From Spirochaetota bacterium (GTDB lineage Bacteria; Spirochaetota; Spirochaetia; SPDA01; B32-G16), in the NCBI GenBank assembly GCA_003645645.1, contig QNBH01000009.1, forward strand, positions 1-40,847: a stretch of DNA of 40,847 nucleotides, written 5' to 3'. The notes below the pieces were generated by a model. That model saw nothing but the letters and a program-made list of their open reading frames with translations, did not search any database and was not told where the DNA came from. The translations under genes were made by a program, and so were the position numbers. Shown here one piece after another: positions 1 through 40,847 of this stretch (position 1 is its first letter; every line of letters begins with the position of its first letter).

Positions 1-24
1 GCATAATATACACAGGAGATTCAA

Positions 25-603
25 ATGGAACCGAAAAAACCACCACAGGTCGGAAAAAATATTCAGAAGATAAGGAAAAATCACAAAATGACTCTCGATG
101 TACTTGCAGAGAAAAGCGGGGTATCCAAAGCAATGCTCTCGCAAATAGAATCCGAGAAGGTTAATCCCACCATTGCCACCATATGGAAAATTGCCCAGGG
201 TCTGGACGTGGAGATAAATGCCCTTTTTTCAGGCCAGGAAGAGATGCTAAGAAAGTTCGAGATAAGCAGGAAAAACGATATTACCAAACTCGATACAGAT
301 GAAAACAACGTTCATATAAGGGTTTTTTCTCCCATTTCCATGGCAGAAGACCTGGAAATGTATATGTTTATTCTGGAGCCAAAGAAAGCACATTACTCTG
401 CACCCCATGCACCCCGCACAGAGGAGTTTTTAACTATTCTGGAAGGAAGATGCAGGGTTACAGCAGGAAGCAAGACGGAGATTCTCGAAGAAGGTGATTT
501 TATCTATTACCATGCAGATATAGAACATAGTCTCGAAAATCTTTCTGAGGGAGAGACTAAAATCTATATGGTTGTACGATTTAAGAAATCTTCCTGGGAA
601 TAA
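25..603 (+). CDS. XRE-family regulator with C-terminal cupin domain
   Basis: This 192-residue protein has an N-terminal XRE-type helix-turn-helix (about residues 13-68; LAEKSGVSKAMLSQIE is the classic recognition-helix pattern) and a C-terminal cupin barrel (about 97-190; EFLTILEGRCRV and EEGDFIYYHADIEHSLEN). Proteins of this layout are dimeric DNA-binding repressors or activators whose cupin senses a small ligand. They often control amino-acid, polyamine or sugar metabolism. An AGGAG ribosome site lies just before the ATG. The upstream neighbour is outside the window and downstream lies decayed DNA, so the target genes cannot be inferred. The family call is firm; ligand and regulon are unknown. 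Confidence 0.9.
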   Translation: MEPKKPPQVGKNIQKIRKNHKMTLDVLAEKSGVSKAMLSQIESEKVNPTIATIWKIAQGLDVEINALFSGQEEMLRKFEISRKNDITKLDTDENNVHIRVFSPISMAEDLEMYMFILEPKKAHYSAPHAPRTEEFLTILEGRCRVTAGSKTEILEEGDFIYYHADIEHSLENLSEGETKIYMVVRFKKSSWE

Positions 604-666
604 TATAGACTTTTAAATAGTAGTACCCCGGGCAAGTGCAATAATTTCCCCCGGTTTCTTTGAAAG

Positions 667-936
667 CTATGGCTGTTTCCATTTTAGTCTTTTAAAGCAG
701 ATAAAATCTGTATCTGTTGAATAGAGGGCACAATCCCGCTGAATTACCAGAGCAGCCAGATGTGCATAGGTAGTTAGATTTCCGGCTGTACCGGTTTGTT
801 TCAGAAGCTTCTCCACCATCTCCCAGTGACCTTCCCGCGGAGTAATGATTCGCACAGTGGGTCGAGCGAGCCTGCCATAAAAAAAATCTGGCCACGCATG
901 CTTGCAGAAAAGACACAAACAATCGAGGATTCGTAC
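667..936 (-). pseudogene. vapC: vapC toxin remnant (PIN domain, N-terminus lost)
   Basis: The frame following the vapB remnant encodes only the C-terminal half of a PIN-domain ribonuclease: RPTVRIITPREGHWEMVEKL, then GNLTTYAHLAALVI, then ALYSTDTDF and a KWKQP end. In VapC proteins of this clade the middle motif is normally GNLxTDAHLAALA, whose Asp is one of the acidic metal ligands; here it is Tyr. The first ~50 residues with the leading catalytic Asp are missing and there is no ATG after the vapB stop. The family is recognised from the motifs. Loss of function is inferred from truncation plus the Asp-to-Tyr change. Confidence 0.75.
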
Positions 937-1176
937 TTATTCTGAGACCAATTCATCGGCAACCTGACCCAATTTATCAAGGTCATACCCTGGTTTGGAT
1001 TTGAAAGATCGAGGTTGAGTCTGGTATCTTTGTTTTTTTGTTGTTTGTTTTTCCATTACCTAAAAACCGATTTGCAGCGCCTGGTTTCTCATGGCTTTAA
1101 GGGGAATGTTTTTTTCTGCTGTCTTGCGTTTTAAGGTTATCAATAAATTATCATCAACTGTTATTATTGTTCTCGT
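937..1176 (-). pseudogene. vapB: vapB antitoxin pseudogene (start lost, in-frame stop)
   Basis: Read on the minus strand from 1176, one frame gives (T)RTIITVDDNLL, then LKRKTAEKNIPLKAMRNQAL and QIGF, then a TAG stop, then in the same frame VMEKQTTKKQRYQTQPRSFK and SKPGYDLDKLGQVADELVSE before TAA. The first half is a ribbon-helix-helix VapB domain (normal form: MRTTITVDDDLL...PLKEVLNEALRLGL). The second half is the usual toxin-binding tail (YRTQPRSF...PGxDLDKL). The expected ATG is ACG, two in-frame TAA codons stand directly upstream, and no ribosome site is visible. A 39-residue piece from the ATG at 1056 could still be made, but it would lack the DNA-binding half. Confidence 0.75.
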
Positions 1177-1199
1177 TTATTAAGAATTATGCCAGATAA

Positions 1200-1247
1200 T
1201 TACATCGTCAAGATGCTAAAATTATTACATCAAGATGATTAAAATTA
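1200..1247. repeat. Tandem duplication of 25/23 bp
   Basis: Positions 1200-1224 and 1225-1247 are adjacent near-identical copies (ttacatc...aagatg.taaaatta); the second lacks two bases. It lies just past the pepF stop, between pepF and the dead vapBC locus. It is probably a simple slippage duplication in non-coding sequence. Confidence 0.6.
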
Positions 1248-1249
1248 AA

Positions 1250-3064
1250 TCACAATAACAGCTTCTCCATCCGGTTTACCAGGGCCTTGAATTGATCAAG
1301 TGCCTCTTCTATTGGTTCAGGACGTTCCATATCCACACCGGCCAGCCGAAGTGACTCAATAGGATAACGGGAACCACCGGATTTCAAGAAATTTAAATAA
1401 TTCTCCGTATTTTTTTCTCCGTTTTCAAGAACCTTGCGACTTAAAGCAATTGCTGCAGAAAGCCCAGTTGCGTATTTGTAAACATAAAAAGCCCTATAGA
1501 AATGGGGGATTCGCAGTCCTTCCATATCGCTAATATCCTCGAGGGTTAGCGCTTCTCCGAAATATTTCTTGAGAAGCTTCCTGTATTCTTCCCGCACTGA
1601 TTTTACTGTCAACGGGTTCTCCTGTTCTACCATACGATGCGTGCGGTGCTCAAACTCGGCGAACATGGTCTGTCTGTAGATTGTAGCTATTATATCATCT
1701 ATCTGTTTCCCTACCAGGTAAGCTTCCATCTGGGAAGAGTCAGCATTGTCGAGAAGGTATTTAACCAGAAGTTGTTCATTAAAAGTAGAGGCCACTTCTG
1801 CCTCAAAAATTGAATAGTGGTAGTGCTGGAAGGGGTTGTTTTGAGCACTGTAGAGGGAGTGCATGGAATGACCGCTTTCATGAGCCAGGGTAAAAACATC
1901 ACGAAGCACATCCTCCTTATAGTTGAGAAGTATATAGGGCTCTGCAACATAGGAGCCCGCAGAGAATGCTCCGGAACGTTTGCCGCGATTCTCGTACCTG
2001 TCTACCCAGCGTCTGTTAAGAAGCCCATCCCGAAGAGTATTGCAGTATTGCACCCCCATCGGGCGAAGAGCTTTAAGAACTACATCGACCGCCTCTTCGT
2101 AAGTATGGCGCACGTCTACTTCCGGTACGAGCGGAACGTAAACATCGTAATGGTGAAGGGTTTCCAGACTGAGGATTTTTTTTCTGAGTTCGTAGTAGTG
2201 GTGGAGAACGTCCAAATTTTTATTCACCACTTCTATCAGGTTATCGTATACCGATTCGGGAACCTTATCGGGAAAAAGAGCCAAAGCCCTTGAAGAGGGG
2301 TAACCTCTAACCCTTGCCTGGTATATATCCTGGTTAACACTCCCGGCATAAAGAGAAGCCAGGGTGTTTTTATGTTTCTCGAAAGTCTGATAAAACTGAA
2401 AGTATGCTCTTCTCCGGACTTCAATGTCTCTATGCTCCATGAAGCTCGAAAAGGTGGATTGGGATAGAGGCTTGGCGCCTTCCGGAGTCTCTACATGACC
2501 AAAATCAAGGTCCACATCTGTTAAGGCGGAAAAGGTTTTACCCGGAGTTTGATTTATTTCGATCTGCAGAGCGAGTAACTTCTCCTCGGGTTCGGAAAGA
2601 GTATATGGTTTGAAACGTAAAATCTTTTGTAAAAAGATTTTAAACTCTTTAAGCTCCTCGGTCTGGAGAAACTTTTCAATCTTCTTTTCTGGGATAGAAA
2701 GTATTTCCGGTTTCTGGTAGCTTGCAAGTGCTTCCATTTCGGTGGTAACACGCAAGTAACGGGCAAAACGTTCCTGATTCCGGCTGTCCCCGCCGTTTTC
2801 GGCGAGCCTGAGGTGAGCGTAATAGCCCAGACGCTCATCCATTAACCCTAATTCATTCATGAACTCAAGACATGAGCGAAGTTGTTCTGGAGAGGAGGCA
2901 AGGGTGCCCTTAAAGCTTCCGATACGGGGAAGTATCTTTTTAAATTGTTCTAAACCCTCCTCCCACTGCCGATCATTCTGAAACAGGCGGGAGAGATCCC
3001 ATTTATGCTCTTCCGGGATTTCATCTCTTTCCGGTATTGAGGCTATACCCATTTGGCTGTTCAT
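1250..3064 (-). CDS. pepF: Oligoendopeptidase F, M3B zinc metallopeptidase
   Basis: This 604-residue cytoplasmic peptidase degrades oligopeptides. The zinc-binding HExxH motif is seen as LAHESGHSMHS, followed by the downstream Glu helix FEAEVASTFNE that supplies the third ligand. N-terminal sequence (WDLSRLFQNDRQWEE) and the C-terminal GLRIPHFYRAFYVYKYATG block are typical of PepF. The length matches the family (about 600). It has no signal peptide. It starts 26 nt past the end of rdgB on the same strand, so the two may be cotranscribed. Full-length and intact. Confidence 0.95.
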   Translation of the reverse strand: MNSQMGIASIPERDEIPEEHKWDLSRLFQNDRQWEEGLEQFKKILPRIGSFKGTLASSPEQLRSCLEFMNELGLMDERLGYYAHLRLAENGGDSRNQERFARYLRVTTEMEALASYQKPEILSIPEKKIEKFLQTEELKEFKIFLQKILRFKPYTLSEPEEKLLALQIEINQTPGKTFSALTDVDLDFGHVETPEGAKPLSQSTFSSFMEHRDIEVRRRAYFQFYQTFEKHKNTLASLYAGSVNQDIYQARVRGYPSSRALALFPDKVPESVYDNLIEVVNKNLDVLHHYYELRKKILSLETLHHYDVYVPLVPEVDVRHTYEEAVDVVLKALRPMGVQYCNTLRDGLLNRRWVDRYENRGKRSGAFSAGSYVAEPYILLNYKEDVLRDVFTLAHESGHSMHSLYSAQNNPFQHYHYSIFEAEVASTFNEQLLVKYLLDNADSSQMEAYLVGKQIDDIIATIYRQTMFAEFEHRTHRMVEQENPLTVKSVREEYRKLLKKYFGEALTLEDISDMEGLRIPHFYRAFYVYKYATGLSAAIALSRKVLENGEKNTENYLNFLKSGGSRYPIESLRLAGVDMERPEPIEEALDQFKALVNRMEKLLL

Positions 3065-3090
3065 GATTGGATACTTTAAAAATTGATTGC

Positions 3091-3702
3091 TTAAATGTCA
3101 AGCTTGTCGATGATTGTTCTAATATGCATACCCGCTTTTCCTCGGTGTGAGATTAAGTTTTTCTCCTCTTCGGAAAGAGAGGCTACCGTTTTCCCTCTGT
3201 CGGGCAGGAGGAAGATAGGGTCATAGCCAAACCCCCCTGTTCCTTCAGGCTTCTCTGCAATTAAACCGTGTAGTGTCTCCTGAGCTATGAAAAACCTGTA
3301 TTCCCCTATGAGGAGTACCATGCAGCAAACATAAAAGGCTTCCCTTTTTTCTTTACCCTTGAGTCTCGAGAGAAGATATTCGTTTCTCTGTTTGTCGGAA
3401 AAACCTACCCCCCTACCGCTCTGTCCTGTAATGTTACTGTTTCCATAACGAGCGGAATAAATGCCCGGTTCTCCGCCTAACGCAGGTACAGATAGTCCTG
3501 AATCATCTGCAAGAACGGGCTCGCGAACAAGAGAGAACAGGGCATGTGCCTTTCCAAGGGCATTTTCGAGATAGCTCTTCCCCCTTTCCTTAAAAGAGAA
3601 AGAAAGCCCAAGATCATCGGGTGTAAGTACCGTATGAGGTGCAAATATCTTCGAGAGTTCTCTTTTTTTATGGAGATTACCGGTAGCGAGTATAATTTTC
3701 AT
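3091..3702 (-). CDS. rdgB: XTP/dITP diphosphatase (non-canonical purine NTP pyrophosphatase)
   Basis: This 203-residue enzyme hydrolyses XTP, dITP and ITP to the monophosphates, keeping deaminated purines out of nucleic acids. The Ham1/RdgB signature is present: ATGNLHKKREL at the N-terminus (substrate loop), VLADDSGLSVPALGGEPGIYSARY (metal-binding Asp pair), GTGGFGYDPIFLLPD and KNLISHRGKA. The length is normal. It lies between the sigma-like gene and pepF, all on the minus strand. Confidence 0.96.
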   Translation of the reverse strand: MKIILATGNLHKKRELSKIFAPHTVLTPDDLGLSFSFKERGKSYLENALGKAHALFSLVREPVLADDSGLSVPALGGEPGIYSARYGNSNITGQSGRGVGFSDKQRNEYLLSRLKGKEKREAFYVCCMVLLIGEYRFFIAQETLHGLIAEKPEGTGGFGYDPIFLLPDRGKTVASLSEEEKNLISHRGKAGMHIRTIIDKLDI

Positions 3703-3776
3703 AAAAAGAGCATAGCGAAAATCTTCATCGTTATAAAGGGGGATATAGCACTATAGCGCCTCGAAAGAACTAAACC

Positions 3777-4652
3777 TCATGCCGATTGCCTGTATTCAAT
3801 TCCAATTTTTCTAAGCGCATTTTTAAGATAGTAAATTCCGGAGTCTATTGAGCCTTTAGGCACTTTGAGTACATCTGCAATATCCTGATGGGTAGGAGCG
3901 AGGGGAATGCTGCGGATTTCTGATATTGCTAATTGAAGTCTCTTCTTCTCAATGAGTAATTTATCTGCAAGAAGTAATTTTTTTGCAGGTTCCGATTCAT
4001 GTAAGAGTTTCCTGTGGATGCGGTATATTTTAAAAAATTGACTGTTCCTTTTACTTTGAAGTTTCTTCAATCGTGAAATTTTTAGCTCCCTCTTACTCTC
4101 AAGGGCTTCAAGGCAGTGAAAAAGCCATTTCCGATCATATCCTGTCAGGTTGGCCACATGCTCTACCAGAGATATATTGTCCTTTGTGAGGCCCTTTAAT
4201 GTTAAATATAAAAGACGCTTGCTTATAGCCGGATCTTTTATCTTATCGTTCTTTCCTATTTGAAGAGTTTCACGAAGTTTTGGTGAAAAAGAAGGCGGGA
4301 TCTCCGCAACAGCACCGTATCTCTCCTCTTCGGTTGCCCAGAAATTGCGACAGGTAAAGACTTTTTGTTCTGTATTGGCTTTTAACTTTCTGGAGATAAA
4401 TGTTTTTAATTGCCACTTTAGAGTAACATTAAGGTAGGATTCGAAGGGTTTGCCTTGATATTTAAACCGGAAAATCATGGAAGGAATCCTGGGATAAAAC
4501 CGGCACAAAAACTCACTTCTGTCATCCTCGGAAAGATTGTGCTTTTTCCCCGGAAAGGAGTACACATGTGTGGCAACCAGCTTAACCACCTTATTCAATC
4601 CTATTCCGGTTTGTTGATACATCAATATTTCTCTGGTTAGGGGAGACAGCAT
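3777..4652 (-). CDS. Sigma-factor-like protein of unknown role
   Basis: This 291-residue protein belongs to no family I can name with certainty. Its C-terminus (about 253-287, THQDIADVLKVPKGSIDSGI) looks like a sigma region 4 helix-turn-helix. Residues ~17-92 (KVVKLVATHVYSF ... GKPFESYLNVTLKWQLKTFI) resemble a divergent sigma region 2. The middle ~150 residues are a basic linker with no recognised match. The start is supported by AAGGAG seven bases before the ATG. It could be a divergent alternative sigma factor or another DNA-binding protein derived from one. The helix-turn-helix is moderately secure; the sigma role is inference. Confidence 0.55.
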   Translation of the reverse strand: MLSPLTREILMYQQTGIGLNKVVKLVATHVYSFPGKKHNLSEDDRSEFLCRFYPRIPSMIFRFKYQGKPFESYLNVTLKWQLKTFISRKLKANTEQKVFTCRNFWATEEERYGAVAEIPPSFSPKLRETLQIGKNDKIKDPAISKRLLYLTLKGLTKDNISLVEHVANLTGYDRKWLFHCLEALESKRELKISRLKKLQSKRNSQFFKIYRIHRKLLHESEPAKKLLLADKLLIEKKRLQLAISEIRSIPLAPTHQDIADVLKVPKGSIDSGIYYLKNALRKIGIEYRQSA

Positions 4653-4870
4653 ATCAACGCTCCTTAAGCATTAAAGAAGTAGGTAATTTGTTTTAAGTTT
4701 ATTATGCAAATAGTATGCCAGAAATAGTGTGAAATAAGACTGATTTTTACTGGCACATTTACAATTGTTTACATTTAAATAGTATCAATGGAAAAGCCCG
4801 AAAAAAAATTAACCCTTGAACTTTTTTTCTATCTTTGACATTCTAATTCAACAATATTTTAAGGAGCCAT

Positions 4871-4882
4871 ATGAGTAGATGA
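4871..4882 (+). other. Three-codon minicistron ahead of fabF
   Basis: ATG AGT AGA TGA (Met-Ser-Arg-stop) begins 4 nt after an AAGGAG ribosome site at 4861-4866. Its TGA overlaps the fabF ATG in an ATGA junction. The ribosome site is close to this ATG and 12 nt from the fabF ATG. A TAG codon directly precedes the fabF ATG in frame, so fabF cannot be extended upstream. Translation of the minicistron may help deliver ribosomes to fabF. Confidence 0.4.
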
Positions 4883-6120
4883 GCGATCGAAGGATAGTTA
4901 TTACTGGAATGGGAGTAATATCCCCGAATGGTATTGGTAAGGAGGCCTTCTGGAATGCAACTATAAATGGGAAATCGGGAATTTCAAAAATAGAATCTTT
5001 TGATCCATCCAGGATACCGACAAAAATAGGTGGAGAGGTTAAAGAGTTTGATCCATCTCCATGGATCGATGAGAAGACGGAAAAAAGGGTAGATCGAAAT
5101 ATTAAGTTTGGCCTTTGCACAGCCCGAATGGCATTGGAAGATGCAGGCTTGGATTTGAGCTCCGATGAAAAAGCCCTTAATACGGGCGTTATAATAGGTA
5201 CTGCAGTCGGGGGGCAGGGATATATGCTTGAACAGGATGCCATTGTTCACCAAAAGGGCCCCATGAAGATTAGTCTTTTCTCTGCTCTGAACTCATTTCC
5301 AGACGCCTGTGCCGGACAGATCGCTCTTCTTGCAGGCATAAAGGGGCCAAACTTTGCAGTTTCAACAGCCTGTTCTTCTGCTCTGGATGCCATAGGGGTG
5401 GGCCTTAACTACCTGCGCAGCGGTAGGCTTTCATGTGTTATTACCGGTGGCAGCGAAGCACCCATATTCGAGCCTATATTTGCTGCCTTCTGCAAGATAC
5501 ATGCCATGAGTACAAGAAACGATGAACCTGAGAAAGCTTCCCGCCCTTTTGATAAAGGCAGGGATGGATTCGTTATGGGAGAGGGGGCAGGAATGTTTGT
5601 ATTGGAAGATTACGAGCATGCCCGCAAGAGAGGAGCGAAGATTTATGCCGAGATATTGGGGTACGGGACGACCTGCGATGCCTATCATATGACCATGCCT
5701 CACCCGGAAGGAGAGCAAGCCGTTCGAGCGATTAATCTTGCCCTTAAAGAGGCAGAAATATCACCGGATGAGGTCGATTACATCAATGCCCACGGTACCT
5801 CCACCCCTTTAAACGACAAAACAGAAACTCTCACAATAAAAGAAGTTTTTAAAGAAAGGGCTAAATCCATCCCTATAAGCGCTGTTAAATCGATGATCGG
5901 TCATCTCATAGGCGCTGCGGGAGCTGTAGAACTTGTTGCGAGTATTCTCACAATAGAGAGAGGAGTAATTCCGCCCACTATCAATTACGAAGAACCGGAT
6001 CCCGAATGTGATCTGGATTATGTTCCCAATCAGGCAAGAGAAAAAGATGTCAAGGTGGTGGTAAAAAACTCCTTCGGTTTCGGGGGTAAAAACTCCGTTC
6101 TTGTAATAAAGAAAGTGTAG
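4879..6120 (+). CDS. fabF: Beta-ketoacyl-ACP synthase II
   Basis: This 413-residue condensing enzyme elongates acyl-ACP with malonyl-ACP in type II fatty-acid synthesis. The N-terminal RRIVITGMGVISPNG is typical. The catalytic triad is intact: Cys in VSTACSSALDAIG, His in YINAHGTSTPLND and His in KSMIGHLIGAAGA. The glycine-rich end NSFGFGGKNSVLV is also present. It stands alone, without acpP or other fab genes, and is convergent with nrnA. Its start overlaps a three-codon upstream reading frame, which may affect translation. Confidence 0.96.
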   Translation: MSDRRIVITGMGVISPNGIGKEAFWNATINGKSGISKIESFDPSRIPTKIGGEVKEFDPSPWIDEKTEKRVDRNIKFGLCTARMALEDAGLDLSSDEKALNTGVIIGTAVGGQGYMLEQDAIVHQKGPMKISLFSALNSFPDACAGQIALLAGIKGPNFAVSTACSSALDAIGVGLNYLRSGRLSCVITGGSEAPIFEPIFAAFCKIHAMSTRNDEPEKASRPFDKGRDGFVMGEGAGMFVLEDYEHARKRGAKIYAEILGYGTTCDAYHMTMPHPEGEQAVRAINLALKEAEISPDEVDYINAHGTSTPLNDKTETLTIKEVFKERAKSIPISAVKSMIGHLIGAAGAVELVASILTIERGVIPPTINYEEPDPECDLDYVPNQAREKDVKVVVKNSFGFGGKNSVLVIKKV

Positions 6121-6136
6121 TGTTAGAGGAGAGTCT

Positions 6137-6314
6137 ACTACGAAAGAAGGCCAACACCTATGGTGGTGGTCCACCGGTTGAAAAACCGGTGGAGAGACGG
6201 GCTTAAGCCTTCTACCTTCTTTCGGAGTATACAACCACCTGAGTAATTTCTGCAATGCGGAAATTACTTAGCCCTTGCAAGGCTTGCAAAGCCTTAGGCT
6301 TTGCCTGTGGTTGT
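6137..6314. other. Highly structured non-coding region between fabF and nrnA
   Basis: Two adjacent modules, each under 95 nt, fold into branched structures. Module 1 (6137-6228) is closed by a 14-bp stem with one mismatch (6137-6150 with 6215-6228). Inside it are an 8-bp hairpin with one mismatch (6151-6169) and a perfect 9-bp stem capped by a GAAA tetraloop (6171-6192). Module 2 (6231-6314) is closed by 8 bp (ACAACCAC with GTGGTTGT). It holds a 15-bp hairpin with two G-T wobbles (6239-6271) and a perfect 8-bp hairpin with a TTA loop (6286-6304). No U-tract follows. It could be a small RNA, a palindromic repeat element or an unusual bidirectional termination region. Confidence 0.6.
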
Positions 6315-6333
6315 TAACGGCGATAGGGGAGGA

Positions 6334-7317
6334 TTAAGCAGAGTGTAAAAGCATTTCCGAAAGAGTGCTTAAGAGCCTCTTCTTTATTTCTTCCATTGAA
6401 CCCTTCCAGATAAATCCGGCTGCCTTTCTGTGGCCTCCACCACCAAACCTGTAGGCGAGCTCACCCAAATCAATACTACCGTTGGCTCTCATACCGACAG
6501 AACACGCTCCTTTCTCTTCTTCTCGAATCAAAACGACCACCTCTACAGATTCCACAGTTTGAAGAAGCTGATAAAGAGTATCGGAATCACGATTTATCTT
6601 ACCGGCCTGTTCCGTGTCTTTAATAGTCTCATAGGTGAGAAGGAGCTTCCCGTTAAAATAAGTTTCCGTTCTTGAGAGAAGCCTTCCGAGTAGTACCCTG
6701 GAATGGAGAGACCTCTGGCCATAAATCTTATGATAAATCTCGTTTGGAGAGACTCCCGATTGCACAAGGCGGGCGGTGGCTTCAAAGATATGTGAAGAGT
6801 TATTACCGAGGTGACGAAAGAAACCCGTATCAGTGCAGAGCCCAAACATTATGAGCTCTGCCTCCTCCTTTGAAGGCTTTTCACCCAGAGCCTCTATTAT
6901 CCGCTGAATGAGATAGGTAACCGAAGGGGATCCGGGCCGGATAAAGGTCAGGTCTCCGAAGGAATCGCCTGAGGAATGGTGATCGATTACTGCCACCTTA
7001 AGCCCTCTGATTGCATCAGAGAAACAACCTATCCTTTCCTCGGTGGAGCAGTCGAGAATAATTACAGCGGTTCCCGGATCAAGGCGGTCGCTCTCTTCGA
7101 TTTTAGTATTGAAGTATTTATTGAATTGGGCTATTTCGGGACGGTTAAAAGGCCCCGGTGAGAACAGTTTTGTTCTTTTCCCCATTCTCGAGAGAAAAAG
7201 ACTTAATGCAATCGCGGAGGTGATTGTATCGCCATCCGGCTCTCTATGGCTTATGATGAGAAAGCATTTGTATTCTTTTAAAAACTGCAGTAAATCTTCT
7301 GGTACCGGTTCTTCCAT
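6334..7317 (-). CDS. nrnA: DHH/DHHA1 phosphoesterase, oligoribonuclease/pAp-phosphatase type
   Basis: This 327-residue protein has the DHH-family motifs in order: ISHREPDGDTITSAIAL, AVIILDCS, VIDHHSSGDSF (the DHH signature) and LCTDTGFFRH. The C-terminal DHHA1 RNA-binding motif is GGGGHRKAAGF. The length and order match NrnA, which degrades nano-RNAs and cleaves 3'-phosphoadenosine 5'-phosphate to AMP. It is convergent with fabF across the structured intergenic region and about 60 nt downstream of the M24 peptidase gene on the same strand. The family is sure; substrate range (nano-RNA, pAp or cyclic dinucleotide products) is inferred. Confidence 0.9.
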   Translation of the reverse strand: MEEPVPEDLLQFLKEYKCFLIISHREPDGDTITSAIALSLFLSRMGKRTKLFSPGPFNRPEIAQFNKYFNTKIEESDRLDPGTAVIILDCSTEERIGCFSDAIRGLKVAVIDHHSSGDSFGDLTFIRPGSPSVTYLIQRIIEALGEKPSKEEAELIMFGLCTDTGFFRHLGNNSSHIFEATARLVQSGVSPNEIYHKIYGQRSLHSRVLLGRLLSRTETYFNGKLLLTYETIKDTEQAGKINRDSDTLYQLLQTVESVEVVVLIREEEKGACSVGMRANGSIDLGELAYRFGGGGHRKAAGFIWKGSMEEIKKRLLSTLSEMLLHSA

Positions 7318-7376
7318 AATATATTCGATCCGACGTTAAACTCTCTCCTGTCAAAGTATTTCTAAATGGGAACTTT

Positions 7377-8543
7377 CTACCTTGAAAAAACAAGAATCTT
7401 TTTCTGCGGGCAGCTTCCCGAAATAACCGGTGTATTTTCCTTTATAAAGACGTCGATTTCTGTTCTTAAGCCGAAATTATCAAAATAGAGTCCAGGTTCC
7501 ACGGAGAAGCATGAGCCTTCAAGAATTTTTCTGTTATCAGGAAACTCAACTGAATCGAGGTTGACTCCCAACCCGTGTACTTCCCTGTCAATTGCATGCC
7601 CTGTCCGGTGTCGTATATTCTCAGAAAAGCCTCTGCTTCCAAGAAATGAACGAACCCTCTCATCCACTTCCCTTCCGCTGACCTCCGATCCGCATTTAAG
7701 CCTCTCTTTGATGAAATTAACCGCCTCATCTCTTGCCTTGCAGAGAATACGAAAAATCTCTTCTATTCGATCGGGAACATCAAAATCCATAAATCCAACC
7801 CATGAGATGTCTGCATAGATTCCTTCCGAAACAGATCTTCTTGCAAATAAATCAAGTTGCAACACCTCCCCCCTCTCAAGCTTCTTTCCTCTCCCCTCGG
7901 TAGAATAATGGGGGTTGGATGAATTGCATCCGGAAGCAACGATCGGGGGATGCTGTGTTTCCAGGCCCCTTGCTATAAACTCACTTGTTATCCACTCCTG
8001 CACATCTCCTTCCCATATCTCTGCTTCCTCGGCAAAATGTCTCTCTATCTTTTTCCAGATAATATCGACAATACCGTAGAGTTGAACCGCAGCCTCCTCG
8101 TGGAGGGTAATCTCATTCTGCCTTAGCACACCCACCGACCTCTGAATGAGAGATTGAGAAGAGACGAGCTCGAAACCCAGAGATTGAAGAAATACGGCTG
8201 TACCGTGATCGAGACAGGAGAGAGCGGGAATTTCGGCGGAAAACTGAGCGGCAACCCTGCCCTTCGGAATGGAGGAGAGAATAAGAGATAACTCATCCCT
8301 GGAAACATAAAACTTCTTCTTTCCGGGAAGATGTTTAAGAATTGAGGGTTCTATCGAATGGCAGACGGCAGTGGGTTCCCCCTCTGCAGGAAGAAAATAA
8401 AACCAGGGGCGCGTATTCATCTGATTGGGGGTTATATCAAGGAGTCTATCGGAAATCCTGTCCCTGTGAAAGATATTAAAAAAAAACCATCCCGAAAGAG
8501 ACTCTTCATGGATGGCTCTTTTATAGGTTTCTACTGATAGCAT
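7377..8543 (-). CDS. M24-family metallopeptidase (Xaa-Pro aminopeptidase-like)
   Basis: This 388-residue protein has a creatinase-type N-terminal domain and a C-terminal pita-bread peptidase domain. All five expected metal ligands are visible: Asp in LQLDLFARR, Asp in GIYADISWVGF, His in RTGHAIDREVHGLG, Glu in FSVEPGLYF and Glu in LRTEIDVFI. It probably removes N-terminal residues preceding proline or acts on dipeptides. The start codon shares one base with the stop of the upstream gene (TAATG), so the two are translationally coupled. No signal peptide is seen, so it is likely cytoplasmic. Confidence 0.85.
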   Translation of the reverse strand: MLSVETYKRAIHEESLSGWFFFNIFHRDRISDRLLDITPNQMNTRPWFYFLPAEGEPTAVCHSIEPSILKHLPGKKKFYVSRDELSLILSSIPKGRVAAQFSAEIPALSCLDHGTAVFLQSLGFELVSSQSLIQRSVGVLRQNEITLHEEAAVQLYGIVDIIWKKIERHFAEEAEIWEGDVQEWITSEFIARGLETQHPPIVASGCNSSNPHYSTEGRGKKLERGEVLQLDLFARRSVSEGIYADISWVGFMDFDVPDRIEEIFRILCKARDEAVNFIKERLKCGSEVSGREVDERVRSFLGSRGFSENIRHRTGHAIDREVHGLGVNLDSVEFPDNRKILEGSCFSVEPGLYFDNFGLRTEIDVFIKENTPVISGSCPQKKILVFSR

Positions 8544-8956
8544 TAAAAATCCAGATCGAGAGTTTCTATGTTTTCGAACATCTCGTCTGTTTGCTCGTTG
8601 CTCTCTAAAATGCCCCCCCAGGATTCGTGATTTAAGTCTTTATGAAGATACAGCCGAATATGTTCAAACTCTCCATCTTTCCAGAAAATAGAGCAGTAGG
8701 GGAACTCTCTGCCATCCCCCCAGATAAGATCTCCCTTACTGCCTGCACCCTTAAACCAATCGTTGGGTACATAAAACTCGCGGAGCTCCATATTATTCTT
8801 CCTGTATACAATTTGAAAACCCTTTTTGTGAGGATATACTCTTACTATGTGCAACGATTTGACGTACAGATTTGATTCTCGAGTATCTGCAAACAGACTT
8901 ACAGTTAGCACAGATAAAATTGTTACTGCAAAAAAAGCAATTATTTTTCTCTTCAA
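8543..8956 (-). CDS. Small exported protein of unknown function
   Basis: This 137-residue protein is not recognised. It begins with a clear signal peptide: a basic start (MKRK), a hydrophobic core of ~16 residues and a likely cleavage after LFA. There is no lipobox cysteine. The mature part is rich in aromatic and acidic residues (YPHKKGFQIVYRKNNMELRE, WKDGEFEHIRLYLHKDLNHE, an ENIETLDLDF end) and suggests a small beta-rich secreted domain. The start is TTG, supported by GGAGG six bases upstream. A promoter with TATAAT lies ~33 nt before it. It is coupled to the M24 peptidase gene. Confidence 0.75.
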   Translation of the reverse strand: MKRKIIAFFAVTILSVLTVSLFADTRESNLYVKSLHIVRVYPHKKGFQIVYRKNNMELREFYVPNDWFKGAGSKGDLIWGDGREFPYCSIFWKDGEFEHIRLYLHKDLNHESWGGILESNEQTDEMFENIETLDLDF

Positions 8957-8988
8957 TTGCTTCCTCCGATAAACTTTTATGAAATATA

Positions 8989-9018
8989 ATTATATAATTA
9001 TTTATCCTTCTGAATCAA
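8989..9018 (-). promoter_or_regulatory. Sigma-70 type promoter for the exported protein / M24 pair
   Basis: On the minus strand TTGATT (9013-9018) is followed by an 18-bp spacer and TATAAT (8989-8994). The predicted start of transcription is about 25 nt before the TTG start codon at 8956. Confidence 0.5.
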
Positions 9019-9101
9019 GTAAAAAATTTTTTATCACCACTAAATTTGACTTTAATTTTAAAATGGCTTAAAAAACGAAAGGCTAACGTTAGAGTAGGGG
9101 T

Positions 9102-10343
9102 TCAGGCAGATTTTTTAATAAGGGTGATGTCGGGTTTTACAGATTTCTTAACAACCTCTTTGGTAACGGTTACCTGCTTTCTCCCTTTTATAGAGGGAAT
9201 GTCGTACATTATATCAATCATAATATCCTCAACAATAGAACGTAAGCCCCTTGCCCCCGTTTTAATTTCAAGAGCCTTCTGTGCTATTGCATCGATGGCT
9301 TCTCCTTCGAATACAAGATCAACACTGTCGATCTTAAGGGAGCTCTTATACTGCCTGATTATGGAGTTTCTCGGCTCTGTTATGATTTTCTTGAGATCAT
9401 CCTTACTAAGATTATGTAAAGTTACATGTATGGGCAGCCTTCCTACAAACTCAGGAATGAGACCAAACTTGATAAGATCATCGGGGTGTATGTGTGAGTA
9501 CAGCTCCACCAGATCTTTCTCGTGTGAGCCCTGCACATTTGCGCCAAAACCCATGGGATGCTGGGATATTCTGGATTCGATTATCTTATCCAGACCCACG
9601 AAAGCGCCGCCACAGATGAAGAGAATGTTGGTTGTGTTGATTTTAAGCATCTCCTGGTTGGGATGTTTCCTGCCGCCCTGAGGGGGTACCGATGCTATAG
9701 TGCCTTCGATTATCTTGAGAAGGGCCTGTTGAACGCCCTCTCCGGAGACATCCCTGGTAATGGATACGTTTTCGCCTTTTTTGGAGATCTTGTCGATTTC
9801 ATCGATATAAACTATGCCTCTCTCGGCGGCGGAAATGTTGTTTCCCGCATTTTGAATCAATTTAAGGAGGATGTTTTCTACATCTTCTCCCACATAGCCG
9901 GCTTCTGTAAGGGTTGTTGCATCTGCTATTGCGAAGGGTACTTTAAGTTTCTGGGCCAGGGTTTTTGCAAGAAGGGTTTTGCCTGTGCCTGTAGGGCCAA
10001 TAAGAAGAACATTTGCTTTCTCTATTTCTACATCATCTTCTATTTTGCTTCTCTGGGATATTCTTTTATAATGGTTGTAAACGGCTACCGATAAGACTTT
10101 TTTAGCTCGTTCCTGGCCGATTACATACTGATCGAGATACTCTTTTATTTCTTTAGGTGTGGGGACGTCTTCTAAGAACTCCGAAGTTAAAACATCATCC
10201 TCTTCATCCAGGATTTTCTTGCACACATGAACACATTCATCACAGATATAAACACCGGGACCCGCAATCAGCCTTCTGGCAATATCGGCACTCTTGCCGC
10301 AAAAAGAACAGACCTTAAGACCATCATTTTTGTTTCTTGCCAT
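9102..10343 (-). CDS. clpX: ClpX, ATPase subunit of the ClpXP protease
   Basis: This 413-residue AAA+ unfoldase feeds substrates to ClpP. It has the N-terminal zinc domain (Cys12, Cys15, Cys34, Cys37), Walker [16 protein letters not shown], Walker [12 protein letters not shown], pore loop GYVGEDVE and the sensor region [10 protein letters not shown]. The ClpP-docking loop reads MGF in place of the usual IGF. It overlaps clpP by 20 nt, indicating tight coupling. Length is normal. Confidence 0.97.
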
Positions 10344-10944
10344 TATTTCCCCTTATAAAAATCTTATCCACTATTCCATATTCCACGGCTTCCTCTGCTG
10401 AAAAATAGTAGTCTCTTTCCAGATCCTTTGCTACGGTCTCTTCGTCTTTTCCGGTATGATAGGCGAAATGCTTTATAATAAGCTTCTTAAGCCTTACAAA
10501 CTCCCTGGCCTGTATACCTATATCCTTGGCCTGGCCGTATACACCACCCCAAGGCTGGTGGATAAGTATTCTCGAGGATGGAAGGGCGAATCTCTTACCC
10601 TTAGTCCCGCACGATAGAAGGAGAGCACCAATGGAGGCAGCCTGCCCTATACAGATTGTCTGTACATCAGGTTTTATATACTGAATGGTATCATAAATGG
10701 CCAGTCCTGCGGTTACAGTACCACCGGGAGAGTTTATATATACGCTTATGTCTCTTTCCGGATCCTGAGATTCCAGAAAGAGAAGTTGGGCTACTACCAG
10801 ATCGGAGGTTACATCTACTATTTCTCCGTCAATAAAAACTATGCGATCTTTTAGCAAGCGTGAGTAAATGTCATATGATCTCTCGCCTGCACCTGTTTGC
10901 TCAATTACTATGGGGACAAGTGTACTCATTCTTTTTTTCGTCAT
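10324..10944 (-). CDS. clpP: ClpP, proteolytic subunit of the Clp protease
   Basis: This 206-residue serine peptidase has the catalytic Ser in [14 protein letters not shown], His in [12 protein letters not shown] and Asp in [13 protein letters not shown]. The [17 protein letters not shown] helix is typical. It assembles as a tetradecamer capped by ClpX. It follows tig by 21 nt and overlaps clpX by 20 nt, so tig-clpP-clpX is one operon. An AGAGGA ribosome site precedes the ATG; an internal Met six codons in is an alternative start. Confidence 0.97.
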
Positions 10945-10965
10945 AGTAAAATCCTCTTCCGAAAT

Positions 10966-12330
10966 TTAACCATTCTCTTTATCGATGTCCAGTAGATTTA
11001 TCTCTTCTCCCTTTTTTATCCTGGCGTTTTCCAGAAGAAAATCGAAGAGTTTTTGTTTCTGTGTCTCCTTTTTGAAATGTTCTCTAAGGCTCTCATTAGA
11101 AAGAGCGTTAGCAAGCTCTTCTTCTCTTATATTGTTTATTTCGGCATATTCCTTTATTTTCTCATCAATTTCACTATCATCCGCATCTATTTTTTCTTTT
11201 TTAATCATCTCTTCGATGAGGAATTCAATTTTAAGGTCTTTCTCTACAGAAGGCCTCCATTCTTCGTAGAGGCTTTGCTTACTTTTCCCATCAATTTCAA
11301 GAGCGCGCAGTACCAACTTTTCTGTCGTGTTCAACCTTGATATGAACCTGGACCAGTAGTTATCCAGTGCGGTGTTGATCATCGATTGGGGAAGATCGGT
11401 TTCGGAATCATTAAGAATTTTATCCAATAATGAGTCTATATTTTTTATGCGGACTCTAAAAGAGGTTACTTCTTTCAGTTTGTTGTATATATCATCTTTT
11501 AAATCTTTGAGAGTGTTGTATTTATCACTTATATCCTGGGCAAGCTCATCGTCTATCTCGGGTAGTTGTTTCTCTTTTATTGCATTGACCTTTACCTTTA
11601 GCCTCTTTTTCTTTCCCCGAAGCTCTTCAAAATCATAGTCTTCGGGGTAATCCTTTTCGATAATTTTCTCTTCGCCCTTTTTCATTCCAATCACATCATC
11701 GTCTATCCTGTAGAGATTGTATCCACTGCCCACAGTGAATACGTAATCATCCCTCTTTGTATCTTCTATTTCGTTCCCATCGTTATCCAGCTCAACATAG
11801 CTTATGGTTATTATGTTGTCTTTCTCAACTGTGCTTCCCTCTCTCTTGTCTGCAATGACGGAGTTTTGCTCCTGCAGTGCCTTTAGCTCTCTCTCTACAT
11901 CTTCATCTTTTATATTCACAACCGGCTCTTCTATTTCAATATCTGTGTATTTTCCCAGCTTGATTTCCGGATAGGTATCGTAAGTGACTGTAAAAGTAAA
12001 ATCTTTCTCCAGGGTTCCCTCTTCTATATTTAAATCATTTTCAAGATGGGGGATATCCAAGGGAAGAGGTTTTTTATCCACATCTTCAATCGCCATCTCG
12101 AGGCTTTTCTCCATGACATTTAAAAAGGTTTCATTTTTTATGGTATCACCAAACTTTCTAATCAAAATAGAAGGAGGGACTTTACCCTTACGAAACCCCT
12201 TTACTTCCACGGTTTTACAGTATTTCTTTACCAGATCGTCGTATTCTTTTTTAAGAGCCTCTTTATCGACAGTAATGGTTAGTTTAACAGAAGAATGTTC
12301 CTGAGGTTCTATTATTTTTTCTTTGATCAC
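10966..12330 (-). CDS. tig: Trigger factor, ribosome-associated chaperone and prolyl isomerase
   Basis: This 454-residue protein has the ribosome-binding N-domain with the signature VKGFRKGKVPPSIL (about residue 43). Next comes the FKBP-type domain (about 155-245; KDNIITISYVELD, IGMKKGEEKIIEKDYPEDY), then the helical, charged chaperone C-domain. It binds nascent chains at the ribosome exit. The start is GTG, preceded by AAGAGGA. It heads the tig-clpP-clpX operon, a very common arrangement. Confidence 0.96.
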   Translation of the reverse strand: MIKEKIIEPQEHSSVKLTITVDKEALKKEYDDLVKKYCKTVEVKGFRKGKVPPSILIRKFGDTIKNETFLNVMEKSLEMAIEDVDKKPLPLDIPHLENDLNIEEGTLEKDFTFTVTYDTYPEIKLGKYTDIEIEEPVVNIKDEDVERELKALQEQNSVIADKREGSTVEKDNIITISYVELDNDGNEIEDTKRDDYVFTVGSGYNLYRIDDDVIGMKKGEEKIIEKDYPEDYDFEELRGKKKRLKVKVNAIKEKQLPEIDDELAQDISDKYNTLKDLKDDIYNKLKEVTSFRVRIKNIDSLLDKILNDSETDLPQSMINTALDNYWSRFISRLNTTEKLVLRALEIDGKSKQSLYEEWRPSVEKDLKIEFLIEEMIKKEKIDADDSEIDEKIKEYAEINNIREEELANALSNESLREHFKKETQKQKLFDFLLENARIKKGEEINLLDIDKENG

Positions 12331-12415
12331 AACGGTATCCTCTTAAAATTATGGAGTATTTTGCCTCGAATGAGACAGGGAACTTAATAAGCTTAAATCA
12401 AGTGTAAATATAAGT

Positions 12416-12449
12416 AAAAAAACGGCGATCCGGAAAGCACCGGATCGCC
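12416..12449 (-). terminator. Intrinsic terminator of the tRNA operon
   Basis: On the minus strand a perfect 10-bp GC-rich stem (GGCGATCCGG with CCGGATCGCC) and a 6-nt loop are followed by a run of seven T. It lies just past tRNA-Gly and separates the tRNA operon from tig. Confidence 0.9.
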
Positions 12450-12461
12450 ATTTATTGCAGA

Positions 12462-12533
12462 AGCGGGAAACGGGATTTGAACCCGCGACATCCACCTTGG
12501 CAAGGTGGAGCTCTACCACTGAGCTATTCCCGC
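12462..12533 (-). tRNA. tRNA-Gly (GCC)
   Basis: The cloverleaf reads GCGGGAA/TTCCCGC in the acceptor, GCTC/GAGC in the D arm, CCACC-TTGCCAA-GGTGG in the anticodon arm and GCGGGTTCAAATCCCGT in the T arm. The anticodon is GCC. CCA is not encoded. Confidence 0.97.
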
Positions 12534-12560
12534 ATTGTTTGCAAGCTTCTAAACTATAGA

Positions 12561-12642
12561 TGCGAGAGAAGGGATTTGAACCCTTACGCCCGAAGGCACC
12601 AGATCCTAAGTCTGGCGTGTCTGCCAATTTCACCACTCTCGC
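12561..12642 (-). tRNA. tRNA-Leu (TAG)
   Basis: A class II tRNA of 82 nt with a long variable arm (TGCCTTCGGGCG). The acceptor is GCGAGAG/CTCTCGC with discriminator A, and the anticodon loop CTTAGGA gives TAG. CCA is not encoded. Confidence 0.97.
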
Positions 12643-12683
12643 ATCCAATTATAACCACGGGTGCATTTTCTGTCAATTAAATA

Positions 12684-12756
12684 TGAGCCGTGAAGGGATC
12701 GAACCTTCGACCCGCAGATTAAGAGTCTGCTGCTCTACCGGCTGAGCTAACGGCCC
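12684..12756 (-). tRNA. tRNA-Lys (CTT)
   Basis: The acceptor is GGGCCGT/ACGGCTC (one wobble) with discriminator A. The anticodon stem GCAGA/TCTGC encloses CTCTTAA, giving CTT. The T arm GAAGGTTCGATCCCTTC is canonical. CCA is not encoded. Confidence 0.97.
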
Positions 12757-12771
12757 ATATTTCTTTAAGGA

Positions 12772-12845
<74 letters not shown>

Positions 12846-12852
12846 ATATCCG

Positions 12853-12926
12853 GGTGGGTAACGGGACTTGAACCCGCAACGGCCAGATCCACAGTCTGGT
12901 ACTCTACCTCTTGAGCTATACCCACC
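12853..12926 (-). tRNA. tRNA-His (GTG)
   Basis: The acceptor is GTGGGTA/TACCCAC with the tRNA-His-specific extra G at position -1 (12926) opposite discriminator C. The anticodon loop CTGTGGA gives GTG. It is the first gene of the five-tRNA operon. A TTGACA (12967-12972, minus strand) lies upstream, but no good -10 box is obvious. Confidence 0.97.
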
Positions 12927-13013
12927 ACTTCTATTGTTTATTTAAGTTGCCGAAAAAATTTCGCTTTGTCAAGTGTAAATGCCTGCTCGCATTTTGCTAT
13001 AATCGACAGGAAG

Positions 13014-13457
13014 TTATCTCTTACTATCCAGATATTCCAATTTATTTCCCAATTTTTGGCTTAAACTCTTTATATTGTTTTCTTTCAACATGGTAAGGAT
13101 TTCATCCTTTACCTTCTGCCATTCGAAATGTACAGGACAGTGATTTTCATCACTGCAACCGGGGAAACCCAGCACACACTGATCAAAAAAGTAGGGACCT
13201 TCCATTACCTCGACAATATCGTAGAGGGTTATCTCTTCAGGTTTCTTACCCAGAAGGAATCCTCCCCCTCTGCCCTTTTGAGATAGTACGATCCTGTTGT
13301 GAGAAAGTTGCTGGAGAATCTTTCCAAGAAAGAATGAGGGGATATTCAACTTTTCCGATATCTCTCGCTGAAAAACAGGTTTACCATCTGCCTGATGTGC
13401 AAGGTATAGAACCGCCTGCAGTGCATATTCACAGCTTTTGTTGAACAGCTTTAACAT
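13014..13457 (-). CDS. Rrf2-family regulator with possible Fe-S cysteines
   Basis: This 147-residue protein has the Rrf2 winged helix at the N-terminus (YALQAVLYLAHQADGKPV, IPSFFLGKILQQLSHNRIV) and the wing KGRGGGFLLGKKPEEITLYD. Three cysteines, Cys94, Cys101 and Cys107 (C-x6-C-x5-C), occupy the region that binds a [2Fe-2S] or [4Fe-4S] cluster in IscR and NsrR, so it may sense iron-sulfur status or redox/NO. It begins 18 nt after argG on the same strand and is probably cotranscribed with the arginine genes. No cysteine desulfurase gene is nearby. Confidence 0.88.
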   Translation of the reverse strand: MLKLFNKSCEYALQAVLYLAHQADGKPVFQREISEKLNIPSFFLGKILQQLSHNRIVLSQKGRGGGFLLGKKPEEITLYDIVEVMEGPYFFDQCVLGFPGCSDENHCPVHFEWQKVKDEILTMLKENNIKSLSQKLGNKLEYLDSKR

Positions 13458-13475
13458 GAGTCGGTACCGTTTCCT

Positions 13476-14747
13476 CTATTTTTCGTGAAAGGAAGCCAAC
13501 TGTTTTATCTCCTGAGTCTGACCTTTTTTAGAAGTTATACTCTTATGGACAATAGAGGCAACTCCGGTGGAGAGTCCAAATAGATTGATGAAACCGGATG
13601 CATCTGTATGATTATAACTACTTTCTCCAAAAGAGGCAAGCTCCTGTTGATACAATGAATAGGGTGATTTTCTCCCTCCTATGATTATATTTCCCTTGTA
13701 AAGATAAAGCCTGACCGTACCAGTTACGAACTCACAGGCTTTCTCCATGAAAGCTTCAATCGATTCACGCAAAGTGGTGTACCATTTACCCTGATAGATG
13801 AGTTCGGCATACTTCATTGCCAGGGTTTGTTTAAAATGTAGAGTATCGCTGTCAAGAGTCATCATTTCCAGTTCCCGGAGAGCGGTATGTAGAATTGTAC
13901 CGCCGGGAGTTTCGTAGACGCCGCGGCTCTTCATTCCTACAACTCGAGTTTCCACTACATCGGAGCGGCCTATGCCGTTTTCCCTTCCCACCTGGTTGAG
14001 AGTATTGAGTAATTCCACCGGTTTAAGCTTCTGCCCGTTTAAGCTTACGGGTATACCCCTTTCGAAGTCAAGGATTAGCTCTGTTTCCCTGTCCGGGGCT
14101 TCCTGTGGTGATTTAGTGAGTAGAAACATTTCCTCTTTAGGCTTGTTCCATGCATTCTCCAGATCACCACCCTCATGACTCATGTGCCAGATATTCCAGT
14201 CTCTGGAGTAGATATTCTTTTTGGAGATGTTGCCGATAGGGATATTGTGAGCTTTTGCATATTTGATGGCTTCTTCTCTTGAACGTATGCTCCACAATCT
14301 CCATGGAGCAATAACCTTCAAATGAGGAGCAAGAGCTTTATAGGTGAGCTCGAAACGCACCTGATCGTTGCCCTTACCGGTACATCCATGGGCAACCGCA
14401 TCGGCGTTCTCTTTTAAGGCTATCTCTACCTGATGCTTTGCCTGGAGAGGCCTGGCTATGGAGGTGCCAAGAAGATACTTGTTCTCATATATAGCGCCTG
14501 CCCTGAGCATAACAAAGAGAAACTTCTCGACAAACTCATCTCTGGCATCGATTGTATATAACCTGGATGCACCGGAATTTCGTGCCTTTTGCTCCATCTT
14601 ATCCCAATCTTCTTCCTGACCAACATTTACGCATACACAAACTATCTCTGCTTTAGGGTAATTTTCCTTAAGCCATGGGATGATAATGGATGTATCCAAA
14701 CCACCCGAATAGGCCAAAACAATCTTTTTAATCGGTTCTTTTTCCAT
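13476..14747 (-). CDS. argG: Argininosuccinate synthase
   Basis: This 423-residue enzyme joins citrulline and aspartate using ATP. The N-terminal PP-loop is KIVLAYSGGLDTSIIIPWL. Other signatures are AVAHGCTGKGNDQVRFEL and the GRSDVVETRVVGMKSRGVYE block. I chose the ATG at 14747 because AGGAGG lies seven bases upstream; a GTG two codons earlier is possible. It is the last biosynthetic gene of the arg operon, 46 nt after argD. argH is not in the window. Confidence 0.97.
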   Translation of the reverse strand: MEKEPIKKIVLAYSGGLDTSIIIPWLKENYPKAEIVCVCVNVGQEEDWDKMEQKARNSGASRLYTIDARDEFVEKFLFVMLRAGAIYENKYLLGTSIARPLQAKHQVEIALKENADAVAHGCTGKGNDQVRFELTYKALAPHLKVIAPWRLWSIRSREEAIKYAKAHNIPIGNISKKNIYSRDWNIWHMSHEGGDLENAWNKPKEEMFLLTKSPQEAPDRETELILDFERGIPVSLNGQKLKPVELLNTLNQVGRENGIGRSDVVETRVVGMKSRGVYETPGGTILHTALRELEMMTLDSDTLHFKQTLAMKYAELIYQGKWYTTLRESIEAFMEKACEFVTGTVRLYLYKGNIIIGGRKSPYSLYQQELASFGESSYNHTDASGFINLFGLSTGVASIVHKSITSKKGQTQEIKQLASFHEK

Positions 14748-14793
14748 AAACACTCCTCCTGAAATTTCTTTTCTTACCTTTTGTAGATCTCTG

Positions 14794-16023
14794 CTAGCTG
14801 ATGTTTCCTTGGAATCCGGAAAGTGCCCGGCGAAGTATGTCCACCCCTTCCCTGATTTCTTCTTCGGTTATTATGAGGGGAGGCGCTATTCTTAAAACGT
14901 TTCTTCCGGATTTTATAATGAGGATTCCCTCATCTCTGGCGGCTTCGATCAATTTTTTTATTACTTCCGACTCTTTCTCTTTAGGAGCCTTAACTTCCAG
15001 ACCTTTGAGCATTCCGGCTCCTTTCGCGGCTCCGATAAAATCCAACTCCTCTGAAATCCTTGTAAGTTCATCATGAAGTACAGAAGCCTTGCTTCTGACC
15101 TGATCGAGAAAAACAGGGTCAAGGATTATGTCGAGAACTCTATTTGCAACCGATGTTGTAACGGGTCCTCCTCCGAAAGTGGAACCGTGTTCACCTACCT
15201 GTAAGAGATTATTTACTTTAGCAGGAATGAGAGTTGCAGATAGGGGTAGACCACCTGCCAGAGGTTTTGAAAGGGTTACAATGTCAGGTTCAAGCCCCAC
15301 CCAGTCGGATGCAAGCCTGTAACCGATTCTCCCCAGTCCGGTTTGTATTTCGTCAACTATAAGTATTACATCGTGTTTTTTGCATTCCCGGTTAAGGGCC
15401 TCTGCAAACTCCTTGGTCATTACCTCGAGCCCGCCCTCTCCCTGTATAACTTCAGCTATTACACAACTGAAACTGCCGTTAAGAGTCTCCTCAAGCTTCT
15501 CCACATTGTTGTACTCTATTGTTTCGACTCCTGGAAGGAGAGGAGCAAAGGGTTTCTGATACGCAGGATTCGGAGTACAGGATAAGGCCCCCATGGTTCT
15601 TCCGTGGAATGCACCCTCGAAGCACAGTATCCGATGACAGCCTTCTCCTCTTTTTCTAAGCGAATAGAGCCTCGCATACTTGATTGCTGCTTCGTTTGCC
15701 TCGCTCCCGCTGTTTCCGAAATGAACGGCTGAAAATGAACCGAAGGAGATAAGTCTCTCAGCCAGTTCAACTGCGGGTGCGGTGGTATAAAGATTGGAAA
15801 TGTGGATGAGCTTCTTCATCTGGTTAAAGGCAACTTCCGCCAGATCTTCTCTTCCGTAACCAAGGGCATTTACTGCTATACCCGAGCCGAAATCTAAATA
15901 CCTCTCGCCGGATGAATCCTCCACATAAACGCCCTTTCCTCTGGATACAAGCAGGAGCTCCTGCGAGTAGTTTTTAGGAAAAGGTGCATCTGTGACGACA
16001 GATGCTCTTCCGTTAGTTTTCAT
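14794..16023 (-). CDS. argD: Acetylornithine aminotransferase
   Basis: This 409-residue PLP enzyme converts N-acetylglutamate semialdehyde to N-acetylornithine. Class III aminotransferase motifs are visible: FGNSGSEANEAAIKYAR, the GAFHGRTMGALS aromatic-loop segment, VIAEVIQGEGG, LIVDEIQTGLGRIG (PLP-binding Asp) and the lysine in TLSKPLAGGLPLSA. It overlaps argB by 11 nt. Given the flanking genes, the acetylornithine substrate is the best reading of the aminotransferase fold. Confidence 0.96.
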   Translation of the reverse strand: MKTNGRASVVTDAPFPKNYSQELLLVSRGKGVYVEDSSGERYLDFGSGIAVNALGYGREDLAEVAFNQMKKLIHISNLYTTAPAVELAERLISFGSFSAVHFGNSGSEANEAAIKYARLYSLRKRGEGCHRILCFEGAFHGRTMGALSCTPNPAYQKPFAPLLPGVETIEYNNVEKLEETLNGSFSCVIAEVIQGEGGLEVMTKEFAEALNRECKKHDVILIVDEIQTGLGRIGYRLASDWVGLEPDIVTLSKPLAGGLPLSATLIPAKVNNLLQVGEHGSTFGGGPVTTSVANRVLDIILDPVFLDQVRSKASVLHDELTRISEELDFIGAAKGAGMLKGLEVKAPKEKESEVIKKLIEAARDEGILIIKSGRNVLRIAPPLIITEEEIREGVDILRRALSGFQGNIS

Positions 16024-16810
16024 TTTCCGCCTCTCTTCTGATTATTGTTCCCCTTTGCCCCGAAAGGAGTTTCTCCAGATCGCCGGGATGACTATACTGA
16101 CCTATTATCACTTTATCAACGCCTCTGTTTAGTGCATCCAGTGAGCTCTTTACCTTGGGAATCATCCCCCCTGTAATTGTCTTTTCGTCTATATATCTCT
16201 CTATATCATCCAGTTTGTTGACGACTTTAAGTGTAACCCCCTGTCGAATAATTCCGGGTATATCTGAGAGAAAAAGAAGTACAGAAGCCGGTAGAGCCAT
16301 GGCTACGGCAAAGGCAACCTCATCGGCATTGATATTTAAAGGCATTCCCGTGCTATCCATCGATGTGGAGGCAAGAACTGGCAGGAAACCCGCATCCATA
16401 AGCAGGTTCAGGAAGGAGATGTTAACCGAAGTTACTCTTCCGGTATGAGTTTCGGGATTTTCATCATCTCTCAGGCTTTCTCCTTCAAAAACCCTGCCAT
16501 CGGAGCCGCTCAATCCCACTGCATTACAGTAACGATTGAGAACTCTTACCAGATATTTGTTTACTTTACCTGCCAGTACCATATCTACAATCTCCATCTC
16601 TGCGGGACTGGTCATGCGAATACCGTCACGAAAAACAGGTTTAAGCCCAAATAACTCTGTTATTCTCGAGACTTCAGCACCTCCCCCGTGAACAAGGATC
16701 AGACGATGTCTCTCTGCGAGCCTGGAAACCTCTCCAAGCAGATTCTCAAGAGAAGATCTATCCGAAGACGCTTTTCCTCCGATTTTAATTATTATGCTTT
16801 CTTTTTTCAT
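16013..16810 (-). CDS. argB: Acetylglutamate kinase
   Basis: This 265-residue amino-acid kinase phosphorylates N-acetylglutamate. It has IIIKIGGKASSDRS at the nucleotide site, LVHGGGAEVSRI for substrate binding, LPVLASTSMDSTGMPLNINA and GGMIPKVKSSLDAL. The start overlaps the argC stop by 4 nt. The short N-terminus, without the extra helix of hexameric arginine-inhibited forms, suggests a dimeric kinase that may be insensitive to arginine (inference). Confidence 0.96.
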   Translation of the reverse strand: MKKESIIIKIGGKASSDRSSLENLLGEVSRLAERHRLILVHGGGAEVSRITELFGLKPVFRDGIRMTSPAEMEIVDMVLAGKVNKYLVRVLNRYCNAVGLSGSDGRVFEGESLRDDENPETHTGRVTSVNISFLNLLMDAGFLPVLASTSMDSTGMPLNINADEVAFAVAMALPASVLLFLSDIPGIIRQGVTLKVVNKLDDIERYIDEKTITGGMIPKVKSSLDALNRGVDKVIIGQYSHPGDLEKLLSGQRGTIIRREAENEN

Positions 16811-17883
16811 ATCTCCCCGTAACTTCTAAGTCCTGCAGTTTCGATAAAGCCAAACCGAATGTTCAGGTTTTGAATTGCCTGCCCGGAAGCTCCCTTAATG
16901 AGATTATCGATAACGGAGAATAAGATAAGAGTTCTGCCTTCCAGGTGCCAGCCGATATCACACCTGTTTGAACCCCACACATCTCTGGTTTGCGGAATGT
17001 AATCGAAAGTTAAGGAGATAAAAGGCGAAGAGGTGTAGGCATCCAAAAAGATAGAGTTAAGCTCACTGTTCTCAATTTCTCTTGCCAGAGAGACGGTTGT
17101 TGTTATGAACATCCCCCGTTTGAGAGGAACCATATGCGGGGTAAAAAGCACCTCAAAGTCATGGCTATCCGCGGCAAGGGAGTAACCTTTAGGGATGCCT
17201 GCAAACTCTTTGATTCTCTGTTGTATCTCTCCTGCATGACGATGGGTACTCCCGGGTGAATAGGCAGAGGTATTTTCCGATCGCTCGCAGAAAAGAAGCT
17301 TAAGTTCAGCCTTTTTACCGGCTCCCGATATTCCCGAGAGCGCGTTTATGACAATTCGGCCTTTTTCGATGAGGTTGTTTTTAAAAAGAGGATACAGCGG
17401 CAGAAGAGTGGCTGTGGGATAACAGCCCGGATTGGCTATTATATCGGCTTTGCGTATTTCATCCCGGTAAACCTCACACAGTCCGTAAACCGCCCTGTCC
17501 AGGAGATCAACTCTGGGAGGCGGCTCTCCGTAGCTCTTTCTGAAGAGCTCTGCATCTTTTATTCGGAAGTCGGCCGAAAGATCGATAACTATAGATTTTC
17601 CGAAAAAAGGCTCGCATGTTCTTGCAGAGGCAAGATGGGGCAGGGCGGAGAAAACCACATCGGGATTGAGCTTAGTGGCCTTTTCTATGCTTACGGTTTC
17701 TCCTCCAACAGATTTGGTTTTTTCCATCCCGGAGACTCCCAATCCCGGGTCAATAGAACTTAAGGGTACTCCGGGTTTCGATGAAGAGACCGGAATAATT
17801 TTATCTACCTCCGGGTGCTCGATTAAGAGTCGTAACAGAATCATACCTGTATAACCTGTTGTTCCCAATACTGCCGCTTTCAC
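16807..17883 (-). CDS. argC: N-acetyl-gamma-glutamyl-phosphate reductase
   Basis: This 358-residue NADPH-dependent reductase acts after ArgB. The Rossmann start AAVLGTTGYTGMILLRLL, the catalytic cysteine in IIANPGCYPTATLLPL and the downstream motif GISGAGKKAEL are all present, as is HRHAGEIQQ. It follows argR by 5 nt and overlaps argB by 4 nt, so argR-argC-argB-argD are tightly packed. Confidence 0.97.
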   Translation of the reverse strand: MKAAVLGTTGYTGMILLRLLIEHPEVDKIIPVSSSKPGVPLSSIDPGLGVSGMEKTKSVGGETVSIEKATKLNPDVVFSALPHLASARTCEPFFGKSIVIDLSADFRIKDAELFRKSYGEPPPRVDLLDRAVYGLCEVYRDEIRKADIIANPGCYPTATLLPLYPLFKNNLIEKGRIVINALSGISGAGKKAELKLLFCERSENTSAYSPGSTHRHAGEIQQRIKEFAGIPKGYSLAADSHDFEVLFTPHMVPLKRGMFITTTVSLAREIENSELNSIFLDAYTSSPFISLTFDYIPQTRDVWGSNRCDIGWHLEGRTLILFSVIDNLIKGASGQAIQNLNIRFGFIETAGLRSYGEI

Positions 17884-17888
17884 TTACT

Positions 17889-18359
17889 TTATAACTCCAG
17901 TTCGGGTATTTTTTCTTTTAACATCTTCTTAAACTCTTCTTTTTCAAGGTTCTCTTTTAGTATTATGAGAACCGTATCATCTCCTGCCATGGTGCCGATT
18001 ATCTCATCAAGAGATAGATTGTCGATCGCAAAGGCAACACTGTCGGCGTGTCCGGGTATAGTGTGCATTATGGCCATATTGCCGGAATAGTCAATGGATA
18101 TGAAGCCCCGAATAATATCCTTAATAAAGCTCTTCTCGGAGTCGATTCGCATATCCAGGCTCGGCAGAGAATAATAATAGCCGTTTTCACCATCGGAGAT
18201 CTTGTTTACCCTGAGAAACCGCATGTCTCTTGAAAGGGTTGCCTGTGTTACATTAAATCCGTTTTCGCGTAAATGCTTAAGTAAATCTCTCTGGCTCTTT
18301 ATTTTATAGGTTTTAATTATTTTCTTTATTGCTCTTAATCTGGCCTCTTTTTCTTTCAC
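17889..18359 (-). CDS. argR: Arginine repressor
   Basis: This 156-residue regulator binds ARG boxes when arginine is present. The N-terminal winged helix is KIIKTYKIKSQRDLLKHLRE followed by VTQATLSRDMRFL. The C-terminal arginine-binding hexamerisation domain includes GHADSVAFAIDNL and GTMAGDDTVLIIL. The start is GTG with AGAGG seven bases before it. It is the first gene of the arg operon, and tandem ARG-box-like sites lie directly in front, pointing to autoregulation. Confidence 0.95.
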   Translation of the reverse strand: MKEKEARLRAIKKIIKTYKIKSQRDLLKHLRENGFNVTQATLSRDMRFLRVNKISDGENGYYYSLPSLDMRIDSEKSFIKDIIRGFISIDYSGNMAIMHTIPGHADSVAFAIDNLSLDEIIGTMAGDDTVLIILKENLEKEEFKKMLKEKIPELEL

Positions 18360-18369
18360 CGGAAGACCT

Positions 18370-18409
18370 CTTGTATATTTTTACTATATTATTTGCATAA
18401 AATTACATT
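18370..18409 (-). promoter_or_regulatory. Tandem ARG-box-like operators before argR
   Basis: Two 18-bp sites on the minus strand resemble the ArgR consensus WNTGAATWWWWATTCANW. Site 1 (18392-18409) is AATGTAATTTTATGCAAA, matching 13 of 16 informative positions. Site 2 (18370-18387) is ATAGTAAAAATATACAAG, with a weaker match of about 11. They are 4 bp apart, close to the 3-bp spacing of known tandem boxes, and end 10 bp before the argR GTG. Confidence 0.5.
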
Positions 18410-18485
18410 AATGGCAACGGGATAGGACATGACCCTGGTCTTAAAATAAATTATATTATTAAAATAAGGAGAAACATCCGCAGCC

Positions 18486-19649
18486 ATGATAATCGATATA
18501 AGGGAAGAATTAAAGGGAAATATTGCCAGAATAGAGAAAAACTTTCTTGCCGTAGCCTTAAGCGGTGGGGTGGATTCCAGTGTAGCCGCCTATTTACTAT
18601 ACGAGGGTCTAAGTTCGCATTCAGGAGAAGGAGCCGAAAAGCGGATGGCAGGAGCAAGCCACTATATATGGCCCGACTCCAGATGCTGTAATACAGAGGT
18701 TCTTGATAGAGCAAGGGAGGTATGCCGGCTGTTGAATCTACCCTACTATATTATGGATCTAACCTCTCTTTTCAAGGAGAAAGTGGTAGATGATTTTACA
18801 CAAACCTATATAAATGGAAAGACTCCCAACCCCTGCATTCGTTGCAATCAGTGGGTTCGCTTTAAGGCATTTTACAATCTTTTAACAGAAAGAATGAGAG
18901 AAAATGGGCTTCTTGGAGATGAAGAGCCCCTTTACTTCTCGACCGGCCATTACGTAAGGGTGGAGAACACCGCTGACGGAGCTTTCATTAAACGTGCAAG
19001 AGATAACAACAAAGACCAGTCTTACATGCTCTACCGAATATCCAAGGAGATGCTTGAATATCTTATTTTTCCCCTGGGAGAGTACAGAAAGGATGAGGTT
19101 ATGGAGATTGCCCGTAAGCTGGATTTGCCCTCTGCTTCCGGTGCGGAGAGCCAGGATGCCTGTTTCGTAGAGGGGGAATATGTGGATTTTCTTAAGAATT
19201 ACACGGGCAGGAGGGATTTAAGCACAGAAGGAGATATAATAGATACAGAGGGTAATGTCATCGGGAAACATAAGGGATACATCCATTATACCATTGGGCA
19301 GAGGCGAGGATTGGATCTGGGCAACGGGCCGTGGTATGTAACCGATATCGATCCTGAGGGAAACAGAGTAGTTGTGGGAAGAAAAAAGGATGCAAGGAGC
19401 AACCGGTTCATTGTAGAAGAGACTAATTGGTTTATAGAAGAACATGGCAAGGAGTTTAACTGCAATGTGAGAGTACGCTATAACTCGCCGGAAATACCCT
19501 GTACTGTTTTTCCTATTGATGACTCTTCGGTAATTGTAAGGCTTAAAGAGTCTACGATAGTTTCTCCCGGCCAGTCTGCAGTTTTCTACCATAATGGCCT
19601 TGTAATGGGAGGAGGAATAATAAGCAGGCTCGATCATGATAAAAGTTGA
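18486..19649 (+). CDS. mnmA: tRNA-specific 2-thiouridylase
   Basis: This 387-residue enzyme thiolates U34 of tRNA-Lys, -Glu and -Gln. The PP-loop is VALSGGVDSSVAAYLL. The two catalytic cysteines are in TPNPCIRCNQWVRF and SQDACFVEG. KDQSYMLYRI and HYTIGQRRGLDLG are also diagnostic. The N-terminus carries about 20 residues before the PP-loop. It is divergent from argR across 126 bp and overlaps birA by 14 nt. AAGGAG lies ahead of the start. Confidence 0.95.
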   Translation: MIIDIREELKGNIARIEKNFLAVALSGGVDSSVAAYLLYEGLSSHSGEGAEKRMAGASHYIWPDSRCCNTEVLDRAREVCRLLNLPYYIMDLTSLFKEKVVDDFTQTYINGKTPNPCIRCNQWVRFKAFYNLLTERMRENGLLGDEEPLYFSTGHYVRVENTADGAFIKRARDNNKDQSYMLYRISKEMLEYLIFPLGEYRKDEVMEIARKLDLPSASGAESQDACFVEGEYVDFLKNYTGRRDLSTEGDIIDTEGNVIGKHKGYIHYTIGQRRGLDLGNGPWYVTDIDPEGNRVVVGRKKDARSNRFIVEETNWFIEEHGKEFNCNVRVRYNSPEIPCTVFPIDDSSVIVRLKESTIVSPGQSAVFYHNGLVMGGGIISRLDHDKS

Positions 19650-20430
19650 TTTAAACAATCCCTTTAACGGAGCACCGGTATATTATAAAAAAGAAACTAC
19701 AACAACAATGGAGGATGCCTGCAAGATTGCTGAAGGGGGATGCCCTTCGGGAACGGTAATCTGGGCAGGGTATCAAAAAGAGGGAAGGGGTAGGATATCG
19801 GGAAGAAGATGGCTCTCTCCTCCGGGAGAGAATCTTCTATTTACATTGATATTACATAAGTTTGAGCTTGAGAAGGATATATCAATAGAGAAATCTAACT
19901 TGACTCACGGATGGGAGACACGATCATTACGTTTTCCCCTGATTACTGGAATAGGAATAGCCGAGGAGCTTAATGAGAGATTTTCATTGCCGGCCAAGGT
20001 GAAGTGGCCCAACGATGTAGTTGTAGAGGGGAGGAAAATATCAGGAGTTCTGTGCAGAGCTACGGGAAAATATCTGCTTGCAGGTGTGGGGGTAAACTGC
20101 AATCAGGTGGTCTTCCCAGAAGGACTCAGGGGTAGTGTGTGTTCTATCAGTAGTCTTACCTCTGTGAATGTTGACCTTGGGCTGCTTCTGGAGGCTCTGC
20201 TTTTTCGTTTTAAAACCATCTTCTCCTCTAAAGACTGGAGGGAAAGGCTCGAGAGCCTACTCTATCTTAAAGGCGCAACAGTGAAAATATTCCTCGGGTG
20301 TCCACAAACAGGTAAAACGGTGGTAGGCAGGATCGAAGGAATTGCTCCTTCCGGAGCCCTTCTTTTTCTTCCCCGGGGAGAAGAGTACCCGGAAGAAATT
20401 GTAAGCGGAGAAATCGTAGAGATCAGATAA
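19636..20430 (+). CDS. birA: Biotin--[acetyl-CoA-carboxylase] ligase
   Basis: This 264-residue ligase activates biotin with ATP and attaches it to a carrier lysine. The biotinyl-AMP loop is AGYQKEGRGRISGRRWLSP (GRGRxGRxW), followed by VKWPNDVVVEGRKISGVLC and GVGVNCNQ. There is no N-terminal helix-turn-helix, so it is the monofunctional type without repressor activity. It overlaps mnmA by 14 nt and meets the next gene tail to tail with an 8-nt overlap. Confidence 0.93.
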   Translation: MIKVDLNNPFNGAPVYYKKETTTTMEDACKIAEGGCPSGTVIWAGYQKEGRGRISGRRWLSPPGENLLFTLILHKFELEKDISIEKSNLTHGWETRSLRFPLITGIGIAEELNERFSLPAKVKWPNDVVVEGRKISGVLCRATGKYLLAGVGVNCNQVVFPEGLRGSVCSISSLTSVNVDLGLLLEALLFRFKTIFSSKDWRERLESLLYLKGATVKIFLGCPQTGKTVVGRIEGIAPSGALLFLPRGEEYPEEIVSGEIVEIR

Positions 20431-22216
20431 ATTTCTTTTTAACAGGAGCAGAGTACCTGCCTATCCAGGCAGGAGAAAGTTCTTTTACTACAGAGGCTGG
20501 AATGGGAGGAGGAGAGAGCCTTTCGTTTATACCGGCTATTAACATGAGGGTAAAGTGTTCCTCCACTCCTTCTATAAGAGTCGATGGACAGGAGCAGTAG
20601 CTTCCTCCCGGATTAATGTATAAAAGATAATCCTTTTTTATTTTTCTGATTCTCACAGGAAGAAGATTAACCCTTCTGCATTCGTAGTCTGTAAAGTCTA
20701 CCAGCAGGTTGGATTCGCCACAGGTAAGAATAAAGGTTTTTCCCGGAAACCGGTAATATCCGGAAATAGCCGGTAATTTCTGACTGTACTTCTCTCCGTC
20801 GGGGAACAGCGCTTCGAGCATAACCGTATGACCGGGAGTTATTCGAAAGAGAGGTATTTCCAGAGGAGAGTAGGATTGGATTGTCTGTACGCTTCTTAAT
20901 TCAGGATAGGTGATAAAGACCGATATAAAAAGTGCTGGAAACTCGTTCAACAAGTAATAATCTATCATAAGTTTCCCGGGCGATCTTGAATCGGGTAAAT
21001 CGATACCCGATATCTCCCTCAAACCTCTACTCATCTCATCTTCGAAGGAAAAAATACCGGATTGCTCGAAAGAAAATTGCCTTTTCGGATAGGAAATGTA
21101 GGAAGAAGAACATTCATCTATAAGAACCTCTTTTCCCCGAACGGAAAAATTTTTCAGTTTACCTTCAAATATTACCGTTTCCATATCGGCTTCTCCAAGA
21201 TTAACAGTACCACTCATATTGGCGATAAAACTTCTTCCTTTAATGGGAGGTGTCTGCAGGGTGAAATTTCCGTTTGCGTATTTAGATCGCAGATATTGGG
21301 GAGAATTTATAATTAAAATCTTTTTTAAAAGTTCTGGCTTATTCAGATAGTCTCGATTTTCTCTGATTTTACATGCTTCAATCCGGTAAACTCTATCAAC
21401 CGGAGAATCGGATAACTCTTTAGAGGTTAAAACTGATTCCAGCGGAATATCTCCATTTTCAGAATATGAAAAAGAGTATATGTTTAGCTCTGCCTCATCT
21501 TGAAAGTACTGAGGTATTTTACAGAAGGATATATTGTATCTTCTCTTAAGGTATAAGAGCGAATCTAGAAAATTGTTAGTTTTGAATGTATTATTATTGT
21601 TGAATAAGTTAAAAAGAAGAACCAGTGGTGTATCTATCTTCTTAAAAGAACTTTTAAGCGCCTTTGATATCTCTTTTACAGAAAGCTTAGAAAAATCTAT
21701 AAAAGGAAGGACCAGCAATTTCTCGCCTCTTATTAAATATATTCTATTTCTTTCTCCGGAAGAAATCGCAAGCCAGAGATAATTTTTTTCTCTGTAGAGC
21801 TGTTTTGACGATTCTCTGCAAAAATCCATGCTCGGAGGCATCAATGCGGCGGAGTTTGATGATAAAAACTCGAACCATCCGGAGTTCCATCGGTTTACAA
21901 ATGTCCAATCGAGCTCGTATCTAAGTTCTTCTTTTAAAAGAAAAGGATGGTGGGCGCCGGAATAACCCATTGGGAGAAGTAAATCACCTTTTGTGTCTAT
22001 ACGATTCTTTAGTCTGGTGAGTAATGCCTTTGCTCTTAAAGAAGAATGCTCTAAAAGAGGGATACAGGGAAGATTCCAGTGAACCTTAAGCTCACTACTC
22101 ATAGTGTGCTCTTCCAGTAAGCTTAAGGCTTTTTCCATTAGAGATAGAGTCTCTTCTGCTTTGAACTGGTTTAACCTGAGAATAACACCAATTTGATAGT
22201 GTTTTTTTCCTTTCAC
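20423..22216 (-). CDS. Large protein of unknown function
   Basis: This 597-residue protein is unrecognised. It has no signal peptide and no clear membrane helix. The N-terminal third (YQIGVILRLNQFKAEETLSL, GDLLLPMGYSGAHHPFLLKE) loosely recalls the glycoside hydrolase 38/57-type barrel, in which such loops lie near the active site, but I see no secure catalytic pair. The C-terminal half looks beta-rich (YYRFPGKTFILTCGESNLLV, LLYINPGGSYCSCPSTLIEG). It is AT-richer than its neighbours in the middle (LFNLFNNNNTFKTNNF). It is convergent with birA and divergent from groEL. Confidence 0.7.
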   Translation of the reverse strand: MKGKKHYQIGVILRLNQFKAEETLSLMEKALSLLEEHTMSSELKVHWNLPCIPLLEHSSLRAKALLTRLKNRIDTKGDLLLPMGYSGAHHPFLLKEELRYELDWTFVNRWNSGWFEFLSSNSAALMPPSMDFCRESSKQLYREKNYLWLAISSGERNRIYLIRGEKLLVLPFIDFSKLSVKEISKALKSSFKKIDTPLVLLFNLFNNNNTFKTNNFLDSLLYLKRRYNISFCKIPQYFQDEAELNIYSFSYSENGDIPLESVLTSKELSDSPVDRVYRIEACKIRENRDYLNKPELLKKILIINSPQYLRSKYANGNFTLQTPPIKGRSFIANMSGTVNLGEADMETVIFEGKLKNFSVRGKEVLIDECSSSYISYPKRQFSFEQSGIFSFEDEMSRGLREISGIDLPDSRSPGKLMIDYYLLNEFPALFISVFITYPELRSVQTIQSYSPLEIPLFRITPGHTVMLEALFPDGEKYSQKLPAISGYYRFPGKTFILTCGESNLLVDFTDYECRRVNLLPVRIRKIKKDYLLYINPGGSYCSCPSTLIEGVEEHFTLMLIAGINERLSPPPIPASVVKELSPAWIGRYSAPVKKKFI

Positions 22217-22310
22217 TTAGTTTAAGTTTTTAATGCCTAGCATGAGTAAAAGTCAAGAGTGGTAACACTTTGTTTGAGAAAAAAAATGAAATTTTCTATT
22301 GGCGATTTAG

Positions 22311-24023
<1,713 letters not shown>

Positions 24024-24056
24024 CCCGCCTTTGATAAGTTAAATCACGGATCTTGA

Positions 24057-24092
24057 AAACGGCTCTCATGGAACAAAACATGGGAGCCGTTT
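24057..24092 (+). terminator. Hairpin after groEL
   Basis: A 14-bp stem with one G-T wobble (AAACGGCTCTCATG with CATGGGAGCCGTTT) and an 8-nt loop lies 34 nt past groEL. The T-run is short (TTTCGGTT), so it may attenuate rather than fully stop transcription into the next gene. Confidence 0.65.
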
Positions 24093-24105
24093 CGGTTAAA
24101 AGCTC

Positions 24106-24399
24106 ATGAAAAGGGAAGAGTTTGTTTTTACCATCGGATACCAGGGAAACACAGCCATTGTTGACGGATCTGCAATGAAGAAATTTAAGAATCTCTCAAC
24201 GGTAGAACTGGCAGAGAAAGGATTATTAAAAGCGGCCTTTAACTCGGCTGTCTATTCAAAGAACGAAGAGGAGATAAAAGAGTTCCTGGCCATCTACAAT
24301 AAAAAAAGTGGTTCCAATTACTCTTCGATTGAGGCGTTGAAACGTCTTTTCGGGGGAGTGGATGTCCAATCCAAAATAGAGAGAGTGAAGATCATATAA
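24106..24399 (+). CDS. Small conserved-looking protein of unknown function
   Basis: This 97-residue protein is unrecognised. It is soluble, with a beta-like start (EFVFTIGYQGNTAIVDGSAM) and two predicted helices (LSTVELAEKGLLKAAFNSAV and EEEIKEFLAIYNKKSG). It lies between the groEL hairpin and yajC on the same strand; its ATG is 13 nt after the hairpin and no strong ribosome site is seen beyond AAAAGCTC. Codon use and composition match the neighbours, so it is likely a real gene. Confidence 0.65.
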   Translation: MKREEFVFTIGYQGNTAIVDGSAMKKFKNLSTVELAEKGLLKAAFNSAVYSKNEEEIKEFLAIYNKKSGSNYSSIEALKRLFGGVDVQSKIERVKII

Positions 24400-24471
24400 C
24401 CTCAAGCTCTTGACTTGTGATTTTATCCATGGTACGGTTTTTCAAACTTAAATAAGGGGATGATTAAAATT

Positions 24472-24867
24472 ATGAATAATGTATTTTGGAGTTTACCTCT
24501 CTTGATGGGAGGTGTAGAGGGTGGCACTGCAACAGGCGCGGGTGGTTCTGGCCAACTGGTAACGACTTTTATAACCTTTGGGCTGGTTATATTAATTTTT
24601 TATTTTCTCATTATACGGCCACAAAATAAGAGAAAAAAAGAAGCAGAAAATATGCTTAAGTCTCTATCTAAAAACGATAAAGTGGTAACCATAGGAGGTA
24701 TCAGGGGCATTGTACAGGCAGTAAAGGATGATACTGTAGTCATAAAGGTCGACGATAATGTCAAGTTAGAGTTCTCTAAAAGCGCAGTCTCCACCATACT
24801 GGAAAAGAGAGCCTCAAAACAGGATTCTTCTGTAAATCCGGGTAAAGACGAAAACAGCCAGGAATAG
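24472..24867 (+). CDS. yajC: YajC, Sec translocon accessory subunit
   Basis: This protein of about 131 residues has a short N-terminal segment and one membrane helix (FITFGLVILIFYFLIIRPQN). The signature RPQNKRKKEAENMLKSL and the cytoplasmic domain with GDKVVTIGGIRG-type sequence (NDKVVTIGGIRGIVQAV) follow. It forms a complex with SecD and SecF. An ATG four codons earlier (24460) abuts the AAGGGG ribosome site directly and is less likely to be used; spacing to the chosen ATG is long, so the start is uncertain. Confidence 0.92.
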   Translation: MNNVFWSLPLLMGGVEGGTATGAGGSGQLVTTFITFGLVILIFYFLIIRPQNKRKKEAENMLKSLSKNDKVVTIGGIRGIVQAVKDDTVVIKVDDNVKLEFSKSAVSTILEKRASKQDSSVNPGKDENSQE

Positions 24868-24915
24868 GATAGCCCTTTCCTTCCTTCAATAAACATCACG
24901 GGCCGGAGAGAAACT

Positions 24916-26637
24916 ATGAGTAAACGCTTTAGACTAATACTAATTCTCTTTTCTATCGGAGCATGTGGGTTTTTTCTTTATCCAACTTTCAAGTGGTATT
25001 TTCTCATACCGGCGGAGAAGCGGGAATTGGCATTGATATCCAGACAGCAGATAAGAGATTTTGCAGAAAGAAAAGCATCGGAAGATCTGGAAGAACTCGA
25101 AACTCTGACGAGGGAAAACCCCGGTGCCCAAATCCCCACGGAGTATAAATTTATCCTGAATAAGGCAAAAGAGAATTATAGATTGGCAGATAGGCCTTTC
25201 CCCGATCGATGGACAGTCAGAAAAGTACTTGCCAGTTTCAGAAACGCCAGGGAAGCACTCGAAGCAATCGAGGAACACTACAGGGAGGAAATCCTTCAGC
25301 TTAAGGAACTCAGCAACGAGGCTTTAAAACTGGGTCTCGATCTTTCCGGAGGAATGAGCGTACTCCTCGAAGCCGATATGGAGAGCTTGAAAGATCGACT
25401 GGGGCATGAACCTGCAGCAGAAGACAGAAGATCTGCCATAGACAGGGCAATGGAGATTTTAACAAACAGGATCGATAAGTTTGGAGTAAGCGAACCCTCC
25501 ATAAGAAGGCAGGGGACCGATCAGATATCCATTCAGATTCCTGGAGAGGCAGATCCCGAACGAATCAGAACCTTTCTCAGGGGTAAGGGGAGGCTTACCT
25601 TTCATCTGGTTGATGATGATGCAACGGCCAAACTTCAGGAATATATAAAGGAGAATCCCAGAGAGTTTGCTGGAGGGAATATCACCAGACCGGATTTTCT
25701 CGATGCAGGAGATGTAATCAGAGGGTTTTACCAGAAAGACAAATACGGGATAGATCAACGTATCAGGTATATCGTTATAGAAGAGGAGGTAGCTCTCGAT
25801 GGTAACCATATTCAGGACGCGCAGGTGGGTTCACATCCCATAACCGGTCAGCCTGTAATAAACTTTACCCTGGACAGAGGGGGCGGTGAGATTTTTTTCA
25901 AGGTAACTTCGGCAAATGTAGGAAGAACCCTCGCAATTGTGCTTGATGATAAGGTAAAGGCGGGGGCTCGGATTTCTGAACCTATTAGAGAATCGGTTCA
26001 GATGACCGGATTCGACAGGCAGGAAGCAACAGATCTTGCTCTTGTACTCAGGACGGCAGCCCTGCCCGTAGATCTAATCATAAACAGTCAGCAGGCAATC
26101 GGGGCTTCTCTGGGAGAAGATGCGATCAGAATGGGTATAAGGGCAATCTTACTCGGTTTTTTACTGGTAATTGTTTTTATGCTTTTTTACTATAAAATGT
26201 CCGGATTGATTGCCGATCTGGCACTCGTACTAAACCTGTTTATAATGGTATCCATTCTGACTGCTTTCAATCTTACTCTTACCCTCACAGGTATAGCAGG
26301 AATTATCCTTACTGTGGGTATGGCTGTTGATGCAAATGTAATAATATTCGAAAGAATTAAAGAGGAGTATAAGATCGGCAAGTCACCCGAAGCATCGGTT
26401 AAGGCGGGTTTTAGAAAGGCATTCTGGACAATAATGGATTCAAATATTACCACTTTCATAGCGGCAATATTTCTCTCTCAACTGGGTACAGGTCCGATTC
26501 AGGGGTTTGCCTATACTCTAGCAGTAGGTATTCTAACCTCCATGTTTACGGCTCTTGTAGTCTCAAGGCTTGTTTTCGATTTTCTGGTAGAATCGGTTAA
26601 GGTTTCAAGGCTCAGCATCGGGTGGAGAGTAAGATGA
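24916..26637 (+). CDS. secD: SecD, protein translocase subunit
   Basis: This 573-residue membrane protein uses the proton gradient to pull exported proteins through SecYEG. It has an N-terminal helix, then GLDLSGGMSVLLEAD (the D-x-x-GG motif) near residue 140, a large periplasmic P1 domain and C-terminal helices with VGMAVDANVIIFERIKEE. About 100 charged, helical residues are inserted between the first helix and the DLSGG motif, which normally lies near residue 40; such long inserts are a lineage-specific trait. The stop overlaps the secF start. Confidence 0.96.
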   Translation: MSKRFRLILILFSIGACGFFLYPTFKWYFLIPAEKRELALISRQQIRDFAERKASEDLEELETLTRENPGAQIPTEYKFILNKAKENYRLADRPFPDRWTVRKVLASFRNAREALEAIEEHYREEILQLKELSNEALKLGLDLSGGMSVLLEADMESLKDRLGHEPAAEDRRSAIDRAMEILTNRIDKFGVSEPSIRRQGTDQISIQIPGEADPERIRTFLRGKGRLTFHLVDDDATAKLQEYIKENPREFAGGNITRPDFLDAGDVIRGFYQKDKYGIDQRIRYIVIEEEVALDGNHIQDAQVGSHPITGQPVINFTLDRGGGEIFFKVTSANVGRTLAIVLDDKVKAGARISEPIRESVQMTGFDRQEATDLALVLRTAALPVDLIINSQQAIGASLGEDAIRMGIRAILLGFLLVIVFMLFYYKMSGLIADLALVLNLFIMVSILTAFNLTLTLTGIAGIILTVGMAVDANVIIFERIKEEYKIGKSPEASVKAGFRKAFWTIMDSNITTFIAAIFLSQLGTGPIQGFAYTLAVGILTSMFTALVVSRLVFDFLVESVKVSRLSIGWRVR

Positions 26638-28013
26638 AGAGAGTAATTAGATTTACCCGTTTTAGATACATTATGCCCATAATTTCCTTCCTTGTAATTG
26701 CAGTAAGTATAACGGGCACTGTTTTTCAGGGCGGATTTAACCTGGGGATAGATTTTCAATCGGGCCTATCGATGCATATTCAGGTTGCCCCCGAGGCATT
26801 TTCGGTAACATATATCGGGGAAGGGCAGGCTACTCTCAACATATCAGAAAACGCCCTTACAATAGAAGTGGATAAGCCCGGAGAAGAAAAGGAGCGTTAT
26901 CAGATTCTCATCGAGCAGAATCCAACAATCGGTGATCTTAGAGCAGAGCTTACTAAAATACCCGGTATAGATGTAGCCATCCATGTTCCGGAAAGCACTG
27001 CCACAAAAAGACTTCTTGCACTGGACTTTCCCCTCAATCTCGGAGAAGAACCGGCGGTCTGTAACCTGAGATTAACCGATAGAAACGAAATATTTGCATC
27101 TATAGAGGAGGTGAGAGATGCACTTGAAGCTGTAGGAGGAGTGCAAATTCAAATGGCGGGAGAGCCGATCAATCAGGAGTTTCTTATCAGGGTCGAAGAC
27201 AGAGAAGGGGAGAGAGATTTTACCCAATCCGTTTCTTCAGAGGTCCTTAAGTATCTTGAGAACCGTTTCGGGGAAAACAGGGTGATAGTAAGACAAACCG
27301 ACTATGTGGGTCCTCGATTCTCAGAAACCCTGGTCCGTCAATCTGTTTACCTCATTAGTTTTGCCATGGCCTTGATTCTTCTGTATATATGGTTTCGTTT
27401 TAAGCTTCCCTATGCCGTATCTGCTATTGTGGCACTTATTCATGACGTTTCTGTGATGGTGGGTTTTATAGGTGTGTTTCAATTAGAGATATCCACCGCA
27501 ACAATAGCAGCATTACTTACAATTATAGGATATTCCTTAAACGATACAATCGTAATTTTTGACCGCATAAGGGAAAATAACGCTATTTTAAGAGATTCTC
27601 CTTTTCGAGATATAATCGATACAAGCATTACCCAGTCCTTAAGCCGTACATTGATGACCTCCTTTACAACACTTCTGGCTGTACTGGCGATCTATTTCTT
27701 TGCCATAGGTACAATAAAGCTGTTTGCCCTAAACCTTATCGTGGGAGTATTTGTGGGAACTTACTCCTCCATGTTTATAGCATCCCCCATTTTACTCGGC
27801 TGGATTAGCTCAAGAGAGAGATTAAGGAAGGATAAGGAGAGAAAAAAGTACGGTATTAAAAAGGAGGAGTCTGCACTGCAAAAGGTGGAAGCAAATAGTA
27901 GTGTTTCGGCGGAAAATATCACCGCCAGAAAGGAAGAAAAAGATAAGGTTATAGTTCCTGCTCAAAAAGAACGTAAGCCCAGGGGTAAGAAACGGAAAAA
28001 GAAGAAAAAATAG
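26634..28013 (+). CDS. secF: SecF, protein translocase subunit
   Basis: This 459-residue membrane partner of SecD has FNLGIDFQSGLSMHI near the N-terminus, a large external domain and C-terminal helices with IIGYSLNDTIVIFDRIREN. I chose the ATG at 26634, which overlaps the secD TGA (ATGA) and has GGAG six bases upstream; a GTG at 26622 is the alternative. It is much longer than typical SecF (~300). Two features add length: an expanded external domain and an extremely basic tail ending KKRKKKKK, which may contact ribosomes or lipid. Confidence 0.95.
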   Translation: MKRVIRFTRFRYIMPIISFLVIAVSITGTVFQGGFNLGIDFQSGLSMHIQVAPEAFSVTYIGEGQATLNISENALTIEVDKPGEEKERYQILIEQNPTIGDLRAELTKIPGIDVAIHVPESTATKRLLALDFPLNLGEEPAVCNLRLTDRNEIFASIEEVRDALEAVGGVQIQMAGEPINQEFLIRVEDREGERDFTQSVSSEVLKYLENRFGENRVIVRQTDYVGPRFSETLVRQSVYLISFAMALILLYIWFRFKLPYAVSAIVALIHDVSVMVGFIGVFQLEISTATIAALLTIIGYSLNDTIVIFDRIRENNAILRDSPFRDIIDTSITQSLSRTLMTSFTTLLAVLAIYFFAIGTIKLFALNLIVGVFVGTYSSMFIASPILLGWISSRERLRKDKERKKYGIKKEESALQKVEANSSVSAENITARKEEKDKVIVPAQKERKPRGKKRKKKKK

Positions 28014-28018
28014 GAGGG

Positions 28019-28744
28019 TTAAAAACATCTCCCGTGGATTTTAAGTAAATTAAACTGCCCTATATGGCTTATAAGCATTACTGCCATTACACCGGCTTCC
28101 GTCGGGTCGGTTATAACCAGATCGCATACAGAAGTTACAGAGCCCGCCATTCTAAGAGAAATAACCGGTACTCCGTAGGTCTCGCGTAATTCCACCACAG
28201 CCCTGGTAATATCACCTCCCATGAGAGCACCGGCAAGTACCAGTATTCCCACCCTGTGAAGTCGTCCAACGGCACGAACGGCCTGGGAAAGCTCCCTCTC
28301 TCCCACTACCGGCATGGTATCTATGGAAATAGTCTCCCCGCGGATGTTATGACGGTCGGCTTCGGCTATGGCACCTGAAGCTACAAGGGCGACCTGAGCC
28401 CCCCCTCCAACTACAATTACTCTCTTCCCGTAAGTTTTTATATAGGTAGGCCGTATGAATACACTTCTTACGGAGTTGATTTTTTGAGTTTCCAGCAAAA
28501 TCTTTTCTTTTATCGATTGCTTATCTACCTGAACGAGGATATGAATCAAGCCGTTGTGTTCGATCCACGATTGAATGTAAGTTATATTTCCGCTATAGGA
28601 GGAGATCATGGAAGTAATGTCTGCCACAAGACCAATTCTGTCCTCGGCAAGAACCTCTATGGCAAAATCGGAACTCTCCTCGGGTGCGGAATGTTGTTTT
28701 ATCCATAAATAACGCTCTTTCAATATAGCGGGAATGCTAGCCAT
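28019..28744 (-). CDS. ACT domain protein with DUF5612 C-terminal domain
   Basis: This 241-residue protein has an N-terminal ACT domain (about 25-100; FAIEVLAEDRIGLVADITSM), a fold that usually binds amino acids. A C-terminal domain follows (about 105-240; KRVIVVGGGAQVALVASGAI, EADRHNIRGETISIDTMPVV, LAGALMGGDITRAV). That domain matches my memory of DUF5612, best known in methanogenic archaea, with no assigned reaction. The GGGAQVA start recalls a Rossmann-like nucleotide site. It is convergent with secF. Function is unknown; an amino-acid-sensing regulator or enzyme is plausible. Confidence 0.75.
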   Translation of the reverse strand: MASIPAILKERYLWIKQHSAPEESSDFAIEVLAEDRIGLVADITSMISSYSGNITYIQSWIEHNGLIHILVQVDKQSIKEKILLETQKINSVRSVFIRPTYIKTYGKRVIVVGGGAQVALVASGAIAEADRHNIRGETISIDTMPVVGERELSQAVRAVGRLHRVGILVLAGALMGGDITRAVVELRETYGVPVISLRMAGSVTSVCDLVITDPTEAGVMAVMLISHIGQFNLLKIHGRCF

Positions 28745-28867
28745 GGTGGAATTTTACTTCTTCCCCAGGATTAGTCAAGTGCAGAAATGGTAACACATGC
28801 TTTTTAAAAATTAGAAGAAATTTCTGTAATTTCTAATTTCTTTATTTTCATCTGGTTGTTATTGTGT

Positions 28868-28921
28868 TATAATCATATCGCAATCTTCATTTTAAGTTGC
28901 GATCGAAGATTGCGATATGAT
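28868..28921 (+). promoter_or_regulatory. TATAAT box merging into a 17-bp perfect inverted repeat
   Basis: TATAAT (28868-28873) overlaps the left arm of a perfect 17-bp inverted repeat: ATCATATCGCAATCTTC (28872-28888) and GAAGATTGCGATATGAT (28905-28921), with a 16-nt loop. It sits 77 nt before the TTG start of the response regulator. It could be an operator covering the promoter, or a 5' leader hairpin. No T-run follows, so it is not a standard terminator. Confidence 0.6.
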
Positions 28922-28997
28922 GAATAATAGCATAATTCGTTAATATAATCATTTTGGCTTTAGAAAGCTCTTTTTAAAGCCAGGAGGATAACACTTA

Positions 28998-29753
28998 TTG
29001 AAGGTTAACCCTAAGAGAGTTCTTATTGTTGAGGATGAAATCATAATCGGAATTGATATTAAAACCCGGCTTGATAAACGCGGAGAATGCCTCTGTGATG
29101 TGGTTACAAGTTCTGAGGAAGCCCTGGAATATGCAGAAAAGAGAAAGCCGGATCTCATAATAATGGATATAGCTCTGCAAGGTAAGACAGATGGGCTTCA
29201 AGCAGCCGAACATATAAATGACAATTACAATATTCCCATAATATTTATTACCGCCTATTCTGCACCGAATATATTATCTTTGACCAAAAGACCTGGTTTT
29301 TACGATTGTATCCAGAAACCATTTGACGACAGGGCACTTTTCAATGTTGTATTAAGAACTCTCACCATTTCGGCACTTGAGAAGAAGCTTAAGGCAGGAG
29401 AGCCCCTATCTTCTGTAATTGATGATATTCCATCCGGATTATCCATAATCGAAGCCGCAAGCTTCAGGGTTAAAGTGGCCGATAAAAAGTTCTTAAACCA
29501 ATCTATAACCTGCTATGATTTTAATTTTAATCTAGATAGACCCTGCCACACCTTCGGGTTCCCCTGTACTCTTGAGGAGATAAAAAAAACGGCCTGCTGG
29601 ACTGCCCATATCTCCAATCGACCGCTACGGACGGGAAAGAAACGTAAAGTTGAAATCTACGGTTATCCTTTACTTGATCATAGGGGTAAGGTTAGTGATA
29701 TAATTGAGTTTATTCGACCCTTGGGTGAGGATGAGTTTTCCGGTTACAGATAA
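28998..29753 (+). CDS. Response regulator with cysteine-containing PAS-like output domain
   Basis: The receiver domain covers residues ~6-120 with acidic Glu12/Asp13, phospho-acceptor Asp57 (DLIIMD), Thr85 (FITAYS) and Lys107 (IQKPF), so it should be phosphorylated by a histidine kinase. The ~115-residue tail (IDDIPSGLSIIEAASFRVKV, CYDFNFNLDRPCHTFGFPC, then ACW) resembles PAS domains with a CYE...EPCxxCP cysteine pattern, here shortened. There is no DNA-binding domain. The start is TTG with AGGAGG ten bases upstream. No kinase gene is adjacent. A long inverted repeat lies in the leader region. Confidence 0.8.
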   Translation: MKVNPKRVLIVEDEIIIGIDIKTRLDKRGECLCDVVTSSEEALEYAEKRKPDLIIMDIALQGKTDGLQAAEHINDNYNIPIIFITAYSAPNILSLTKRPGFYDCIQKPFDDRALFNVVLRTLTISALEKKLKAGEPLSSVIDDIPSGLSIIEAASFRVKVADKKFLNQSITCYDFNFNLDRPCHTFGFPCTLEEIKKTACWTAHISNRPLRTGKKRKVEIYGYPLLDHRGKVSDIIEFIRPLGEDEFSGYR

Positions 29754-29796
29754 TTGTTCCACAAATATCTGTTTATTTTTATATTAAAGATACGTT

Positions 29797-30690
29797 ATGA
29801 AAAAAAACAGGGAGAGAAAGATTATTCGAGCAGAAACCATGGGCTATTGCATGGGGGTGAGGCGTGCTGTGCAGATAGTCAACGATATGCTCGATTCGGG
29901 AAAACACACAACAATTCATACGATGGGCCCCCTTATTCATAACAGGCATGTACTGGAAAAATTACAGCAGAAGGGTGTTACGGTAATAAAAAATCCAGAT
30001 CGGGCGGAGGGGAGCGTTGTTATAAGGGCACATGGGATTCATCCAGAGGTAAGAGCACTCTTTCTGGAGAGGAACATAGAACTCGTCGATGCGACATGCC
30101 CCAGGGTTTTACGATCGCAGAGAATAGTAAAGGAACATAGCGATCAGGGCTTCCATATTGTTATTGTTGGTGATAAAGATCACGGAGAAGTAAGGGGGAT
30201 TGCCGGGTATGCCGGCAATTATCGGGTAATAAAAGATGAGAAGGAAGCACAATCTCTTAAGTTACCTGCAAAAACCATGGTAATCGGGCAAACAACTTTG
30301 AGAAGAGATGAGTATGCCCGAATATGCGATATTCTAAAGGAGAAGAATCCCCATATAAAAATATGCAGGAGTATATGTCCTGCCACAGAGAAGAGACAGG
30401 AGGCCTTGAGAGAGCTGGCAGAAAAAGTGGATGCGATTCTGGTTGTAGGTGGAAGGGACTCCTCAAATACAAAGCATCTCTATAGAACGGCTTCGAAATT
30501 GATAAATGCGGCATGGCATATAGAAGAGGCTTCGGAAATTCCTTTAGAAATAAATAACTACGATAGGATAGGGATAACTGCCGGTGCTTCTACCCCGGAT
30601 TGGATAATTGATGAAGTGGAGAGAAGACTTCTGGAGATGATAGAGGAGGAGCAGAGACTGAACATGAGGGGCAATAATGGTAATTCTTAA
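29797..30690 (+). CDS. ispH: 4-hydroxy-3-methylbut-2-enyl diphosphate reductase
   Basis: This 297-residue iron-sulfur enzyme performs the last step of the non-mevalonate isoprenoid pathway. The three cluster cysteines are in TMGYCMGVRRAV (about residue 18), LVDATCPRV and SICPATEKRQEAL. The catalytic Glu region HGEVRGIAGY and VGGRDSSNTKHLY are present. The length is typical for a stand-alone IspH without an RpsA fusion. No other pathway gene is nearby. It starts 43 nt after the response regulator gene. Confidence 0.96.
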   Translation: MKKNRERKIIRAETMGYCMGVRRAVQIVNDMLDSGKHTTIHTMGPLIHNRHVLEKLQQKGVTVIKNPDRAEGSVVIRAHGIHPEVRALFLERNIELVDATCPRVLRSQRIVKEHSDQGFHIVIVGDKDHGEVRGIAGYAGNYRVIKDEKEAQSLKLPAKTMVIGQTTLRRDEYARICDILKEKNPHIKICRSICPATEKRQEALRELAEKVDAILVVGGRDSSNTKHLYRTASKLINAAWHIEEASEIPLEINNYDRIGITAGASTPDWIIDEVERRLLEMIEEEQRLNMRGNNGNS

Positions 30691-30753
30691 GGATTCCGTA
30701 AATTTCTTCGACTACCGGAGACAATAATAGAAATATCTGATACAGTTATTTGT

Positions 30754-31542
30754 ATGAATATTCTGGATAGACTGATTAAAAAGAAGATTGGACTTGCTCT
30801 GGGAGGAGGTGCCGCACGGGGTCTTGCTCATATTGGTGTGTTAAAAGTAATCGAGGAGGAGGGGATAAAAATTGATTTTGTTGCAGGAACAAGTGTGGGC
30901 AGTCTTATAGGAGCTCTTTTTTGTGCAGGCTTCAGGTGGAAAGAGATAAATGAACTTTCCGGTAAAACAGCATGGAAAGATCTGGTAGAGCCAATGCTAC
31001 CAGGCAAGGGATTGCTCAGATTGGAGAAACTCGAAAACAAACTCAATAAATTGGTAGAGGGTAGAAATCTGGAAGAGCTCGATATTCCTTTGAGTGTGGT
31101 TACAGCAGATATAACCACAGGAGAGGAGATTATTTTGAAGGAGGGACCTGCTGCCAGAGCAGTAAGAGCGAGCAGTAGTATTCCGGGAATTTTCGAACCG
31201 GTTATGTGGGAGGATCGTCTTCTGGTTGACGGCGGATTGGTCAACAATGTCCCTGCTTCGGTGGTTCGCGAAATGGGAGCGGAGCTCGTAATAGCGGTCG
31301 ATCTTAACGCCGACAGAATAAAGAACGAGCCGCCGAGAAACATTTTCGATGTTATTGTATACAGCTTCTTGATCCTTATGACAAATTTTACACAGCACGC
31401 CGTTAAACAGGCAGATTATGTAATTCGGCCGGATTTAAAGGGGTATAGTTACTACGATCTCAAGAAAAGAAATGAGCTTATAAACCTTGGAGAACAGGCC
31501 GCGCGGGATGTGCTTGCACGAATTAGTGAGAAAATTCATTAA
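30754..31542 (+). CDS. Patatin-like phospholipase (RssA family)
   Basis: This 262-residue serine hydrolase has the oxyanion-hole motif GGGAARGLAHIGVLKVIEE, the nucleophile elbow GTSVGS and the catalytic Asp in LLVDGGLVNNVP. That is the full Ser-Asp dyad. No signal peptide is seen, so it is cytoplasmic or membrane-associated. It probably acts on phospholipid or acyl esters. It starts 63 nt after ispH without a strong ribosome site. Confidence 0.9.
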   Translation: MNILDRLIKKKIGLALGGGAARGLAHIGVLKVIEEEGIKIDFVAGTSVGSLIGALFCAGFRWKEINELSGKTAWKDLVEPMLPGKGLLRLEKLENKLNKLVEGRNLEELDIPLSVVTADITTGEEIILKEGPAARAVRASSSIPGIFEPVMWEDRLLVDGGLVNNVPASVVREMGAELVIAVDLNADRIKNEPPRNIFDVIVYSFLILMTNFTQHAVKQADYVIRPDLKGYSYYDLKKRNELINLGEQAARDVLARISEKIH

Positions 31543-31612
31543 CAATCCTTTCACCACCCGCTCAGCAATCCAAGCAGCCCGGGTGTTCTTGAATGCATGA
31601 TTAAGAAATTTA

Positions 31613-31640
31613 TTGACAATCTTATAAAATTGGTTACAAT
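31613..31640 (+). promoter_or_regulatory. Near-consensus sigma-70 promoter before the GGDEF-PilZ gene
   Basis: TTGACA (31613-31618) is followed by a 16-bp spacer and TACAAT (31635-31640). The predicted transcript start (~31647) is only about 8 nt before the ATG at 31655, so the message would be nearly leaderless. Confidence 0.7.
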
Positions 31641-31654
31641 ATAAGAAAGTAAAC

Positions 31655-32809
31655 ATGGCCTGTAAACTTAATCAATACAGCTTTATAAGAGACAAAATCA
31701 TAGAAGAGCTCTATAAAAATCGTGATATAAGAGAAGAGTTTATTGAACGACTGCATCACGATAATAATAGGTTTGGTGTAGATCAACTCTATGCCTATCT
31801 TTTCTACACTTTGTGTGATATCGAAGTCGATTCGAGGGTTGCCGAGAAACACTTTGAAAACATAAAAAAGCATCAGGAAGAGCTGGAGCAAACCCTTGGT
31901 CGGGAAGTCGGGTTCAGAGTCAGTATGATGGATTACTTCTACAATATACTTCCCATGCTAAAAAACCCCAAAATAATCGAAGTTTCAACTTACGAATCAA
32001 AACTATACCTTATACATGTGGATGAGCTTACAGGTCTTTATAACAGGCGCTACTTAGAACATGCAGTAGAAACAGAACTGCAACGCTCCATGCGGTATAA
32101 TATAGAGTTTTCTCTAATGTATCTGGATATAGACGACTTCAAGGCAGTAAATGACAATCATGGTCACCGGGTGGGTGACAGTGTATTAAAGGAGTTTGCT
32201 AGCATGCTAAAAGGTATTATAAGAAAGGAAGATGTTGCAGCTCGATACGGGGGAGAGGAGTTTGTTATTCTAATGCCACAAACCGGTACGAATAATGCAA
32301 AAATTCTTGCAGACAGACTCCTGCGGGAAGCGAGAAACCATCGATTCTCACACAATTTAAGGATAACCTTCTCGGGAGGTATATCCAGTTTTCCGAAACA
32401 CGGTGTCTCTTTCGAAGCTCTTATAGAGAGAGCGGATAGAGGTCTGTACATGGCAAAGATGAGGGGTAAAAATCAGGTTACCTGCCTTCAGGAGAAGCGC
32501 TTGGATCTTCGTTATGATGCCAGATTAGAAATAATCTATAAGCACAACAAGCATGGGAAGGATAAAGGAGTTACAGAAAACCTTTCCCTCGGAGGGCTGG
32601 CATTCGAAACAGACAGAGAAATTAAGCCAGGCAAAGTAATCGAAATAATTATAGAAATACCTGATATTGGAAAGAGATATGAAATAACTGCTCAAATTGT
32701 CTGGATTAATGAGGTAAGGCCGGGAGCAAAAAAAAGGATAGGTGCAAAGTTTAAAAACGTCGATTACCACACCCTGAGCCAGCTTATAAATCGGCTCGAT
32801 TCAAATTAA
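31655..32809 (+). CDS. Diguanylate cyclase with C-terminal PilZ domain
   Basis: This 384-residue protein has ~118 N-terminal residues of unknown, helical character. A GGDEF domain follows (about 120-280: DELTGLYNRRYLE, LDIDDFKAVNDNHGH, active site GGEEF at 199-203 and inhibitory site RxxD at 190-193). The C-terminal PilZ domain (about 281-380) has both c-di-GMP-binding motifs, RxxxR at 286-290 and NxSxxG at 309-314. It should make c-di-GMP and bind the product twice. There is no membrane segment. It lies 112 nt past the patatin gene behind its own strong promoter. Confidence 0.92.
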   Translation: MACKLNQYSFIRDKIIEELYKNRDIREEFIERLHHDNNRFGVDQLYAYLFYTLCDIEVDSRVAEKHFENIKKHQEELEQTLGREVGFRVSMMDYFYNILPMLKNPKIIEVSTYESKLYLIHVDELTGLYNRRYLEHAVETELQRSMRYNIEFSLMYLDIDDFKAVNDNHGHRVGDSVLKEFASMLKGIIRKEDVAARYGGEEFVILMPQTGTNNAKILADRLLREARNHRFSHNLRITFSGGISSFPKHGVSFEALIERADRGLYMAKMRGKNQVTCLQEKRLDLRYDARLEIIYKHNKHGKDKGVTENLSLGGLAFETDREIKPGKVIEIIIEIPDIGKRYEITAQIVWINEVRPGAKKRIGAKFKNVDYHTLSQLINRLDSN

Positions 32810-32919
32810 GAAATGTATTTTTAAACTTTAAGATATGACCCTTTTTGATGAGCCCCTTCCACTTCTGGTTTAAAACAATTAAAATAGAAAAAGACAAAAC
32901 TACCATACAGGAGAGATAA

Positions 32920-33174
32920 TTGAGATTTTTTCAACTTGTAGAAGATATAATCGATCTATCGGGTGAGATGACAGAAGAGATAAGGACTCTGGAAGGGGTA
33001 AGCGGATTTGAAATGGTGGATATAATGAAGAGTCTTTTATACATATATACCCAGAAACCGGATGACCCCCACACGGAAGAAATATTTTCCAGTATTGGAA
33101 TGATTATTCCAAAGGCTATTTATAAAGAGTTAAAGAGAAAAAAAGTTCGTGTAAAACCTGCATCAAAGGAATAG
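32920..33174 (+). CDS. Small protein of unknown function
   Basis: This 84-residue soluble, mostly helical protein is unrecognised (FFQLVEDIIDLSGEMTEEIR, FEMVDIMKSLLYIYTQKPDD, a basic C-terminus KRKKVRVKPASKE). The start is TTG, preceded by CAGGAGAG. It lies between the GGDEF-PilZ gene and the SDR gene on the same strand, 16 nt before the latter. Its composition fits the neighbours, so it is probably expressed. Confidence 0.65.
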   Translation: MRFFQLVEDIIDLSGEMTEEIRTLEGVSGFEMVDIMKSLLYIYTQKPDDPHTEEIFSSIGMIIPKAIYKELKRKKVRVKPASKE

Positions 33175-33190
33175 AGATTGGCCTCGTAGA

Positions 33191-33991
33191 ATGGATATGG
33201 AGAATAAAGTTGTATGGATAACGGGAGCTTCTTCCGGTATAGGAGAGGCTCTGGCTGTTGAAATGGGCAGAAGAGGAGCGGCCCTCGTTCTTTCCTCAAG
33301 AAGAAGAGATCGACTGATAGAAGTGGGGGGTAAATGCGGAATAGCAGATGAGAAGCTCTTTCTGCTTCCTCTGGATCTGGCAGATATCGATTCCCTTCCC
33401 GAGAAAGCTAAAATGGCTGAGACAGCATTCGGTCGAATCGATATTCTAATCAATAACGCGGGTGTGAGTCAGCGCTCAAAAGTAAGCGAAACAGAAATAA
33501 CGGTAATTAAAAAAATAATTGATGTTAATTTCCTGAGCGGTGTAGTGTTAACAAAAGAGGTGCTCACAGGAATGCTTGCCCGCAGGGCTGGACACATAGT
33601 TGCAGTATCCAGCATAGCGGCAAAGTTCTCCACTCCTTTAAGGGCAGCTTACTGTGCCTCAAAACATGCTCTTCACGGTTTCTACAACGCATTGCGTGCA
33701 GAGGTAAAGGAGGGGGGGGTAGATGTAACCCTGATAGTTCCTGCATTTGTTAAAACCGGCATTTCGGTAAATGCCTTGTTGGGAGATGGTAGCCCCTACG
33801 GAGCGATGGATAAGAACCAGGAGAGAGGTATTTCTCCGGGGGAATGTGCCAGAAAAATTTTGCATAGCATAGAAAAGAAAAAGAGAGAAGTTTATGTTGG
33901 CATGGACTTTAAGGCAAGGACAGCGCTGTTTGTAAGTTCTTTTTCTCCTGTACTCTTTGAGAGAATTATAACCAGGGCAAGGATTACTTGA
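33191..33991 (+). CDS. Short-chain dehydrogenase/reductase
   Basis: This 266-residue classical SDR has the cofactor motif TGASSGIGEALAVEM, the NNAGVS motif, the catalytic Ser in IVAVSSIAAKFS and Tyr-x-x-x-Lys in AAYCASKHAL. The Arg pair after strand 2 (SSRRRDRL) suggests NADP preference. The substrate cannot be told. The stop is 1 nt before the ATG of the J-domain gene, so the two are likely coupled. Confidence 0.92.
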   Translation: MDMENKVVWITGASSGIGEALAVEMGRRGAALVLSSRRRDRLIEVGGKCGIADEKLFLLPLDLADIDSLPEKAKMAETAFGRIDILINNAGVSQRSKVSETEITVIKKIIDVNFLSGVVLTKEVLTGMLARRAGHIVAVSSIAAKFSTPLRAAYCASKHALHGFYNALRAEVKEGGVDVTLIVPAFVKTGISVNALLGDGSPYGAMDKNQERGISPGECARKILHSIEKKKREVYVGMDFKARTALFVSSFSPVLFERIITRARIT

Positions 33992-33992
33992 A

Positions 33993-34619
33993 ATGGAATA
34001 TGATTTGTATTTCAAATTGCTAAATCTTAAACCCGATGCAAGTCTCTCCGAGGTAAAAGAAGCTTATCACAGAGAGGCAAAGAAAAATCACCCCGATCTG
34101 TTTCCTGAAAGCGAGAGAAGCCAAAGGGAACTAAGAATGATGAAGATTAATGAAGCCTATATTGCTATTACAAGCTATCTTTCGGGTACGAGATATAAGA
34201 GAAGCGAAATTCCCGTTAGAGAACAGAAAGTAAAGAGTGAAAGTAGAGAAGTGGGCAGTCTAAAAGACCCGGCATACGTGTATTACAAGAGAGGCTTTAA
34301 ATACTACACAGAAGGCTACCGGATTTTTTACCGCAGATATCTAAAACATGAACAGAAAATAAGGTTCCTGTTTACATTCGACTATATTTTAAAGCTGGCT
34401 CTCTCCTCGCTTCAGTACTTTGAAAAATCATACTCTTACTTCCTGCGTGTTGTGGAGGATTACCCGGAAAGTGTATGGACTGCGGATGCCAGGATGAAAC
34501 TTGGGAGGCTTGAGACATTTAATAAGATATATCAAAAGATATGTTCCAATATTACAGAACAAATAAGAGCAGGGAAAATGATGCCCTACAGGAAAACGGT
34601 TTCGAGGAATGTATCATGA
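33993..34619 (+). CDS. J-domain protein with unrecognised C-terminal region
   Basis: This 208-residue protein has an N-terminal J domain (about 3-62) with the essential HPD (KEAYHREAKKNHPDLFPE), which stimulates Hsp70 ATPase. There is no Gly/Phe-rich segment or zinc finger, so it is a class C J protein. The C-terminal ~130 residues are aromatic-rich and helical (YVYYKRGFKYYTEGYRIFYR; LQYFEKSYSYFLRVVEDYPE), the last part resembling a tetratricopeptide-like helical pair. Its stop overlaps the pyk ATG (ATGA). Confidence 0.85.
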   Translation: MEYDLYFKLLNLKPDASLSEVKEAYHREAKKNHPDLFPESERSQRELRMMKINEAYIAITSYLSGTRYKRSEIPVREQKVKSESREVGSLKDPAYVYYKRGFKYYTEGYRIFYRRYLKHEQKIRFLFTFDYILKLALSSLQYFEKSYSYFLRVVEDYPESVWTADARMKLGRLETFNKIYQKICSNITEQIRAGKMMPYRKTVSRNVS

Positions 34620-36385
34620 GAAAGCGTACAAAAATTGTCTGTACCATAGGACCCGCCTGTAAAGATGAAAGAGTACTGCGCGGGATGATTGAGAACGGAA
34701 TGAATGTGGCTCGTCTTAACTTTTCCCACATGGAAAGAGAAGAGGCCGATAGAATTATCGCTTTACTTAAAAACTTGAGAAGTAAGCTTCACATTCCACT
34801 TGCAATTATGCTCGATACAAAGGGCCCTGAGGTGAGGCTTTACGGTTACAGAGAACCGGTCCCTTTAAGCCAGAACGATATAATCACCATAAAAAGTTAT
34901 GAAAAACCGGATTTACATTCAAAAGAAACAGGGAATAAATTTCACTTCTACACAAATCTTCCCTCGGCCGGCAGCCTTTGCAGAATCGGCTCGAGAGTAC
35001 TCCTCATGGATGGGTTCATTGAAGGGGAAATTATAGATAAGAATGAGACCTGCGTTAAGGTTAGAATCAGAAACAGCGGGCTTCTCAGGACAAAGGCTCA
35101 CTTTGCCATTCCGGGGACTGAATATCCCCTTCCTTTTCTCTCGGAGAAAGACCGGGAAGATATCATCTTCGCCGCAGAAAAAGGGCTGGAATATATAGCA
35201 CTCTCCTTTGTGGGTTCTGCAAACAATATTTTTACCGTTAGAAATCTGATTCACGACCGTTTTCCGGGATCGGCAATACAACTGATAGCAAAAATAGAAA
35301 ATAAGGCTGCAATTGATCATCTCGATGAGATCATCTCTCATGCAGATGGGATCATGGTTGCCAGGGGAGACCTGGGAGTAGAGCTTGATATGGCAGAAGT
35401 GCCTGTTATGCAGAAACGTATAATCGAGAAGTCCTATCTTCGGGGTAAACCTGTTATTACGGCGACCCAGATGCTGGAGTCCATGATCAACAATCCCATT
35501 CCGACAAGGGCTGAAGCCTCCGATGTGGCCAACGCCTGTTACGATCTCACCTCCGCGGTGATGCTTTCGGGAGAGACGGCAGTGGGAAGCTTTCCAGAAC
35601 TGGTAGTGAAAACCATGTCCAGGATTATAGAGAAAGCCGAGGAAGGTATCGATTATAATAAGATTTTCCGGTTAAGGAGAGAATCGGATTTTTCTGAAGC
35701 AGATTTAACTTCTATAGTATGCAGAAATGCGATTTCTATTACAGATGAGTGTGGAGCTAAAGTTCTGGTGGTCATTACAAAGACCGGTTACTCTGCAAGG
35801 ATGGTCTCCCGTCTAAGATCAAAAATACCTATATTGGCCATGACCTACCAGGATACAACCTACAATCAACTTGAACTAAACTGGGGGGTGAATCCCGAAA
35901 TGATAGAAGAGGAGAGCTCCATTGAATCGATCATCCAGAGAATAGGGGAGATATGTCTGGAGAGGGGGGTAGCCGAAAGGGGCGACAGGATCGTTATTAT
36001 AGCAGGCCTCCCTCTGGGGAGACACGGAACTACCAACATGGTGCGGGTCGAGACGGTGGGGAAAAAGCCTGTTAGAGGAATAGCACTTAACAAAAAGACT
36101 GTTTCGGGCTCTGTTGTTTATGTTAAAGAGGATGCTGATATAAATACAAAGGATCTTTCCGGAAAGATAGTTTTTCTCTCGGATTTCAAGAAGGATTATG
36201 TGCCCTATCTAAAGTTGGTGGCAGGAATTGTAATGGAGACCTATAAATACGAACACGATTTGAGCCTCTTGGGCATTGCCTATAACATACCAATATTTAT
36301 CGATGCAAAGGGGGTTTTCGAACAAATCAAAGAGGGCAGTGTGGTTGAGCTGAGAGGAGACCGTAATATAATTTCTGAATTATGA
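34616..36385 (+). CDS. pyk: Pyruvate kinase with extra C-terminal domain
   Basis: This 589-residue glycolytic enzyme makes pyruvate and ATP from phosphoenolpyruvate and ADP. It shows TKIVCTIGPACKDERVL, ARLNFSHMEREE, MLDTKGPEVRLYGY, LIAKIENKAAIDHLDEI, VARGDLGVELDM and MLSGETAVGSFP. Beyond ~residue 485 it carries the extra domain related to phosphoenolpyruvate-utilising mobile domains seen in Bacillus-type enzymes (SGSVVYVKEDADINTKDLSG, EHDLSLLGIAYNIPIFID). I chose the ATG at 34616, which overlaps the J-domain gene stop; the frame stays open further upstream but lacks support. Confidence 0.96.
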   Translation: MRKRTKIVCTIGPACKDERVLRGMIENGMNVARLNFSHMEREEADRIIALLKNLRSKLHIPLAIMLDTKGPEVRLYGYREPVPLSQNDIITIKSYEKPDLHSKETGNKFHFYTNLPSAGSLCRIGSRVLLMDGFIEGEIIDKNETCVKVRIRNSGLLRTKAHFAIPGTEYPLPFLSEKDREDIIFAAEKGLEYIALSFVGSANNIFTVRNLIHDRFPGSAIQLIAKIENKAAIDHLDEIISHADGIMVARGDLGVELDMAEVPVMQKRIIEKSYLRGKPVITATQMLESMINNPIPTRAEASDVANACYDLTSAVMLSGETAVGSFPELVVKTMSRIIEKAEEGIDYNKIFRLRRESDFSEADLTSIVCRNAISITDECGAKVLVVITKTGYSARMVSRLRSKIPILAMTYQDTTYNQLELNWGVNPEMIEEESSIESIIQRIGEICLERGVAERGDRIVIIAGLPLGRHGTTNMVRVETVGKKPVRGIALNKKTVSGSVVYVKEDADINTKDLSGKIVFLSDFKKDYVPYLKLVAGIVMETYKYEHDLSLLGIAYNIPIFIDAKGVFEQIKEGSVVELRGDRNIISEL

Positions 36386-36437
36386 TAGATAAATTTTATA
36401 TAATGAAATTATACTAAAAAAATATTTATCCTCTTAC

Positions 36438-38965
<2,528 letters not shown>

Positions 38966-39223
38966 ACGGTGTCTCCTCAATGCAATATAGCAGTTTAGAA
39001 GCAAAGCAGGAAGATATAGAATGTAGGTCTTAAGAAAAGGGTTGATGTGCTATCCCCTGGAGAAGGATAGGAGGTTCCTATTGGTTCGAGTGGATGCTGC
39101 GGCTTTCCTGAATATTACCTATTGATAGAAAATTTCCGATACTGCCCGGCGCGGCTGGCCGCAACCAAATAAAAAATTTTGTTAAAATAACGCAACTTGG
39201 CGTCGTAATAGCATAATTAGGGT

Positions 39224-39370
39224 ATGCTTTCTATAAAGTATCGGAGAACTTTTTCTCTTGATGAGGATGCTAAAAGAAGACTTAAAACTCTTGCAGCTTG
39301 CTTAAATGTGTCCCGGGCAGAAGTAATACGACGAGTGCTTAAAAAAGAGCGGAAAAGGAAACAAACATAG
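39224..39370 (+). CDS. Ribbon-helix-helix (CopG/Arc-type) small DNA-binding protein
   Basis: This 48-residue protein reads YRRTFSLDEDAKRRLKTLA followed by CLNVSRAEVIRRVLKKERKR. The pattern strand (RRTFSLDE), helix, turn with a NVSRAEVIR second helix is the ribbon-helix-helix fold. A lysine/arginine tail follows. It should dimerise and bind DNA as a repressor. There is no toxin gene next to it, so it does not look like a toxin-antitoxin pair. It lies 53 nt before larA on the same strand and may regulate it or the divergent oxidoreductase. Confidence 0.7.
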   Translation: MLSIKYRRTFSLDEDAKRRLKTLAACLNVSRAEVIRRVLKKERKRKQT

Positions 39371-39423
39371 AAGATTAGATCGTATTTTAACCTTATGGTC
39401 TTAATCTAAGGAGTTAGTCAGCA

Positions 39424-40725
39424 GTGGTAAAGGTCAAACTTGCCTACGGAAGGAAGGGTATTGAAGTCGAACTCCCCCAGGGGCAAATCCAGATCATAGA
39501 ACCCCGTTACAGGAAAGGAGGAAGGGATCAGGCGGGAATGGTGCTTGAGGCTTTAAGAGAACCCATCGGCTCACCTCCTCTCGGAGAACTTGTTTCTCAG
39601 GAAGACAGGGTAGGCATAATTATTAACGACATAACAAGGGCAACTCCAAATGAGATCATTCTTCCGGTGCTTATTAAAGAACTTGAAAATGCCGGGGTAA
39701 GCTCAGGCAATATAATCCTGTTCAACGCAACGGGAACTCACAGGCTGAACACGAAAGAGGAGCTAACAGGCATACTGGGAGAAAAAATTGCCGCGGATTA
39801 CCGTATTGTACAGAACAACGCCGGAGAGCAGGCTACATTTGTAAAAGCGGGCACAACCAGCAGGGGCACGGAAATAAGGCTTAACCGCGAGTTTATGGAT
39901 TGCAATATGCATATACTCACAGGTTTTATCGAGCCTCATTTCTTCGCAGGATTCTCCGGAGGACCAAAGGCGATCATGCCGGGGATGGCCTCCCTGGAGA
40001 CTATCATAACAAACCACGGCCCTGCGAACATCGATCATCCAGGTGCAACCTGGGGGATAACCAGAGGCAATCCTATATGGGAGGAGATGCTTGAGGCTGC
40101 GCGTATGGTACCTCGCAGATTTCTCTTAAATGTAACCCTTAACCGGAATAAAGAGATAACCGGGGTGTTTGCAGGAGAGATGGAAGAGGCGCATTCAAGG
40201 GGATGTTTGTTTGCAAGAGAATCTGCTATGATGGAGGCAGAGTGCCCCTTTGATATTGTAATCACTACAAACTCCGGTTACCCCCTGGATTTGAATCTTT
40301 ACCAGACCGTAAAGGGGATGAGTACAGCATTGCAGATCGTTAAAAAGGGAGGGGCCATAGTAGTAGCCTCTGAGTGCAGGGAAGGGATACCCGAACACGG
40401 CTCCTACGGTAAATTGTTGAGAGAAGCGGAGAATCCCGACGCTCTGCTTAAAAAGATAAGGAGTGCAGGGTTTCACGAGGTTGATTCCTGGGAAGCACAG
40501 ATTCATGCCCTGGTCTGCAAGAAGGCCGATGTCTACATATACAGTGACGGTCTTACAGATAAGCAGATAAGAGAGGCGATGTTACGCCCAAGCCATAGTA
40601 TTGAAGAGACGGTTGAAGAGCTTTTAAAAAAATATGGGAATAAAGCCCGTATCTGTGTGTTACCAGAGGGACCACAGACAATTCCCTATTTAAGAGATTT
40701 AAGCCACGTTTCTCAAGGTACATGA
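39424..40725 (+). CDS. larA: LarA-family nickel-pincer racemase/epimerase
   Basis: This 433-residue protein carries all the catalytic positions of lactate racemase LarA: Asp69 and Arg72 in NDITRATPNEI, His106 in NATGTHRLN, His172 in IEPHFFAGFSGG, Lys182 in PKAIMPGM and His198 in ITNHGPANIDH. Each is offset by two or three from the Lactobacillus numbering. It would need the nickel-pincer cofactor made by LarB, LarC and LarE, none of which is in the window. The start is GTG with AAGGAG ten bases upstream. LarA homologues act on many 2-hydroxy acids, so lactate is only one candidate. Confidence 0.88.
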   Translation: MVKVKLAYGRKGIEVELPQGQIQIIEPRYRKGGRDQAGMVLEALREPIGSPPLGELVSQEDRVGIIINDITRATPNEIILPVLIKELENAGVSSGNIILFNATGTHRLNTKEELTGILGEKIAADYRIVQNNAGEQATFVKAGTTSRGTEIRLNREFMDCNMHILTGFIEPHFFAGFSGGPKAIMPGMASLETIITNHGPANIDHPGATWGITRGNPIWEEMLEAARMVPRRFLLNVTLNRNKEITGVFAGEMEEAHSRGCLFARESAMMEAECPFDIVITTNSGYPLDLNLYQTVKGMSTALQIVKKGGAIVVASECREGIPEHGSYGKLLREAENPDALLKKIRSAGFHEVDSWEAQIHALVCKKADVYIYSDGLTDKQIREAMLRPSHSIEETVEELLKKYGNKARICVLPEGPQTIPYLRDLSHVSQGT

Positions 40726-40770
40726 TCCTCCCCTTGTCGTTTCTGCATTATGGATGTACATTTCTCTTGA

Positions 40771-40847
40771 ATGTATTCCCAAAGTTATCTCAAGTTTAGA
40801 GAGTATCTCAAAAATAGAAAATATCTGGATGCAGCAAGTCTTGCAGA
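40771..40847 (+). CDS. Start of a gene running off the window
   Basis: From the ATG at 40771 the frame is open to the window edge (MYSQSYLKFREYLKNRKYLD then AASLAE). It looks helical and repeat-like, as in tetratricopeptide proteins, but 25 codons are too few to be sure. No clear ribosome site is seen. Confidence 0.35.
   Translation, partial: MYSQSYLKFREYLKNRKYLDAASLA

What the first reader, a model, noticed from the sequence alone, without database searches (positions are those of the whole stretch)
6137..6314. Twin branched RNA-like structures between convergent fabF and nrnA
Two consecutive modules (92 and 84 nt) each have a closing stem and two internal hairpins: 14-bp closing stem, 9-bp stem with GAAA tetraloop, 15-bp hairpin, 8-bp hairpin and 8-bp closing stem. 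This density of long helices, including a GNRA loop, is far beyond a simple terminator pair and there is no U-tract. It may be an undescribed small RNA, a palindromic repeat family or a mobile miniature element.
Basis: seen in the sequence. Interest (0 to 1): 0.6.

Follow-up and report, generated by a model that had tools for sequence, protein, structure and literature searches.

The report
Gene-less jumping element with branched ends
The paired fold between two bacterial genes is one of about 70 copies of a 180-letter mobile DNA element without genes; it inserts right after the letters TTTAC and probably relies on a single-strand transposase made elsewhere, so it is a new family of a known kind of parasite rather than a new RNA.

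Summary
In detail: 6130-6320 folds at -90 kcal/mol (z -9.2) as two adjacent branched modules. It is not a one-off RNA. The same genome holds about 70 dispersed copies with unrelated flanks, in two full-length subfamilies (184 and 188 bp) plus short, mosaic and hairpin-inserted forms.

Copies share exact termini: TTTAC|TACGAAAGAA...GGTGGTTGTTTAC|. Empty copies of a second repeat show precise insertion 3' of TTTAC, with a pyrimidine at +1 (55/63) and no terminal inverted repeats. These are hallmarks of IS200/IS605-type single-strand (HUH Y1) transposition. The terminal hairpins match those of IS200 elements: tnpA remnants in this genome and a multicopy IS200 in a class relative (right end GGTGGTTGTTGAC|T in 10 copies).

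Helices are kept by compensatory changes between copies. The branched left end recurs, with further compensatory changes, in at least four other genera of the class, and weakly in three more.

Best reading: a new, structurally elaborate family of palindrome-associated (PATE-like) non-autonomous IS200/IS605 elements. The window copy is decayed at both junctions (TCTAC, TTAAC). Which transposase drives it is unproven: the local IS200 tnpA copies are dead, and the other carrier genomes showed no relative.

The parts
6134..6138 (+). left target pentanucleotide, TCTAC here (family consensus TTTAC), belonging to the flank
   Evidence: 55 of 63 complete copies have TTTAC here (the pattern used favours TTTAC, but 'TT' also precedes nearly all BLAST-found copies); empty sites in repeat R2 retain TTTAC
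6139..6318 (+). the element: non-autonomous IS200/IS605-type (PATE-like) transposable element, subfamily A
   Evidence: about 70 copies in own genome, unrelated flanks, same ends
6142..6223 (+). left-end module: closing stem 6142-6150/6215-6223 around three hairpins
   Evidence: fold; pairs kept in 44 copies and in relatives of other genera
6151..6169 (+). left-end hairpin 1 (CCACCACC..GGTGGTGG in consensus), counterpart of the IS200 left hairpin
   Evidence: family consensus is identical at 23 of 27 positions to the left end of a G023 IS200 copy, 0/500 shuffles as good
6171..6192 (+). left-end hairpin 2, GAAA loop here
   Evidence: compensatory changes in subfamily B and G093; loop not conserved
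6195..6213 (+). left-end hairpin 3
   Evidence: consensus structure
6231..6314 (+). right-end module: closing stem 6231-6238/6307-6314 around the 15-bp hairpin 6239-6271 and the 8-bp hairpin 6286-6304
   Evidence: covariance model R1 finds about 70 loci
6314..6318 (+). right cleavage site, TTAAC here (family consensus TTTAC)
   Evidence: TTTAC in 51 of 63 copies; same terminus in IS200 copies: own C96 ..GTTGTTTAC|T, G104 ..CCTTTAC|T, and nearly so in G023 ..GGTGGTTGTTGAC|T in 10 copies
4879..6120 (+). fabF, left neighbour
   Evidence: TIGR03150
6334..7317 (-). NrnA-like gene, right neighbour
   Evidence: NF053633 E 1.7e-21, below its cut-off

Best explanation
The feature is one decayed copy of a non-autonomous transposable element that moved by single-strand IS200/IS605-type transposition. 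Inferred mechanism: when the top strand is single-stranded (for example on the lagging-strand template), the left-end and right-end palindromes fold; a Y1 HUH transposase supplied in trans binds them, cuts 3' of TTTAC at both ends, joins the ends into a circle, and inserts it 3' of a new TTTAC followed by a pyrimidine. Shown here: many copies, exact shared ends, empty sites, target rule, conserved and covarying hairpins, likeness of both ends to IS200 ends. Inferred: the folding strand, the circle, and which enzyme acts. At this locus the element now only sits between two convergent genes, where it may incidentally act as an mRNA 3'-end structure.
For: About 70 dispersed copies with unrelated flanks. 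End motifs far above reversed controls: 91 vs 2 and 78 vs 0. Repeat R2 gives empty sites ..GTTTTTTTAC|CTAAATTTTT..; filled copies read ..TTTTTTTAC|TACGAAAG (L018, L072) and ..GTTGTTTAC|CAAAATTTTT (L114, L116). Target YTTTAC|Y, +1 T39 C16 A6 G2; end deviations uncoupled. IS608 likewise inserts 3' of TTAC kept in the left flank and disfavours a purine at +1 (PMC5934647). Right end aligns with the own-genome IS200 remnant C96 over 35 nt through the terminal TTTAC, 0/300 shuffles as good; G023 IS200 ends GGTGGTTGTTGAC|T, 12 of 13 identical. Left hairpin 23/27 identical to a G023 IS200 left end. Covariation 0.158 vs 0.113 +/- 0.004 shuffled. End-to-end copies (L071, L111) fit insertion into the TTTAC of a right end.
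Against: No intact cognate transposase seen: the IS200 tnpA at C272 has an in-frame stop, a frameshift and HUH changed to HIR, and C96 is 5'-truncated. The seven other genomes with related left ends showed no relative of this TnpA. The C272 left flank lacks a recognisable TTTAC. No significant strand bias against GC skew: 26 vs 23 copies. The IS608-like guide AAAG is present near the left hairpin but lies inside the closing stem, and no clear right guide was found.
Confidence: 0.82

Rival explanations
1. A REP/REPIN-like repeat mobilised by one of the two RAYTs (TnpA-REP) of this genome, at C68 or C233.
For: Both RAYT genes look intact (NF047646-like, 170 and 341 aa) while the IS200 tnpA copies are dead. 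The C233 RAYT is flanked by direct repeats ending GGTTTAC and GGATTAC. RAYTs are Y1 enzymes too.
Against: REPs are 20-40 bp palindromes with GTAG on the 5' side of the hairpin (PMC3733652, PMC8266576); here the palindromes lack a 5' GTAG, the element is about 184 bp with two unlike ends and a TTTAC target, and neither RAYT gene is bordered by these ends. The ends resemble IS200 ends.
Confidence: 0.12
2. A structured non-coding RNA or mRNA 3'-end element, kept for its RNA fold.
For: Very stable fold and compensatory changes. The window copy sits 16-20 nt from the stop codons of two convergent genes. IS605 stem-loops have been taken over as RNA elements at the ends of Borrelia lipoprotein genes (PMC2775950).
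Against: Copies lie in co-directional (34), divergent (10) and convergent (5) gaps; both strands fold; no Rfam family at threshold; no promoter-like site; precise insertion at TTTAC needs transposition. Not exclusive with the best reading for single copies.
Confidence: 0.04
3. A classical MITE of a DDE transposase with a 5-bp TTTAC target duplication.
For: TTTAC stands at both junctions and once in empty sites.
Against: The ends TACTACGAAAG and (reverse) GTAAACAACC are not inverted repeats; the pentanucleotide is nearly fixed instead of varying with the target, and its deviations at the two ends are not coupled.
Confidence: 0.02

Closest known systems
PATEs, palindrome-associated transposable elements (Haloquadratum, PMC3119063; one case in Halanaerobium, PMC7290912)
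   Same: no terminal inverted repeats, near-terminal palindromes, no coding capacity, conserved terminal oligonucleotide that is the target, core-deleted short forms, ends like IS200/IS605 transposons, insertion of other small repeats into them
   Different: each end is a closed multi-hairpin structure and not one hairpin; bacterial; left-end architecture kept across several genera
IS200/IS605 insertion sequences, IS608 type
   Same: insertion 3' of T(T)TAC kept on the left flank, purine disfavoured at +1, subterminal palindromes at both ends, AAAG near the left hairpin
   Different: no tnpA inside; right cleavage site is the same TTTAC as the target (IS608: TCAA)
Free-standing IS605 stem-loops of Borrelia plasmids (PMC2775950)
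   Same: IS605-type stem-loops dispersed without transposase, some next to gene ends
   Different: single stem-loops, without defined two-ended mobile units or empty sites
REP / REPIN elements with RAYT (TnpA-REP)
   Same: multicopy extragenic palindromes linked to Y1 transposases
   Different: 20-40 bp, GTAG-tagged, not IS200-like two-ended elements with TTTAC target
Bcr1 of Bacillus cereus (listed among bacterial MITEs in PMC3733652; its size and TTTAT flanks are from my memory only)
   Same: as remembered: about 155 bp, dispersed, complex fold, pentanucleotide TTTAT at the ends
   Different: other bacteria; no sequence comparison made

Membership tests
PATE (non-autonomous IS200/IS605-type element) | no terminal inverted repeats but palindromes near both termini | tested here: met
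PATE (non-autonomous IS200/IS605-type element) | no target duplication; conserved terminal oligonucleotide acts as target | tested here: met
   empty sites with one TTTAC; uncoupled deviations of the two pentanucleotides. A duplication of a fixed TTTAC cannot be told apart formally.
PATE (non-autonomous IS200/IS605-type element) | too short to encode a transposase | tested here: met
   39-260 bp units
PATE (non-autonomous IS200/IS605-type element) | ends related to those of an IS200/IS605 transposon | tested here: met
   the C272 left flank itself lacks a clear TTTAC
PATE (non-autonomous IS200/IS605-type element) | mobilised in trans by a Y1 transposase | not testable with these tools
   no intact cognate gene found; needs an assay
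IS608-type mechanism | guide tetranucleotide 5' of each palindrome pairs with the cleavage site | tested here: inconclusive
   AAAG near left hairpin 1 as in IS608, but inside the closing stem; no clear right guide (read)
IS608-type mechanism | preference for the lagging-strand template | tested here: inconclusive
   26 vs 23 by local GC skew, 14 vs 7 at |skew|>0.06; short contigs
REP/REPIN with RAYT | 20-40 bp palindrome with GTAG 5' of the hairpin, RAYT bordered by the repeat | tested here: not met
TnpB omega-RNA or IS110 bridge RNA of a parent transposon | TnpB or IS110 recombinase in the genome | tested here: not met
   no PF07282 and no PF02371 match in the assembly
Known Rfam RNA family | match above the gathering score | tested here: not met
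Classical DDE MITE | terminal inverted repeats | tested here: not met

The most novel reading that the evidence does not exclude
The branched, multi-hairpin ends are a distinct recognition and control form of Y1 transposition: in the closed fold the AAAG guide is buried in the closing stem, so refolding could gate cleavage. The elements may be driven by a transposase not yet recognised, since carriers in up to seven other genera of the class showed no relative of the local IS200 TnpA.
Probability: 0.15. Interest if true: 0.6.

Novelty: new variant of a known kind. Interest (0 to 1): 0.42.

Why it matters
It turns an apparent orphan RNA into a mobile-element family with defined ends, target and empty sites. 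It shows that IS200/IS605-type non-autonomous elements can carry elaborate branched ends that are kept by compensatory change across genera; such copies are easily mistaken for structured RNAs. It gives a concrete substrate (two 90-nt ends, TTTAC target) for testing how Y1 transposases recognise complex folds.

Tried and rejected
(1) Bridge-RNA or omega-RNA remnant: no IS110 and no TnpB in the genome. (2) GNRA-loop RNA: loop not conserved. (3) Rfam: only tRNAs in the window, and a sub-threshold match of 17.7 bits to a toxic sRNA family on the minus strand, taken as chance. (4) Parent element with tnpA between these exact ends: none among orphan left or right ends fetched. (5) Exact left-end pattern in 85,000 species: one hit (L124, Leptospirales MAG), without a right end, taken as chance. 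(6) BLAST with subfamily A in 41 relatives found nothing outside the own genome; subfamily B in 395 class genomes gave two weak hits, of which L226 looks like chance and L225 proved to be a real homologue. (7) Strand-bias test by GC skew: inconclusive. (9) Whole-class search with the left-end model scored only 10 candidates per genome, so copy numbers elsewhere are unknown.

Full report
What is in the sequence. Window 6130-6320 folds at -90.1 kcal/mol against -52.5 +/- 4.1 for shuffles, z -9.18; as single-stranded DNA the top strand reaches z -11.2 and the bottom z -9.5. Two modules stand side by side. The left one is closed by 6142-6150/6215-6223 and holds three hairpins in the family consensus. 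The right one is closed by 6231-6238/6307-6314 and holds a 15-bp and an 8-bp hairpin. It lies between convergent fabF and an NrnA-like gene.

It is a dispersed repeat. A BLAST of the region against its own genome (3.98 Mb, 380 contigs) gave about 40 copies at 84-93% identity. Motif searches gave 91 left ends against 2 for the reversed control, and 78 right ends against 0. A covariance model of the right module finds about 70 separate loci. Sixty-three complete units were collected: subfamily A (mostly 184 bp, the window copy), subfamily B (185-188 bp, different interior), 158-bp deletion forms, copies with a roughly 55-nt extra hairpin, and units of 61-74 bp. Flanks are unrelated.

It is mobile. 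Nearly every copy is preceded by TT, giving TTTAC|TACGAAAG on the left and GTTGTTTAC| on the right. A second repeat, called R2 here, has at least 40 copies, most of them empty at this site..AGATTTTGTTTTTTTAC|CTAAATTTTTAAACGCG... Filled ones read ..GTTTTTTTAC|TACGAAAG (L018, L072) or ..GTTGTTTAC|CAAAATTTTTAAA (L114, L116). The insertion is exact, 3' of TTTAC, and adds only the element. Across 63 units the target is YTTTAC|Y (+1: T39, C16, A6, G2), and departures from TTTAC at the two ends are not coupled. There are no terminal inverted repeats. Two cases of one element abutting another at the right-end TTTAC were seen (L071, L111). The 63 were collected with patterns that contain TTTAC, which favours it; the BLAST-found set shows the same TT without that bias.

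Which kind of mobility. IS608 inserts 3' of TTAC, keeps it on the left flank, and disfavours purines at +1 (PMC5934647). PATEs are defined by near-terminal palindromes, no inverted repeats, no duplications and a conserved terminal oligonucleotide that is the target (PMC3119063). The present element meets these points. In its own genome, PF01797 finds two IS200 tnpA remnants and two RAYTs. The remnant at C96 has a right end that aligns over 35 nt with the element's right end through the terminal TTTAC (score 20, shuffles at most 18). A relative of this TnpA (67% identical) in class genome G023 exists in at least ten copies, all ending GGTGGTTGTTGAC|T; G104 ends ..CAGGTGGATCCTTTAC|T. The left hairpin of the element is identical at 23 of 27 positions to the left end of a G023 IS200 copy. 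TnpB and IS110 are absent.

The fold is kept. In 44 full-length copies 97.5% of cells pair, and the covariation score is 0.158 against 0.113 +/- 0.004 in shuffles and at most 0.063 in slid versions. Much of this is the A/B subfamily split, but single copies also show double changes. A left-end covariance model finds the branched module in G093, G001, G006 and G002 at E about 2e-10 or better, and weaker ones in G207, G165 and G153. Aligned to the model, 27-31 of 30-33 pairs hold in the first four with 4-8 double changes (the alignment leans to the structure). Several are complete elements with the same logic: G002 ends GTCGTTTAC|T, G207 and G165 end GCAGGTGGTCTTTTAC|Y, G093 has TTTAT at both ends. 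G001 shows no right end.

What is not shown. No intact transposase with these ends was found. The C272 tnpA has a stop, a frameshift and a lost HUH histidine, C96 is truncated, and the seven other carriers had no match to this TnpA in the class search. An intact copy may be missing from a fragmented assembly, may have been lost, or a RAYT or another Y1 enzyme may act. No strand bias could be shown.

Verdict. The structure is real and strong, but it belongs to a non-autonomous IS200/IS605-type element, closest to PATEs, with unusually branched ends conserved across genera. The window copy has lost the consensus at both cleavage sites (TCTAC and TTAAC) and is probably immobile.

Noticed in passing
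L125-L136 around 1501-1598, L018 1910-2142: A second dispersed repeat (R2, at least 40 copies) with an A/T-rich hairpin AGATTTTGTTTTTT..AAAAAACAAAATCT; many contigs start or end in it; several copies carry the element at the same TTTAC. Its own nature was not determined.
   Followed up: partly
L029, L034, L036, L039, L104, L115: Copies with an extra hairpin of about 55 nt (CCTGTGGAATAATCGCCTCC..AAGCTTATTCCACAGG) at one place in the right module: perhaps a still smaller repeat that targets the element.
   Followed up: no
L100 4190-5600: A RAYT gene (341 aa) between direct repeats CTAGGGTCAGAGGTTTAC and CTAGGGTCAGAGGATTACA.
   Followed up: no
L080 1840-1890 (downstream of the 170-aa RAYT): GTAGTAAACAAAATC followed by a hairpin, resembling a GTAG-tagged REP and part of repeat R2; the RAYT may serve R2.
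   Followed up: no
L088 1082-1235, L110 right end near 1957 of the reverse strand, L113 near 2023: A third interior type sharing the element's ends, with GGTGGTGGATACAGGCTT..CTCGAGCRGC.
   Followed up: no
L207-L216 (genome G023): An IS200 in at least ten copies with identical right ends, followed by T in every case; contigs break inside it.
   Followed up: partly
window 12462-12925: A cluster of five tRNA genes on the minus strand.
   Followed up: no
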